Of a DNA stretch of 64,000 bases, positions 1-64,000 are shown in pieces. The position numbers and the translations under genes are program-made. Source of the DNA: Candidatus Poribacteria bacterium (lineage in GTDB: Bacteria; Poribacteria; WGA-4E; WGA-3G); the NCBI GenBank assembly GCA_003635195.1, contig PYIY01000190.1, positions 72,919-136,918 on the forward strand. The letters run 5' to 3'. The notes below the pieces were generated by a model. It ran no database searches. It was given only the letters and a program-made list of their open reading frames with translations, and was not told the origin of the DNA. Position 1 is the first letter of the stretch; every line of letters begins with the position of its first letter.

Positions 1-549
1 GCGAACACAGACGGTCCCTTATCCCCTTACGCCGCCTCGAAAAAAGGTGCCGAGTCGCTCTGCCACAGTTACCATCATCTTTACGGCATCGACGTGACAA
101 TCTTTCGCTTTTTCACTGTCTATGGCCCCGCTGGTAGACCTGATATGAGCGCATTTCGCTTTGTCCAGTGGATTAGCGAGGGAAAACCGGTTATTGTTTA
201 CGGTGATGGCAAACAATCCTCACGAGATTATACCTATCTTGAAGACATCGCTCGTGGCGTGATAGCAGGGTTAAAACCGCTTAAATACGAGGTAATTAAT
301 CTCGGTTCAGACAGCCCCATCGTGCTTATTGATACGATTCGACTGATAGAGGAATTGGTTGGCAAAAAAGCGGAACTCTCACATCAACCGTTCCATCCTG
401 CAGATGTGCGTGCAACATGGGCAAATATTCAAAAAGCAGAAAAACGCTTAGGGTGGCGACCCCAAGTCACCTTTCGAGAGGGAATAACAGCACTTGTAGA
501 ATGGTATCAGGCAAATCGGGAATGGGCAAAGGACATCCAGACAGGCTAA
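1..549 (+). CDS. NAD-dependent epimerase/dehydratase (UDP-glucuronate/UDP-glucose epimerase-like), 5'-truncated by window start
   Basis: Frame open from base 1; reads ANTDGPLSPYAASKKGAESLCHSYHHLYGIDVTIFRFFTVYGPAGRPDMS with SDR YxxxK motif and RFFTVYGP signature; stop at 549. Confidence 0.9.
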   Translation, partial: ANTDGPLSPYAASKKGAESLCHSYHHLYGIDVTIFRFFTVYGPAGRPDMSAFRFVQWISEGKPVIVYGDGKQSSRDYTYLEDIARGVIAGLKPLKYEVINLGSDSPIVLIDTIRLIEELVGKKAELSHQPFHPADVRATWANIQKAEKRLGWRPQVTFREGITALVEWYQANREWAKDIQTG

Positions 550-1166
550 ACCGCAGATACAACCTGTGAACCGCTACGCTGCGTTAAAAGCCCGACCGCC
601 TTTTCCAAGGCATCCGCCTCCACCTTTATTTTCGCTATCTCCACTTCGCGTTGCACATAAGTTAGCGTATGTTCCGGACTCATCGGGGCAGCGATGTCTT
701 GGACAATCTTATGAAGTCGTTTAACATCAGCTTTCTTGATACCGGTCTGTGCCTCAACGCGGGTATGCAGGACAGTCGGAGATTCCGGTTCCTCAACGGG
801 TTTTGCTTGCTTGGTCCGCGTGGATCCGGCATTAGGTTTCGACTGGGCAGATGACGCTGTCGCGGTCTTCGCACGGCGGGTCCGTTTTCGAGAGGTGCCC
901 TGTTTAAAGGGCTGGATTTTCCCTGCCTCCAGGGATTTGACACCACACTCTTTACACAACTTCGCTGTGACATCCGCTAAGGTCATCGTTACAATAATTT
1001 CGCTGATGGATCCACAGAGTTCGCATTCGACAAGGTTTTCAATGCTTTCAAGGATTTCCGCCTGTATGACGAGCATCTTTTCCTTGTCGGTCTTTGTCTG
1101 TTTCTCCTTCTGACAAAGCGCGATCAGTTTCTGTGCAGCTTTCTCAATTGTGTCTAAATGTCCCAT
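546..1166 (-). CDS. Hypothetical protein with CxxC...CxxC putative zinc ribbon and basic Ala/Lys/Thr-rich linker
   Basis: 206-aa ORF; CELCG...CKECG motif; basic low-complexity centre. Confidence 0.65.
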   Translation of the reverse strand: MGHLDTIEKAAQKLIALCQKEKQTKTDKEKMLVIQAEILESIENLVECELCGSISEIIVTMTLADVTAKLCKECGVKSLEAGKIQPFKQGTSRKRTRRAKTATASSAQSKPNAGSTRTKQAKPVEEPESPTVLHTRVEAQTGIKKADVKRLHKIVQDIAAPMSPEHTLTYVQREVEIAKIKVEADALEKAVGLLTQRSGSQVVSAV

Positions 1167-1265
1167 GTTTCTCCCTAAGATGCTGAACGAGGTGACTTGA
1201 AGTTAAATTTCTTAACGCGACTTGCAGGTGAGATCTGTGACAGGAGATGTCCCTATCGCAGCCAA

Positions 1266-2852
1266 TTATTCCGACTGTTGTAAGGCAGCGACTTTTTTAT
1301 CCGTGTAGAGTTTATATTCAAAACTATCCAGCAGTGCTTCGCAACTCGCGGAGATGATATTCTCTGAGACACCGACGGTTCTCCAACTCCGCTCTCCATC
1401 GCTCGCTTCAATCAGCACCCTGACTTTTGAACCCGTGCCTGCTTTGGTATCCAAAACTCGGACTTTGTAATCTATGAGTCGGACCGTCTGTAAGGCAGGG
1501 TAGAACTGTTCAAGTGCCTTTCGGAGGGCAGTATCGAGTGCGTTGACAGGTCCATCGCCATCAGCAGCGGTATGTGCGGTTAGACCGTCTGGTGTTGTGA
1601 CCTTTACCGTTGCTTCAGAACGCATCGCGAAGTCAGTGAACTGCTCAATAATCACGCGAAAACCGACCGGATCAAAGAAGGATTCATATCCGTTAAACAC
1701 CTTATGTGTCAAAAGCTCAAATGATGCTTCAGCGGCTTCGTATTGGTAGCCATCTTGCTCGGCTTCTTTGAGACGTTTGAAGAGTGCTAACACCTGCGGC
1801 GAATCTTTATCGTAGTCGGGATACTCCTTCTCAATTTTTTTCATGATGGTGCCGCGACCGGCTTGGTCAGAGACGAGAATCCGTTGTGTATTGCCAACCG
1901 TTTCCGGCACAATGTGTTCATAAGTCAGGCGATTTTTACGGATCGCATCGGTATGTAAACCACCTTTATGCGCAAAAGCGGAGCGCCCAACATACGGTTG
2001 ACGCTCATCATGCGGGAGGTTCGCCAATTCACTGATAAGTCGCGATATGCTCGTTAACCCTTGCAGCTGCGTATCGCTGAGACACTTTATGCCGAGTTTG
2101 AGTTGAATTGTAGGAATGATAGAGGCAAGATTCGCGTTGCCACACCGTTCACCATAACCGTTGAATGTGCCTTGGACGTGAGTCGCCCCAGCTTGTACAG
2201 CCAACACTGAGTTTGCTGCCCCCATTCCAGCATCATTGTGCGTGTGGATACCGACAGGCAAAGACAACTCAGAGAGAACGACCTTGACACCTTCTTGGAT
2301 CTCCAACGGCAATCTACCACCGTTAGTATCACAGAGGACGAGACAGCTCGCACCACCTGCTGCAGCGGCTCGTAGTGTTTCTACTGCATACGCAGCGTCA
2401 TCAGTGTAGCCATCAAAAAAATGCTCCGCATCGTAAATCACCTCGCGACCGTTTTCTACGAGGTAACGGACAGAACTCTCAATTAATTCCAAATTCTCTT
2501 CTGCTGTCACGCGCAGGACATCGGTTGCATGGAGTCGCCAGCTTTTCCCAAAGATCGTGACGGTTCGGGCACCGGTATCCAGCAAAGCAGATAGATTTGG
2601 ATCTGCATCCGCAGTATACGTCGGGTATCTCGTGCTACCAAACGGCACAATCGTCGCCGTTTCGAGTGCCATGCCCTTCGCTCGTTTAAAAAATTCTATA
2701 TCTTTCGGATTGGAACCCGGATAACCGCCCTCAATGTAGCGGATACCTAATTTATCGAGTGCCTCTATGATGATGAGTTTATCTTCAACAGAAAATGCTA
2801 CACCTTCTGCTTGGCTGCCATCCCTGAGCGTTGTATCGTAAAATTCAACCAT
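1266..2852 (-). CDS. cimA: Citramalate synthase / 2-isopropylmalate synthase family (CimA-type)
   Basis: MVEFYDTTLRDGSQAEGVAFSVEDKL, GGYPGSNPKD, HTHNDAGMGAANS, GYGERCGNANL, C-terminal LeuA dimerisation-like region; ORF track start at 2996 is probably too far upstream. Confidence 0.88.
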   Translation of the reverse strand: MVEFYDTTLRDGSQAEGVAFSVEDKLIIIEALDKLGIRYIEGGYPGSNPKDIEFFKRAKGMALETATIVPFGSTRYPTYTADADPNLSALLDTGARTVTIFGKSWRLHATDVLRVTAEENLELIESSVRYLVENGREVIYDAEHFFDGYTDDAAYAVETLRAAAAGGASCLVLCDTNGGRLPLEIQEGVKVVLSELSLPVGIHTHNDAGMGAANSVLAVQAGATHVQGTFNGYGERCGNANLASIIPTIQLKLGIKCLSDTQLQGLTSISRLISELANLPHDERQPYVGRSAFAHKGGLHTDAIRKNRLTYEHIVPETVGNTQRILVSDQAGRGTIMKKIEKEYPDYDKDSPQVLALFKRLKEAEQDGYQYEAAEASFELLTHKVFNGYESFFDPVGFRVIIEQFTDFAMRSEATVKVTTPDGLTAHTAADGDGPVNALDTALRKALEQFYPALQTVRLIDYKVRVLDTKAGTGSKVRVLIEASDGERSWRTVGVSENIISASCEALLDSFEYKLYTDKKVAALQQSE

Positions 2853-3064
2853 GTTATTTTCACTGTAAGTTTTGGCTTCTGCTTTTGAATATGGGCTTGC
2901 AAACTGCGTCCTACAACACCAAAATTTAGTGCCTTCTTTTAGCAAGACCCATTTAATTGTTACTGAAATTTTACCACATTTTAGGGCAAAAGTCAAGGCA
3001 TTTGTGGTTGGATATCAGAACCATTCAGTTCTCGGTTTTTTCGTCCAATTTTGGATCCCCCAGG

Positions 3065-3114
3065 CCGGTAGGTGCGGTGTTTTTGCTGGGGTGTTTCCCT
3101 CCTAACTGCACCGG
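3065..3114. repeat. Intergenic REP-like imperfect hairpin (GGTGCGG ... CTGCACC)
   Basis: ccggtaggtgcggtg...ctaactgcaccgg; resembles the perfect hairpin at 44538. Confidence 0.4.
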
Positions 3115-3258
3115 ATCCTGAAACGAGGACGAAAAACTCTATAATTTTTTAAAACTGAATGCCTCTGGGTTGGACATTCTGCCTACAGCGCGCCATAAGC
3201 AAAGGGCACCATGTTTCCCTTTCATAATCTACATAATTGTGTTATCATTGTAACTATC

Positions 3259-4560
3259 ATGAAAAACTATGCTATTTTACTCATTTGCTTTGCGTTGTTG
3301 TTCTCAGGTTGTGGAATATCGGTGCTAAAACCGAAACCCTCTGAAACCCCGTTGCCAACAACCCCTATAGACCCACTCGAAAAACTACACACCGATATTG
3401 ATGTCGTTCTACAGGAAACGCTATTCATAACAGCAAGTGTCGGTATAAAAATTGTCGCTGTCGAAACAGGGGAGGTGGTTTATGAAAAGAATCCATACAA
3501 ACTACACCACCCCGCTTCCACAACAAAACTCTTCACAGCAGCAACTGCTTTGGCGAAACTCGGATCAGACTATCAGTTTGAAACAACCGTCTACGTTGAC
3601 GCAGATGCAGATACACAAGTGATAGGAGACATCTATCTCAAAGGCAGAGCCGACCCAGTGCTTCAACCTCAAGATATAGTGAAACTGGTCGATACGTTGC
3701 TGGAAACCGGCTTGAAATCGATACAGGGCGATATTGTCGTTGACACAACATATCTTGACACTGTTCGAGAAGGTCCCGGATGGATGTGGGACGATAGACC
3801 GCTTCGGATTAGTGCTTTAAGTATCAGACAAATAGAACCCGAACCGGGGACAAGGAGCAGAGCCCTCGCATGTGGCTATCTATTGAAAAACGAACTCATG
3901 GAAAAAGGTATTGAGGTAACAGGTGATGTTGTTCCCGGAACAGTGCCATTGGATGCGCGGACGGCTGCCAAACACTTATCGCCGCCGCTTGCTGATATCA
4001 TCAAATTAATGAACAAACCGAGCGACAATTGGATCGCTGAACTGCTCTTCAAAACCATAGGTGCTGAAGTGATGGGTGAACCCGGAACGTGGCAAAAAGG
4101 GAGAGAGGCTGTTAATGAATTCTTAGCAGAAATCATGGGTGAACCACCAGTGCATCGGTTCGTTGACGGTTCTGGACTCTCCCGGTACAACCTTCTCAAT
4201 GCTGAATTGCTTACGAAACTGCTCGTCTACATGTATCGGAATTTTGAGTTGATGCCGGAGTATTTGGCATCGCTCCCGATTGCTGGTACCGATGGCACCT
4301 TAATCAATCGGATGCAAGACGTGTCCGCTGAAAAGGTCCTGCGTGCGAAAACGGGGACGTTAAGTGGTGTCTCTGCACTGGCAGGCTATACTATCACAGC
4401 AGACGATGAAGTCTTCGCGTTCGGTATCCTCATCAGTCATTACGTCGGTTCCGCCACACCGGCACGGGATATTCAAGATCACATTGGGAACTATCTGACA
4501 GGGTTTAGTCGCCATCCAGTTAGGAACGTTAACAACGGTAAACTCTCCCAAGATGAATAA
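3259..4560 (+). CDS. dacB: D-alanyl-D-alanine carboxypeptidase/endopeptidase (peptidase S13, PBP4/DacB-like) lipoprotein
   Basis: Lipobox LLFSGC; SxxK in HPASTTKLFTAATA; SDN in NKPSDNWIAELLFK; KTG in RAKTGTLSGVSALAGY. Confidence 0.88.
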   Translation: MKNYAILLICFALLFSGCGISVLKPKPSETPLPTTPIDPLEKLHTDIDVVLQETLFITASVGIKIVAVETGEVVYEKNPYKLHHPASTTKLFTAATALAKLGSDYQFETTVYVDADADTQVIGDIYLKGRADPVLQPQDIVKLVDTLLETGLKSIQGDIVVDTTYLDTVREGPGWMWDDRPLRISALSIRQIEPEPGTRSRALACGYLLKNELMEKGIEVTGDVVPGTVPLDARTAAKHLSPPLADIIKLMNKPSDNWIAELLFKTIGAEVMGEPGTWQKGREAVNEFLAEIMGEPPVHRFVDGSGLSRYNLLNAELLTKLLVYMYRNFELMPEYLASLPIAGTDGTLINRMQDVSAEKVLRAKTGTLSGVSALAGYTITADDEVFAFGILISHYVGSATPARDIQDHIGNYLTGFSRHPVRNVNNGKLSQDE

Positions 4561-4697
4561 GAGCAACTTGAGTGTGCTGTTCTATCAAAACAATTTTCTT
4601 GCAGTCTGGTTTTTTGCGTGATATAATAAGGGATGTTTGATTATGTGTCAGCGAGACTATACCGAATTGAACTTGATTATTCGCTAACGGCGCGGCA

Positions 4698-4838
4698 TGC
4701 AGAATGACCAAGCCACCTTAAAACATGAGATCCAGGCGTGGCGAACCCGAAGAAATGAGCAAGGTGCGACCGCAAAATGGCAGTTTACGACCGACGACGC
4801 ACGAATCAAGCTCAAGAAACTGTATCCAGCAGTTTAGA
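4698..4838 (+). pseudogene. Remnant of IS630-type transposase C-terminus
   Basis: Frame reads MQNDQATLKHEIQAWRTRRNEQGATAKWQFTTDDARIKLKKLYPAV*, typical of IS630 transposase C-termini (W..RN...W.FT..DAR.KL..LYP); no complete transposase in the neighbourhood. Confidence 0.6.
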
Positions 4839-4866
4839 TGGGACAGACTATTAGTTTCTTTGGAGG

Positions 4867-4893
4867 GCATCGCGACCAGAGGTCGCTCCTACA
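4867..4893. repeat. REP-like palindrome gcgaccagaggtcgc followed by tcctaca
   Basis: GCGACC-aga-GGTCGC perfect inverted repeat with CTCCTAC flank, similar in design to the element at 15250. Confidence 0.5.
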
Positions 4894-4911
4894 ACAGAGA
4901 GAAATTGCGTG

Positions 4912-5739
4912 TTATGTTTCTTTCGCCTGTTCTAACAATTCTGCCAGCCGCTCGGCAAAGCGGAGCTGACTGTCGTCCTCAGGCGCGTAGCCGATTACCT
5001 TTCGGGCGTTGGCGATGCTCCAAAACTTATGTGTATTATCACTGATGCCGTAAAAAATTTGGAACGGGATGCCGTTTTCGTCCTCTATATTCTCCGTCTC
5101 AATGCTCTTGACGAAGAGTTGAATCTGATCTCGAACGCTCAAGTAGGCACCGAGTCCGCGGTGCATCGCCTTCAAATCGTCTGCTGACGAGTTCGCCATA
5201 TCTGTCTCCCGCGGTCCACCGATGCGCAATTGGACATTCTGTAGTTTCTTACCCTCAACGTGTCCAGTCGCAAAAACAAAACCGAGATGCTCATACGCCT
5301 CTTTTGCCCACCCATAGAAGTTATCGGAGAGTGGACGCATCTCTGGCGTTACCACATCCCACTTATCTGCCCAGATGAGCCGTTCATAATAATCAGCGGC
5401 GTGGTTAGAACTACAGACAACAACGCGTCGGACATCCGTTTCAACACTGGTCTGGTAGAGATTGTATGCCATCTGGATGTTAGCGAGTTCGTTCTCAAAA
5501 CTGCCACCCTTAAAGGCGCAGTGAACGACAGCGTCAACTCCCTCAAAATAATGACGATATGCGTCTCGGTCGGGATTAGTGAGTTCAGCAATCTGAATCC
5601 CCTCGACCTGTTCGCCTTGCCGATTGGTGGTTCTCACGTCTAAGAGTACGAGTTCATAGCGTTCGCGAAACTCAGGGAGCATCCGTCCAGCAACATAGCC
5701 AGCGGCTCCGGTGATAAGGACTTTTCTACGGTTTGGCAT
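4912..5739 (-). CDS. NAD-dependent epimerase/dehydratase (uronate dehydrogenase-like SDR)
   Basis: MPNRRKVLITGAAGYVAGRMLPEFRERYELVLLDVR Rossmann motif; YGWAKEAYEHLG (YxxxK). Confidence 0.85.
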   Translation of the reverse strand: MPNRRKVLITGAAGYVAGRMLPEFRERYELVLLDVRTTNRQGEQVEGIQIAELTNPDRDAYRHYFEGVDAVVHCAFKGGSFENELANIQMAYNLYQTSVETDVRRVVVCSSNHAADYYERLIWADKWDVVTPEMRPLSDNFYGWAKEAYEHLGFVFATGHVEGKKLQNVQLRIGGPRETDMANSSADDLKAMHRGLGAYLSVRDQIQLFVKSIETENIEDENGIPFQIFYGISDNTHKFWSIANARKVIGYAPEDDSQLRFAERLAELLEQAKET

Positions 5740-5868
5740 CTGTTTGGTGCTCCTTCTGTTGTTATTTTGGTGGAGTTATCAGGAAGTTGATGTTTGTGAT
5801 ACTATTTTTTGTTTTTGCTCATTCAGTTTATCTCGTACTTCATTTTCTAGACGAGAAAACAGTTTATC

Positions 5869-6606
5869 TCACTCAGAAACCGTAATTGCATCGTTGTACA
5901 GACCGTGGTAACTAACGGTAGCATTCTGAAAACCTTGCTTCGGTTTATTTAGAAAACGGACGAGTAACTCAAAAAGCAGCTTTCCTCGAAGTTGAAGATG
6001 ATATACTCTCCTGATCTCTCTAACCCGTTCATACTCTGAGGGAAGAAATTCCAAATCAGGTGCCAGAGTCGTATTTTCAGGTGGCACGATTCGATTTAAA
6101 TGATACGCCACATCTACATGCTTCTCATCTCGGAGAGATTCAAAAATTTTTTCTGGTGGGTTCTTTTCTAAATATTCTTCCACTTTATAGGCAAACCACA
6201 TACTAATAGCGTCTATAGTTTGATCGTATTCTACCTTATTTCCTACGCGATCCCTTAACTTGACATGTGAGTACAGATCGTTCTCAATACTATATCCTTC
6301 TGTCCAAATAATGTCGTCATATTGATTCGGAATCCCTCTGAATAACCACATATCCCGGTCAGCTATGAAGGCAACAGGGGTGTGTCTGAAATCACCTCTG
6401 CTTTCATAACGAGAAAGTTCCTCATAAAGATTAAGTAGAGTTTCTTTGCAACCCGCGCTGAAAAGACCTATACTAAATCGGCCCAGACGGTCCATTAAAG
6501 TCCCATAAATAATTTCATCATCTTCGCCTTCAACAATAATGTTTGGCTTGTTAGAGAGACGCAGAGCAATAACTAAATTCTCTAAAGTAGAATCGGGCAA
6601 TGACAT
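5869..6606 (-). CDS. DUF4435 / TOPRIM-like nuclease, PARIS AriB-like
   Basis: NIIVEGEDDEIIYGTLM (TOPRIM VEGxxD), VAFIADRDMWLF (DxD), IIWTEGYSIENDLYS; directly downstream of an AAA ATPase on the same strand. Confidence 0.7.
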   Translation of the reverse strand: MSLPDSTLENLVIALRLSNKPNIIVEGEDDEIIYGTLMDRLGRFSIGLFSAGCKETLLNLYEELSRYESRGDFRHTPVAFIADRDMWLFRGIPNQYDDIIWTEGYSIENDLYSHVKLRDRVGNKVEYDQTIDAISMWFAYKVEEYLEKNPPEKIFESLRDEKHVDVAYHLNRIVPPENTTLAPDLEFLPSEYERVREIRRVYHLQLRGKLLFELLVRFLNKPKQGFQNATVSYHGLYNDAITVSE

Positions 6607-6630
6607 TCAGATATATCTTCCTTTATCCGC

Positions 6631-7815
6631 TTAATCGCTTTTCAGTGGAATCTCTTTATGCTGATACCCAGTAAAAATAAAAGGTGAATGCGTTGCAATG
6701 AAAAACTGGTTACCAGTACTTTGATCAAGGAGCGTTGGTAGAAGCAGCCTTTGCCAATCAATGTGCAGGCTTAACTCCGGTTCATCAATGAAGATCGCCG
6801 TATCTTGGCTAAAGGCGTTGTAACAGAGAAAACTGAGCATCTGCTTCTCACCGGAGGAGAGTTTATCAGAAGAGATAGCATCTTTTGCTTCTCCAACTGT
6901 AATTCCATCTCTTCCTTCTCCCAAAGTAATCCCGTCGGTAGTTTCTCCAGGAACAACCTGTCCGGTAACACGAATCGCGTTATACTGTAAGATCTTCCGA
7001 GACAACTCAGATAACACAGAAAATGGCTTACTCAATTGTTCTCGCTCCTCATTAACTTTCTGGATAGCACCCAGAACAGCCGAAGCATCTTGAGGAATAT
7101 CAGAAATTTTGTCCTTATCTGGATCGTTTTGCATCTCTCTTGAAATATCTTCTAATACCTGCGACTGACGATTATTGATCTTTTCGTAAATATCAGCGTG
7201 TTTCTGTGTTAGCAGTTCGCTGAGATCCTCTGTGGAAATTGAAGTGATGAATTTGTGTCCATCGACTGACACTTCAGACGAGAATCTTGACATCGAGACT
7301 TGAAGCATTTCCGGTACTGAAAAAATTCTTACATCTGAATCCTCTGCATCCGGAGTTCTCGAAAAGCCGCCCTCAATTCTTCTAAAGGTCGGGAAAAATA
7401 GGCTCCGCCTAGTCGTTCGCGCGATCCGTTTTTCAAGTGAATTCACTCTATCCACATCTGTCCGGTTGACCCTTCCAGTTTCTGCATCTATGGCAATAGG
7501 TTCGTACGTGCTTTCTTCTTTCCCGAATCTGCAATCAAATATAACTTCGTCGGGTTCAACGCTTTCCGCTGTAACTTTGTCGGTTTTAAGCCGTTCCATA
7601 CTCAGAGCGAACAGATCCGTTTGAATGGCAATGGAATGAAACGGAATTTCAGCAAGGATTTGCTCAAGGTGTCCACTAGTAAGGTACCATATTAGCTTCA
7701 GTAATGTCGTCTTACCGGATCCGTTGGATCCAGTAAAAATGTTCAAGTCTTCATTGAACTTAAATTCACCATCAAGCCGCTTATTGAGCCCTTTAACTTT
7801 AAGATATCGTATCAT
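6631..7815 (-). CDS. AAA/ABC-type ATPase, PARIS AriA-like
   Basis: Walker A FTGSNGSGKTTLLKLIW, signature KLSSGEKQMLSFL, Walker B TAIFIDEPELSLH, H-loop FIATHSPFIF. Confidence 0.8.
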   Translation of the reverse strand: MIRYLKVKGLNKRLDGEFKFNEDLNIFTGSNGSGKTTLLKLIWYLTSGHLEQILAEIPFHSIAIQTDLFALSMERLKTDKVTAESVEPDEVIFDCRFGKEESTYEPIAIDAETGRVNRTDVDRVNSLEKRIARTTRRSLFFPTFRRIEGGFSRTPDAEDSDVRIFSVPEMLQVSMSRFSSEVSVDGHKFITSISTEDLSELLTQKHADIYEKINNRQSQVLEDISREMQNDPDKDKISDIPQDASAVLGAIQKVNEEREQLSKPFSVLSELSRKILQYNAIRVTGQVVPGETTDGITLGEGRDGITVGEAKDAISSDKLSSGEKQMLSFLCYNAFSQDTAIFIDEPELSLHIDWQRLLLPTLLDQSTGNQFFIATHSPFIFTGYQHKEIPLKSD

Positions 7816-7859
7816 CTGTTTACCTCACAGAGATGGTTTCCAACATAAAATCTGAATGC

Positions 7860-9539
7860 TTATGGGATCTCCAGTTTTTCTTTACAATGCTGCGCAAGGA
7901 TTTTCATTTCCGAGATAACCTGTGCCTCGGTTTTAATCAGATGGTTAAAGAGAGGTGGTGTCGGCTGCCGATTAAAAAATTTGTCAAAGAAGCTGCGCTG
8001 TGCGTGTGCTGGTATCTCGAAATGCGAAGTGTCGTTACGCGACGGTTCTACTCCCAAGTATTCAATTGAAAGATAATGTGCAACATCCTCTTGGGTAATG
8101 TTCCCTTCATGAATGCTGCCCGTATTTCTGCGTCCATAACTCACGGCATAGACTCTGCCACTCATTTGGCTGAGCACCGTATAACCCCCGACATCAACAT
8201 TTTCGTTCCAGCACTTCTCAAACCCGTTTTTCGGCAGGCGTTCACGGAGTTCTTCGGCAGAACGCACCACAAATCTGTTCTGATGCGGCGTTTTGATAAT
8301 AAGGAAGCCTTCATCTCGCACCTCTAATGGCAGCTGCCCCGTAAGGAGATCAACGGAGTCCAAGGTCCAGACGATACCATCTCGGATACCCTTTGCCATG
8401 TTATGGTGTCTCTCAACAAATTCGCCGTTCAGTGGATGCAGGCAATAGGCACCGGTCGTGTTAAAGGTCTCCCGCAATTTTCGACGGTGTTCTATGACAG
8501 GGAACCGCCTTTTAGGGACCGGTATCTCTAACCGAAGTGTATATCCGGTCTGTAAATCGGTTGTCAGGTTCAACTGGGATTGGCGAAGTTCAGCTAATCG
8601 GGTCAAAGCAGTCTGGCTTTTGGATAAGACGCGTCCAATGAGGTACTCGCGGCGAAGCATAGGAATTTCTGTAGCGAGGCGTTCACGCGTTGGCACATCC
8701 ATCTGTTCCAACATAATTTTGTGTTCCCATCGCGTCCCGCGCTCATGCATTAAAATTTGGAATTGCTGCGTATCGCCAGCAGTTCGGATATAACCGAGTG
8801 CTGTCCACGGATCAAAGGTTGCGCGGTAATTGCCACTGGTTTCTGCATCCCCATCCGCCAAGACGCAATCTCGCCGCTCATATCGCGAATAAAGCCCGAA
8901 TTGAAATTCAAAATCTTCGTAAGGGGACAAAGCCTCTCGCAAATCGCGTGCGAACTCACTGCCTCGTGCGAATCGTTTGAAAATTTGCTCCGTGCGTTGT
9001 GGTTGATTCAGGGCATCAAGAAACGTTCCAATCGGGATACCACCTTCTTCAACACCTTCATCTTCGCTTTTACCGAAGATCTTGGTCTTGGTTTTAAAAG
9101 GTGGGTTTCGGAGGGATACATCGCGTTGCGAGACCAATTGCAATGCTGTATCGTCCGCAATATCCTTGAGCGCAGGCGCGTCACCGAGGATCTCCGCGAG
9201 TTTGACATCGTCAATCTTTTCCGTTAAGTCAACACCCCGTTTCAGTTCAGCGAAATGGATGATGTCGTCAAAACTATACTGGAGCGGTGCGCTTGAAGAG
9301 AGGTTATCGTAGTTAGAACGATGGAAGCGGATGCGCGGCTTGATGCGAAAGACCGGTGTGAGACCGTAATCCTTCAACAACACATACAACGTGACGGTGT
9401 AGGAATCCTCGTGGACTTTCTGTGCCAGGATTCCGTCCCGCTTTTCGTCATTTTCAACAATCAACCGCTCTTGAACGAGGCGGCTATCGTTGCCGAAAAT
9501 CATCATCCGATGTTCTTCTCTGTTATCATCAACTAACAT
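7860..9539 (-). CDS. Hypothetical protein (559 aa) immediately upstream of the ATPase/DUF4435 pair
   Basis: Long ORF, same strand, about 45-bp gap to the ATPase start; no family recognised. Confidence 0.7.
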   Translation of the reverse strand: MLVDDNREEHRMMIFGNDSRLVQERLIVENDEKRDGILAQKVHEDSYTVTLYVLLKDYGLTPVFRIKPRIRFHRSNYDNLSSSAPLQYSFDDIIHFAELKRGVDLTEKIDDVKLAEILGDAPALKDIADDTALQLVSQRDVSLRNPPFKTKTKIFGKSEDEGVEEGGIPIGTFLDALNQPQRTEQIFKRFARGSEFARDLREALSPYEDFEFQFGLYSRYERRDCVLADGDAETSGNYRATFDPWTALGYIRTAGDTQQFQILMHERGTRWEHKIMLEQMDVPTRERLATEIPMLRREYLIGRVLSKSQTALTRLAELRQSQLNLTTDLQTGYTLRLEIPVPKRRFPVIEHRRKLRETFNTTGAYCLHPLNGEFVERHHNMAKGIRDGIVWTLDSVDLLTGQLPLEVRDEGFLIIKTPHQNRFVVRSAEELRERLPKNGFEKCWNENVDVGGYTVLSQMSGRVYAVSYGRRNTGSIHEGNITQEDVAHYLSIEYLGVEPSRNDTSHFEIPAHAQRSFFDKFFNRQPTPPLFNHLIKTEAQVISEMKILAQHCKEKLEIP

Positions 9540-9550
9540 GGATGCATCCT

Positions 9551-9690
9551 CCCTGAGGAGTTATCAGTTATCAGTTAAGAGCGGTTTGTAACAATTCCCT
9601 GTCTTGCAGTACGCAAGAGGGTGATAAATTGGCACACAAATGCCTTTTAGCTGGTAGCTAACGGTTTCCAATAGCCAATAATTGCTATCC
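9551..9690. repeat. Intergenic heptamer-periodic repeat (TTATCAG)n-type element
   Basis: gagttatcagttatcagttaaga ... tagctggtagctaacggtttccaatagccaataattgc. Confidence 0.5.
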
Positions 9691-10659
9691 TACTCCTAAT
9701 CGCTGTCGTGCGAGTGCTGCTGCGCCGAGAATACCGGAATTGTCGCCGAGTTTCGCTCGCACAATCTGGACACCATCTAATGTATTTGGAAGCGCGTATT
9801 TTTCCGCCGCAGCACGAATATTGTCCAGGAACGTATCATCAAGTGCTTCAACAACACCCCCGCCCAACACAATCATCTCAGGATTTAAGAAGTTCACGAT
9901 GGAGCCGATGCCGATACCGAGGTATTTCGTCACTTTTTTGAAAACTTTCAGGGTTAATTTATCGTTTGCGCGAATCGCCTTCGCCAAAACGCCACTCCGA
10001 ATCGCACTCAAATCGCCATCAGTGAGTTTGGAGAGTACACTTTTCTTTCCCTTTTTCAGAATTGCCTCCTGGAATTGCTTGGTCATAGCGGTTCGGCTTG
10101 CAAGTGCCTCCAAACAACCGCGCGTGCCGCATCCACATTTCGGTCCACCGGCTTTGACGATGATATGCCCAATTTCGCCAGCGGTTTTGCTTGCACCATG
10201 GAACAATTCACCTTGCAGAATAATACCGCCACCGATGCCAGTGCCTACAAAAATCCCGACGACGTTTTGGACCCCTTGTCCAGCACCAAATACATGTTCG
10301 CCGAGTGTCCCAACGTTTACATCGTTGTCAACGAATGTCGGAATGCCGACGCGTGCTTCAAGTTCAGCCTTCAGTGGAACATCTTGCCAACCAAGGTTCG
10401 GCGCGAAAATAACAACGCCTGTCTCTGGGTCAAGCGGTCCCGGCGCACCGATCCCAACGGCTTCAATTGACGCGTGGTTAACACCTGATTTGCCAATAGC
10501 CTTTTGAATAGCGTCAGCGATCCGATCAATGACAATAGATGTGCCTGCGTCCGCCTTCGTTGGAACTTTGGCTGTACCTAAAATATTGCCATCCGCGTCA
10601 ATGACAGCGGACAGAATCTTGGTACCCCCCATATCGACACCGACAACGTAAGTATTCAT
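9685..10659 (-). CDS. ROK family sugar kinase (glucokinase-like)
   Basis: VVGVDMGGTKILSAVID, GIGAPGPLD, VGIFVGTGIGGGII, zinc motif CGCGTRGCLEALAS. Confidence 0.9.
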   Translation of the reverse strand: MNTYVVGVDMGGTKILSAVIDADGNILGTAKVPTKADAGTSIVIDRIADAIQKAIGKSGVNHASIEAVGIGAPGPLDPETGVVIFAPNLGWQDVPLKAELEARVGIPTFVDNDVNVGTLGEHVFGAGQGVQNVVGIFVGTGIGGGIILQGELFHGASKTAGEIGHIIVKAGGPKCGCGTRGCLEALASRTAMTKQFQEAILKKGKKSVLSKLTDGDLSAIRSGVLAKAIRANDKLTLKVFKKVTKYLGIGIGSIVNFLNPEMIVLGGGVVEALDDTFLDNIRAAAEKYALPNTLDGVQIVRAKLGDNSGILGAAALARQRLGVG

Positions 10660-10678
10660 CGCGATTATCTCCCATAAG

Positions 10679-10693
10679 CACGTGTTTCACGTG
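10679..10693. promoter_or_regulatory. CACGTG-N3-CACGTG dyad in ROK gene 5' region
   Basis: cacgtgtttcacgtg located 20 bp upstream of the ROK start codon. Confidence 0.35.
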
Positions 10694-10729
10694 TCTTTTT
10701 ACAATTGAATTGGCTATGATTCCAACTTT

Positions 10730-11263
10730 TTAATAGCAAGTTTTCGGTTTGCAAGCGGCACCGAAAAAGGACAATAATTTCTGTTTGAAACCTATTGCGG
10801 ATAAGTGTTCCCATTTTTCCAAAAATGTTTTGTAATCCGCGTTTCGGGTTTCTTTTGTCTGCGTAATGAGTTTAGCAATACCGGGTGCTATGGTCTCCTG
10901 CTCCGATTGGGTCCCATAATCGGTTAATACTTCCAAGACGACATCGCAGTCGTGGATATCGCCGAGTATCCCTTGCAAATCAACAATTACTCCTAAGAAT
11001 TCGGTAAAACGTTTGTCGTCCGTCCCAGCGACTTCTCTGGAACGCATTTTAGGAGACCCGTAAGCCAAACGAAAGAGTTCCATCGTATACCGAAGACGTT
11101 TAATCGAAATTCGCATATTATGGAGTTCTTCACGCCTCGCTGCGTCGCGAATGAACGGCTCCCACGTGTAGACCTCTTCAACTTTCTGCGGAAGAATAAT
11201 GCGTGCGTTTTCGCGATAGCTGCGCAGCGGTTTAACACCGGTAATTTTATGCGTTTTCGCCAT
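10730..11263 (-). CDS. CHAD-domain protein (second half-domain ORF)
   Basis: EELHNMRISIKRLRYTMELFRLAYG..FLGVIVDLQGILGDIHDCDVVLEVL, CHAD helical-repeat signature. Confidence 0.7.
   Translation of the reverse strand: MAKTHKITGVKPLRSYRENARIILPQKVEEVYTWEPFIRDAARREELHNMRISIKRLRYTMELFRLAYGSPKMRSREVAGTDDKRFTEFLGVIVDLQGILGDIHDCDVVLEVLTDYGTQSEQETIAPGIAKLITQTKETRNADYKTFLEKWEHLSAIGFKQKLLSFFGAACKPKTCY
10732..10767 (-). repeat. Dispersed repeat copy (35/36 identical to the 13103..13180 units)
   Basis: aatagcaagttttcggtttgcaagcggcaccgaaaa is the reverse complement of ttttcggtgccgcttgcaaaccgaaaacttgctatt. Confidence 0.85.
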
Positions 11264-11385
11264 TTTTTAATATACCTTGCGGAGTACCTGCGGTTCCGCG
11301 GTAGTTTATCCCTTAGATAAATCTCGTCGGAGGGTTTTGATGTAAATTTCTTAACATATCCTACACACATTCGCTATTGATTCGA

Positions 11386-11883
11386 TCATAGCCCCTGAAA
11401 GAATGTCAAAAACTTTCTCTCAAAACTGGTCTCTTCAAGCTTCGCAAAAAGCGTTAGCATCGGTTTTCGAGCGTTCTTGCGTTTCTGGTGTAAACGTTCT
11501 ATTAATTTACGGGTATCTGCTTGTTCGGATTCAGGTAAAGGGTCTAATTCTTTTTCAAAGCGAGCGATAAGAACATCCAAATCCCGTACGGATCCCAACG
11601 TTCGGGTTATCGATTTTACCTTTTTGTAGTGTTTTTTGAAAGGTTTTTCTGGAAAACAGGCGGCGAAATTATCCATCGCAGCGCGTAAACGACGCGAAGT
11701 GACTCGCATCTGGTGGACAAACTCAATATCGCTACCTTTTTTAGCACCTTCCTTGTAGGACATCATTTGATGAAAATAACTAACGATGATCTGCCGCGCG
11801 CAGACTTCCAGCGTTTCGTCAGGTGAAATCCCTCTGATTTTTGGTGCTGTGGTTTCCATTGCCCTATTCTTCCACTCATCCAC
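11386..11883 (-). CDS. CHAD-domain protein (first half-domain ORF)
   Basis: DIEFVHQMRVTSRRLRAAMDNFAACFP..KSITRTLGSVRDLDVLIARFE. Confidence 0.75.
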   Translation of the reverse strand: MDEWKNRAMETTAPKIRGISPDETLEVCARQIIVSYFHQMMSYKEGAKKGSDIEFVHQMRVTSRRLRAAMDNFAACFPEKPFKKHYKKVKSITRTLGSVRDLDVLIARFEKELDPLPESEQADTRKLIERLHQKRKNARKPMLTLFAKLEETSFERKFLTFFQGL

Positions 11884-11907
11884 TAAAAAGGAAAATCTTC
11901 GCCACTA

Positions 11908-12993
11908 TTAAGATTTGGAACGTTGACGAAGTAGATGATCTGTGAGGACAAGTGCCGCCATTGCCTCCACAATCGCAGGGGCACGCACTAATACACACGG
12001 ATCGTGTCGTCCGCTTGCCTCTAACGTTACCTCATTTCCATCTATATCAACTGTCTGTTGAGGCTTGCCGATCGTTGCTGTCGGTTTGAAGGCAACCTGA
12101 AATACAATATCTTCGCCGTTTGAAATACCGCCCTGTGTGCCACCTGAATTGTTTGTACGGGTCCGAATCTGTTTTCCTGCATCGTTTTTTTCGAGATAAA
12201 AAGCATCGTTGTGTTCGGAACCCATCATCGTGATGCCGTCAAAGCCCGAGCCGATTTGGAAACCCATCGTTGCAGGGAGCGACATCATCGCTTTAGCCAA
12301 ATCCGCCTTGAGTTTGTCGAAAACCGGTTCTCCGAGTCCAACAGGAACGTTACGCGTAACAGATTCGATGATACCGCCGAGAGAGTCTCGGTCGCGCCGT
12401 GCCTGATCAATGCGTTCCGCCATTTTTGGACTGGCAATCGGGTCGGGGCACCGGACGGGACTCTCTTCTATCTGTTCGAGTGTTACTGTGTTTGTGTCCA
12501 CTTCGGCTGCGAGTGTATGAATCTGTTTGACATAAGCGAGCGTCTGAGTTTCAGCGTGTTCACGCAAGATTTGCTTCGCAATTGCCCCCGCAGCGACGCG
12601 TCCAATCGTTTCCCGTGCGCTTGCCCTCCCACCGCCCTGCCAGTTTCGGATGCCATACTTCTGTTGATACGTGAAATCAGCATGTGAGGGACGATAGAGG
12701 TCTTTCAGATGTTCGTAGGCTGAAGGACGAGCGTCTTTATTCCATACCAGCATGGAGATAGGCGTTCCGAGTGTTTTTCCTTCAAAGACACCAGAAAGGA
12801 TTTCGACTTCGTCGCCTTCTTGACGCTGTGTTGTGAGACGACTTTGGCCCGGCTTCCGCCGGTCAAGTTCAAATTGGATTGCAGATATATCTACGTCAAT
12901 TTGCGGTGGACACCCGTCAACCACAACACCGACAGCACCACCGTGCGACTCGCCCCATGTCGTAATCCGAAAAAGATGACCGAATGTGTTCAT
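11908..12993 (-). CDS. aroC: Chorismate synthase
   Basis: [90 protein letters not shown]. Confidence 0.97.
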
Positions 12994-13102
12994 TTTTAGT
13001 TATATAGGCACTTTCAAAGCGCGCCCTTTACTTTTAGAGTTGTATATTTTAGACATCTTGTGATATACTATAGCAGATTCTGTCGTAAAATACAAGCACT
13101 TT

Positions 13103-13180
13103 TCGGTGCCGCTCGCAAACCGAAAACTTGCTATTCAAAAGTCGGTGCCGCTCGCAAACCGAAAACTTGCTATTCAAAAG
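13103..13180 (+). repeat. Two perfect tandem 39-bp repeats
   Basis: tcggtgccgctcgcaaaccgaaaacttgctattcaaaag at 13103..13141 and 13142..13180. Confidence 0.95.
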
Positions 13181-13190
13181 AAGAGGAGCT

Positions 13191-13883
13191 ATGTTGTCAC
13201 TTTTTAAACGCTATATTGCTTTGCTTCTGATTTTTATAGGTATCGTGCTGTTGTGGAATACGCTGTTTGTATATCCGCTGAAAATCTTCGTTGTGTTCAT
13301 GCATGAAGTGAGCCACGGGCTTGCTGCAATCGCAACCGGCGGCAGGATCGTCGAAATCCAGATTAACCCACAGCAGGGTGGACATGCACTGACACAAGGC
13401 GGTTCAAGGTTCTGGACATTGACTGCGGGCTATCTCGGCAGCTTACTGTGGGGCGGGCTGATCCTGCTTCTCGCAGCGAGGACGCATCTTGATAAGGCGA
13501 TTAGCATACTTATCGGTTTGGGCATGGTGGCGATCTCTATCGGCTTCGGTGAAAGCACATTTACTTATCTGTTTGGCATAGGCTTCGGGGTCGTGCTGCT
13601 CGCCGTTGGTTTTTTTCTCCCAGAGGGGGTCAACGATTGGATCCTACGTGTCATCGGTGTGACAAGCTGTCTTTACGCGATCCTTGACATCAAAAGCGAT
13701 ATCCTTGACAGATCCCATCTCCGCTCGGATGCTCGAATGCTTTCAGAGGTGACAGGTATTCCGACTGAAGTTTGGGGAGGGTTGTGGATCCTTATTGCAA
13801 TCGGTCTCACTTTATGGTTTCTCTATCTTGCCGGTAAACCCATCACGGATGCCCAACCAACTGCTACTGAGGAAGATCTCTAA
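13191..13883 (+). CDS. M50B-like membrane metalloprotease family protein
   Basis: VVFMHEVSHGLAAIATGGRIVEIQINPQQGG with HExxH and multiple TM helices; SD aagaggagct before ATG 13191 (ORF start 13128 lies in the repeat). Confidence 0.8.
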   Translation: MLSLFKRYIALLLIFIGIVLLWNTLFVYPLKIFVVFMHEVSHGLAAIATGGRIVEIQINPQQGGHALTQGGSRFWTLTAGYLGSLLWGGLILLLAARTHLDKAISILIGLGMVAISIGFGESTFTYLFGIGFGVVLLAVGFFLPEGVNDWILRVIGVTSCLYAILDIKSDILDRSHLRSDARMLSEVTGIPTEVWGGLWILIAIGLTLWFLYLAGKPITDAQPTATEEDL

Positions 13884-13922
13884 TCTGCTAAAATACTATA
13901 ATAGCACCCACGCGCCCGTTCT

Positions 13923-14144
13923 TTAACCAAATGGGCTAAATTGTCTTGACGATATTCCGCTAAAGTGGAGAAACCACACGCCAAGACCTATTAGAAAAAG
14001 TGGAACGCAGATAAGTAAGATGAGAATGAAGCATCCCCACATCCACGAACCTTTAGATCTCGCAACGGTTGCGAGACGGGCAAGCAACATACCGCCACAT
14101 ATCATAATTATAACGACGAGACCGAATACCGCCATTGTTATCAT
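13923..14144 (-). CDS. Small hypothetical membrane protein (73 aa)
   Basis: Two hydrophobic segments. Confidence 0.5.
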   Translation of the reverse strand: MITMAVFGLVVIIMICGGMLLARLATVARSKGSWMWGCFILILLICVPLFLIGLGVWFLHFSGISSRQFSPFG

Positions 14145-14190
14145 TTCTTATTATCTCCTTCAAAGCGTGTAACTTGCAATCCTCGCTAAT

Positions 14191-16182
14191 ATGAGACACC
14201 CTTCAAAAAGCCCAATTACCCTACGTGCGATGCTGATCGGCATCATCCTCATCCCATTTAATAGTTACTGGGTGCTACATCTCAGCTATATCTGGGATTC
14301 CAACCGTCCCACGAGTTTGGCGTTGCTGTTCAATGTGTTATTTACATTGCTTGTACTTATCGGACTCGGTGCGATACTGCGGCGTTTGCGGCCAGCGTTG
14401 GCGTTCACACAGAGTGAATTGCTAACGATCTATGCGATGCTGTGCCAAGCCTCTGTTTTCGCTGGACGCGATATGTTACAAGTCCTGGTGCCATTGATGG
14501 GCAACGGTTTTTGGTATGCGACGACCGAGAACGAATGGGCACAACTCTTTCATCAACATCTCCCCGAATGGCTTGTTGTCGGAAAGCAGGAGATATTGCG
14601 CGGTTTCTATGAAGGTGAGTCCACATTCTATCTTCAGGCACACGTCCAAGCGTGGCTGCTGCCGACGCTGATCTGGGTCGGTTTCTGCCTTGTCATCGGT
14701 GTGACGATGCTTTGCCTCAATGTGCTTTTACGTAAACAGTGGCAGGAGCACGAACGGCTTACTTACCCAATTGCGCAACTCCCTTATGAAATCACACGTG
14801 CAGCATTAAATGCAGGCAACCTCCGAACCACGCCACAGCTGTTTTTTAATCGGCGGATGATGGTTGTCGGTTTAAGCATTGCCGCTGTCCTAAACCTGCT
14901 CTATAGTTTACACCAGATTGACCCTGTTTTTCCAACAATTCCGCTCTATCGTGGCTTTCGGCTTCCCGAGAAACCGTGGAGTGCAATGAATAATCCCGGT
15001 TTCCGCATTAGCTTCTTCCCGTTTGCTATCGGTGTCGGTTTCCTAATACCGCTCGATCTGGGATTCTCTTGTTGGTTTTTTCATCTGTTTTGGCACTTTC
15101 AACGGATTATTGGTGAGATGTTCGGTTGGCGAGGGGCTATTGGATTTCCAAGAGAGATGGCACAAATCCGTGGTGTATGGATGGCTCTATTTTTCTGGAC
15201 ACTATGGATGGGGCGTGCACACGTCAAGGTAGTACTGCAAACCGTTTTCGTAGGGGCGAGGTTACCTCGTCCGTGCGGGCAGGGAAACCCTGAAGAAACA
15301 CCCAAGCAAAAACCCCCTATGAATGATGAAGGTGAAGCATTGCGTTATAGGACAGCATCAATAGGGGTAATCATCGGATTTATCTTGATTCTGGCGTTCT
15401 GCATCAAGGCGGGGATGTCTGTCTGGTTTGCAACGCTATTTTTCGCCCTCTATTTCGCGATGTCCGTGACAATCACCCGTATCCGTGCCGAACTCGGTCC
15501 GCCTGCACACGACCTTTACAACGCCGGGCCCGATCTGCTCTTGACAGACGCACTCGGCACACGGCGCATCGGCAATCGTAATCTTTCGGTGATGTCGCTT
15601 TTTTTCTGGTTGAACCACCTCTCTTACCGCGCACACCCAATGCCACATCAGTTGGAGGGTTTAAAACTCGCGCATCAAACCCGTTTCAATCCGACCCAGC
15701 TGCTCTGGGTATTAGCGATCGCTATTTTTGTGGGCGCGCTCTCCGCTGCGTGGGGACACCTGCATCTCTCTTACCAAGTCGGTTTAGAGCAGGCGCGTTC
15801 GTGGTATGCGCGCGCCGCTTTCAACAGACTTGCGGGGTGGCTCTATAATCCGAGCGAAACGAGCATTAGCGGTATGCTCTACACTGCGGGTGGATTTGGT
15901 TTTGCTGTGAGTCTTCTGCTTTTGCGATGGCGGTTCATTCAGTGGCCTCTACATCCTGTCGGATATGTCGTCTCAAGTTGGTGGACATTTACCGGGTTAT
16001 GGTTTCCGCTCTTAATCAGCTGGACAGTCAAACGGATTCTGCTCTCGACAGGTGGTGTTCGTTTATACCGACGCTCAATTCCGTTTTTCATCGGCTTGGT
16101 TATCGGTGATGTGATCGTCGCATCCATAATAAGCATTCTGGGACTGATTTTTGATTTTCGCGTTGTTTACCTGAGTTGGTAA
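14191..16182 (+). CDS. Large polytopic membrane protein (DUF6785/DUF6784-like)
   Basis: 663 aa, many TM segments; AELGPPAHDLYNAGPD motif; ERLTYPIAQLPYEI resembles ERLPYPMAPITAQ of the 55420 CDS. Confidence 0.7.
   Translation: MRHPSKSPITLRAMLIGIILIPFNSYWVLHLSYIWDSNRPTSLALLFNVLFTLLVLIGLGAILRRLRPALAFTQSELLTIYAMLCQASVFAGRDMLQVLVPLMGNGFWYATTENEWAQLFHQHLPEWLVVGKQEILRGFYEGESTFYLQAHVQAWLLPTLIWVGFCLVIGVTMLCLNVLLRKQWQEHERLTYPIAQLPYEITRAALNAGNLRTTPQLFFNRRMMVVGLSIAAVLNLLYSLHQIDPVFPTIPLYRGFRLPEKPWSAMNNPGFRISFFPFAIGVGFLIPLDLGFSCWFFHLFWHFQRIIGEMFGWRGAIGFPREMAQIRGVWMALFFWTLWMGRAHVKVVLQTVFVGARLPRPCGQGNPEETPKQKPPMNDEGEALRYRTASIGVIIGFILILAFCIKAGMSVWFATLFFALYFAMSVTITRIRAELGPPAHDLYNAGPDLLLTDALGTRRIGNRNLSVMSLFFWLNHLSYRAHPMPHQLEGLKLAHQTRFNPTQLLWVLAIAIFVGALSAAWGHLHLSYQVGLEQARSWYARAAFNRLAGWLYNPSETSISGMLYTAGGFGFAVSLLLLRWRFIQWPLHPVGYVVSSWWTFTGLWFPLLISWTVKRILLSTGGVRLYRRSIPFFIGLVIGDVIVASIISILGLIFDFRVVYLSW
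15250..15294. repeat. REP-like element inside the 14191 CDS
   Basis: gtaggggcgaggttacctcgtccgtgcgggcagggaaaccctgaa with CGAGG-TTA-CCTCG palindrome; encodes VGARLPRPCGQGNPEETPKQK. Confidence 0.65.
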
Positions 16183-16213
16183 CGTCTCGCACCTATAAAA
16201 TGGAAAAAATCAC

Positions 16214-16243
16214 TTGACATTCAAGGTATATTGGTGCTAAATT
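16214..16243 (+). promoter_or_regulatory. Putative sigma70-type promoter (TTGACA-N18-TAAATT)
   Basis: cttgacattcaaggtatattggtgctaaatt upstream of 16313 CDS. Confidence 0.4.
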
Positions 16244-16312
16244 TTTTAGGCAGAACTGAAGGGATGCTTTTTAACATACTTCAAAAAAGCACCATCTGTA
16301 GGAGCGTGTGCT

Positions 16313-16714
16313 ATGAAACGTCATCATATTGTCGGTATTTTCTTCGGGATATGTGCGATAGGTTTGACAATACGCAGCATCCTTTCAGGAAATATCGTTG
16401 AGGCACTTCTATACTTCACTGCGTTATCTCCTATAGCCGTTTCAGGCTTTTTTAAGGACAGATTATCATCGAATATTGTCGGTATTTCCATTGGAACATG
16501 TGCGATAGGTTTGGCAACGCACAGTGCCCTTTCAGGAGATATCTTTGGAGCACTCATATACTTCACTGCGTTATCTGCTATAGCCGTTTCAAGCTTTTTT
16601 AAGGACAAGCTATCACCGAGATGGTCCCACAGGATACTACCGTTTTGGATGGGCGTCGTTTTAATTTTCGTTTTCTTGTTTGAGTTAGTTTTTGCCTTTT
16701 ATTTTTCAAGCTAA
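16313..16714 (+). CDS. Small membrane protein with internal 49-residue tandem duplication
   Basis: IVGIFFGICAIGLTIRSILSGNIVEALLYFTALSPIAVSGFFKDRLSSN / IVGISIGTCAIGLATHSALSGDIFGALIYFTALSAIAVSSFFKDKLSPR. Confidence 0.75.
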   Translation: MKRHHIVGIFFGICAIGLTIRSILSGNIVEALLYFTALSPIAVSGFFKDRLSSNIVGISIGTCAIGLATHSALSGDIFGALIYFTALSAIAVSSFFKDKLSPRWSHRILPFWMGVVLIFVFLFELVFAFYFSS

Positions 16715-16763
16715 TTGTCAACCATCTTCCGTAAAGCGGCAACACCACTGTCATTAACATAAA

Positions 16764-17693
16764 ATGGACATAACAGACTTATCACTCAGTGTGAATATCG
16801 GCAGGATACAGATGCGGAACCCCGTCATGACGGCATCTGGCACATTCGGCTACGGCTCTGAATACGCCGATTTCGTGGACCTGAACCGACTCGGTGCCGT
16901 GGTCGTTAAAGGCGTTACGAGTGTGCCGTGGCCCGGCAATCCGATGCAGCGCATCATGGAAACGCCATCCGGTATGCTCAACGCGATCGGACTCCAGAAT
17001 GTCGGCGTGGACGGTTTTATTTCGGAGAAACTTCCCTACTTACGCGATTTTGATGTACCGGTAATTGTCAACGTTTGCGGCAAAACGGTTGAAGAATATC
17101 TGACAGTCATTGAGAAGCTAAATACAGCGGATGGCGTTGCCGGTGTGGAACTCAATATTTCCTGTCCAAACCTGGATTGTGGCGGTATGAGTTTCGGTGT
17201 TGACGCAACATTGGCACACCAACTCGTCAAAGAAGTTCGCGCGATGACCCACCTACCCCTATTGGTGAAGCTCTCCCCAAACGTTACAGATATTACCGTA
17301 ATCGCTCGCGCCATTGAGGATGCGGGTGCGGACGCACTTTCTGCCATCAATACGCTTCTCGGTATGGCGATTAATGCGGAAACGCGGAAACCGGAACTCG
17401 CAAACGTCACAGGGGGACTCTCAGGTCCGGCGATAAAACCGGTGGCATTGCGATTAGTCTGGGAGGTATATAAAAGCGTCTCTATTCCAGTCGTCGGGAT
17501 GGGTGGCATTATGACCGCGACGGATGCTGTGGAATTTTTCATCGCTGGTGCATCTGCAGTGGCGATCGGGACTGCGAACTTCGTCAATCCACAGGCATCA
17601 ATGGAGGTCGTAAAAGGCATCCATGCCTATCTCAAACGCGCAAATATGAAGTCAGTTAAGGAACTGATCGGAAGCCTGAAAGTCGATTCGTAA
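16764..17693 (+). CDS. pyrD: Dihydroorotate dehydrogenase (class 1B-like)
   Basis: NPVMTASGTFGYG, VVVKGVTSVPWPGNP, GLQNVGVDGF, ELNISCPNLDCGG, VVGMGGIMTATDAVEFFIAGASAVAIGTANF. Confidence 0.95.
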   Translation: MDITDLSLSVNIGRIQMRNPVMTASGTFGYGSEYADFVDLNRLGAVVVKGVTSVPWPGNPMQRIMETPSGMLNAIGLQNVGVDGFISEKLPYLRDFDVPVIVNVCGKTVEEYLTVIEKLNTADGVAGVELNISCPNLDCGGMSFGVDATLAHQLVKEVRAMTHLPLLVKLSPNVTDITVIARAIEDAGADALSAINTLLGMAINAETRKPELANVTGGLSGPAIKPVALRLVWEVYKSVSIPVVGMGGIMTATDAVEFFIAGASAVAIGTANFVNPQASMEVVKGIHAYLKRANMKSVKELIGSLKVDS

Positions 17694-17707
17694 TTGCTTT
17701 GAAAAGA

Positions 17708-17736
17708 TTGTATTTCCTGCAAACTTCGTGTATAAT
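17708..17736 (+). promoter_or_regulatory. Putative sigma70-type promoter TTGTAT-N17-TATAAT, predicted leaderless
   Basis: ttgtat 17708..17713 and tataat 17731..17736; ATG at 17743 sits about where +1 would be. Confidence 0.55.
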
Positions 17737-17742
17737 AACAGT

Positions 17743-18783
17743 ATGGCACAGCACTATGACAATCCAGCGAAATACATTATGCTCGAATACTCACAAGAAT
17801 TCGCAGAATTTATGGTCGGACATTCAGACATAACAGTTCTGGAGAGACTTGAAACCGAAGAACCGACATTCAAGACACACCAAAATGACAGCACGTTGAA
17901 GGTACAGTTCGGCAATGAAACAGTGATACTGCACACCGAAGTGCAAACGGATGACAGTAGAAAGCCGATGTGGTCCCGCATTGTAGGATATAACGGTTTT
18001 CTCGTGAATTTACATGAGATACCGGTCTATTCCAACGTCCTTTATCTGCATCCTAAGGCAGGCAGGGACGATAAAGGCTATTATACTTACAAGGGACACG
18101 GTTATGAATATGTCTTACGCTATAAAGTAATCAGGTTGATTGAGATAGATGGACAATCGGTTTTGGAAATGCAGGCACCGGGATTACTGCCTTTTACACC
18201 GCTGATGAAACCGCCAGAAGGGATAAATTCAAATCGTTGGTTGGAAAAATGTGTTAATGTAACAGCGTCAGCGCGCACAGACCAGCATACACGAGATACC
18301 TTATTGGCAGCATTAGGTGTTTTTAGCGGTTTGGTTTACGAACCGCAGCTAATTAAACAACTTTTACCGGAGGGCATCATGCAAGAATCTCCTTTTTTCC
18401 AACACTACATCCAAGAGGCAAAAGCAGAGGCTAAAGAAGAAGGTCTCAAAGAAGGTCTCAAAGAAGGTATTGAACAAGGTATTGAACAAGGTATTGAACA
18501 AGGTATTGAACAAGGTATTGAACAAGGTATTGAACAAGGTATTGAACAAGGTATTGAACAAGGTATTGAACAAGGTATTGAACAAGGTGAGAGAAAAGGT
18601 ACCATCGAAAATATCATCGCATTGCTCGGGAGGCAATTCGAGACTGATGCGGTCCAAGCCCTAAAGCCTGCTCTTGAATCCATAGACGATTTGCAAAATC
18701 TCAAACAATTGTTACTTGCAGTTCCTCAATCTGACAGCCTTGAAGCGTTCATGCAATCCCTAAGCAATAGGAACGGCAATTAA
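17743..18783 (+). CDS. Rpn/PD-(D/E)XK-type putative transposase/nuclease family protein with IEQG repeat linker
   Basis: DNPAKYIMLEYSQEFAEFMVG...VILHTEVQTDDSRKPMWSRIVGYNGFLV (nuclease-like core); downstream GIEQG repeat region typical of the family. Confidence 0.75.
   Translation: MAQHYDNPAKYIMLEYSQEFAEFMVGHSDITVLERLETEEPTFKTHQNDSTLKVQFGNETVILHTEVQTDDSRKPMWSRIVGYNGFLVNLHEIPVYSNVLYLHPKAGRDDKGYYTYKGHGYEYVLRYKVIRLIEIDGQSVLEMQAPGLLPFTPLMKPPEGINSNRWLEKCVNVTASARTDQHTRDTLLAALGVFSGLVYEPQLIKQLLPEGIMQESPFFQHYIQEAKAEAKEEGLKEGLKEGIEQGIEQGIEQGIEQGIEQGIEQGIEQGIEQGIEQGIEQGERKGTIENIIALLGRQFETDAVQALKPALESIDDLQNLKQLLLAVPQSDSLEAFMQSLSNRNGN
18469..18588 (+). repeat. Ten perfect tandem copies of 12-bp attgaacaaggt (coding IEQG)
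   Basis: Counted directly in sequence. Confidence 0.97.
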
Positions 18784-18823
18784 CTCGGAGGACCCGCTTA
18801 CAACATGTGTCTAAAGGAGGAAA

Positions 18824-19903
18824 ATGCGGCATCTGGTAACACTCGACGATTTGTCGAATTTTGAAATTGAACAGATTTTTCGACTCGCAGCAGGAATGCA
18901 GTCGCAACAAGAGACATGGGCAGGGATCTGCCGAGGTAAATTGCTCGCAACGCTCTTTTATGAGCCGAGTACACGCACCCGACTCTCTTTTGAGAGTGCT
19001 ATGGAACGACTCAACGGGAGAACCCTCGGCTTCTCTGATCCGCGTGCAACCTCTACCGCTAAAGGTGAAACCCTCGCAGACACCGCCCGGATGGTAACGA
19101 ATTACGCCGACCTCATCGTCGTTCGACACAACTGGGCAGGCGCGGCGCGTGTTATCGCACACCACGCACATGTCCCTGTCATCAACGGTGGTGACGGCAG
19201 CCACACGCATCCAACACAAGCACTCGCGGATCTCTATACGATTATACGGCGGAAATCGCAGATACAAGGGTTAACGGTTGGTATCTGTGGGGATCTTCAG
19301 TTTGGACGGGCGGCGCACTCCTTTACCCTTGCAGTCGCTCGCTTCGGCGGTAACTTGGTTCACATAGCACCAAAATCGCTACAGATGCCGCCTTGGGTGC
19401 TCGCGAAACTTGAACACTGCTATGGAGAGGTCCCCCTTGAGGTGGAAAGTATCACAGAGGTGATTGACAGGTTGGATGTTATCTATGTCAATCGACTGCA
19501 AGAAGAACGGCTCCCGCCGGATATGGATGCTGCTACGGTTCGTGGAAGTTATCTGTTGAATGCCGTTGTTATGAAACACGCTAAACCCGACGCTATGATT
19601 ATGCACCCGCTCCCGCGCGTCAACGAACTCGCTTATGAGTTAGACGACGACCCGCGTGCCGCTTATTTTGAGCAGTCTGCGAACGCTGTTCCGGTTCGGA
19701 TGGCACTAATTGCCAGCCTTATGGGTTTGGAACAACTCATCTTAACACAACCCCCAGAACGAAATATCGGTGATTCTACACATACGTGTACAAACACAAA
19801 TTGCGTTACGAATCACGAGACCTACCTAACTTCAGAGTGCGAAACTTTTAGTGGCAATATCCAGGTACACGCCTGCGCGTATTGCGGTCATCTGTTTTCA
19901 TAA
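18824..19903 (+). CDS. pyrB: Aspartate carbamoyltransferase with C-terminal PyrI-like zinc-binding tail
   Basis: FYEPSTRTRLSFESAMERL, HPTQALADLYTI, GDLQFGRAAHS, MHPLPRVNEL; tail CTNTNCVTNHETYLTSECETFSGNIQVHACAYCGHLFS resembles the PyrI zinc domain (C-x4-C ... C-x2-C). Confidence 0.93.
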   Translation: MRHLVTLDDLSNFEIEQIFRLAAGMQSQQETWAGICRGKLLATLFYEPSTRTRLSFESAMERLNGRTLGFSDPRATSTAKGETLADTARMVTNYADLIVVRHNWAGAARVIAHHAHVPVINGGDGSHTHPTQALADLYTIIRRKSQIQGLTVGICGDLQFGRAAHSFTLAVARFGGNLVHIAPKSLQMPPWVLAKLEHCYGEVPLEVESITEVIDRLDVIYVNRLQEERLPPDMDAATVRGSYLLNAVVMKHAKPDAMIMHPLPRVNELAYELDDDPRAAYFEQSANAVPVRMALIASLMGLEQLILTQPPERNIGDSTHTCTNTNCVTNHETYLTSECETFSGNIQVHACAYCGHLFS

Positions 19904-19925
19904 GACATACGATATATGCAAACTA

Positions 19926-21293
19926 TTATTCCGCTTCGGTGGGAGAGTGGTCAGATACATCTTCTTTTTCAAGGATCGCCATCTTTGTCATCCGCCAGAG
20001 TAAGTCTCCCGGACCCACAGCATGCCATTGTCCATTTACAAACGTCATGACAGCATTATTCTTCCTTTCAGGTGAGAGGGTGCTGCGAGGGAAACTGTGC
20101 TTAGCACCCCAATTCGTATAGATAAGCGGTTCACCGCTTTCCCACACCCATTCTCCTTCTTTTTCTCCATCGCTGAGACCGATCCAATAGAGATGGTTGC
20201 CAAAGAGCCCTAACAGCCACTTCTGTTCCGCTTCATCGTTAATAGCAACGAGATACGCGCCTTCAGCAGCGGCTCGGTCTTTCGCATCATTCAGATTTCT
20301 GCACCGTATCTTTTTATAAGCGTGTCCATTTGCTGGATTCACAGCCCAGGCATCTTTTTCCCATGGAGGGCGTCGTGTCTGTCTATTCGTGGTAGTTGTG
20401 GTAGTCCTCGTTACACGAGGTTTTACTTGCCCTTGTTCAACTTCAACACGAGTCGGGGCACGAGGGGCCGTTTGATTGGGTGTCGGTTTATCAGCCGGTG
20501 TTGATCCGCCGGTCAATTTACGCAGGAGATTCGGCAGCGACTCCTTAGACTGTTTTGATTGCGTTGGTGTAGCGGGAGGCGGTGACTCACCATCAAGCGT
20601 CAGCACCAAATCGTCATAACGCCCACCTGTTTCAATATCAAACGGTTCGGATTTTGCTGACAGCCCCTTATATTTCACGGCAACCGTGTAGCGTGCTGGT
20701 TCATTGTTGTTATCAACGTAATGTATAAAATATCCTTCGGAGTCGGTGGTCGCGCCTCCACTCAAACTACCGCCGCCACCTCGAATAACTTGGGAAATAG
20801 AAGCGTTAATTAACGGTTTCTGATCTTTGAAGACAACCCGCGCCCGAATCCGCATCCGCGGACGCACGGTAACCTCTATATTTTTGAAATGACTCCCCGG
20901 TTTAACAGCAAATCTGATGCCTCCGAAAGGCGGACGCCTCCCTTGATAAAGTGTTATGTCTCCGATCTTGATTGAGACGAGTTCATCGTCCGGTTCAAGG
21001 TTGAATGAAGGCTCTTCATTTTCCCCAAACTGCTGCGGTGGAATCATAATTTGAACAGGTCCCAGAGGCACATTGGTGAACGTGAAGGCTCCGTTTTCAT
21101 CAGCCTCTGACATTTGAAAAACTGGTGACAAATTGATGGTAAATCCAGGAATCGGTTTTCCCTCCGTATCAACGACGATACCAGAGAGTGTGGCTGTTTC
21201 TTCCTGTGCGACGCAAGGGATCCAAGCAGTGAGGACGAGCGATACTACAATTCCGATACGGCATATAATGTGAATGAAATTCAAACGATTCAT
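19926..21293 (-). CDS. Exported carboxypeptidase-regulatory-like + C-type lectin-like (CTLD) protein, array member a
   Basis: Signal peptide MNRLNFIHIICRIGIVVSLVLTAWIPCVAQ; LSGIVVDTEGKPIPGF; CTLD WAVNPANGHAYKKIRC...YLVAINDEAEQKWL...YWIGLSDGEKEGEWVWESGEPLIYTNW. Confidence 0.85.
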   Translation of the reverse strand: MNRLNFIHIICRIGIVVSLVLTAWIPCVAQEETATLSGIVVDTEGKPIPGFTINLSPVFQMSEADENGAFTFTNVPLGPVQIMIPPQQFGENEEPSFNLEPDDELVSIKIGDITLYQGRRPPFGGIRFAVKPGSHFKNIEVTVRPRMRIRARVVFKDQKPLINASISQVIRGGGGSLSGGATTDSEGYFIHYVDNNNEPARYTVAVKYKGLSAKSEPFDIETGGRYDDLVLTLDGESPPPATPTQSKQSKESLPNLLRKLTGGSTPADKPTPNQTAPRAPTRVEVEQGQVKPRVTRTTTTTTNRQTRRPPWEKDAWAVNPANGHAYKKIRCRNLNDAKDRAAAEGAYLVAINDEAEQKWLLGLFGNHLYWIGLSDGEKEGEWVWESGEPLIYTNWGAKHSFPRSTLSPERKNNAVMTFVNGQWHAVGPGDLLWRMTKMAILEKEDVSDHSPTEAE

Positions 21294-21363
21294 TGTGAAT
21301 TCTCCTTTGAAACGGATAAGTGCCATTGGGTTGAACTGAAGCTCACCCGAGGCTGCGTTACTG

Positions 21364-22602
21364 TTAATTGTCCGTAGATGGCACCTCAGCGGGCGGTTCT
21401 GGTCTTTCAAGAATCGCCCTCTTGATAAAATGCGCCTGCCCTCCAGCACCAGGCGCGACCACTTCCCATCTGCCGCCGAATCCGACAATAACGTAATCTT
21501 TCATCTCAGTGTTGCCACCGTCTCGTTCATCCTCGCCCCAGTTGGTATATGTGACAGGTTCCCCACTGTGCCAGATCCATTGCCCTTCCTCAGCGTCATC
21601 GCTGAGTCCAATCCAAAAACGTTCTCGCTCAAAGATTCCCTGTAGCCACTCATTTTCCGCTTCATCGTTAATGGAAACGACGTAAGCATTTTCTCCGGTG
21701 GCTTGATCCATTGCATCCGCTACATCTTGACAATAAATCCTTTTGTAAGCGTGTCCGTTTGCGGGGTTCACTACCCACACAGATGGTGGATCAATAAATG
21801 CCCTTAAGAATGCATCGGATGTAGGCGGACCTACAGGACGTTCAGCCAACGGAACGGGATTGCCGTTGAGTGCTAAAAGAAGATAGATTTGCGGTTGCCC
21901 GTCATGCAAAATAAAGGGCAATGCTTTCGCAAAAAGTCCTTGATGTTCAACACCAAGCACATAGAATTGAGGGTCGTCATCTACCCTAAGATTTTCCACG
22001 AAATATCCATCCGCATCGGTTTGTGTTGTGCTACCTGAACTCCCGCTTCCACTCCCATCCAGATCCCTACGTAGTATGCGAGTATGGATTCGAGTGTTGG
22101 TAACCGGTGTTCCATCGGCAAAAACAACGCGGGCGCGGACCTGCGGTCGGATATCCATCTTCACCGTGATAACAGCATTTTTGATTTCCATCCCTGCTTC
22201 TAAGGAAAACGTCATTTCCCGAAAATGTGGATGATCATTCGGATAAAGCGTGAGTTCACCCATTTCGATAGACAAGATTTGGATTTCCGTCTGTTCACCG
22301 TGTTCACCTTCTACGACAAATCTAACGGATTCCGCTGCCATAATATCCGTGATAGAAAAGCGTCCCTCTGAATCGGTCTGTCTTTGCCAGTGCTCAACGA
22401 ATCCTTCTTCTCGTACGTTACCCATAACTTTATAGGGTTGGACCGCTATCAAAATATCAGCAACCGCATCCCCTTCTTCATTAACAACGCGTCCAGAAAC
22501 TGACGCACCTTCTTGGGCAAAGGTTGACGACGACACGAAAAGGGAAAATATTGCAATTCCGATGAGAAATCCGACACTTTGTCTGAAACTTTGAAAAGGC
22601 AT
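21364..22602 (-). CDS. Exported regulatory-like + CTLD protein, array member b
   Basis: VSGRVVNEEGDAVADI; CTLD WVVNPANGHAYKRIYC...FWIGLSDDAEEGQWIWHSGEPVTYTNW. Confidence 0.85.
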   Translation of the reverse strand: MPFQSFRQSVGFLIGIAIFSLFVSSSTFAQEGASVSGRVVNEEGDAVADILIAVQPYKVMGNVREEGFVEHWQRQTDSEGRFSITDIMAAESVRFVVEGEHGEQTEIQILSIEMGELTLYPNDHPHFREMTFSLEAGMEIKNAVITVKMDIRPQVRARVVFADGTPVTNTRIHTRILRRDLDGSGSGSSGSTTQTDADGYFVENLRVDDDPQFYVLGVEHQGLFAKALPFILHDGQPQIYLLLALNGNPVPLAERPVGPPTSDAFLRAFIDPPSVWVVNPANGHAYKRIYCQDVADAMDQATGENAYVVSINDEAENEWLQGIFERERFWIGLSDDAEEGQWIWHSGEPVTYTNWGEDERDGGNTEMKDYVIVGFGGRWEVVAPGAGGQAHFIKRAILERPEPPAEVPSTDN

Positions 22603-22640
22603 GTTAAATTCTCCTATTTGAATATTGCTGTTGATTCACG

Positions 22641-23438
22641 TCACTGAGGCGCACCGGGCAGCGTCAAAACGAGATCTTCGCGCCGTTCTCCGATGTCAAG
22701 TACAAAAGGCTCCGACGTTGTAGAAAGCCCACCATATTCTACCGACACCGTGTAGAACGCTGCCCCGTTCTTATCTACATACTTTACAAAATACCCTTGG
22801 GCATCAGTCTGCAATGTAGCTTTGAGACTGCCGCTGCCATCGTTATGTAAGTCCTGCGTTTTTATATGAATTCTAACTTCCTTGTTTGCCAGTGGTGTAC
22901 CATTGGCAAAAACAATCTTTGCGCGAACCCGCGTCCGAAACCGTACTGTGACTGCTACATTTTGGATATGGGATCCTGGCGTGATGGAGAAGGTATTTCG
23001 AGTTAAAGGCAAAGGATATGCCTCATTAGGGTGGTAAGCAAAATCTCCGATTCTGATCGAAACAATCTCATATTCTGTATCAAAGGGCACTTGACTCTGC
23101 TCATCAGGTGCCAACATAAATTGAAACTCGTCATGATAGATGTCCGTGATAGAGAAATGTCCTGTATCGTCGGTCTCCGCTGATAGAGCAGGCGTGTAAG
23201 TGTGGAACCCTGTGTTATCGTCAATTTCAAAAGGTTGGATGATTAGCGCGAGTCCAGCCACCGGACGCGCCGCCACATCAATAACGCGCCCCGAAAAAAT
23301 TGACATCCCCTCTGTTGTTATGCTTTCTGACAAGGTGGTAGGCATCTCATCCTTGGTGTCGCTACAACCGAATAAGACGCAAGTTACAATCACAACCAGA
23401 ATTACCACAATTCTATGCAAAAGATTTTGGTGTTTCAC
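22641..23438 (-). CDS. Lipoprotein with regulatory-like domain only (no CTLD), array member c
   Basis: Lipobox VLFGC; FSGRVIDVAARPVAGLALIIQPF; ends at RREDLVLTLPGAPQ where other members continue into CTLD. Confidence 0.8.
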   Translation of the reverse strand: MKHQNLLHRIVVILVVIVTCVLFGCSDTKDEMPTTLSESITTEGMSIFSGRVIDVAARPVAGLALIIQPFEIDDNTGFHTYTPALSAETDDTGHFSITDIYHDEFQFMLAPDEQSQVPFDTEYEIVSIRIGDFAYHPNEAYPLPLTRNTFSITPGSHIQNVAVTVRFRTRVRAKIVFANGTPLANKEVRIHIKTQDLHNDGSGSLKATLQTDAQGYFVKYVDKNGAAFYTVSVEYGGLSTTSEPFVLDIGERREDLVLTLPGAPQ

Positions 23439-23564
23439 GGCTATTTCTCCTTTTATTGGGAATATGGACGGAACGTTAACGTCTTATAGATTTTGTGGTA
23501 ATGATTGATAACTTAATTGGAAAATTGTAGGTATTTAAGAAACCAAGGCTGAAATAAGATCGGT

Positions 23565-24989
23565 TCACAAACCATTATTTTTCTTGGCGGGAGACTCGTC
23601 AAACACATCTACCTTTTCAAGGATCGCGAATTTTGTCACATTCCAGAACAGGTCCCCGGGACCCACAGCATGCCATTGTCCATTCAAAAACGTCATAACG
23701 GCACTATCTTTCTCTTCCGGTGAGAGCGTGCTGCGCGGAAAGCTGTGCCTGGCACCCCAATTTTCATAGGTAAGCGGTTCGCCGTTCTGCCAGACCCATT
23801 CTCCCTCTTTTTCCGCATCGCTGAGGCCGATCCAGTAGAGATGGTTGCCGAAGAGTCCTAAAACCCACTCCTGCTCTGTTTTGTCGTTAATAGCAACGAG
23901 ATGCGCGTCTTGAGCATCGGCAATATCTCGCGCTTCTTCCAGACCTTCGCACCAAATCTTTATGTAACCGTGTCCGTTTGCGGGGTTTACAGCCCATATA
24001 CCTATCTCCGAAAGGGACCGTATCTGCTGAGGTGGCGCAGAACGATGCTTTCGAGCGGCGGTAGTTTTATGAGATAGTGTTGAGGGCTCAGTTGGTTGAG
24101 CATCTGTCTGTTTATCGGATTCCGTATTAACAGGTAGAACGGCTCTTTCGAGGATTGCCTGTTTGAGAAAAGGTATACGTTTATCTTTCGGCGCGACTGC
24201 CTGCCATTTGCCGCCGCCCCACTCAGAGATGACATAATCGTTTTGCTCGGTGTTACCACCGTATCGTTCATGTGTTTCCCAGTTGGTATACGTAACAGGT
24301 TCGCCGCTGGCCCAGACCCACCTCCCCTCTTCGGCAACATCATTCAGTCCGATCCAAAAACTATCTGGGTCAAAGACACCTTGTATCCATTCGTGTTCTA
24401 CTTCATCGTTAATCGAAACGAGATAAGCATTTTCTGCGGTGGCTTGGGTGATTGCATCCATTACATTGTGGCAATCAATCCTTTTGTAAGCGTGTCCATT
24501 CATAGGGTTCACTGCCCATACCGCTGGTGGTTCGAGGAATGCTTCTAATGCAATATGTATTTGATCGGATCCCCATCTATCTATCATCGGGACTGGATTG
24601 ACTGGGTTGTCATTGAGGGTCAGAAGCAGATGGACTTCTGGTTGTCCTTTGTGCAAAATAAAGGGCGGTGCCTTCGCGAGATGCCCGTGATATGCAACAC
24701 CGAGCACATAGAACTGAGGTTTGACATCCACGTTAAGGATTTCCACAAAATATCCCTCCGCATCGGTCTGCCCTGTGCTTCCGAAACTTCCACCGCCGCT
24801 TGCATCCAAGTCTCTGTCTAACACCAGGATGTATATAGTCTCGTTGGCAATCGGTGTTCCGTCGGCATAGACGACTCGCGCGCGAATCTGCGGCCGGTTA
24901 TCCGTTTGCGCTGTCGTAACGATGTTAAAGAAAAATACGACAACCCCAGCGAAAACGCCAAGTTTTTGTTTGAAGCCTTGAAGATTCAT
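23565..24989 (-). CDS. Exported protein with truncated N-terminal module and two tandem CTLDs, array member d
   Basis: VWAVNPMNGHAYKRIDC...FWIGLNDVAEEGRWVWASGEPVTYTNW and IWAVNPANGHGYIKIWC...YWIGLSDAEKEGEWVWQNGEPLTYENW. Confidence 0.85.
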   Translation of the reverse strand: MNLQGFKQKLGVFAGVVVFFFNIVTTAQTDNRPQIRARVVYADGTPIANETIYILVLDRDLDASGGGSFGSTGQTDAEGYFVEILNVDVKPQFYVLGVAYHGHLAKAPPFILHKGQPEVHLLLTLNDNPVNPVPMIDRWGSDQIHIALEAFLEPPAVWAVNPMNGHAYKRIDCHNVMDAITQATAENAYLVSINDEVEHEWIQGVFDPDSFWIGLNDVAEEGRWVWASGEPVTYTNWETHERYGGNTEQNDYVISEWGGGKWQAVAPKDKRIPFLKQAILERAVLPVNTESDKQTDAQPTEPSTLSHKTTAARKHRSAPPQQIRSLSEIGIWAVNPANGHGYIKIWCEGLEEARDIADAQDAHLVAINDKTEQEWVLGLFGNHLYWIGLSDAEKEGEWVWQNGEPLTYENWGARHSFPRSTLSPEEKDSAVMTFLNGQWHAVGPGDLFWNVTKFAILEKVDVFDESPAKKNNGL

Positions 24990-25051
24990 AGTGAATCCGT
25001 TTTTGGGATGTTGAAGCATCAACTCAGAGATGATCGCCTCTGCTACGAACG

Positions 25052-26416
25052 TTATTGCCCGTCAAGTCCATCAGGCTTTTCAAGGATCGCCATCGCAGTC
25101 ATCCGCAAGAGTATACTTTTAGGACTAACGGCATACCATTTCCCGTCTGTGAATGTCGTAACGGCGTAGTCTCTTTCGTCGGCATCTGAGACTTCAGAAA
25201 AGAAATCATCAGGTAACCAGTTTTCATAAGTGAGCGGTTCGCCGTTATCCCACTGCCACTGTCCTTCTTTTTTCGCATCGCTAAGCCCTATCCAATAGAA
25301 CTCATGTCCAAAAACCGCTGAGAGCCACGCCTGCTCCTCAGCATCATTAATCGTGACGAGATGCGCTTTTTCTTCTGTCGCTTGGGCAACAGCAGCGTCG
25401 CGAGACTCGCACGGAACTCTTTTATAAGCATGTCCATTGGCAGGATTGACGATCCAAGCGGCATCAAATGCGGGAACTGATATCGGTTTGGGTGACGGGA
25501 AATCAGTGGATCGATTGAATGGCATCCTCTGAGGTGGTGGTTCAGGGGCAATCGGTTCGCTGTCAAAAGTGAAAGTGAGTCCATCAAGTCGATCCCCCGG
25601 CTTAAGAAGCACAGGTCCAGCCGTCGCCTCAAGTTCTTGGTACGCCACCGAAAATGTGTAGTTTGCAGTGTCATCTTTCTCATCCAAATTAAAGAGAAAG
25701 TAGCCATCAGCATCTGTGCGGGGATTTCCGCCTGAACTTCCATGTCCCTGCCCATCTGCCCGAGTGTAATTGAAAGCGAGGCGGAGTCGCGCATTGCGGA
25801 GCGGTGTTCCGTCTTTGAAAAGGACGCGCCCCCGAATCCGCATCCGAGGTTGCACAATAACTTTCACGTTTTTAATATCGGATCCCGGTTCAACACTAAA
25901 CCCGATCCGACTAAAGTCATTACGCGGATAGAAGGTGATACCGCGGATGTCAATAGATAAAACCTCATAGTCGGGTTCAAAATCGTCCGTTTCCATCTCT
26001 GTAACGCCACTCGTGTATATCGCAGCGAAATCCTTCTCTTCCATAGCTTTCGCAATTTTTGTCTCGAGATCCTTTGGAAACAGTGCATCCACATTCTGAG
26101 GGAGTGCGCTGAAATACGACATCCTTGCATCAATACCTGTAATGGAAAACCGTCCCTCTGCATCTGTACGTGCGCGTCGCGTAGTTGGATAGCTCATTGG
26201 AGAAAAAGCGGGGTGAATCCCGGGTCCGATAGCCATCGTGGGGCCAATCATAACGGGTAACTCCGCGACTGGATTCCCTTCTACATCAATGACGCGCCCA
26301 GAGAAAGTGCCTGTCTCCGCTTCCGCAGCAATACTATGTGAACCTAAACCGATGAAAAACAAAACAACTGTTATTAATAAGAACAAACCTTTTGTGTAGG
26401 GTAAACGTTTCATCAT
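25052..26416 (-). CDS. Exported regulatory-like + CTLD protein, array member e
   Basis: FSGRVIDVEGNPVAELPVMIGP; CTLD WIVNPANGHAYKRVPC...YWIGLSDAKKEGQWQWDNGEPLTYENW. Confidence 0.85.
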   Translation of the reverse strand: MMKRLPYTKGLFLLITVVLFFIGLGSHSIAAEAETGTFSGRVIDVEGNPVAELPVMIGPTMAIGPGIHPAFSPMSYPTTRRARTDAEGRFSITGIDARMSYFSALPQNVDALFPKDLETKIAKAMEEKDFAAIYTSGVTEMETDDFEPDYEVLSIDIRGITFYPRNDFSRIGFSVEPGSDIKNVKVIVQPRMRIRGRVLFKDGTPLRNARLRLAFNYTRADGQGHGSSGGNPRTDADGYFLFNLDEKDDTANYTFSVAYQELEATAGPVLLKPGDRLDGLTFTFDSEPIAPEPPPQRMPFNRSTDFPSPKPISVPAFDAAWIVNPANGHAYKRVPCESRDAAVAQATEEKAHLVTINDAEEQAWLSAVFGHEFYWIGLSDAKKEGQWQWDNGEPLTYENWLPDDFFSEVSDADERDYAVTTFTDGKWYAVSPKSILLRMTAMAILEKPDGLDGQ

Positions 26417-26444
26417 TTTTCTCCTTTTGCGTAGGACATAAAAC

Positions 26445-28481
26445 TTACTGCTTCACCGGCAGATTTTCTTTCTCAATCAGTGCTGTCCGAATTAGGGATA
26501 TTCCGCCATGTCCGGGTCCAAAGTCTTCCCATTTCCCTGAAGGACCTATAATAACATAATCCTCTTCTCCGAGACTGGTATCGCCGGGTTCTTGAAGTCC
26601 CCAGTTTGTGTAGGTTACCGGTTCACCGTTGTCCCAGATCCATTGTCCCTCTTGCGCGATGTCGTTAAGACCAATCCAACTCGGTTGACCGCCAAAGACG
26701 GCTTGCAGCCACTTCTGTTCCGCTTCGTCGTTGATGGTAACAAGGTACCCACCTTCTGCAGCGGCTTGCGCTTGCGCATCTTCCCAATCCGCACACTGAA
26801 TCCTTTTGTAAGCGTGACCATTTTCTGGACGGACTACCCATACGTCTTGTAGGCTAGCACTCGCTACCGGGCGGGAACCCCTTGTTGAGGCCGACGCACT
26901 CGCGAAATCCCCGCGTCGCGGACGCAAAGGTGAGGCAGTCATGTCCTCAAACGTCAAAACAACCTCGTGCGTTTGATCTCCGGGTTTAAGGATAATCGGT
27001 TTGACGTTTACTGTTTGTCCTTGATATGTGATAGACAGCATGTAAACTGTTGGTCCCTCTAAATCCCTCTCCGCATAGTGCGTAAAGTACCCTTCGGCAT
27101 CTGTATGAGCACTCCCGTCGCTGGAGGAATTTCCGTATAAACTCACTGTTCGTAAGCGGCGTTTGACTCTTGTATTGACAATTGGTGTTCCATCTATGCG
27201 CTGCACCCTGCAACGAATATGTGGCTGCCGCACTATAACTTCAATGTTTTCAATACGTCTCCCCGGACTCGTGGCAAAGACAATTCCACGATCATGCATG
27301 CCACTCGGATAAAAAAATGATCCTCCGATTTGAACTTTTAAAATCCGGACATCGGATCTGTCGAATGGAAATAGCGACAATAGGACGGGCCCATCAATAA
27401 CGCTGGCGATAGTGAAATGACCCGATGCATCGCTTTCCGCTTGAGATGACGCGGCGTTGCGTTCTCGAATTGGGAACCAAGCACCATTGCCATCTATAAC
27501 AGGCCTAAGGGCTATTTTGATCCCAGAAACCGGTTCTCCTGTTTCATCAAGAATACGACCAGAGGCAGATGGAAATAAAGTTGCGTCAGGTTTCTGGTTG
27601 ACCTCATTATTTTTATTCCTTGTATCCGCATTACCGAATTGATTCCGCACGTCCGGTTTGGCAGCAAGGTTTAGCACTACTGGGGCTTCAATCAATTCAA
27701 TTGTCATCTCTGACATCGCATCGAAACTGTACGGTTTCTGGAAACGCGATAAGTATTGATTATTGGCACCTAACATCACAAATACTAAGGCTACTGTAGA
27801 AGCAGCGATCGCCCAAGGTGTCAGCGGTCTACCGCCGGACGGAACTGCAGGTTTCAGGCGTGAAATCTCTCGCATGATGTTCTCCGAGAGATGCGGTGTA
27901 ATTTGAAAATTGTCTAAAACCTCGCGAATCATTGGCGCCTCCTTCTTTAAACGCTGTTGCGCACGGCGGAGGCGACTCCGAATCGTATTTTCCGATACAC
28001 CCAGAAACGCGCCAATCTCTACACTCGACATTTCACCGAAGTAATGCAGTGTGAGGACGGTCCGTTCACTCTCTTGGAGTTTCGCAAGCAACTTTTTGAC
28101 GGCTTCGCGGCGGGTTTCTACGGCTGTCTGTTCGTTTTCTTCAATGACATATCCCGAGTACGTCGCTCTTTCTAACTCCGCACTGCTCGTTTCTTCAAGG
28201 GACTGGGTCCGTAGACGCTTTTTACGCAGCCACGTGCGGCAGTGATTCGCGGCAATTACATAAAGCCAACTCGCAAAACTCTGTGGTTTTTTCAGCGTTG
28301 CTAATCCCTGATATGCCTTTAGGAATGTATCCTGTGTAATCTCCTCGGCGATGTGGAAATCTCCAATCTTACGCCACACAAGCGCGTGAACCGACTTTTG
28401 GTGCTTTTTGACAAGTTCACTGAAGGCAGTATCATCACCATCAAGAACACGGTGGATAAGTTCAACATCAATATTTTTCAT
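26445..28481 (-). CDS. ECF sigma factor - TM helix - regulatory-like domain - CTLD fusion protein, array member f
   Basis: Sigma region 2 (AEEITQDTFLKAYQGLATLKKPQSFASWLYVIAANHCRTWLRKKR) and region 4 (LQESERTVLTLHYFGEMSSVEIGAFLGVSENTIRSRLRRAQQRLKK) at about 27939..28481; TM PWAIAASTVALVFVMLGA about 27765..27818; ASGRILDETGEPVSGI; CTLD about 26448..26843; one uninterrupted ORF. Confidence 0.93.
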   Translation of the reverse strand: MKNIDVELIHRVLDGDDTAFSELVKKHQKSVHALVWRKIGDFHIAEEITQDTFLKAYQGLATLKKPQSFASWLYVIAANHCRTWLRKKRLRTQSLEETSSAELERATYSGYVIEENEQTAVETRREAVKKLLAKLQESERTVLTLHYFGEMSSVEIGAFLGVSENTIRSRLRRAQQRLKKEAPMIREVLDNFQITPHLSENIMREISRLKPAVPSGGRPLTPWAIAASTVALVFVMLGANNQYLSRFQKPYSFDAMSEMTIELIEAPVVLNLAAKPDVRNQFGNADTRNKNNEVNQKPDATLFPSASGRILDETGEPVSGIKIALRPVIDGNGAWFPIRERNAASSQAESDASGHFTIASVIDGPVLLSLFPFDRSDVRILKVQIGGSFFYPSGMHDRGIVFATSPGRRIENIEVIVRQPHIRCRVQRIDGTPIVNTRVKRRLRTVSLYGNSSSDGSAHTDAEGYFTHYAERDLEGPTVYMLSITYQGQTVNVKPIILKPGDQTHEVVLTFEDMTASPLRPRRGDFASASASTRGSRPVASASLQDVWVVRPENGHAYKRIQCADWEDAQAQAAAEGGYLVTINDEAEQKWLQAVFGGQPSWIGLNDIAQEGQWIWDNGEPVTYTNWGLQEPGDTSLGEEDYVIIGPSGKWEDFGPGHGGISLIRTALIEKENLPVKQ

Positions 28482-28598
28482 AAATCACCTCCGATTGCTT
28501 TATAGTGACGCTTGTTAAGGGTAAAATCGGTGCATAATCATTAAAAAAAATAAGAGGGTGTGAAAATAAAAAAAGCGATAAGGTGTTATGTGTCGCGT

Positions 28599-30032
28599 TT
28601 ATTGTCTTTCTGCAGCGGATGGATTGTCAAGTACATCTGCTTTTTCAAGGATCGCCATCTCTGTCATATCCCAGATAACACTGTCGGGACTCACCGCATA
28701 CCACTTTCCATCAGAGAGCGTCATGACGGCATAGTCTCTTTTATTGGCATCTAAAGATTCAGAAAAGAATTCATTGGGTAACCAGTTGGCATAGGTAATA
28801 GGGTCGCCGTTGTCCCATTTCCACCATTTTTTTGCTCGCTTAGAAAGCGCACCCGTCGTGGGAACGCGACTGAGTCCGATCCAATAGAACTTGTGTCCAA
28901 AAACCGCTTCCAACCACGCTTGCTCCGCAGTATCATTAATCGCGACGAGATGCGCCTTTTCTTCGGTAGCTTGGGCAATCGCGTCGTCGCGAGTTTCGCA
29001 GTGAACTCTTTTATAGGCGTGACCATTTTCGGGATTGACGACCCATACATCATGAGATGCTGCTGGTACTGCCGGTATTTCCCATGCCGGTGAAAGCGGT
29101 TCCAACTCATCAGTTTCGATTTTTTCAGGCAGTTGCTTGGGCGGAATCGGTTCGCTATCAAACGTTAATGTCAACCCATCGAACCGGTCCCCCGGATCAA
29201 GCCGAATCGGCTCAGCTTTCACAGTAAGACTTTGGTATTCCACCGAAAACGTGTAGAACGCAGCAGCATCCTTCTCATCTATATAATAAACAAAATAGCC
29301 TTCAGTGTCCGTCCACAAATTTCCACCGGAGTCGCTGGAACCGGAGCCATCTATAGTTCGAGAACGAGCGTAGAGGCCGACGCGCGTATTGGCAAGTGGT
29401 GTTCCATCTTTGAAAAGGACGCGCGCCCGAACCCGCATCCGGGGTTGCACTGTGACTTCCACATCCTTCATAAGCGCGCCCGATTTGACACCAAAAGCGA
29501 TTTGATCGTAATCGGTGCGCGGGTATAGGGTTAACCCTTGGACGCGAATGAACAAAATTTCAACGTCTGGCTCAAAATCCTCTGAAGTCATGCCGAAGTT
29601 ACTGGAATCGAATGCCTCTATCTCGTCTGCTGTGGTCTCTCCCCAATCTCTGCCGGATGTGAACTCATCTACAATCTTTTCAAAGTCTTCGGGCAGGCGT
29701 TTATCTATGTCGTTCGGAAGGGCACCGATGTACACAGGACCCGAGGGGACATCCGTTACGGAAAATCGACCTTCTCGGTCTGTGCGTGCACGGCGCAACT
29801 GTGCGTGCTCATACGGTAAAATTACTGTCCGCATGTATCCAGTGCCATCAACATCAAGAGGCGCAATAAATATCGGTAACCCGACAACTGGATTTCCATT
29901 GAGATCGACAACGCGTCCGGTGACGGTCCCCGTATTTTTCTGAGCAACAGCGGACGAAACGAAGCTGATGAGAGACGCAACTATCATCATTAGGAATAAT
30001 AAAGTTTGCCTTTTAGAATCTGAGCATTTCAT
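28599..30032 (-). CDS. Exported regulatory-like + CTLD protein, array member g
   Basis: VTGRVVDLNGNPVVGLPIFIAP; CTLD VWVVNPENGHAYKRVHC...YWIGLSRVPTTGALSKRAKKWWKWDNGDPITYANW. Confidence 0.85.
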   Translation of the reverse strand: MKCSDSKRQTLLFLMMIVASLISFVSSAVAQKNTGTVTGRVVDLNGNPVVGLPIFIAPLDVDGTGYMRTVILPYEHAQLRRARTDREGRFSVTDVPSGPVYIGALPNDIDKRLPEDFEKIVDEFTSGRDWGETTADEIEAFDSSNFGMTSEDFEPDVEILFIRVQGLTLYPRTDYDQIAFGVKSGALMKDVEVTVQPRMRVRARVLFKDGTPLANTRVGLYARSRTIDGSGSSDSGGNLWTDTEGYFVYYIDEKDAAAFYTFSVEYQSLTVKAEPIRLDPGDRFDGLTLTFDSEPIPPKQLPEKIETDELEPLSPAWEIPAVPAASHDVWVVNPENGHAYKRVHCETRDDAIAQATEEKAHLVAINDTAEQAWLEAVFGHKFYWIGLSRVPTTGALSKRAKKWWKWDNGDPITYANWLPNEFFSESLDANKRDYAVMTLSDGKWYAVSPDSVIWDMTEMAILEKADVLDNPSAAERQ

Positions 30033-30089
30033 AGTTTTCTCCTCACAAAGCACTGTTGGAAATAGCCGCTATAGAATGAGACCTAACGT

Positions 30090-31352
30090 TCATTCCCTCA
30101 CAGGCAGTTCTTCCTTTTCAAGGAGGACGGACTCAATAATAAAATGCCATCGGACATCTCCGGGACCAATGTCCACCCATTGGTCGGCGAACAGGATGAC
30201 ATAATCTTCATCACCTTTATCGGTATCCTGCGGTTCGGACATTGCCCAATTTGTATATGTGACGGGTTCTCCGCTGTGCCATTGCCACTGTCCCTCTTCC
30301 TCAACATCGCTAAGTCCAATTAAAATGCGATGCGTGACGAAAACCTGTTCCAGCCAGTTTTGTTCCACTTCATCGTTAATAGAGACAAGGTAAGCATTTT
30401 CTTTGCTTGCTTGCGCAATAGCATCTTCCACGCCACTAAAACGGATTTTTTTGTAGGCGTGCCCATTTGCTGGATTGACGACCCACACCCCTCCCGCGTC
30501 AAGCCCGCCACCAACCCGCGCTGACGCGCCAGCATGGAAACGAGGGAGAGCGTTCCGAGGTATATCAGGAGACAGTGGGACCTCGAAAGTGAAGACTACT
30601 TCGTGAAATAGATCCTCAGGTTTGACCACAATTGGATCTAACTGCACTTGATGCTCCTGATATGTCACAGACAAAAAGTAAAATGCGGGACTATTCATAT
30701 ATCTCGTCATATATTGTAAAAAACTTCCCTCAATATCTGTTTCAATGCTCTGTGAACCACCACTATCGTATTCTCCATCTAAACTGAGTTTCCTTATCCT
30801 GAGCTTGATACGTTGTGCATTGGCGAGTGGACTCCCGTCCATCTTCAGAACTTTTCCTCGGAGTTGTAGAAAACGCTGCACTGTGACCTCAACGTCTTCA
30901 ATGTGCTCACCCGGCTCCGCAGAAAATATAACGCCACGTCCCCATGATGCTTCAGGCGCATAGAGAAACATGTCGCCGATTTGGACCTTCAAAATTTCCG
31001 CCTCCGGACTATTATACGGAAACAATCCTAACAATACCGGACCGGCAATGGCATCCGTAATAACGAAACGCCCCTCTGAATCAGTTTCCGCTTGGAACGC
31101 CATCGGATCGCCTTGCCGTCCATGTTCCTCGACCTCAAACGCAATTGGAAACCATGCGCCATGACCGTCTTGGACAGGAACAATAACTACCGTAAGTCCG
31201 GCAATTGGCTGTCCTACTGCATCAATAACGCGACCGGAGAGTGTGGTCAACGCATCGGTCTGTGCGTTGCTCTCCCAAACAACTGTGAGGCAAAAAACTA
31301 CAATTCCAACCAAAAGTGGAGCTGCTTGTCTTCTGAAACATAAACGTCTCAC
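30090..31352 (-). CDS. Exported regulatory-like + CTLD protein, array member h (closest relative of f ectodomain)
   Basis: LSGRVIDAVGQPIAGLTVVIVPVQDGHGAWFPI; CTLD VWVVNPANGHAYKKIRF...ILIGLSDVEEEGQWQWHSGEPVTYTNW. Confidence 0.85.
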   Translation of the reverse strand: MRRLCFRRQAAPLLVGIVVFCLTVVWESNAQTDALTTLSGRVIDAVGQPIAGLTVVIVPVQDGHGAWFPIAFEVEEHGRQGDPMAFQAETDSEGRFVITDAIAGPVLLGLFPYNSPEAEILKVQIGDMFLYAPEASWGRGVIFSAEPGEHIEDVEVTVQRFLQLRGKVLKMDGSPLANAQRIKLRIRKLSLDGEYDSGGSQSIETDIEGSFLQYMTRYMNSPAFYFLSVTYQEHQVQLDPIVVKPEDLFHEVVFTFEVPLSPDIPRNALPRFHAGASARVGGGLDAGGVWVVNPANGHAYKKIRFSGVEDAIAQASKENAYLVSINDEVEQNWLEQVFVTHRILIGLSDVEEEGQWQWHSGEPVTYTNWAMSEPQDTDKGDEDYVILFADQWVDIGPGDVRWHFIIESVLLEKEELPVRE

Positions 31353-31381
31353 TCTTTTCTCCTCCTTTCGTTGCTCCCTTC

Positions 31382-32698
31382 TTATTTAGAGGCACCAGCG
31401 ATGAAGTTTTCTTTTTCCAGAATCGCTTTTTCGATTAGACCCGCAACCGAACTCCACTGATGCACCATCTGCCATTTTCCTGTTCTGCCAATAAGGACAG
31501 TGTAATTCGGGCTCGCACCGTCATTTTCGGTGGGTTCATCTCCGTCAACAGCGTTCTGTGAAAACTCCCAGTTAGTGTAGGTGACCAGTTCGCCAGTATT
31601 CCAGTATAGGTTACTCTCTTTTGCCGACCCTGTTAGCCCAATCCAAAAGCCTTCACGTCCAAAGGCTTTGAAGTCCCATTGTTGTGCTGCTTCATCACCC
31701 GAAAAAGTTTTTCGTCCAAAGACTTCAAAGAGCCATTCTTGCTCTGCTACGTCGTTGATAGCGACAAGGTAGGCACCTTGTGCCTTTGCTCGCGCTTCTG
31801 CTTCCTCACGGGTCTTGCAACGAATCACTTTGTATGCGTGTCGGTTGTCGGGGTTGATCGCCCACATGCCCTCGCGTTCCCGCTTCTGGGCGGCTTCAGC
31901 ACGACCTGGGTCGTAGCCGCGAGGCTGTATTACTTTTTGGGGTTTAACGGGTGGTTTGGGCGCGGCTAATACTGCTGGTTTAAATATCGGTTTCACCACG
32001 GCTTTTGAAGGTAACTGCTTATTGGCATCATCGCTAAGTGTTAAGACAAGTCCATCAAGCCGCTGTCCATCTTCGAGTAAAATTGGCTTGGATTCTGCGA
32101 ACTGTCCTTGATACGCTACGGTGAAAGTGTAGAAAGCCGGTTCCTCCACGTATTGAACAAAGTAACCATCAGCATCAAGATTTCTTGGACCACTACTGCT
32201 TCTTGTGCGTCTACCCTCTGCACTACGTTGGTTTATCTCAAACTGAACCTCAGCATCGCGAAGTGGAGTGCCATCCGCGGAAAGGACGCGCCCACGGATA
32301 CGCATCCGAAGGCGGACAGTTATCTTTACATCTTTAACATCTGCTCCCGGTTCAACTGCAATTGGAAAGCTGCCTTTGTGGAAAAAGTGATACACCGGGT
32401 CAAGGTAAAAGGTTACCCCTTCTACTTCAACGGCGCGAATTTCATAATCCGCGTGTATAGGGGATAACATCAGTCTACTAACTGAAGCTGCGGCAATTTC
32501 GGGCATCGAAAAAACACCCATTTCATCTGTCTCGGAGAGTTGTGGCAGAAGAGCGACAGTGACACCAGAAACAGGTACGCCCGATTCATCGACCACTCTG
32601 CCTGAAAAGCTTGCTGCAACGCTCGGCAAGGATGCAGAAAGCAAAAGCGCAACACTTCCAACGAAAACTACAATCAGCGCGAAGTAAGAACGGTTCAT
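31382..32698 (-). CDS. Exported regulatory-like + CTLD protein, array member i
   Basis: ASFSGRVVDESGVPVSGVTVALL; CTLD MWAINPDNRHAYKVIRC...FWIGLTGSAKESNLYWNTGELVTYTNW. Confidence 0.85.
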   Translation of the reverse strand: MNRSYFALIVVFVGSVALLLSASLPSVAASFSGRVVDESGVPVSGVTVALLPQLSETDEMGVFSMPEIAAASVSRLMLSPIHADYEIRAVEVEGVTFYLDPVYHFFHKGSFPIAVEPGADVKDVKITVRLRMRIRGRVLSADGTPLRDAEVQFEINQRSAEGRRTRSSSGPRNLDADGYFVQYVEEPAFYTFTVAYQGQFAESKPILLEDGQRLDGLVLTLSDDANKQLPSKAVVKPIFKPAVLAAPKPPVKPQKVIQPRGYDPGRAEAAQKREREGMWAINPDNRHAYKVIRCKTREEAEARAKAQGAYLVAINDVAEQEWLFEVFGRKTFSGDEAAQQWDFKAFGREGFWIGLTGSAKESNLYWNTGELVTYTNWEFSQNAVDGDEPTENDGASPNYTVLIGRTGKWQMVHQWSSVAGLIEKAILEKENFIAGASK

Positions 32699-32754
32699 TG
32701 GGATGTCTCCTTCTGTAAAATATGTCAGAAACGTTAGGAGGGTATAAAGCGTAA

Positions 32755-34254
32755 CTACTCTTCATCCTCTTCATCAGATGCTTCCATAGCGGGTGCTGTA
32801 GACACTAAACCATCCTTTTCGATGATTGCCTCTCGTGTGCTTCGCCAGAAATGGCTTTCAGGCCCCACAGACAGCCACTCACTGTCCCTAAAAGTCATCA
32901 CAACATAGTCTTTTTCGGTGTCTGGAAGGGTGTCAGGGAAGAGCGGTTGGGTTAACCAGTTCGTGTAGGTTACGGGTTCACCGCTGTCCCATTGCCATGT
33001 TCCCTCTTTTTCTACATCGGTAAGTCCGATCCATGTGGAGTGGCTCCGAAAGATTATCTGAAGCCAGTGCTGCTCTGTTTCATCGTTAATGGAGACGAGA
33101 TGGGCACCTTCTTCAACAGCCTTCTGTTGTGCATCGTGCCAGTCCCGACACTGTATCTTTTTGTAAGCGTGCCCGTTTGCGGGGTTAATGACCCACACAC
33201 TTTTCGGCGGTTTTGGGGGTTGCGGTGGCACAACTGCTCGGACTTTAGGCTCGACTTCAATCTGTTCAACAACAACGTTTTCAGCACCAGCAGGGATTTT
33301 ACCCTTTTCAATCGGGCCACCGACCCCAACTTTCGGATCAGTCGGTCGTTCGATATCAGGCGGGTTACCGTCGAGTGTTATAACCAGATTCTCTGGTTCC
33401 ACGCCATCTTTGAGCAGGAAAGGACCTGCACCTCCGGCGAGATCGTTATATTTCACGGAAAGCGTGTAAAACCCTGGTTCATCCCTATATTCCGCAAAAT
33501 TACCATCGGCATCGGTAAAAAACTCTGTACCGTGAGTGCCACCGCTTCTCGGATTATCTTCTTGCCCATGTCGCATGCTGAGGTGTCCATTAGCGTTGAC
33601 AAGAGGGGTACCGTCGGCATAAACAATTCGTGCACGGATCTGCAACCGCTGCTTGACCGTGATTTTGACATTTTCAAGCGTCACGCCGGGTTTCAGTTCA
33701 AACGTGAGTCCTTCAAAAAAATGAAACTCCTCTGTGTCGTAGAAGAAGGTGACCTTCCCGACCTGAAGCGTGAGGATTTTCTTATCTGGTTCAAGCCTCC
33801 CAAGCCGCATGAATTCAGGTGGGACCTCCCCTCCTTCTTGAATTTTATCAGGGTCCATCATTTCAAAAGCCTCTAACATAGCACTCGAGACGGCGTTTAA
33901 TTGGACAAGCCCGGGTTGGATATTAGTGACGGTGAAAGTGCCATCTGGATTGGTTTGCGCTTTGGTTGTGGTGCGCGGCATTCCTGGACCTTCCATGCCT
34001 TCAGGAGGCATCTGAAACCGGGGCATAAAATCATCTTCTGGCTGTAGAAGACCTCTCTGGAGTTTCATAGGTCGAATCGTAAACGTAAACCCAGCAACGG
34101 GGTTCCCTTCTGGATCGACGACTTTGCCGGATATTCCACTGGGTGCTTGGAGTGCTGGTTCCGCAGGAATCTGTGCGGCTGCAATGCTTATTATGGTGAG
34201 TAAAAGGATCGGTGTTAACGTTATGAGTTTGGGTGTGGTGTAGGTCCAACGCAT
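32755..34254 (-). CDS. Exported regulatory-like + CTLD protein, array member j
   Basis: ISGKVVDPEGNPVAGFTFTIRP; CTLD VWVINPANGHAYKKIQC...TWIGLTDVEKEGTWQWDSGEPVTYTNW. Confidence 0.85.
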   Translation of the reverse strand: MRWTYTTPKLITLTPILLLTIISIAAAQIPAEPALQAPSGISGKVVDPEGNPVAGFTFTIRPMKLQRGLLQPEDDFMPRFQMPPEGMEGPGMPRTTTKAQTNPDGTFTVTNIQPGLVQLNAVSSAMLEAFEMMDPDKIQEGGEVPPEFMRLGRLEPDKKILTLQVGKVTFFYDTEEFHFFEGLTFELKPGVTLENVKITVKQRLQIRARIVYADGTPLVNANGHLSMRHGQEDNPRSGGTHGTEFFTDADGNFAEYRDEPGFYTLSVKYNDLAGGAGPFLLKDGVEPENLVITLDGNPPDIERPTDPKVGVGGPIEKGKIPAGAENVVVEQIEVEPKVRAVVPPQPPKPPKSVWVINPANGHAYKKIQCRDWHDAQQKAVEEGAHLVSINDETEQHWLQIIFRSHSTWIGLTDVEKEGTWQWDSGEPVTYTNWLTQPLFPDTLPDTEKDYVVMTFRDSEWLSVGPESHFWRSTREAIIEKDGLVSTAPAMEASDEEDEE

Positions 34255-34281
34255 TTCTCTATCTCCTTGTGTGTTGCGCGC

Positions 34282-35568
34282 TTAAGGTTTTTCGACATCA
34301 CCCTCCGGTGCAGGCGCGCCGATGATGAAATTCTCTTTTTCCAGAATCGCTCTCTCCGTCATGCGAATAAGTGGGTTGCCCGGGTGTGCCACCTGCCACT
34401 TTCCTGACATTCCAATAAGGACAATGTAATTCGGATTCGCATCGCTGTCTGGGGCGGGTTTGGTAATCTTGGCAGCCTCCTGTGGCGACATCCAGTTTGT
34501 ATAGGTAACCGGTTCACCGTTGTCCCACTGCTGTTTCCCCTCTTCTGAACCGCTAATCAATTCAATCCAATAGTTTTCTCGTTGTCCAAAGACTTCAAGG
34601 AGCCATTCCTGTTCAGCTTTGTCGTTGATAACGAGGAGATGTGCATCTTGGGCTGCTGCTTGCTCTTGTGCCGCTTCACGGGTTTCACAACGGATTACTT
34701 TGTAGGCGTGTCGATTGTCGGGATTGATTGCCCACATGCCTTCGCGTTCCCGTTTTCGCGCCGCTTCAAAACGGGCAGGGTCGTGGACGCGAGGCGGCGG
34801 GGCTACGACGACTCTCTCGGTTTTGGGCGGTTCCGGCTCACCGCCAAGTTTCAAAACGAGTCCATCAAGCCGTTGTCCCTCTTCAAGTAGAATCTCCTCG
34901 GATTCCACGGTCTGTCCCTGATATGTTACAGTGACGGTGTAATAGGCGGCGCCATCATCTAAGTAATCCACGAAGTATCCATCGGCATCAAGCGTTCTCG
35001 TCCCGCCACCACTACCTCTGCCCCTGCCATCTATATCGCGATGTTTGACCATAAGGTTAACATGTGCGTTGCGAAGCGGTGTGCCATCCGCGGAAAGAAC
35101 GCGCCCACGAATACGCATCCGAAGGCGAACGGTTATCTCCACGTTTTTAATATCTGCATCTGCCTCAATCGCAAAATTGACACCACCAAAATGTTGCTGC
35201 CGTTTATCTAAATAAACGGGGAACCCCTCAATCTCAACAGAGTGGACTTCGTAATCTGAATTGCGTTCAGGAAACAGTGTTAATCTGCTCACCGAAGGTG
35301 TCGTAATGTTGATAATTGAGAATGCCCCTGTTGCGTCTGTCTCACTGGGTTGTGCTGGCGGGAACATGCCTTGAAATCGCTGGTGCCGATGTGGCGGTGT
35401 GTTGCCCGGGAATGATGGAAGGGCTATGATGAGACCTTCAACAGGTTGTCCCTCCTCATCAATAACTCTGCCTGAGAAACTCGCCGCTACACTCGGCAGA
35501 GAGGTCGCAAACAAAAGCACGACGCTCCCCACAAAAATTAAAAAATGTGTGGTGTAAGGACGTTTCAT
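34282..35568 (-). CDS. Exported regulatory-like + CTLD protein, array member k
   Basis: ASFSGRVIDEEGQPVEGLIIALP; CTLD MWAINPDNRHAYKVIRC...YWIELISGSEEGKQQWDNGEPVTYTNW. Confidence 0.85.
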   Translation of the reverse strand: MKRPYTTHFLIFVGSVVLLFATSLPSVAASFSGRVIDEEGQPVEGLIIALPSFPGNTPPHRHQRFQGMFPPAQPSETDATGAFSIINITTPSVSRLTLFPERNSDYEVHSVEIEGFPVYLDKRQQHFGGVNFAIEADADIKNVEITVRLRMRIRGRVLSADGTPLRNAHVNLMVKHRDIDGRGRGSGGGTRTLDADGYFVDYLDDGAAYYTVTVTYQGQTVESEEILLEEGQRLDGLVLKLGGEPEPPKTERVVVAPPPRVHDPARFEAARKREREGMWAINPDNRHAYKVIRCETREAAQEQAAAQDAHLLVINDKAEQEWLLEVFGQRENYWIELISGSEEGKQQWDNGEPVTYTNWMSPQEAAKITKPAPDSDANPNYIVLIGMSGKWQVAHPGNPLIRMTERAILEKENFIIGAPAPEGDVEKP

Positions 35569-35614
35569 TGTGAGTCTCCTTTTTAGGTATAGTAGAAAGG
35601 TTGGTGTGTATGTG

Positions 35615-35635
35615 TGTTACACAAACATTGTAACA
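35615..35635. promoter_or_regulatory. Inverted repeat TGTTAC-N9-GTAACA upstream of the array
   Basis: tgttacacaaacattgtaaca, 47 bp upstream of member k start. Confidence 0.4.
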
Positions 35636-35659
35636 TTTGTATCAACTATTGACAACATT

Positions 35660-35673
35660 AATCATTAATGATT
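35660..35673. promoter_or_regulatory. Perfect 14-bp palindrome AATCATTAATGATT upstream of the array
   Basis: Self-complementary; half-site AATCATTA recurs upstream of members f and c. Confidence 0.4.
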
Positions 35674-35813
35674 GTGCTATATTTCTTCTATGGATGAAGT
35701 TCCAATTACTAAAGACACAATTTGTGGACGAAAAGGGTGCATAATCTCAGTACCTACTGACAACCGTTCCTCTGACTGCTGAAACTGAATCCTTAACACA
35801 ACTATTAATTCTA

Positions 35814-35842
35814 TTGACAGAATTCAGGCAGAATGGTAACAT
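35814..35842 (+). promoter_or_regulatory. Putative sigma70-type promoter TTGACA-N17-TAACAT for dgoD operon
   Basis: ttgaca 35814..35819, taacat 35837..35842. Confidence 0.55.
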
Positions 35843-35917
35843 AACATTCAAAGTTCACGAAAATCCGTTTCGAGATGCAGGCTGCTGCCTGCGAATCATA
35901 TTATTTTGGGGAACCTC

Positions 35918-37021
35918 ATGAAGATAACAAAATTAGAAACATTTCTGGTGCAACCGCGCTGGCTCTTCCTTAAAATCCATACAGATGAAGGTTTAGTTGG
36001 ACTCGGTGAACCCATTTTAGAGGGACGTGCGAAAACGTGTGCGCAAGCCGTTGATGAACTCGCACCCTACCTCATCGGTGAAGATCCGAGACGTGTTGTC
36101 CACCATTGGCAAGCAATGTATCGCCATGCATTCTACCGTGGCGGTCCCATTCTCACGAGCGCACTGAGCGGCGTAGAACAGGCACTCTGGGATCTCGCAG
36201 GAAAATCGCTCGGTGTTCCTGTCTATCAACTCTTCGGTGGACCAACGCGCGACCGCATCAGACTCTACAAAGGTGGTGGTGACCCTGATGGTATTAACGA
36301 GTGGGTAGCCAAAGGGTTTACCGCTTTTAAAACAGGCGTTGCAGGTGGCAGACCCGCACGTATCATTGAAAACAAAGCCTTCATCGACAGAGCCGTGGAT
36401 CATTTCGCAGCACTCCGTGAAGCCGCAGGTACAGAAGTTGACCTCGCGATTGACTTTCACGGCGCAGTCAGTCCACAGACCGCTAAAGTGCTGATTAAAG
36501 CGTTAGAACCGTACCAACCGATGTTTGTAGAGGAGCCGATTCAGTGCCAAAATGTGGACACACTCGCTGAAATCGCTCGCAGCACCCATCTCCCGATTGC
36601 AACAGGCGAACGGATTTTCACGAAGTGGGGGTTCCGTGAAATTCTTGAGAAACAGGCAGCGTCCATCCTCCAACCCGATCTCTGTCACGCTGGCGGTATC
36701 AATGAAGTCCGTATCATCGCAGGTATGGCGGAAGCCTACTACGGCGGTATCGCACCGCATAACCCGCTCGGTCCTATCTCCTTAGCAGCGTGTATCCAGT
36801 TAGATGCCTCCATCCCGAACTTCGTAATGCAGGAACATACAACACTCGGTGAAGGGTATCTCAAGAATCCTTTCGTCTTCAAAGATGGATTTGTTGAGTT
36901 ACCGACCGGTCCTGGACTCGGTATTGAACTCGATGAGGACGCACTCGAAGATAAGATTGACCACGATTGGCTGAATCCAATGTCCTATCACCCCGATGAC
37001 GGCTCTGTCGTTGATTGGTAA
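35918..37021 (+). CDS. dgoD: D-galactonate dehydratase family (enolase superfamily)
   Basis: MKITKLETFLVQPRWLFLKIHTDEGLVGLGEP, SALSGVEQALWDLAGKSLGVPVYQLFGG, DFHG, EEPIQCQN, GERIFTKWGFREILE, APHNPLGPISLAA. Confidence 0.9.
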   Translation: MKITKLETFLVQPRWLFLKIHTDEGLVGLGEPILEGRAKTCAQAVDELAPYLIGEDPRRVVHHWQAMYRHAFYRGGPILTSALSGVEQALWDLAGKSLGVPVYQLFGGPTRDRIRLYKGGGDPDGINEWVAKGFTAFKTGVAGGRPARIIENKAFIDRAVDHFAALREAAGTEVDLAIDFHGAVSPQTAKVLIKALEPYQPMFVEEPIQCQNVDTLAEIARSTHLPIATGERIFTKWGFREILEKQAASILQPDLCHAGGINEVRIIAGMAEAYYGGIAPHNPLGPISLAACIQLDASIPNFVMQEHTTLGEGYLKNPFVFKDGFVELPTGPGLGIELDEDALEDKIDHDWLNPMSYHPDDGSVVDW

Positions 37022-37039
37022 GGAATAGTTATAAAAACT

Positions 37040-37840
37040 ATGAAATTTATAATGTTCACAAAACATCTGGAAGGCTTAGAAATTCCAGATATTATCACCG
37101 CATTGCAATCGGTCGGCGTAAGTGGCGCAGATCTATGCGTTCGTCCGGGCTATCCGGTGAACCCAGAAAACGCGACAGAAGCACTACCTACTGCCGCAAA
37201 GCAGTTCGCCGCTGCAGATCTATCTATCCCACTCGTTACAACACCGGGCGATTTTCTTGACCCGACGCAGGAAGAGACACGCCGTGTCTACGCTGCTGCA
37301 GGCGAAGCAGGTGTCGAAAATATCAAATTAGGGTACTGGCATTGGCACGCCGAAGATGGTGGTTACTGGGCACAAGTCGATTTTATCCGATCGCAGTTGG
37401 AGGGATTTGCGAAACTCTCCGAACAATACGGACCCCGGACATGCATCCATAACCATTCCGGTACTTCCATGGGTCTGAATTCGTGCGCAGTGATGAACCT
37501 TGTCAAGGGTTTCGACCCGCAACACGTTGGCGTTTTTGCGGATACAGGACATCTGTCTATCGTCGGTGAACCCATCAACATGGCACTCGATATCGTCAAA
37601 TCGCATCTCGCGGTTATGGCGTTTAAGGATTTGGCGCGTGCCCCCGGTGCGCGTGGTGGCAGCGTCGTCCGAATGGGTAAAGGCTTCGTTGACTGGGAAA
37701 CAGCACTTGACACGCTGAAAACAATAGAATTTTCAGGACCCGTCAGTTTTCATAGTGAATATGGTGGTGAACCTGTGGGCAGTGTGATTGATCTGGCTCG
37801 CGTAGATGTACGCTTCATTCGCACTTTGATGGACAAATAA
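37040..37840 (+). CDS. Sugar phosphate isomerase/epimerase (AP endonuclease 2-like TIM barrel)
   Basis: VGVFADTGHLSIVGEP, VSFHSEYGGEP; operon context. Confidence 0.8.
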   Translation: MKFIMFTKHLEGLEIPDIITALQSVGVSGADLCVRPGYPVNPENATEALPTAAKQFAAADLSIPLVTTPGDFLDPTQEETRRVYAAAGEAGVENIKLGYWHWHAEDGGYWAQVDFIRSQLEGFAKLSEQYGPRTCIHNHSGTSMGLNSCAVMNLVKGFDPQHVGVFADTGHLSIVGEPINMALDIVKSHLAVMAFKDLARAPGARGGSVVRMGKGFVDWETALDTLKTIEFSGPVSFHSEYGGEPVGSVIDLARVDVRFIRTLMDK

Positions 37841-37849
37841 GGAGATAGA

Positions 37850-38665
37850 ATGGGACAATTTCAGTTAGGGTTAAATACAAGTACGATTCGTCCTGCCGAT
37901 TTGATGGATAAAATTCGGATTGCAGGGGAAACCGGGTACACAGCAATTGAGTTATGGAACGACGATTTAACGGCTTACGAAGAACAGGGCGGTTCGCTCT
38001 CGGATGTCAAAAAAGCACTTGACGATTACGGACTTTCGGTCCCTACCATTATTGCATTGCACGGTTGGCTCAATACAACAGGTACCGAACATCAGGAAGC
38101 AATTGAAGAAGCAAAACGACGGATGGCGCAAGCCGCTGCTGTCGGGTCAACTTATATCATTTCAAGCCCACCGCGCGAAGTCGCGGACCTTCAATTAGGT
38201 GGCGAGAACTACCGAGAACTCCTCGAACTCGGGCGCGAATTCGGTGTTAAACCCGCTATGGAATTCCTCGGCTTCGTGGACGGTATCAACCAAGTCAAGC
38301 AGGCGTGGGAAGTGATGGAAGTGGCGGATCACCCCGATAGCACGATTGTGCTTGACCCGTTCCATATCTACCGCGGTGGTGGAGAGATAGAAGATATGGA
38401 AGGCATCCCCGGCGAGAAAATTGCAGTCTTCCACTTCAACGATGCCCCGGCTGAACCTGCGCGTGCAGAACAGACAGATGCCGACAGAGTGTACCCAGGC
38501 GATGGCATTCTCGATCTTGGACGAATGATCTCTATTCTGAAAGATGCCGGATACGCAGGGGTCATATCACTGGAGTTGTTCAACCCAAACTATTGGGAGC
38601 AAGACCCCACAGAAGTCGCACGCATCGGCTTGGAAAAGACGAAATCCGTTTTGTCTGCTGCTTAA
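37850..38665 (+). CDS. Sugar phosphate isomerase/epimerase (TIM barrel)
   Basis: LGLNTSTIRPADLMDKIRIAGETGYTAIELWNDD, IVLDPFHIYRGGG, YPGDGILDLGRMISILKDAGYAGVISLELFN. Confidence 0.88.
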   Translation: MGQFQLGLNTSTIRPADLMDKIRIAGETGYTAIELWNDDLTAYEEQGGSLSDVKKALDDYGLSVPTIIALHGWLNTTGTEHQEAIEEAKRRMAQAAAVGSTYIISSPPREVADLQLGGENYRELLELGREFGVKPAMEFLGFVDGINQVKQAWEVMEVADHPDSTIVLDPFHIYRGGGEIEDMEGIPGEKIAVFHFNDAPAEPARAEQTDADRVYPGDGILDLGRMISILKDAGYAGVISLELFNPNYWEQDPTEVARIGLEKTKSVLSAA

Positions 38666-38774
38666 GCGGCGCAGAAACGTAAGCTGCACTTCTTCGCTCC
38701 GCCATTCCGTTTGGGGTTTTGTTAGTGGTCGTAGATTCTGGGATAAATTGTCCCGACGCAATCGAAAATAGGTG

Positions 38775-38802
38775 TTGATTTTCCACGCGTGTGTGGTATA
38801 AT
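38775..38802 (+). promoter_or_regulatory. Putative sigma70-type promoter TTGATT-N16-TATAAT
   Basis: ttgatt 38775..38780, tataat 38797..38802, upstream of 38874 CDS. Confidence 0.45.
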
Positions 38803-38873
38803 AATAAAAACAGAATTCTATCTGCATCCTCAACCTCCCGACCGAGAGTTTTAATGAACAAGGAAAAAATTGA

Positions 38874-40022
38874 ATGGCTTATATTGACGGATTATTGTCA
38901 TCGTTGACGCGTCTCAAAAAGGCCCGCTCGTTGCGAGCTTCCTCGTGGGATACGACAGGCAGGAATAACGATGCATGGAATGTTGAACCCGGTGAAACGC
39001 GCGTTATTGCAGATATTCAAGGTCCCGGGTGTATCAATCATATCTGGATGACCCAGCCAAACGGTTATCGCAACGTACTGATTCGGATGTTTTGGGACGA
39101 TGAGGAGCATCCGAGTGTCTTCTGTCCACTGGGCGACTTCTTCGGACTCGGCAACGAAATCGTTAATTCTTACGACTCCATCCCGTTCTCTGCCTCCACA
39201 CACCAAAACAACACCTTCAATACAGGCTGCGCACTCAACAGTTATTTACAGATGCCTTTTAACCGCAGCGCGAGGATTGAACTCGTTAACGAAGGCGATA
39301 CTACCCACCGTCAATACTTCTACGTTGACTATGAACTATACCCGGAACCACACGCCGACGATGTTGCCTATTTTCACGCACAATTCCATCGCGAAAACCC
39401 GTGTGACGGATGGGGGCACGAAATTACTGTGAATACCCCGGAAGCCAATATCATCAATGCAGAACGGCTCGCTTGGGATAACAATTACCTCATCCTATCC
39501 GCCGAAGGTAGGGGTCATTATATCGGTTGTAACCTATCGGTCACCAATTTCCAAGGCACGTGGTGGGGTGAAGGCGATGATATGATCTGGGTAGATGGTT
39601 ACAAGTGGCCCCCCGATTTGCACGGCACGGGTTCAGAGGATTACCTCAACCAAGCCTGGGGGATGCAACAGAACGCCTTGGCACATAACGGATCTTCTAT
39701 TCACGAAAATAATACCGACGGGTACCAGACCTCTTATGTTTATCACATTGAGAATCCCATCCGCTTTGAGCAGGAAATTCGGGTCACAATAGAACACGGG
39801 CACGGCAACCACCTTAGCAATGAAATGTCTTCTGTCGCCTATTGGTACCAAATTGAACCGCACGCGCCCTTCAGTATTTTACCGGTCGCACAGCGCAAGC
39901 CGGTACTGAAGGATGAATCTGGCGTATGGCAGATTGATGCCTCCGCCCTGAACCCTCCAGCAGAACTCGTGCTCAACGATGAGATGAAAAAGATGAAACA
40001 GAAATGGAGCGAAAAAAAATAA
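38874..40022 (+). CDS. DUF2961 / GH172-family protein
   Basis: RASSWDTTGRNNDAWNVEPGETRVIADIQGPGCINHIWMT, GLGNEIVNSYDSIPFS, MPFNRSARIELVNEGD, GTGSEDYLNQAW. Confidence 0.88.
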   Translation: MAYIDGLLSSLTRLKKARSLRASSWDTTGRNNDAWNVEPGETRVIADIQGPGCINHIWMTQPNGYRNVLIRMFWDDEEHPSVFCPLGDFFGLGNEIVNSYDSIPFSASTHQNNTFNTGCALNSYLQMPFNRSARIELVNEGDTTHRQYFYVDYELYPEPHADDVAYFHAQFHRENPCDGWGHEITVNTPEANIINAERLAWDNNYLILSAEGRGHYIGCNLSVTNFQGTWWGEGDDMIWVDGYKWPPDLHGTGSEDYLNQAWGMQQNALAHNGSSIHENNTDGYQTSYVYHIENPIRFEQEIRVTIEHGHGNHLSNEMSSVAYWYQIEPHAPFSILPVAQRKPVLKDESGVWQIDASALNPPAELVLNDEMKKMKQKWSEKK

Positions 40023-43000
40023 ATGCTTACCGGTTTTCAACAGATTTTAAATGCTTGCATCGGACAAACAGAGGAAGAGACCGATCAACCCGACGATGCA
40101 CAGCGTGATGACGAATCCCAGACGGAATTGGAAATCGAAACCGATGATAATTCCGTAGATGATACCGAACCCATAGATACCCCGGTTCCCGAAGGCGCGG
40201 AAACCGAAGAAAACGACGCACCATCTCTGCCGGAGGAACCACCGCCAGCAGACGATGCTTCTGACGAGAACACCGAAACGCATACGGACAGCAGTACCGA
40301 GACTGATGAACCGGACGCTGACAACGTTCCCGATGAATCAAGCGGTGAGATCTCTGACACCGCACCCCCCGATAGTGATGAACCGCCCGAATCGTTAGCC
40401 GATGCTGACTCGGTTTCCGAAGATGACACAGAATCCGAGCCTGAGGTTGCGTCGCCCGAACAGGAAACTGAGGACACTGTAGAAGACAGTCCACAAGCTG
40501 GTGATGGCGAAGACCCAGAAACTGAAACGCAAGAAAAAGAAGAAAGCGACGATGCTGAAACAGAACCTGAACGTCCGCCATTGGAATTGGGGATTGTTGA
40601 GGAGATTTATGACTTTGTGGAGATGTTCGGACAAAGCACTGTTTCTGGGACAGAGCAAGCCTCCGCAAGCGGAATAGATTGCGCAGGCGGGGTGATAAAA
40701 CCCGCAATCTTTGAGCATCCAACGTCAACTGAAACCGCGAAAATTGACTATACCCTTTCGCTTCCGGATATTGATGACGAAGAAAAACTTTTCTTACACT
40801 TTTTCATCGGCTTGCGAGACGGTGTTGTGTTTGGCGACGAGGCGCGACAACCCGGTGGTGTGAAATTCGCTATTGAAGTTTTTGACCTGCATAATAATGT
40901 AGGTTTAGAAGTCGCGCCAGATAGATGTTTTGAAGCAGTGTCTATAGAGTGTCAATGGGCGGAAAAAGGGATTGATCTGACCCATTACGCAGGCAAAGAG
41001 ATCGTCATATCATTTTTGACGGAATGTAACGTAGCGGGCAATAGCAATTACGCTTGGGCATTATGGGGCAAGCCGCAGTTACGTAAACTCAAACAGACCC
41101 ACCTCCGAAAAGGGAAAAGAGATTCGGAACCCGAACTCCGATGCGGCGTTGCGATCCTACACTTCAGTGATGATAGGACACAGTTCCTTGAGTTCAACCA
41201 ACCTACATCGACAGCAGTTTCGGCACTCACCGACCTTTGCATCGAATCTACAGCATCAGAAGAACCGCCCGTCAAAATATCGCTTTATACAGCGTTACCC
41301 CAATTAGAGATTGTAAATGTCGGTGCGACAACCGCTGTTGTCGCCGCAGGTGAAGACTTCGAGGTGCAATGTACACTTCGGAACACCGGCACCGCGCCGC
41401 TTGGTAAGACGGACGATGTCCGAATCTCTATCAACGGTGTGAAACTAAGGCGCGGACGCCCCAGACAAACAGTGAGAGAACTTGAACCGGGCGAAGAAAC
41501 TTCCCTTTTCTGGGTGGCGCGCCGTTTTTCACAACCGACTGTAGTAACCGCCTCAGTTTCGCTCAAATGCCAAACTGCAGCTGGTGAAGCACGAGATACA
41601 GCTCAAGGCAGTATTCCAATTCGTATTGCATCTCCGAAACTTGAATCCAAAGTAGTGAAAAAACTGTACACCTACACAGCGGAAGACGGTAGCGTGGTCA
41701 TAGGAAATAAAAACCTTCGCGTCGTTTTTGTTCGTGGACATGAAGGCACAGAAAAAACCGAGGCCGAAGATGCTAAAGACGCTACTGCTCTCAACGAAAA
41801 GTCCACAGACAGCGGTTTTGAATACTACGTACTATCTGTTGCGAAAGGTAGCAACTATCAACAGGTAGCAACCTGTCCAGCACTCTCCGAGGTTACCTAC
41901 CTTGATGCATCACAAAACCGTCAAACAGTCCGACTTGTTCCGACACTGTATCAACTTGCCGGGAACAATCGCGGCGAATCCATCATCCGGCTCAGCGGTT
42001 CAGATACGGATATTGATGGTGTGAACTGGAACTATGAGATGCAGTGGACCCTTACTGAAGATGCAAAACGCATTCAAACGGAATGTCAGTTACAAACTGA
42101 TAGCAACAGGGAACTTCTCGCCTTCCACGGTCCGATGCTGTATGCGGGGCAAGGACGGAATCGCGAGAAGAAGACAGCGGCACTCTTTCCCGGGCTTGAA
42201 TTCTTGGAGGGCGATGAACGCTCTTCAAGCGCGCGGGATGCAGCACCGCCACTTGACAACCGTCTCGTGCCGCACCCCTATAAGATTACAGTACCCGTTA
42301 TGGCAGTAGAGATGCAAAAGACGCTGGTCGGTATTATCTGGAATCCACTGGAAACTTGGGATGGCGAAAACCAGACCCTCTCAACGATATTTGCCTCACC
42401 GAATTGGCATCAGCACCAAAAAAACCATATACTCGGTGTGTTCCTCCCGACGATACCGATGTGGGTTCAGGAAAATCAAACTGAGGCTTCGATTCCGTAT
42501 CCATTAATAGCGTCGCGTCCGGTATCTATCAAAACCGAAATTATTGTTGATGGAAATGCCTCTATTTTAGATGCCGTGTCGCATTGGACGGACGCTTATG
42601 GTACCCCTGAATCGCTGCAACCGCCTCGCAGTGATGAAGAAGAAGTCCTGCTTTCACGGCACGGATTCATGCACACGACATGGGACGAGAATACTCGAAA
42701 ATCACGCCATTGTGTTGATTGGGCAGCGCACAACGAACCCGGTTTCGGCACGTTGCTCTGGTACGATTACCTTGCTACCAAAGATGAACAAGTAAAGGAA
42801 CGGGTACTGGAAATTAGGAATAATACCGTAGCCGATGCTGGTCCCGAAGGCTTGGCGGCGCGCGGTTCCTGTCATATCTTGAGATGGGAATTCCCGTTCT
42901 ATATCGGCAACCTTGATGCCGCATTAACTTACATGGAATCAGAGACACAGCAACGCATCGCTACACAAGAATCGGATGGAAGTTGGCGGTGGCATCCGAC

Positions 43001-44060
43001 AAACGAAAAAACAGCTTCCCTCGGAAAAGCAGGTGAAGCGGTCCTCGGGACCTGTGCAGAATCGGCACTCCTACTCCTCAAACACGCTCGGATTACCGGA
43101 AACAGAACCTCGCGTGAGGCAGGTTTGAAGGCACTTGAATTCATGAAACAATTCTCCGTCCCGCGCGGCGCACAAATGTGGGAATGCCCGATGTACCAAC
43201 CAGATGTTCTCGCAGCTGCACACGCGATTGGGGCTTATGTTGAAGCCTTTGAACTCACCCGAGAGAAAGGGTACTTCAAGCAGGCAACGTATTGGGCAGA
43301 AACTGCACTACCGTTTCTCTATCATTGGCATCTTCCGGACCGACCCGGCATGCATTTCGCCTCAATTCCCGTTTTCGGAACGACTTTCTATACACACCCT
43401 TGGTTTGGTGTGCCCGTCCAATGGAACGGATTAGTGCTTGCCTATTATTTACAACGCTTGAATCAACACACCGAGGGTGAGCGATGGCATCAGATGGCTG
43501 AAGGCATTACCGTAAGTGCAATGTATCAGCAGTGGGAAGACGGTGAACTCAAAGGCACTTATCCAGATGGATTCTACGGTTTCTCTACCGAAGGCAAGGG
43601 CCCCCATCTGAATCCTGAGGATATCATGGTTAATGTCTATACGCTTCGCGGTCTCGATCCGGGTATTAAAACCGCTATCGCTGGTGATATACACCTGAGT
43701 TCAGGCGGGAAAGTGGATGCCCTGACCTTAACCGGCGACGGTCAGTTGAACTGGCAGCTGAGCTACGCTGAAAACGAAATAAGTTATGCCCTCATTGTCG
43801 GTTACGGACGCACCCCACAAGCACTGCGTGCCAAGTACGAATTCACATCGCCCCCAGAGGACACCTCAACCGCCAATGGAGAGGCACCTCGGAGTGACAC
43901 CGAATCTGCCGATGGACTCGGCAAACATGCGGAAATTGAGATTCCCGCTGCGCAAACGCTGGAAGATGTTGAATCTGGATGGCTTTATATTGAAGATAAG
44001 GATACCATATTGGTAAAATACCTGCACGCTACAACAGATGTGCAGTTTGAAATCTGTTAA
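40023..44060 (+). CDS. Large protein (1345 aa): acidic Asp/Glu/Pro/Ser-rich N-terminus, beta-rich middle, (alpha/alpha)6-toroid-like C-terminal region
   Basis: ATG directly follows the stop of the upstream CDS; N-terminal about 190 residues of low-complexity acidic sequence; C-terminal helical repeats with SDGSWRW and HPWFGVPVQWNGLVLAYYLQRL. Confidence 0.75.
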   Translation: MLTGFQQILNACIGQTEEETDQPDDAQRDDESQTELEIETDDNSVDDTEPIDTPVPEGAETEENDAPSLPEEPPPADDASDENTETHTDSSTETDEPDADNVPDESSGEISDTAPPDSDEPPESLADADSVSEDDTESEPEVASPEQETEDTVEDSPQAGDGEDPETETQEKEESDDAETEPERPPLELGIVEEIYDFVEMFGQSTVSGTEQASASGIDCAGGVIKPAIFEHPTSTETAKIDYTLSLPDIDDEEKLFLHFFIGLRDGVVFGDEARQPGGVKFAIEVFDLHNNVGLEVAPDRCFEAVSIECQWAEKGIDLTHYAGKEIVISFLTECNVAGNSNYAWALWGKPQLRKLKQTHLRKGKRDSEPELRCGVAILHFSDDRTQFLEFNQPTSTAVSALTDLCIESTASEEPPVKISLYTALPQLEIVNVGATTAVVAAGEDFEVQCTLRNTGTAPLGKTDDVRISINGVKLRRGRPRQTVRELEPGEETSLFWVARRFSQPTVVTASVSLKCQTAAGEARDTAQGSIPIRIASPKLESKVVKKLYTYTAEDGSVVIGNKNLRVVFVRGHEGTEKTEAEDAKDATALNEKSTDSGFEYYVLSVAKGSNYQQVATCPALSEVTYLDASQNRQTVRLVPTLYQLAGNNRGESIIRLSGSDTDIDGVNWNYEMQWTLTEDAKRIQTECQLQTDSNRELLAFHGPMLYAGQGRNREKKTAALFPGLEFLEGDERSSSARDAAPPLDNRLVPHPYKITVPVMAVEMQKTLVGIIWNPLETWDGENQTLSTIFASPNWHQHQKNHILGVFLPTIPMWVQENQTEASIPYPLIASRPVSIKTEIIVDGNASILDAVSHWTDAYGTPESLQPPRSDEEEVLLSRHGFMHTTWDENTRKSRHCVDWAAHNEPGFGTLLWYDYLATKDEQVKERVLEIRNNTVADAGPEGLAARGSCHILRWEFPFYIGNLDAALTYMESETQQRIATQESDGSWRWHPTNEKTASLGKAGEAVLGTCAESALLLLKHARITGNRTSREAGLKALEFMKQFSVPRGAQMWECPMYQPDVLAAAHAIGAYVEAFELTREKGYFKQATYWAETALPFLYHWHLPDRPGMHFASIPVFGTTFYTHPWFGVPVQWNGLVLAYYLQRLNQHTEGERWHQMAEGITVSAMYQQWEDGELKGTYPDGFYGFSTEGKGPHLNPEDIMVNVYTLRGLDPGIKTAIAGDIHLSSGGKVDALTLTGDGQLNWQLSYAENEISYALIVGYGRTPQALRAKYEFTSPPEDTSTANGEAPRSDTESADGLGKHAEIEIPAAQTLEDVESGWLYIEDKDTILVKYLHATTDVQFEIC

Positions 44061-44142
44061 CTATGGACCCCTGCTCTGGTCTTTCCGTTGTCAAGACCCG
44101 TATTTCTGATGAGGTCTATAATTTTTTCAAGGAGGCAATAAA

Positions 44143-44481
44143 ATGGCTAAGAAAATTGTTTTTACCACGTTCGTTCTGGTTACCGTGGCGATTGTTGGGT
44201 TTGTTATGTTTACACACCCTGCAAATGCCCAGGCGGATGCAGCCGCTGCTGATGCCCCAATGATAGACTTCAAAGTTTTGGGCGGGTTTATCATCGAAGG
44301 GGTTGTTTTTAGTATTGTCGGTCTCATAGTTCTAATGGTGGGTTACAAAGTCTTTGATATGGCGACACCATACGATCTAAACCGTCAGATCGCTGAAGAG
44401 AATAACACCGCTGCGGGGATCGCTGTTGCGGGTGTCCTCGTCTCACTTGGCATCATCGTCGCCGCTGCGATGGGTGGATAG
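44143..44481 (+). CDS. DUF350-family small membrane protein
   Basis: IEGVVFSIVGLIVLMVGYKVFDMATPYDLNRQIAEENNTAAGIAVAGVLVSLGIIVAAAM. Confidence 0.85.
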   Translation: MAKKIVFTTFVLVTVAIVGFVMFTHPANAQADAAAADAPMIDFKVLGGFIIEGVVFSIVGLIVLMVGYKVFDMATPYDLNRQIAEENNTAAGIAVAGVLVSLGIIVAAAMGG

Positions 44482-44537
44482 AGATGTCGTCGTAATCGCA
44501 CAGGACAGGCACCCTTTATTTAACAAAAGGAACAAAA

Positions 44538-44557
44538 GGTGCGGTGAAAACCGCACC
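44538..44557. repeat. Perfect hairpin GGTGCGGT-GAAA-ACCGCACC
   Basis: 8-bp perfect stem with a GAAA loop between DUF350 gene and PhyH gene. Confidence 0.8.
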
Positions 44558-44619
44558 CACAACCGACGCAGCTGTATTGATCTATACTTACGCGCAAAAA
44601 AACGAAGGAAGATAGAACA

Positions 44620-45429
44620 ATGGCACAAACAACCTATTTGGCAGATCAGGTTGCCAGTGATGAACAAATACAGGAGTGGGTTGAGACATTCAACCAGCAA
44701 GGCTGCCTGTTTCTGCAAAATGTCTTGACACCTGATCACTGCGCGCAACTTCGACAGGATTTAGAGTGGGCACTCGAAAACGATCCGAATGGCTTAAACG
44801 GTGGTAGCCCCGAAGGACGCATGCACCTGAGCCATCGGATGTTTGAACATAGCGAAGCCAATCGCCGACTGTTTGAACTTGAACCGATTGTCTCCTTCGC
44901 TGAGGCACTTGTCGCAGAAAACTGCCACGTTATTCACAACAATTCGTTCCAGACGTTCCCAGGCGGTGGGATTACGTCTTGGCACCAAGATGATGCCCCG
45001 CATTATATCGTAACGGAGGGTGAACCGCCAAAGAACGTCCGATTGCCTGTCCTACTCTTTACCGCGAATTACTACCTCACCGATGTTACAGAGATTGAAC
45101 ACGGTGGCACGGAAGTGGTACCCGGTTCGCACCTTTTCGGGGCATCGCCACCGAATCCGATAGAGGGAACGGAATGGGAAGATAAAATCCAGTATAACCT
45201 CGGAAAAGCGGGGAGTGTTATCATGTTCAACAATCAGGTATGGCATCGTGGGGGACCCAATCAGAGCGACCGTACCCGATATATCACGCAGGTGACTTAC
45301 GCACGTCGACTCGTCGGGCATAAATATTATCCGTTTATGAACTACAACATGCCGGATTCTGTCTACAGAGACGCGAGTCCGCGTTTACGTCGCTTACTCG
45401 GCTTCCTTAATCATGGTGCTTATGGGTAA
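44620..45429 (+). CDS. Phytanoyl-CoA dioxygenase family protein
   Basis: TSWHQDDAPHYI (HxD), GGTEVVPGSH, WHRGGPNQSDRTRYITQVTYARR. Confidence 0.92.
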   Translation: MAQTTYLADQVASDEQIQEWVETFNQQGCLFLQNVLTPDHCAQLRQDLEWALENDPNGLNGGSPEGRMHLSHRMFEHSEANRRLFELEPIVSFAEALVAENCHVIHNNSFQTFPGGGITSWHQDDAPHYIVTEGEPPKNVRLPVLLFTANYYLTDVTEIEHGGTEVVPGSHLFGASPPNPIEGTEWEDKIQYNLGKAGSVIMFNNQVWHRGGPNQSDRTRYITQVTYARRLVGHKYYPFMNYNMPDSVYRDASPRLRRLLGFLNHGAYG

Positions 45430-45460
45430 TCGTCGTACTTACTGAAAACTGAAAACCAAC

Positions 45461-46507
45461 ATGAAAGCGATTGTTTTCTCAGAACAAGGCGGCACGGAGG
45501 TCCTTCGGTACACGGATGTGCCGGAGCCAACACTTCATGCTAACGAGGTACTTGTTAAAGTCGAAGGCTGTGCGGTGAATTATTTGGATCTCCACGCACG
45601 ACGAAACCGACCAGAGATAGCAGCGAAACTCAGCCGAGGAGACACACCGCACATACTTGGATCCGACATCGCTGGGACAATTGCTGAGGTTGGTGATACA
45701 AGGTGCGGTGTTACAGTCGGAACGCGAGTTGTTCTCGCGCCTTGCATTCCGTGTGGTGTTTGTAGGGACTGCCGTCATGGCACCGAAAATTTGTGCGATA
45801 CACAGGAACTCATCGGCTTTCAAACCAATGGAGGGTACGCAGGGTATGTGAAAGCGCCTGCCCAAAATGCGATTCAGATACCAGATACGCTCTCGTTCAT
45901 TAATGCTGCTGCGATGCCGATTGCGTACCTCACAGCATGGCACATGCTGATGACACGTGCCCAGTTGCGTCTCGGTGAGGATGTTTTAATTCTCGGTGTA
46001 GGGGGTGGTGTTGGAAGCGCGGGGTTGCAAATCGCAAAGTTAACCGGTGCCAGAGTCTTTGCTACAGCAAGCAGCGATGAAAAACTGGCACGCGCACGCG
46101 AGATGGGGGCAGACGTTACGATTAACTACAAAGACGTAGATTTCTCAGAAGTTGTGCTTGATGCTACGGATGGACGCGGGGTGGATGTTGTGCTTGAACA
46201 CGTCGGTGCTGCGACATGGGAGCAAAGTATTGCGAGTCTGGCTAAAAATGGGAGGCTCGTCTCCTGTGGTGTTACAACAGGAAATATCGGAACAATCAAT
46301 ATCCGAAAAATGTATCAGAAGCAGTTAACTATAATGGGTTCCGCCCTCGGCACAGTAACTGAGCTCCGAACGCTTATCCAACTCGCTGCGCGAGGAAAAT
46401 TGGAGCCTATTATAGATCGGACTTTGCCGCTCCACCGGGCAAGTGAGGCACATTCAGTGTTAGAGAACCGTCAGAATTTCGGTAAGGTGGTTTTAGTCAA
46501 TGCTTAA
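45461..46507 (+). CDS. Zinc-type alcohol dehydrogenase / quinone oxidoreductase family (MDR)
   Basis: MKAIVFSEQGGTEVLRYTDVPEP, CIPCGVCRDCRHGTENLC structural zinc lobe, LILGVGGGVGSAGLQIAKLTGA. Confidence 0.92.
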   Translation: MKAIVFSEQGGTEVLRYTDVPEPTLHANEVLVKVEGCAVNYLDLHARRNRPEIAAKLSRGDTPHILGSDIAGTIAEVGDTRCGVTVGTRVVLAPCIPCGVCRDCRHGTENLCDTQELIGFQTNGGYAGYVKAPAQNAIQIPDTLSFINAAAMPIAYLTAWHMLMTRAQLRLGEDVLILGVGGGVGSAGLQIAKLTGARVFATASSDEKLARAREMGADVTINYKDVDFSEVVLDATDGRGVDVVLEHVGAATWEQSIASLAKNGRLVSCGVTTGNIGTINIRKMYQKQLTIMGSALGTVTELRTLIQLAARGKLEPIIDRTLPLHRASEAHSVLENRQNFGKVVLVNA

Positions 46508-46703
46508 AACCGTACATACCCCGGAGCGTCGTAAATAAAACTGTGTGAATCTCTCCAACCCTTTTGATATAGCATAAAAGGGCAATTCGTTCAGGGATGT
46601 ACAGCTCTAAGCAAAGATTAATTGGGGGACATCTTCCATACTAAAATCGCATCCTTGCCCAACGATTGAGTCTCGTTGAATGCGTAGTCTGCTACTCCGT
46701 ATC

Positions 46704-47090
46704 CTAAGATGTTTCTTCTGTTGATGCCGCCTGGGACTCCGCTTTTGTTTTCAGGAATTCATAGAACTCGTAGAGCGTCTCTTTGTCTTTCTCTGTAAAT
46801 TTCATCATTCCTTTGAACATAGCATTGATCTTCGGGTCGGCTAAGAGGTCATTGTGGCTTTTCTCCGCTTTTCCGAGTAGATAGTCAGTCGTAACTTTTA
46901 AAGCGTCAGAGAGGCTGGAAAGTGTCTTGAATGAGGGCTTGCGAGTTCCTGATTCAAATTGCGAGATTGCGGCAGGTGTTAGATTCGCTTCTTTAGCGAG
47001 TTCTGTTTGGGTCAACTTTAGTTCGCGACGACGCATTTTTATGCGTGAAACGACTTGGTCAACCTTTGATTCTTGGGGCTCTTTGTTCAC
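46704..47090 (-). CDS. XRE-family HTH transcriptional regulator
   Basis: IKMRRRELKLTQTELAKEANLTPAAISQFESGTRKPSFKTLSSLSDALKVTTDYLLG. Confidence 0.9.
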   Translation of the reverse strand: MNKEPQESKVDQVVSRIKMRRRELKLTQTELAKEANLTPAAISQFESGTRKPSFKTLSSLSDALKVTTDYLLGKAEKSHNDLLADPKINAMFKGMMKFTEKDKETLYEFYEFLKTKAESQAASTEETS

Positions 47091-47274
47091 GTTTAACTCC
47101 TTTGCTCAGACAGGCAGACATCGTTGAACCGCCTCTGAGTTCTTTTTTAGTTTTAGCATCGCTTCCATAAATTGTTATGAGGTGCAGTTTTATTTAAGTG
47201 TATGCTGCTTCAGTGGAGAGACGAAGGCGTGAATTATATTTTAACTCAAAAAATCTGTAATTGCAAATTTTAAT

Positions 47275-47302
47275 TTGACAAAAATTGAAGTAATAGTATA
47301 AA
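47275..47302 (+). promoter_or_regulatory. Putative sigma70-type promoter TTGACA-N16-TATAAA
   Basis: ttgaca 47275..47280; tataaa 47297..47302; about 420 bp before the 47721 CDS. Confidence 0.5.
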
Positions 47303-47353
47303 ATATATTTATTATTGCCAGGATCATCTAACAATGGACTCCAAAAAGCAGAT

Positions 47354-47770
47354 ATTTGGAATTAGGCTGCGCCTGTGGAAAATCAACATCAAGAACGTAG
47401 CCTGTAATGTAATGGAAGGCGGATCTACGTAAATGTATTTCAGGAAGGCGGATCTACGTAAATGTATTTCAAAACAACAAATTCACCGAACCGAACCGCA
47501 AAACGGATATTTGGAATTAGGCTGCGCCTATGGAAAATCAACATCAAGAACGTAGCCTGTAATGTAATGGAAGGCGGATCTACGTAAATGGACTTCAAAA
47601 CAACAAACTCACCGAACCGAACCGCAAGGAAAGTTAAGAAAATTTGGAATTAGGCTGCGCCTGTGGAAAATCAACATCAAGAACGTAGCCTGTAATGTAA
47701 TGGAAGGCGGATCTACGTAAATGGACTTCAAAACAACAAACTCACCGAACCGAACCGCAAGGAAAGTTAA
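47354..47770 (+). repeat. Three direct copies of an approx. 130-bp hairpin-containing repeat (starts 47354, 47509, 47642)
   Basis: atttggaattaggctgcgcctgtggaaaatcaacatcaagaacgtagcctgtaatgtaatggaaggcggatctacgtaaatg(gacttcaaaacaacaaactcaccgaaccgaaccgcaaggaaagttaa); the last copy runs into the ATG of the 47721 CDS. Confidence 0.95.
47414..47471 (+). repeat. 29-bp perfect tandem duplication inside the first repeat copy
   Basis: ggaaggcggatctacgtaaatgtatttca at 47414..47442 and 47443..47471. Confidence 0.95.
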
Positions 47771-50700
47771 AATTCTTTCTGTGATGCTGGTTATCTGCTT
47801 GCATCATCCCGTGCTTGCGCAAACGGTTTCCAGTACCGGCATGAAAACGGCTGCTATCCAGATCCGGGATGACCTTTCTATCGGTAACATCCGCAAGGAT
47901 ATCGCCCGTCTGTCAAGTCTTGAAACTCGTGTGACAGGCTATTCGCAAGCCGCAAGCGGAAGCAAATACATCTTTGACCGATTCGTCGAAATCGGTTTGC
48001 AAAACGTGGAAAGCCGCGAATTCCCGGTCACTGTACCGATTGACCACGGCGATAGTGTCATTGAGGTGCTCTCGCCCAATAATACTGTTCTACATACCTT
48101 TAAACTCACACCCCTCTGGCCCAACCTTGTACGCACTTCGCTATTAGCAGATGGAATTAAACACACCGTATTAGCAGATGAAACACTGCAAGACATCGCT
48201 GAAAGTTACCAAGTTGACGAAGCAACGATCCGCGCAGATAGCCGAAACGAATTTCTGGCGACCCCTGTTGTTGAAGGAAGCACCGTGTTTATTCCGACAG
48301 GTGGTTTATCCGGTCCGCTCCTTTACGCCGATGATGGCGAACTCGCCGATTTCAACGGCACCAATATCGGCGGATTCTGGTATGAGCTCCAAGATGGCGA
48401 TACCCTCACAATGCTCGCCAGACGCTACCGAATTACTGAAGCCAGCATCACTGACGATATACTGAATGAACACCTACAAAAAGCGTCCGATGGCATTGAT
48501 AACGATGAAGATGGCACTATTGATGAATATGGCGAGATCCCGCTGCTTTCTGAGATTCGTGGATGGGCAACTGATGGTATTGATAACGATGCCGATGGTT
48601 GGACAGATGAAATTCCTGGCGACGCAACTGATGGTATTGATAATAACAAAGACGGTCAAATTGATGAGTCCGGTGAATTCGTCGCCGCCAGCGAATCAAA
48701 TATTTTTATCCCGAAAGGTGCGATCGTACTCCTCAACTTTAACTCCAGTACCAGCTACATCAACGCCGCAATGCTCGGCGGTACCGCTGTCATTTTTATC
48801 CAACCTGAAACAACCATTCGCGGCGAGGCAGAAAACAAATTTGGCACTGTCCCCGCCAACATACCGAGATTTTGGATTTCTAAAGAAGATGCTGACCTTC
48901 TCACCAACCTGCTTGAAGAACAACACGCACAAGACAGTCAGGTGAATGTCCGTGTCAGAGGTAAGATGACTTGGGAGCGCCGCGTCGGCCAGAATATACG
49001 TGGCTTTTTAGAAGGTGGAGACCCAACACTACGCGACGAGCTCATTGTCCTCACGGCTTATTACGACTCCATGTCCGTTGTCCCCGCAATGTCACCGGGC
49101 GCAGATCCGACGTGCGGCATCGCAACCCTCATGGAACTCGCGCGCCTCTTCAGTCAACCCCAGTATCGCCCAGGGTACTCCGTCCTCTTTGTCGCAGTTG
49201 ACGGGCATTTTCAAGGGCTTGCTGGTATGCGTGCCTTCATGGAAGGCATCGGACAGGATATTGTCGGTGCCGCTACAGACTCACCCGGCACGCCGACGAT
49301 GCATGGACTCCGCCGTGGACTCTCAACAGATATTATCGAATTTGAAGAGTTGGGCAGAAGACTGCTTTTCTCTATTGACCGAAGCGTTCTCGTCGATCTC
49401 CCCGCCGGTTTCTACCACGGTATACACAAGGTAAAGGCAGATCTGGACTCGCTTAGCACAACACTTGATGGTTTGGCAGAAACTCGTTCTGAGATCGAAA
49501 GTCTCACGGCGCAGCAGCGTGACTTCTCAGAGCGTCAGAAGAAACAGGCAGATAGAAATCGAAAGCGCGAGAAGCAAGGGTTTACTGGCGAAGAGAAGAG
49601 CCGTTTGTTGGCAAATCTCGCCCGTTCAAAGAAAGAAGCTCTACAAACAACACATTTCCTTCGGGACATCGTTGAACGGTTAGCTGAAGTCCGCACCGTA
49701 GCACTCAACACAAGTCGAGAAGCACAGCGCGAATTAATTGTGGCACTCGCACTGCCGATAGCCCGCCTCGACGTTTGGGCAGTCGATAAACTCACTCGCG
49801 CTGTAGAAACAGGCACTATTGACGAATATGCCAGACATCCAAACAACGCATATCTGATTCCCAAACAACAAGGCTCGGACTGGTATATACCTGTCCCTGA
49901 AGACCTCCCCGAAAATCTCGTCTCTGATATTGAGATGCTTAACAAAACCCTCGCTAACTGGGAAATGAGTGACAAACGCAAGTTTGCCCTGATGTGGACC
50001 CCTGAGAAAATACTTGACCGGCATCTCGATTTACACTCACTCAATAAAGCGAAAAACGCACGCGGCGTTTTGCGAGATACCACCGACACCCAAGCAGTAG
50101 CAATCCAACGCGAAACGCAACTCCTTGAAAAGGTACTTTCACAAATCTCTGACAGCCAACCCGTTGAAGATGGCATTAAGACAAGCATTCGGAAACTCAA
50201 GGAAGTCGCATTGTCGCCAGATCCCAACCAATTGATTTACGGGGGACGGTTCTTATCAACAGCCGGTGTGGAACGGTTAAACACTATTGATACCCAACTC
50301 CGACAACGTTTAGCCGAATCCGAGGACACTGCTGACACCGGTATACTAACAGCCGACCTGCTCAAGGACAAACAGGGTATCTTTGAAATAGCACTTCGGA
50401 ATGCTCGGTTGGAGCGAACACGTATTGAAAACTTACTCGCAACCGCCGGAACACTCGGACGCGAATATTTGGCTGAAGAACGCCTCATTTTGGAAAACTA
50501 TCTATCAGACGATGAGGTGGACCAGGCACTGAAACTCCGTTCACGCATCGCATCATACATTAATGAAACAGAACTATTGACGACTGTCAAAAAACGCGCA
50601 GAGACGGACATTGTAGCACTCGAAAATCTTATTGAGCGGCTTCCGACGTTGTATGCAGATTTCGACGAGGAGACCAAGACGCTCCTACGTGATAACATGC

Positions 50701-53700
50701 TAACCCTCCGAAATGCCCGTTTCCGTAACATTCAGAGTCGCGTTGAAAAGATGTTGCGGATTGATACAAGTGAGTATAACCGCAAACTCGGGCAGATTGA
50801 AGCAGCTATCGCCCTCCAAGACCTGTTCAACCGTTATTATACTTCACTCTATGTTAGCATTGATCTCTCGTCTCAATCCGACCAGTTCGGTGTATTTAAT
50901 AAGGGCTGGTTCTACGACCAACAACCCGAATTTGTACTACGCCGTGAGTTTGCGAGTATCGGTAATAAACTTGCAACCTACGCCCAAGATGCCGACTTCG
51001 GTGTCCGTATCCGAAAACTTTGGCAATGGACAGATGACCAGATCCGACAGGCAGTTATGGCACGCCAATGGACAGTGGCAAACGGGATTTCTGACAAAAC
51101 CGCACTCGAAGGAAAAACCCTTGAAACGCTACTGAGTTCACATTTCAACAAACTCACTGGACTTAGTGGGGTGAGCCGACTGATGAAGATGCAGTTTGAG
51201 CAGTGGCGCAATCAAGGCGAACCCTCTGAGGATATGCTTAAAGATATGGATTATATCCGAAAAGAGGTTGAGCGTTTCATCCGAAACGATGTACGCACCG
51301 CAAAGAAAAATCGGAAGAACAGTATCCGTACACGTGAACAACTTGACGCGATGCTCCGCCTCCGGCACGAAGACCCAGATACCTTCTCCGACGATGAGAT
51401 TGAGGACATCAAAACCCTCATTTCAATCGCAGGTCTTGGCGGACAATCCAACTTTGTTAATGCGATATCTGCAAGTGGTGGAAAGACGTGGAAAACATAT
51501 ATTCCCGGTAAAATTGCCTTTGACAGTGAGGTGGCAACGCTTGTTGGAAAGACCGGAATCGCTTTTGCAACTATTGAAGATGCTCGCGTCTTAACGGATA
51601 CGCCACTTGATACAATTGATCGCGTTGACCTGAACAAAGACGGGAATCTCCATCAGCAGGCACAAACACTGGCATCAATACTCATCCAATCACTCCGCGA
51701 CGAAGAGATGCCTACCGCGGCTCGGGTCGGCAATTTCTACTGCAATCTTTTCGGCGATGTCGTCGAATTCGATGCACGCGAGTCCGCACTTCCCAATAAA
51801 CCGGTACCTTATCCCATCCTGACACTCCGCAGAAAACACAAATCTATGATGGGTGTACGCGGTGATCTGTTCGTTATGGGTGATAACAAAGGCAATTTTG
51901 AGGTTGCCGGGTTAGCCATGGAGGGGAGAGCCACACGTCGGCTCGGCGGTGCCCAAGAGGTTGAAGCATACATCCTTGACAAGGATTCAGGGGACATCGT
52001 CTACGCTCCGGATTTAGGGAACTACGGTGCGAAACTGCTCCCAAATAAAGTACCTATTAATACCCGTCGGCGTGGGTGCCGGGTCGTAACATTCCCATGT
52101 GTATCCACAACGATCTACGATTTGGTTGATCAGCGGTATCTGCGAACCTTGCGGGAACTTGAAATTTACGACGCACTCACCGATAGCGCACCGGAGAAGT
52201 ACGGAATGTCCAAGCCGTGGCAGCAAGAGGGTGTCTCCGCAGCAGAACCGATCGCTCTCGTCTATAGTGAACCGAATACCCGTATTAAAATCGGAATGGC
52301 TTACGGGCAAATCGGCAAACGCCTCCTACTCATCAAAGCGACGAAGAGCGGTATGAAGAACCCCACACTTTACACCGGTGAAGGGTTTGTTGTCCGTGAA
52401 AATGGACGGATCCGTCTCACACCCTACGTCGTTGTTCGAGATATGTGGTGGCTCGACGAGAACCGATCACGGCTCTATAAACGTTTTGGTATCTCCAGCG
52501 ACCGGCTTGACAAACTACATCAATTCGCGAATGAATACCTCGCACGCGCTGAGACTGAGCTGCTTCAAAATGATTATCAACAAGCACTCAAACTTGCACG
52601 CGCCGCATGGGGCTATGAATCTCGCGCATACCCAGATGTCAAACAGACGGGTAACGATGTTGTGAACGGTGTGATGTTCTACCTTGCATTGCTGATGCCG
52701 TTCGCCTACTTTATGGAGCGGCTTGTCTTTGGTTTCCCAAATATTCACAAGCAGATTCTCGGTTCGTTCGGTATCTTTTTACTCGTATTCTTCTTCCTAA
52801 GCCAAGTTCACCCTGCCTTCCAGATCACGACAACCCCTGTGATTATCTTGATTGCGTTCGTTGTACTTGCCTTGACGGTTATCGTCATAAGCATTATTGT
52901 CCGGAAATTTGAGGAGCAACTTGAGAAAATTCGGCAAGAGGGCAGTAAGGTTTACAAGGCAGATGTCGGTAGGTTAAGTGCGAGTGCTGCAGCGTTTAGT
53001 TTAGGGATTTCCAACATGCGGAAACGAAAAGGACGGACAATCCTAACATGTTGCACACTGGTAATTCTTACTTTCACAGTTATCTCGTTTACCTCCGTAC
53101 GAACATTTATGCATCCGAATAGAACGAGCCTCCCACAAGTGACACCGCGCTATACAGGTCTCCTCATCCGCGACCAGTATTGGCGCCCGCTTGAGGAACC
53201 CGTGTTGACCTCTGTGCTGAACGACATGCAGAAAACGCAAATTACACTGACTGCCTTAGAAAGACTTCTGGCACGGAAAAATGAAATCCTCGTCAAACAG
53301 GGACAACAACCGATTAATGTAGCAGAAGCTGTCACCGCTTTAGAGCAAAACGGCTTTATTGAACAGGTAGACGAAGAATCCGTCGTGACCGTCCGAAATG
53401 TCGTTGCACCGCGCGCGTGGTATCAATCTTCAGGGACTGGGGATCAGTCATTTGTCCAGCTGACACGCACACCAAACGTAGCGGATCCATCACCCCCGAC
53501 GCATCAACTCACGGGTGAAGCATTGACCTTCGCTGCAAACATGCTCGTCGGAATGAACGAATCAGAACCCGCTGTTAGCGGTATTAATCGATACCTCCAA
53601 TATGGAAAATGGTTTGATCCTGCCGATGCAAGCGAATGGCCCACAGAGTGGCCCTATGTGATTGTCCTACCGAAAGGGATGGCAGAGTTGCTGAAAATCA

Positions 53701-55025
53701 CCGAAAGCGATATGGGTAAGGCGACCGTTTCTGTCTATGGCGCGGACTTTACCGTCGTCGGTGTGCTCGGCATCGGGTTCAAAGATCTCACAGATAACGA
53801 TGGCGAAGAGCTGACACCGGTCGATTATCAATTAATGCAACAGCAACGCAGTCGTGGTGCTACAGGCGATGAAACGCTCGAAGGTGAATTGCAGAAATAC
53901 CTCCACCTCACGCCGGACAGTATCGCTATTCTGCCTTATGAGGTTGTCATGAACCAAGGCGGCACGCTCCGCAGCGTCGCTGTGAACATGGAACCGCGAG
54001 AAGATGATCCGAAACTGCTGGGAGCGATTGATAAATTGGACCTCATCATGGCACCGCTCATGAACCGTATCGCACTTGACTTCTTCGTCGGACGCGATAA
54101 AGATACGTATCTCTATAGTAGTATTGGGATGACGAGTTTCAGTGGCATGGGCAATCTATTCGTACCGATTCTGATTGCCGCACTCATTGTACTCAACACG
54201 ATGCTCGGGGCAGTCTATGAACGGGTCCGAGAGATCAGTATTTACAGTTCCGTCGGTTTGGCACCCGTACATATTGCCTTCCTCTTCCTTGCTGAGGCGT
54301 GTGTATATGCTATCGTCGGTGCTGTGCTGGGTTACCTCATGGGACAGGCAATAGCAACAACACTTGTCCACTTCGGATGGCTCGCTGGGTTGACCCTCAA
54401 CTATTCGTCAATGTCAACCGTTGTTGCAACGATCATTGTCATGGTTGTGGTGCTGCTGAGTACCATGTATCCAGCAATCAAAGCCTCACGGATGGCTGTC
54501 CCCGATATTGAGCGTAAATGGAAGCTTCCGGAACCGGAAGGCGATGTATGGCACTTCAATCTGCCTTTCACCGTGCTTGAAGAAGAAGCACTCGGTTTGA
54601 ACGTCTTTATGCGTGACTATTTCGAGGCGCACGCAGATGAATCCGCAAGTGATTTTTACACTGACCAAGTCGCGTTCAGTGAAACTGGGGAAGACTCATA
54701 CCAAATCGGAATGATGGTATGGTTGGCACCCTACGATTTGGGCGTGAGCCAATCAATTCAATTCGTTACATCTCCAGTGGGTGGTGAAGAGGAAGATCTC
54801 TATAAAATCACACTGGATGTACATCGCGAGAGTGGCGAGATCGCCTCTTGGAAACGTGTTAACCGACGGTTCCTCAACCTGCTACGAAAGCAGCTACTCA
54901 TTTGGCGGACGTTCAGCGTTGATGTCCGTGCGGAGTTCCATGAACGCGGTAGAACTGAAGGTGCGAACGGGGCGACAGAAGAAGAAGTCTCGCAAATGAA
55001 TCCAGTTCCAACACCGGCGGATTAA
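47721..55025 (+). CDS. Giant exported/membrane protein: degenerate M28-peptidase-like + PA-like + LysM-like segments with DGIDNDxDG repeats, coiled coil, FtsX-like ABC permease C-terminus
   Basis: Signal-like KVKILSVMLVICLHHPVLAQ; LIVLTAYYDSMSVVPAMSPGADPTCGIATLMELARLF; VLFVAVDGHFQGLAGMRAFMEG; C-terminal LGISNMRKRKGRTILTCCTLVILTFTVISF and VLNTMLGAVYERVREISIYSSVGLAPVHIAFLFLAEACVYAIVGAVLGY...YPAIKASRMAVPDIERKW. Confidence 0.85.
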   Translation: MDFKTTNSPNRTARKVKILSVMLVICLHHPVLAQTVSSTGMKTAAIQIRDDLSIGNIRKDIARLSSLETRVTGYSQAASGSKYIFDRFVEIGLQNVESREFPVTVPIDHGDSVIEVLSPNNTVLHTFKLTPLWPNLVRTSLLADGIKHTVLADETLQDIAESYQVDEATIRADSRNEFLATPVVEGSTVFIPTGGLSGPLLYADDGELADFNGTNIGGFWYELQDGDTLTMLARRYRITEASITDDILNEHLQKASDGIDNDEDGTIDEYGEIPLLSEIRGWATDGIDNDADGWTDEIPGDATDGIDNNKDGQIDESGEFVAASESNIFIPKGAIVLLNFNSSTSYINAAMLGGTAVIFIQPETTIRGEAENKFGTVPANIPRFWISKEDADLLTNLLEEQHAQDSQVNVRVRGKMTWERRVGQNIRGFLEGGDPTLRDELIVLTAYYDSMSVVPAMSPGADPTCGIATLMELARLFSQPQYRPGYSVLFVAVDGHFQGLAGMRAFMEGIGQDIVGAATDSPGTPTMHGLRRGLSTDIIEFEELGRRLLFSIDRSVLVDLPAGFYHGIHKVKADLDSLSTTLDGLAETRSEIESLTAQQRDFSERQKKQADRNRKREKQGFTGEEKSRLLANLARSKKEALQTTHFLRDIVERLAEVRTVALNTSREAQRELIVALALPIARLDVWAVDKLTRAVETGTIDEYARHPNNAYLIPKQQGSDWYIPVPEDLPENLVSDIEMLNKTLANWEMSDKRKFALMWTPEKILDRHLDLHSLNKAKNARGVLRDTTDTQAVAIQRETQLLEKVLSQISDSQPVEDGIKTSIRKLKEVALSPDPNQLIYGGRFLSTAGVERLNTIDTQLRQRLAESEDTADTGILTADLLKDKQGIFEIALRNARLERTRIENLLATAGTLGREYLAEERLILENYLSDDEVDQALKLRSRIASYINETELLTTVKKRAETDIVALENLIERLPTLYADFDEETKTLLRDNMLTLRNARFRNIQSRVEKMLRIDTSEYNRKLGQIEAAIALQDLFNRYYTSLYVSIDLSSQSDQFGVFNKGWFYDQQPEFVLRREFASIGNKLATYAQDADFGVRIRKLWQWTDDQIRQAVMARQWTVANGISDKTALEGKTLETLLSSHFNKLTGLSGVSRLMKMQFEQWRNQGEPSEDMLKDMDYIRKEVERFIRNDVRTAKKNRKNSIRTREQLDAMLRLRHEDPDTFSDDEIEDIKTLISIAGLGGQSNFVNAISASGGKTWKTYIPGKIAFDSEVATLVGKTGIAFATIEDARVLTDTPLDTIDRVDLNKDGNLHQQAQTLASILIQSLRDEEMPTAARVGNFYCNLFGDVVEFDARESALPNKPVPYPILTLRRKHKSMMGVRGDLFVMGDNKGNFEVAGLAMEGRATRRLGGAQEVEAYILDKDSGDIVYAPDLGNYGAKLLPNKVPINTRRRGCRVVTFPCVSTTIYDLVDQRYLRTLRELEIYDALTDSAPEKYGMSKPWQQEGVSAAEPIALVYSEPNTRIKIGMAYGQIGKRLLLIKATKSGMKNPTLYTGEGFVVRENGRIRLTPYVVVRDMWWLDENRSRLYKRFGISSDRLDKLHQFANEYLARAETELLQNDYQQALKLARAAWGYESRAYPDVKQTGNDVVNGVMFYLALLMPFAYFMERLVFGFPNIHKQILGSFGIFLLVFFFLSQVHPAFQITTTPVIILIAFVVLALTVIVISIIVRKFEEQLEKIRQEGSKVYKADVGRLSASAAAFSLGISNMRKRKGRTILTCCTLVILTFTVISFTSVRTFMHPNRTSLPQVTPRYTGLLIRDQYWRPLEEPVLTSVLNDMQKTQITLTALERLLARKNEILVKQGQQPINVAEAVTALEQNGFIEQVDEESVVTVRNVVAPRAWYQSSGTGDQSFVQLTRTPNVADPSPPTHQLTGEALTFAANMLVGMNESEPAVSGINRYLQYGKWFDPADASEWPTEWPYVIVLPKGMAELLKITESDMGKATVSVYGADFTVVGVLGIGFKDLTDNDGEELTPVDYQLMQQQRSRGATGDETLEGELQKYLHLTPDSIAILPYEVVMNQGGTLRSVAVNMEPREDDPKLLGAIDKLDLIMAPLMNRIALDFFVGRDKDTYLYSSIGMTSFSGMGNLFVPILIAALIVLNTMLGAVYERVREISIYSSVGLAPVHIAFLFLAEACVYAIVGAVLGYLMGQAIATTLVHFGWLAGLTLNYSSMSTVVATIIVMVVVLLSTMYPAIKASRMAVPDIERKWKLPEPEGDVWHFNLPFTVLEEEALGLNVFMRDYFEAHADESASDFYTDQVAFSETGEDSYQIGMMVWLAPYDLGVSQSIQFVTSPVGGEEEDLYKITLDVHRESGEIASWKRVNRRFLNLLRKQLLIWRTFSVDVRAEFHERGRTEGANGATEEEVSQMNPVPTPAD
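48489..48668 (+). repeat. Three DGIDNDxDGxxDE calcium-loop-like coding repeats
   Basis: DGIDNDEDGTIDE, DGIDNDADGWTDE, DGIDNNKDGQIDE. Confidence 0.85.
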
Positions 55026-55118
55026 AAAGAAGCCGTCAGCCATCAGCAGTCAGAAAAGAGGTACTCTTTCTGATAACCGAGAGCCGATGGCTGATCGCCA
55101 ATCAAAAAAAGGACAGAA
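55026..55118. repeat. Intergenic heptamer-periodic inverted element
   Basis: agccgtcagccatcagcagtcag ... ccgagagccgatggctgatcgcc. Confidence 0.7.
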
Positions 55119-55121
55119 AAC

Positions 55122-55310
55122 GTGGAAAAAGTAGCAAGTACTATCATCATCATCGGCAGCTTCTTATGGCTGTTCAGTGTTATCGCTCTTGATGGACGTT
55201 GGCAATGGCAAATGTTCTCGGCTCTTGTGCTGACAATTGGTATCTTTTGGGCGCACTTCTGGGAAGAACTACGGGACACCGACGGCACCAAAGAGTCAGG
55301 CGACGAGTGA
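55122..55310 (+). CDS. Small membrane protein (62 aa)
   Basis: Two hydrophobic segments; between flanking repeat elements. Confidence 0.55.
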   Translation: MEKVASTIIIIGSFLWLFSVIALDGRWQWQMFSALVLTIGIFWAHFWEELRDTDGTKESGDE

Positions 55311-55405
55311 GAATTAGCAATCAGCAATCAGCAGTCAGTTAACAGGGAAACCCCTGTGAATCAAAACTTTTTATCACTGACGGCTGATAGCCGATAGCCA
55401 AGAAA
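55311..55405. repeat. Intergenic heptamer-periodic inverted element
   Basis: aattagcaatcagcaatcagcagtcag ... ctgacggctgatagccgatagcc. Confidence 0.75.
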
Positions 55406-55419
55406 GGAGAACATTCGAT

Positions 55420-57408
55420 TTGGCGAGAGAAAGAGTAACACAAGCAGATGAATGGCAAGCTTGGGCGCAGCGATACGACATTGAAGGCGGTATCCGTACC
55501 TTTGAGTCAGGGTTGACGGTTAAAGTGTTCGTCGGAGCACTTTTCGTCGGCTTGTTGATGATGCCAGGTTCCATCTATCTCAGTTATGTATCCGGCGAAT
55601 CCGGTGCTGGTGCAGCACCTTGGGTCGCCGTAATTCTGTTCACCGAGCTTGCTCGGCGTTCCTTTACAACCGCCCGACGGCAGGAGCTCTATATGCTCCT
55701 TGGGTTAACCGGCGCAGCTGTCGGGAGTGGGATGCAGTACCGAAGTTTTATCTGGTACGCGTATTTCATCAATACCCCGCAGGCGGCTTCCTACGAAATC
55801 GCTGACAAAATACCGGCATGGATTGTGCCGGCAGGTGATTCCGTCGGCGTGCTGACGCGGACGCTATTGCATCCAGACTGGTTTTTACCGATTGCCATCT
55901 ACCTTGCAGGGAAACTCCTTGGAACGTTGCGATCTGTTAGCGCGCAGTATATCTTATTCCGGCTCACGGCGGACCTCGAACGGCTCCCCTATCCGATGGC
56001 ACCTATTACCGCCCAAGGCGCAACGGCCTTAGCTGAAACAACCGGCAAAGAAGAAACATGGCGCTGGCGGGTCTTTTCTATCGGTTCTATGGCAGGGCTC
56101 ATTTGGGGGTTCCTCTATATCGGTGTGCCTTCGCTCACTGGGGTCATGATGAGCCAACCGATTCAGATTCTGAAGATCCCGTGGATAGATTTCACGCAAA
56201 GTATTGAAGGTTTCGCACCAACCGGTGTTTTTGCTTTCCGAACTGATTTTGGACAGATGCTGTTTGGATTTGTGCTGCCGTTCCCGATTGTCATGACAGA
56301 GTTCCTGACCGCAATGGCATCGCAATTCATTTTGAATCCGCAAATTCTGTACCGATACGAGATTCTCCACCAATGGAAACCCGGGCTGGATGTCCGAGGT
56401 GTCGGTCTGTTTAACGGGCTGGATTTCTGGATGAGTTACGGTATGGGGAAATCCTTTAGCCTCGCACTCGTTGGCATGGCGGCTTCGGTTCCGATGCTCT
56501 TCAAACTACGGAAATCCAAAAAGACTGCTGGCGAACGCGGCTCCATCGCGACACCCCCAAACCGTGGTGATTTCCCGATATGGTTGATGGGTTTGCTGTG
56601 GTTCATCGGTATGGGTGGATTCGTCTGGCTTATCCACTGGATGGTCCCGAATTTTCCATTGAGTTTCCTGTTAGGCTTTGCATTCTTGTATACACCGCTC
56701 AACTCATATATTACCGCACGGACCTTCGGGGTGTTGGGGCGTGACCTCTTTGATATACCGTATCTACATGAAATTACCTTTGTTTTGAGCCGATACGAGG
56801 AGATAGATATCTGGTTCGCACCGCTACCCGATGAGGATTACGGACGCGGTACACAAAGTTGGCGAGTGCTTGAATTGACAGGCACAACCTTCACTTCAAA
56901 TCTTGCTGGCACACTACTGATTATGCCGATCCTGATCGTCAGTGGGATTGTGGTGATGCACTTCATCTGGAAGATTGCACCTATTCCGAGCGCGCAGTAT
57001 CCGTTTGCACAGATGATGTGGCCCATTAACGCCACAAACGAATGTCTCTGGAAAACGTCGCTACGGGATGGAAATAGCCAAATGCTGCAAGCAATTCGCG
57101 GCGATTATGTCGCCGCCGGATTCACCTCAAGTCTTGCGATCTACGGAATGTTGTGGGTCTTCAAACTACCTTCGATGTGGTACTACGGTATTATCGGCGG
57201 TATTGGTGCTGATCCAGGCAGTATGATTGCACGGCTACTCGGTGCGATTATCGGGCGATTCTACATGATCAAGCGGTTCGGTATGAAACGCTGGTATATG
57301 TTCAATCCGGTACTCGCCGCTGGATTCGCTTGTGGGGTCGGTCTCATCGGTATGGGAACTGTCGCTATTGCCCTCGTCTCTAAAGCCGTTATCGTCAAAC
57401 CGTTTTAA
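55420..57408 (+). CDS. Large polytopic membrane protein (OPT/DUF6785-like), TTG start
   Basis: 662 aa, many TM segments; distant resemblance to 14191 CDS; TTG at 55420 with upstream aaaggagaa. Confidence 0.75.
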   Translation: MARERVTQADEWQAWAQRYDIEGGIRTFESGLTVKVFVGALFVGLLMMPGSIYLSYVSGESGAGAAPWVAVILFTELARRSFTTARRQELYMLLGLTGAAVGSGMQYRSFIWYAYFINTPQAASYEIADKIPAWIVPAGDSVGVLTRTLLHPDWFLPIAIYLAGKLLGTLRSVSAQYILFRLTADLERLPYPMAPITAQGATALAETTGKEETWRWRVFSIGSMAGLIWGFLYIGVPSLTGVMMSQPIQILKIPWIDFTQSIEGFAPTGVFAFRTDFGQMLFGFVLPFPIVMTEFLTAMASQFILNPQILYRYEILHQWKPGLDVRGVGLFNGLDFWMSYGMGKSFSLALVGMAASVPMLFKLRKSKKTAGERGSIATPPNRGDFPIWLMGLLWFIGMGGFVWLIHWMVPNFPLSFLLGFAFLYTPLNSYITARTFGVLGRDLFDIPYLHEITFVLSRYEEIDIWFAPLPDEDYGRGTQSWRVLELTGTTFTSNLAGTLLIMPILIVSGIVVMHFIWKIAPIPSAQYPFAQMMWPINATNECLWKTSLRDGNSQMLQAIRGDYVAAGFTSSLAIYGMLWVFKLPSMWYYGIIGGIGADPGSMIARLLGAIIGRFYMIKRFGMKRWYMFNPVLAAGFACGVGLIGMGTVAIALVSKAVIVKPF

Positions 57409-57528
57409 TAGTTATAAGTTATTGGTTGTAAGTTGTTAGTTCAAGAGACCTTTTGTGGCAGTCCCGTTCACTGTAGCTACCACAAGAACCTCCTTAACTA
57501 ACAACCCTCCATTTGGTAGTTAAGAGGT
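57409..57528. repeat. Intergenic heptamer-periodic element (GTTATAA/GTTATTG/GTTGTAA/GTTGTTA ... AACTAAC)
   Basis: tagttataagttattggttgtaagttgttagttc ... ccttaactaacaac. Confidence 0.7.
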
Positions 57529-57900
57529 ATGCAAGATTTCAAGAAGTTGATGGTTTGGAAAAAATCTCATGATTTAACTATGAGGGTATATAATTTAACA
57601 TCCCAATTCCCTCGTGAAGAGATATATGGACTTACAAGCCAAATCCGGCGCGCGTCTGCATCAATTCCAACGAATATTGCCGAGGACTGTGGAAGAAAGA
57701 GTTCTGCTGAATTCGCACGCTTCCTTCAGATCGCAATAGGTTCGACGAGTGAAACCGAGTATCTCCTTTTTCTTGCGCATGATCTTAAATATCTCGGTTC
57801 TGATCAATATGTTCAGCTAGAGGATATGACCACCAGCGTGAAGAAGATGCTAATTACCTTATTAAAAAGACTCGAAACCCAGAACCCGGTTATGCTATAA
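57529..57900 (+). CDS. Four-helix bundle protein (23S rRNA intervening-sequence protein family)
   Basis: MQDFKKLMVWKKSHDLTMRVYNLTSQFPREEIYGLTSQIRRASASIPTNIAEDCGR. Confidence 0.92.
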   Translation: MQDFKKLMVWKKSHDLTMRVYNLTSQFPREEIYGLTSQIRRASASIPTNIAEDCGRKSSAEFARFLQIAIGSTSETEYLLFLAHDLKYLGSDQYVQLEDMTTSVKKMLITLLKRLETQNPVML

Positions 57901-57969
57901 GAGGCATTCCTCTAACCAGAAACCTCTTTAACTTATAACTTGTAACTTATAACTTATAACTATTAAAAC
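57901..57969. repeat. Intergenic heptamer array (AACTTAT/AACTTGT/AACTTAT/AACTTAT/AACTATT)
   Basis: tttaacttataacttgtaacttataacttataactatt. Confidence 0.8.
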
Positions 57970-59010
57970 ATGGACTGGACTGTTTTTGGCTGGGCGGGCA
58001 TACAACTCGAAATACCCACAACATGGGAACTGAGCGGACTCAGCGGAGACCAGAAAACAGGCTATCTCCGGCTTGATGACGGAGATATGCCTCGCCTCGA
58101 ACTCAAATGGGCGCATACGCGACGCAAAAAACCTGATCTCCATGCAACGCTCGATGAATACTTTAAGTTGATCCGCAAGACTTACAAAAGAAAAGGCACC
58201 GAACTCTCCTTCCGCCGGAACGTCAACCTCATTAAAGAGGATGAATTCTTTGAAGGACGCAATGTTCTCGGTTTTAGTTGGAAGGGGGACATTCGTGCCA
58301 ATGGGTTGATCTTCCACGTCGGAAAACGGATCACAATCGTACAGGTGATGGGACGACTCAAAGAGAACTGGCGACCCACAGTACTCCGAATTTTTCAATC
58401 AATTGTAGACTGTAGTTCGGAACCACAGACATTGTGGAGTGCTTACGGGCTAAAGTTAGGAGTGCCGAAAGAATACAAATTGGAACGTCAGAAGTTGCTC
58501 AGTGGGTACCTACTGTTTGTGTTTGTGGCAAAACGTGTGCGTTTTCAGGGTGCACTCCGACTTGCTAAACGGTTACGGGACCGCATACAGAAGACGAACA
58601 GGTTTAGTGGAAACACGGATTTTGCACCACCGGATGTAGGGCGGCTCAGCGTTGAACGATACGGTCCCGCAGAGATGATGTTAGGCGACTATAAAGATGC
58701 GCCCAACCCACTGGAAGCATGGTTTCGCGCAAAATACGCCAAAGCGATCCGCGGCTACGGCTTTGAGGTAACCTCTCACGTAGATGCAGATGATGAACGT
58801 CTGACACTTGTTGGAGAGCAGACACGATTCTACGACGGTGTACCTTTCAGTCCTGTGCTGATACTCGATAAACTTTCAAAGCGAACAGCATTTGTGTTTC
58901 ATCTCTGGCGATGCAATCACTCCAACCGTATCTATGTTATCCAGTCTATCGGGAGCGACAATGGGTCCCCGACTGTCCAAAAGGTTACTGAAAGCATTGA
59001 ATGCCATTAA
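57970..59010 (+). CDS. Hypothetical protein (346 aa) with two-fold internal similarity
   Basis: GWAGIQLEIPTTWELSGLSGDQKTGYLRL vs SAYGLKLGVPKEYKLERQKLLSGYLLF. Confidence 0.7.
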   Translation: MDWTVFGWAGIQLEIPTTWELSGLSGDQKTGYLRLDDGDMPRLELKWAHTRRKKPDLHATLDEYFKLIRKTYKRKGTELSFRRNVNLIKEDEFFEGRNVLGFSWKGDIRANGLIFHVGKRITIVQVMGRLKENWRPTVLRIFQSIVDCSSEPQTLWSAYGLKLGVPKEYKLERQKLLSGYLLFVFVAKRVRFQGALRLAKRLRDRIQKTNRFSGNTDFAPPDVGRLSVERYGPAEMMLGDYKDAPNPLEAWFRAKYAKAIRGYGFEVTSHVDADDERLTLVGEQTRFYDGVPFSPVLILDKLSKRTAFVFHLWRCNHSNRIYVIQSIGSDNGSPTVQKVTESIECH

Positions 59011-59107
59011 TAGCGATCAGCAATCAGTAATTAGCAGTCAGTAAAGAGACTCCCGTTAAATAAAAACTTCTTAACCGATGGCTGATAGCCAACAGCCGAA
59101 AGCCAAT
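59011..59107. repeat. Intergenic heptamer-periodic inverted element
   Basis: agcgatcagcaatcagtaattagcagtcagt ... gatggctgatagccaacagccgaaagcc. Confidence 0.75.
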
Positions 59108-59572
59108 ATGTTAAATAGAATCCTCTATACCCTCAAACTCAAAAAACGGCCCGACGTGGACCGGACACGGGTCATGAAGGCGTTTCCCGTGCGGAACCAG
59201 CTGATAACTTGGGAAATAGACGGCAAGGGCGAAGCCGCGCTCGTTATCCCACAGAAAGGTAAGCTTGGGATACGACTCATCAGTAAACTCTTCATGCTCC
59301 CTGAAAAAAGAGTGATTGTACTCGATTCTATCGGAACTTATGTGTGGCAGATGTGCGACGGCAAGCATACCATTTCGCAGATTGTCAATGGGGTCCAAAA
59401 ACAGTATCAATTAACACGAAAAGAAGCAGAAACTTCGCTCTTTACGTTTATGCAGCAGCTCGGCAAACGGAACTTTATACAGTTCGCTATCCCGCAAGAG
59501 AACGCATCCGCAGCAACCCTTGAACCCGAACCTGCAAAATCGGGACTTCTTGGATTCCTACAGAGACGATAG
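59108..59572 (+). CDS. PqqD-like protein
   Basis: KRVIVLDSIGTYVWQMCDGKHTISQIVNGVQKQYQLTRKEAETSLFTFMQQLGKRNFIQF; ORF start 59078 lies in repeat. Confidence 0.8.
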   Translation: MLNRILYTLKLKKRPDVDRTRVMKAFPVRNQLITWEIDGKGEAALVIPQKGKLGIRLISKLFMLPEKRVIVLDSIGTYVWQMCDGKHTISQIVNGVQKQYQLTRKEAETSLFTFMQQLGKRNFIQFAIPQENASAATLEPEPAKSGLLGFLQRR

Positions 59573-59618
59573 AGGAGTAGTTTTCAGTTATCGGTTATCA
59601 GTTTTCAGTTAAAGCAGT
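59573..59618. repeat. Intergenic heptamer array (GTTTTCA/GTTATCG/GTTATCA/GTTTTCA)
   Basis: tagttttcagttatcggttatcagttttcagttaaag. Confidence 0.75.
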
Positions 59619-59778
59619 TCGTAAAGTCTGTAAAGTGCGCTAAAATTTTAAGAGGATTTCTCTCAACTTTCAAACTTACTAACTTTAGAACACTATCAAA
59701 CTTTCTTACCTTTAGCACACTTTCTAACATTGACCACTCTCACTGTGAGGCAAACTGACGACCAATAAGGAGAGAAAA

Positions 59779-60591
59779 ATGAACGAACAAACAGAAATAG
59801 GTGATGTTGGCGCAGCTTTCGCCGAAACACCAGAACGCTTCGAGCGTCTTATTCCCAAGGAAAATACTGTCCGCGTCCGAAACCTCATCAAACGGTACGA
59901 GATGGGAACGCAGACTGTTGACGCGCTCCGGGGTGTCAATTTCCAAATCCAGCGCGGTGAATACATCTCAATCATGGGGCCCTCTGGTTCCGGGAAATCA
60001 ACGCTTTTCAATATGATTGGCGGCTTGGACAAACCAACAGAAGGCAGAGTCTACATTGACGAAGTGGACATCGCCCAACTCGATGCTTACGAGCTTGCAT
60101 GGCTCCGCTGCAGAAAAATCGGTTATATCTTCCAGTCGTTCAACCTCATTCCTGTTATGACAGCACTTGAGAACGTCTCGCTTCCGATGATTTTCGCAGG
60201 GATGAGTGCTGACGAAAGCAGAGAAAAAGGCGTTGACCTCCTCTCACTCGTTGGACTCGGAGATCGCGTGCAGCACAAGCCTTTAGAACTCTCCGGTGGG
60301 CAGCAGCAGCGCGTCGCAATCGCACGCTCCCTCGCAAACGACCCAGCGATTGTCCTCGCCGATGAACCCACAGGAAACCTTGACACCAGAACTGGGTTAG
60401 AAATCATCGCCCTACTCCGTCGCCTCAACGATGAAAACGGTGTGACTATCATCACAGCGACCCACGACCATAAGATGTTAGATGTCTCCGACCGTATCTT
60501 CCACATGGCTGACGGCAAAGTGGACAAAATCGAGACACGCGACGAAATTGACCTCCACGTCGGTAAATTAGACGGTGAGGAAGTAGGATAA
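59779..60591 (+). CDS. ABC transporter ATP-binding protein (LolD/MacB/FtsE-like)
   Basis: Walker A GPSGSGKSTLFN, signature LSGGQQQRVAIARSLANDPAIVLADEPTGNLD. Confidence 0.95.
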   Translation: MNEQTEIGDVGAAFAETPERFERLIPKENTVRVRNLIKRYEMGTQTVDALRGVNFQIQRGEYISIMGPSGSGKSTLFNMIGGLDKPTEGRVYIDEVDIAQLDAYELAWLRCRKIGYIFQSFNLIPVMTALENVSLPMIFAGMSADESREKGVDLLSLVGLGDRVQHKPLELSGGQQQRVAIARSLANDPAIVLADEPTGNLDTRTGLEIIALLRRLNDENGVTIITATHDHKMLDVSDRIFHMADGKVDKIETRDEIDLHVGKLDGEEVG

Positions 60592-60759
60592 ATAGTTTAG
60601 AGTTATAAGTTATAAGTTTTTAGTTAAGAGGGTTCCGATTGTACAATATCTTTTCGTAACCGTCGGTACTTCAATTAAGAAGCAACGGTTACAAAGAGAT
60701 AATCAAGCATCAGAAACCAGACTAATAACTTATAACTAACAACTACTAACTACTAAAAA
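60592..60759. repeat. Intergenic element with complementary heptamer arrays at both ends
   Basis: agttataagttataagtttttagttaag ... ataacttataactaacaactactaactactaa. Confidence 0.75.
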
Positions 60760-61887
60760 ATGACTATCTATGAACGCTTAGGCATTCGCACAGTTATCAA
60801 CGGCAACGCAACGCTCACGCGACTCGGTGGTTCCATTATGCCACCTGAAGTCGTCGCTGCAATGGTTGATGCCTCCAAGCATTTTGTAGACATCATTGAA
60901 CTCCAAAAACGGGTCGGTGAAGAAATCGCGAAACTCACCCACAACGAGGCAGCCTATGTCTCTTGTGGTGCTGCCGCCGCCTTAACGCTCAGCACCGCCG
61001 CGTGTATCACCGGACTCGATGCTGCCAAACGTGAGAAATTACCCCGTCTCGACACGTCAATGAAGAACGAAGTCATTGTCCATCGCCATGGTCGTGTCGG
61101 ATACGATTTCGCTGTCCGCCAAGTCGGCGTTACATTTGTGGAGATAGGCGATGAGAACGGAACATCCCCCGACGAATTAGAAAGTGCTATCACCGAGAAA
61201 ACCGCTGCGATCTTCTACTTCGCAAACCCCGGTAGAGAACACCTATGGGTGCCTTATGCAGAAGCCATCGCCATTGCAAAAAGGCACGATATCCCGCTTA
61301 TCGTTGATGCTGCAGCGCAGCTGCCACCGCCTGAGAACCTATGGTGTTTCACACAGATGGGCGCGGACTTGGCACTCTTTAGCGGCGGAAAAGGCTTGTG
61401 TGGACCCCAGAGCAGCGGATTAATCGTCGGAAAAAAATCGCTGATTGAAGCGATCGCCTTCAACGGACCGCCGCACCCCTTCATCGGTAGGGGTATGAAG
61501 GTGGGTAAGGAAGAAATGGTAGGGCTGCTTGCCGCCGTTGAATGGTATGTGAGTCAGGACCATGAAGCGTTACAGCAATCCTACGAAGACCAGGTTACCT
61601 ACTATAACGAAATGTTCGCGGACACTCAAGGCGTTACCGTCCATCGTAGTTTCCCCTCCGAAGCCGGGCAACCGATGCCTCGCACCGAAATCCGATTTGA
61701 CGAAGAACAACTCGGCATCACACGAAACGAAATCCTTCAGCAACTCGCGGAAGGTGAACCCTCTATTGATATTGCAGGCGCAGGCGCGAACGGCGTACTG
61801 ATTAACGGACAAACCCTGATGCAGGGAGAAATAGAAATTATAGCGCAAAGACTAAAAGAGATTATTTTAAACTCGTGCAAGCTTTAA
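60760..61887 (+). CDS. SelA-like / DgaE-like PLP-dependent enzyme
   Basis: YERLGIRTVINGNATLTRLGGSIMPPEVVAAMVDASKHFVDIIELQKRVG; DLALFSGGKGLCGPQSSGLIVG (PLP lysine). Confidence 0.88.
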   Translation: MTIYERLGIRTVINGNATLTRLGGSIMPPEVVAAMVDASKHFVDIIELQKRVGEEIAKLTHNEAAYVSCGAAAALTLSTAACITGLDAAKREKLPRLDTSMKNEVIVHRHGRVGYDFAVRQVGVTFVEIGDENGTSPDELESAITEKTAAIFYFANPGREHLWVPYAEAIAIAKRHDIPLIVDAAAQLPPPENLWCFTQMGADLALFSGGKGLCGPQSSGLIVGKKSLIEAIAFNGPPHPFIGRGMKVGKEEMVGLLAAVEWYVSQDHEALQQSYEDQVTYYNEMFADTQGVTVHRSFPSEAGQPMPRTEIRFDEEQLGITRNEILQQLAEGEPSIDIAGAGANGVLINGQTLMQGEIEIIAQRLKEIILNSCKL

Positions 61888-62098
61888 CCTCCAAACCCGC
61901 CTGACCGAACCACAAGGAAATATAAATAATTACAAAGAACGGTAGCCCGTAATGAAATGGAGGGGTTTTTTGCTGGGGGTATTTGCTTGGTGTCTTTGCT
62001 TGGGTGTTTCTGCGTATTTCTGCGGGTTTCTTCAGATCTACGGGATGGCACTTCAAATTTCAAACCCACCTGACCGAACCGCAAGGAAAATTAAAAAA
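61884..62098 (+). repeat. Divergent copies of the start-proximal repeat family seen at 47354..47770
   Basis: aacctccaaacccgcctgaccgaaccacaaggaaat; aagaacggtagcccgtaatgaaatggagg; agatctacgggatggcacttcaaatttcaaacccacctgaccgaaccgcaaggaaaattaa. Confidence 0.8.
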
Positions 62099-62809
62099 AT
62101 GAAATTAAACAATGGTATTCGCTTGACATGGCTCGGACATTCCACCTTCAAAATCGAAGCGGACAGACAAACACTCCTCATTGACCCATGGGTGACAAAC
62201 AACCCCGTCTGTCCGGATGCACTCAAAACCTTCGACGCGCTAGATGTAATACTCATAACGCACGGACACGCCGACCATATTGGCGATGCGGTGCCTCTTG
62301 CCAAAAAACACGCACCAACAGTTGTGTCCATTGTCGAAATCGCCGGATGGCTCGGTAAACAAGGCGTTGATAATACAATCGGGATGAATAAGGGTGGCAC
62401 TGTCACGGTCGGCGGCATAAAGGCAACGATGGTTTCCGCAAACCACAGCAGTAGTTTTACGGAGGAAGACGGCACAACGGTCTATCTCGGTGAACCTGCA
62501 GGCTACGTGATTGAGTTCGCAAACGGCTACAAAATCTACCACGCTGGGGATACAAACGTCTTCGGCGACATGCGGATTATCGGTGAAATTTACCAGCCCG
62601 ATCTCGCACTCCTCCCTATCGGCGACCATTTCACAATGGGACCGCGTGAAGCCGCCTACGCCGCACAGTTGCTCAACGTGCCAACGATCCTGCCGATCCA
62701 TTACGGCACCTTCCCACTCCTAACAGGAACACCAGAAGAACTGCGTGAGTTGACTGCTTCTCAAGATGTGGAAATTGTCACATTAGCGGTCGGAGAGACA
62801 TTAGACTAA
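62099..62809 (+). CDS. UPF0173-type metal-dependent hydrolase (metallo-beta-lactamase fold)
   Basis: IRLTWLGHSTFKIEADRQTLLIDPWVTNNP, ILITHGHADHIGDAV, YHAGDTNVFGDM, LLPIGDHFTMGPREAAYA. Confidence 0.92.
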   Translation: MKLNNGIRLTWLGHSTFKIEADRQTLLIDPWVTNNPVCPDALKTFDALDVILITHGHADHIGDAVPLAKKHAPTVVSIVEIAGWLGKQGVDNTIGMNKGGTVTVGGIKATMVSANHSSSFTEEDGTTVYLGEPAGYVIEFANGYKIYHAGDTNVFGDMRIIGEIYQPDLALLPIGDHFTMGPREAAYAAQLLNVPTILPIHYGTFPLLTGTPEELRELTASQDVEIVTLAVGETLD

Positions 62810-63703
62810 GACATTCTGATAGGGACCGTGGAGCCCAAAGGCATTCACAGTCTTCAGCAGCTCGCCTGGGTTGCCCGTATCGTAACGCTGACCCGCGACG
62901 CGATAGCCAGACATCCCTTCCTGTCTGATCATTTCTGACATTGCATCCCGTAATTGAATCTCGCCGTGCGTCACAATTCGGTGTCTGTAATTGTAATCCA
63001 GTATGTCAAAAAGGAGCGGTGTCAGAAGGTCTATACCGAAGTTGCAGAGGTACTGTTGCTCTGGAATTCCTTCAACGCGAAGGTGTTTTTGTGCGAATTC
63101 AACCGTCGGTTTTTCGGAGATTTGTTGGAGTGTATAGAGCCGTGGGGATTCAGCAGAAGGGCTGCCGTGAACGATGCCGTTGAGTGAGAGCTCGCTTTCA
63201 TGACAGAGATCAAGACTTGTCACAGACTGCCCAACCTGTGCGTAGATGTCCACCAACTGTTTCGCACACGAGGTCTCTGATTCCGAGATATAGAGATGGT
63301 CGCCAAGCAGAATCATAACCGGCTCACCCGCTGCAAAATCTTTTGCACAGTAAATGGCGTGTCCGAAACCCTCCGGTTTCTCCTGAATAGCGAAATGCAG
63401 CCGCTGCCCTATTTCTGTCAATCGGTCCGCCTGTGCTGCTAATTCCGGCTTTTCGAGAATCGCATCGGCAACGGTGCCAGAGAAATAGTCGGTAATTGGT
63501 TCAACCTGTTGGGGTTGCGCAACGATACACACCGCTTCCACACCCGCCGATAACGCCTCTTCGATAATCAACTGAATGACCGGTTTTGCGATACCGTCTT
63601 GAGCGATGATCGGAAAAAGTGCTTTCGGCACGGCTTTCGTTGCCGGGAAAAGACGCGTCCCGTATCCAGCAATAGGGATAACTGCTTTTAGAATCGGTTT
63701 CAT
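62801..63703 (-). CDS. galU: UTP--glucose-1-phosphate uridylyltransferase
   Basis: MKPILKAVIPIAGYGTRLFPATKAVPKALFPI, KPVIQLIIEEALSAG, EKPEGFGHAIYCAKDF, ILLGDHLY. Confidence 0.93.
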   Translation of the reverse strand: MKPILKAVIPIAGYGTRLFPATKAVPKALFPIIAQDGIAKPVIQLIIEEALSAGVEAVCIVAQPQQVEPITDYFSGTVADAILEKPELAAQADRLTEIGQRLHFAIQEKPEGFGHAIYCAKDFAAGEPVMILLGDHLYISESETSCAKQLVDIYAQVGQSVTSLDLCHESELSLNGIVHGSPSAESPRLYTLQQISEKPTVEFAQKHLRVEGIPEQQYLCNFGIDLLTPLLFDILDYNYRHRIVTHGEIQLRDAMSEMIRQEGMSGYRVAGQRYDTGNPGELLKTVNAFGLHGPYQNVLV

Positions 63704-63804
63704 AAAATTTGACCTTAAGCGAAGATGCCCGCCAAGTTGAGGCGGACATCTCATTTTCAACGCGCTGCGTATCTCGTATAGGCAGCGTGTGTTTCAAGGG
63801 AAAT

Positions 63805-64000
63805 TTATCGGGTGGATTTGAGTTTACCCCAAGTCGTCGCCATTTTCCCAGCCGCATCGACATCTAATGCGCCTTCAATCCCTTCACCGAGCTTTGAAAC
63901 TTCGTCATCGGTGAGTGTTACGTTGAAGACAACGACTTCATCAATAATACCGTTCCACTGGCAGCGTTTGCCGCAGCCAGGGTCCGCACCGATGTAGACT
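63805..64000 (-). CDS. C-terminal end of a LamG/concanavalin-like domain protein, 5' part outside window
   Basis: Minus strand reads VYIGADPGCGKRCQWNGIIDEVVVFNVTLTDDEVSKLGEGIEGALDVDAAGKMATTWGKLKSTR*. Confidence 0.75.
   Translation of the reverse strand, partial: VYIGADPGCGKRCQWNGIIDEVVVFNVTLTDDEVSKLGEGIEGALDVDAAGKMATTWGKLKSTR

Follow-up and report, generated by a model that had tools for sequence, protein, structure and literature searches.

A tethered ECF sigma factor with a C-type lectin-like ectodomain and its paralogue family in Poribacteria

What could a bacterial cell do with a sigma factor whose polypeptide chain continues through the membrane into a lectin domain? This question is raised by the gene P0001, located in the 64-kb window analysed here (the whole stretch of DNA, 64,000 nucleotides). 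A first-pass annotation had described one uninterrupted open reading frame with sigma-70 regions 2 and 4, a single transmembrane (TM) helix, a beta-sandwich region and a terminal C-type lectin-like domain (CTLD), and the domain analysis bears these elements out.

Sigma factor, membrane helix and lectin domain in one chain

The gene and its parts are arranged as follows.
26445..28481, minus strand: sigma-TM-ectodomain-CTLD gene P0001, 678 aa, uninterrupted (ORF call; full-length orthologues)
28215..28415, minus strand: sigma-70 region 2, aa 23-89 (Pfam PF04542 Sigma70_r2, E 1.3e-13)
27951..28106, minus strand: sigma-70 region 4, aa 126-177 (Pfam PF08281 Sigma70_r4_2, E 8.9e-13)
27762..27824, minus strand: single TM helix, about aa 220-240 (hydropathy peak 220-238, KD 1.86)
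27633..27761, minus strand: conserved extracytoplasmic juxtamembrane motif, aa 241-283, QYLxRFQKPYSFDAxSExTvEiidAP..KPdvrnQxG (paralogue conservation; low pLDDT, predicted disordered)
26943..27575, minus strand: two beta-sandwich (carboxypeptidase-regulatory-like) domains, aa 303-513 (AlphaFold pLDDT mostly 75-92; Pfam PF13620 just under cut-off)
26448..26846, minus strand: CTLD, aa 546-678 (Pfam Lectin_C; PDB sequence matches; Foldseek)

Both sigma regions lie over the Pfam cut-off, and P0001 is an ECF (group 4) sigma factor in that it has regions 2 and 4 only and is related in sequence to ECF sigmas; by sequence its sigma part matches SigW of B. subtilis (5wuq, E 1e-22). The terminal domain combines a Lectin_C match over the Pfam cut-off (residues 565-653, E 2.7e-13) with a CTLD fold. 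Its sequence resembles PLA2R, DEC-205 and mannose receptors in the PDB, and the Foldseek matches listed are CTLDs, among them CD23 and Endo180, with TMt up to 0.83. The EPG/EPN/EPH and WED-type residues of the CTLD differ between orthologues. CarboxypepD_reg (307-367) narrowly misses its cut-off (31.1 vs 32.3 bits). An AlphaFold model built on a 69-row alignment (an 8-row alignment gave a poor model, pLDDT 44) is confident for the beta-sandwiches and the CTLD and moderate for the sigma part, while residues 192-302 are disordered.

The hydropathy profile has one hydrophobic peak only, which disposes of the annotation's objection that a TM helix might be missing. The proposed topology, with sigma in the cytoplasm and the lectin outside the inner membrane, holds; the surface location probably does not, since the genome encodes Omp85/BamA-type proteins and a TM helix in the inner membrane then places the ectodomain probably in the periplasm. 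A Pfam scan found no zf-HC2 or FecR-type anti-sigma domain in P0001, and the zf-HC2 matches of the genome are all located outside it.

Seven relatives in other Poribacteria assemblies match residues 1-672 or 1-678 (63-91% identical in the best segments of a contig scan), and an order-level search finds matches, mostly spanning the whole protein, in the genera g1 and g4. Among the matches listed, the relatives are Poribacteria throughout. Against three orthologues, every dN/dS value that could be computed for sigma, linker/TM, beta-sandwich and CTLD lies at 0.07-0.28 (the CTLD value for L034 was not computable, and the CTLD comparison with L036 covers 20 codons only). That sigma and lectin are separate genes, joined by an assembly or prediction artefact, has a negligible probability, even though the assembly is a draft MAG and the CTLD is broken in two g1 orthologues, by an in-frame stop (G082, L167/L036) and by a frameshift (G065, L172). 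Independent assemblies, some of them single-contig chromosomes, carry full-length orthologues, and together with the low dN/dS this rules out an artefact and the disrupting frameshift or assembly error that the annotation had allowed for. A further idea, that the CTLD is a hypervariable target of a diversity-generating retroelement (DGR), was rejected because its dN/dS is low (0.08 against the closest orthologue).

One chassis, many ectodomains and a run of lectin genes

The genome of P0001 (G000) holds about 74 relatives of its sigma part (75 rows, one a duplicate from two overlapping stretches, and some relatives clipped at contig ends). A chassis of about 300 aa, consisting of sigma, linker, TM helix and conserved juxtamembrane motif, is shared by 56 members, all 56 with the helix at the matching position. 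P0001 is thus not a lone oddity, but one of 56 TM-tethered sigma factors whose ectodomains are swapped. Conservation covers the first ~283 residues, including the extracytoplasmic motif 241-283, which is kept in paralogues with unrelated ectodomains. Beyond the chassis follow WD40, BNR/sortilin-like and Kelch propellers, LRR, CarboxypepD_reg or CTLD modules, the CTLD in P0001 only among the sigma relatives of G000. Matches to the chassis profile are strong out to family f1 among the matches listed; the weaker ones in more distant families may comprise the sigma part only.

Eight or more chassis sigma genes stand in tandem at L109 and L110 (G000:C75:995-30282). Other sigma relatives are devoid of a TM helix and are joined to a full DNA polymerase III beta clamp with three Pfam domains (L154:4678-6405, minus strand, with a close homologue at L156:6172-7902), to AhpC/TSA (L151:8913-10997), to a PD40 propeller and prolyl oligopeptidase (L158:4856-7663) or to an M61 peptidase (L161:1770-4754).

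P0001 itself sits in a same-strand run of beta-sandwich and CTLD proteins with signal-peptide-like N-termini (Pfam, gene order).
25052..26416, minus strand: CarboxypepD_reg and CTLD protein whose N-terminus is signal-peptide-like; it follows P0001 after 28 nt, probably in one operon with it
23565..25022, minus strand: double-CTLD protein, next in the run after a 29-nt gap
19926..23438, minus strand: more genes of the array (22641, a beta-sandwich alone; 21364 and 19926, each ending in a CTLD-like part)
28599..35568, minus strand: upstream array of five CarboxypepD_reg-like and CTLD proteins (28599, 30090, 31382, 32755, 34282)

The array protein 30090 shares 46-48% identity with the ectodomain of P0001. 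This resemblance to proteins encoded alongside opens another reading of the receptor, namely an export-feedback monitor: the ectodomain would mimic a client and act as an envelope-stress sensor, reporting how the lectin-like proteins encoded with it are secreted or folded, and not as a glycan sensor. In line with it, 9 of 54 chassis genes adjoin a sigma-less homologue of their own ectodomain by a strict count (a looser one, 14/54, included fragments of split sigma genes), against a shuffled mean of 1.6 and none as high in 5000 shuffles, and these neighbours mostly have signal-peptide-like starts. An HtrA-like gene and MoxR/VWA operons behind matches to the family promoter (see below) also fit. 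Most chassis genes, however, have no such neighbour and the CTLD itself is under strong selection, and we regard this reading as unlikely. Kelch-like proteins with signal-peptide-like starts (L136:6737-7813, L138:8238-9293) adjoin sigma factors with Kelch ectodomains.

The lectin run is syntenic, flanked by a pyrB/pyrD-like side (named from sequence, without a domain scan) and an MR_MLE enolase-family gene, and in all orthologous loci the sigma gene leads the run or lies within it. In g4 and some g1 genomes the run is short and headed by the fused gene; other genomes have a longer array. In five genomes the closest ectodomain homologue at the locus stands alone, as a sigma-less ORF of about 410-433 aa. 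These forms branch among the g1 fused forms at three places of the ectodomain tree, hence sigma-linked and stand-alone forms have interconverted. In two of them (L182, L183) the N-terminus most resembles the CT30090-type neighbour's signal peptide, and both loci lack CT30090 and CT28599, as would fit a deletion within the array that removed the sigma part. The fused chassis of g1 and g4 fall in different clades of the sigma tree, and a single origin of all sigma-CTLD fusions was rejected (AU test, p 0.00115 against one g1+g4 clade), which indicates separate fusions or chassis exchange. Most g4 ectodomains group with a different type of array protein. A similar ectodomain and CTLD recur in families f2 and f3 (L199, L200), carried there by a different ECF of about 33% identity that has a hydrophobic segment of its own. 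A g4 genome has a second chassis sigma (L177:10929-13058) with a CT28599-type ectodomain and no CTLD apparent in the sequence. Judged from their sequence, long f3 sigma factors (L200:11655-15392, L200:1082-4759) have a hydrophobic segment, then CarboxypepD-like modules in several copies, and end in a thioredoxin-like part.

A shared promoter and a predicted second start

Three predicted regulatory elements were located.
28503..28536, minus strand: ECF-type promoter TATGCACC-N17-GCGTCACTA, 21 nt before the P0001 ATG (top site of the window, score 17)
35710..35743, minus strand: ECF-type site with a variant -10, TATGCACC-N17-GTGTCTTTA, ahead of the leading array gene (motif scan)
27930..27943, minus strand: internal Shine-Dalgarno AGGAGG (27938-27943) and in-frame ATG of Met184 (27930-27932) (synonymous bias; sigma-less paralogue)

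The family's upstream regions have TATGCAMC-N16/17-GCGTCACTA in common, with a motif score of at least 15 before 28 of 75 family genes and before none of 750 mononucleotide shuffles. Genome-wide, the one-spacing pattern has 40 matches versus 2 for a reversed-pattern control; non-sigma genes behind them, named from sequence and not by domain scan, are MoxR/VWA-type operons, another ECF, secreted WD40 proteins and an HtrA-like gene. At L217 an HtrA/DegP-like gene lies behind a weak family promoter match with three mismatches. Of the 9 g1 fused orthologues fetched, 8 match the site of P0001 perfectly and one, L173, with a called start extended upstream, does not; the g4 fused copies carry a variant. 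All five orthologous stand-alone, sigma-less lectins reach background scores only. Presence before fused genes and absence before these lectins is strong evidence, at the sequence level, for autoregulation of P0001 through its own ECF promoter, and the promoter shared by the tethered sigmas is apparently self-activating. Having an ECF-type promoter before the own gene is a typical, though not a general, trait of ECF sigma factors. Near-identical promoters stand before several paralogues, so the P0001 site may also be read by other members of the family. Three promoters had been suggested for the window: the one at 28.5 kb is strongly supported and the one at 35.7 kb moderately, while at 23.5 kb the motif scan of the 64-kb window found no site at the threshold used. 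The array-lead promoter, similar sites to which occur in several other loci, has a variant -10, so that control of the whole array by the P0001 sigma is no more than a possibility.

Codons 179-184 of P0001 read AAG AAG GAG GCG CCA ATG. Met184 stays ATG in every fused orthologue where the site was located, preceded by AGGAGG in most, AGGA in four and GGAGG in one. At K180, AAG is preferred 33:7, the highest AAG share of 23 K columns, and KE is encoded AAGGAG in 27 of 36 cases at this site versus 16 of 69 elsewhere (p 7e-7, which overstates independence because the paralogues are related). A sigma-less paralogue, L109:17087, begins exactly at the equivalent start. Thus the internal start that the annotation had listed as a possible objection is borne out in part, but the predicted product is not a lectin with its own signal peptide replacing the fusion; likely, a sigma-less, signal-anchored TM-lectin of 495 aa is made besides it. 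One could go further and take this short form for the main product, with the fusion as a minor form or relic of an ancestral sigma/anti-sigma gene pair, a view favoured by the conserved AAGGAGG-ATG with its synonymous bias, the paralogue and the orthologous sigma-less lectins in five genomes. We consider it quite improbable, given that the sigma domain is under strong purifying selection, the full-length start has a good Shine-Dalgarno of its own, and the ECF promoter accompanies sigma and is missing where sigma is missing.

Proposed release of a tethered sigma and comparison with known systems

Domains, one TM helix, conservation, the chassis family, the shared promoter, the arrangement with lectin genes and the internal Shine-Dalgarno are direct results of computation; the ligand, the direction of the switch, proteolysis, the pairing of sigma and promoter and the role of the short product are what we infer. 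On balance it is likely that P0001 is a one-component transmembrane sigma receptor with ligand-controlled proteolytic release and self-amplification. The ECF sigma domain would be held at the cytoplasmic face of the inner membrane while the CTLD ectodomain samples the periplasm. Binding of a ligand, or its loss, would expose the conserved juxtamembrane segment to a site-1 protease, whereupon a site-2 protease, for example an RseP-like M50 enzyme (M50 site-2 proteases are encoded in the genome), would free the sigma domain. The freed sigma would recognise TATGCACC-N17-GCGTCACTA, amplify expression of its own gene and of the secreted lectins encoded downstream, and might also act on further envelope genes; the sigma-less TM-lectin could buffer the signal. 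In favour of the release model are the intact domains and TM helix, purifying selection in every part measured, the chassis in 56 paralogues, the promoter and the position in the lectin run. Against it stand the lack of a recognised anti-sigma domain between sigma and TM, the promoter similarity between paralogues and the array-lead -10 variant, the unrelated genes behind motif matches genome-wide, and lectin arrays without a sigma fusion in most related genomes.

The missing anti-sigma domain (Pfam scan) would suit a sigma factor that acts while anchored, comparable to ToxR or CadC, and is switched when a ligand makes it cluster or change conformation; reach could come from the cytoplasmic linker 182-219. 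This appears unlikely, because cleavage is what activates IutY, the characterised relative (PMC8999054), and the juxtamembrane segment is conserved but predicted disordered, as a processing site should be. The release model also has precedents to lean on by analogy: release by Prc/RseP was demonstrated for IutY, and ECF52 is proposed to be released likewise (PMC8999054, PMC5826349).

For the family as a whole the chances seem even that all of the following hold jointly: a receptor class of the Poribacteria lineage, with dozens of membrane-tethered sigmas per genome on one chassis, interchangeable sensors, a shared autoregulatory promoter class, potentially two products per gene (sigma-TM-sensor, and TM-sensor from a conserved internal ribosome site), and conversion between sigma-linked and secreted forms through recombination with neighbours. 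This suggests that many one-chain sigma receptors may sense the envelope environment in an uncultured, sponge-associated phylum, a counterpart to the two-component or RsgI-type arrays found elsewhere. One chassis, one promoter class and natural sigma-plus and sigma-minus orthologues make silencing, activation and sensor exchange of a tethered sigma testable in common laboratory bacteria.

RsgI ectodomains sense carbohydrate. Sigma-I/RsgI systems are paralogous like the family described here, but sigma and membrane anti-sigma are separate proteins there (PMC10575876), while P0001 is one chain. Animal C-type lectin domains (CD23, Endo180, DEC-205) share fold and sequence likeness with the P0001 CTLD and have no sigma. 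In Planctomycetes, ECF sigma factors with WD40 repeats likewise form expanded families (PMC8567305). A 2014 paper on Poribacteria covers WD40 and LRR proteins but makes no mention of sigma; our literature search found no published account of extracytoplasmic sigma factors in Poribacteria, and no paper on this architecture among the literature on Poribacteria and sigma factors. Architectures of sigma, TM and carbohydrate-binding module are nevertheless described, although the annotation knew of none with sigma, TM and CTLD. ECF52 (SCO4117 of Streptomyces coelicolor) combines sigma, zinc finger, TM and a carbohydrate-binding module, and autoregulation has been proposed for it (PMC5826349). Like P0001 it unites an ECF sigma, a TM helix and an extracytoplasmic lectin- or carbohydrate-type domain in one chain. 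It differs by the zinc finger between sigma and TM, where P0001 has no zf-HC2 in the Pfam scan, by a proline-rich linker and by a different binding module (smart00776), the CTLD of P0001 being a lectin-type domain of another family that may bind carbohydrate. ECF52 is reported only from Actinobacteria (PMC5826349) and is single-copy in S. coelicolor, whereas P0001 and its listed relatives are poribacterial and P0001 is one of ~74 paralogues. IutY (ECF243) of Pseudomonas putida, an iron-starvation cell-surface-signalling factor with a fused anti-sigma (PMC8999054), likewise joins its sigma to a membrane segment and a regulatory part in the periplasm within a single chain, but its anti-sigma is FecR-like, which the Pfam scan does not find in P0001, and its release is shown where that of P0001 is presumed. 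Without zinc finger or FecR part, and not being actinobacterial, P0001 is not counted here with either the ECF52 or the IutY group; by analogy it would work like them in outline, and what appears to be new here is the scale, the modularity and the internal start.
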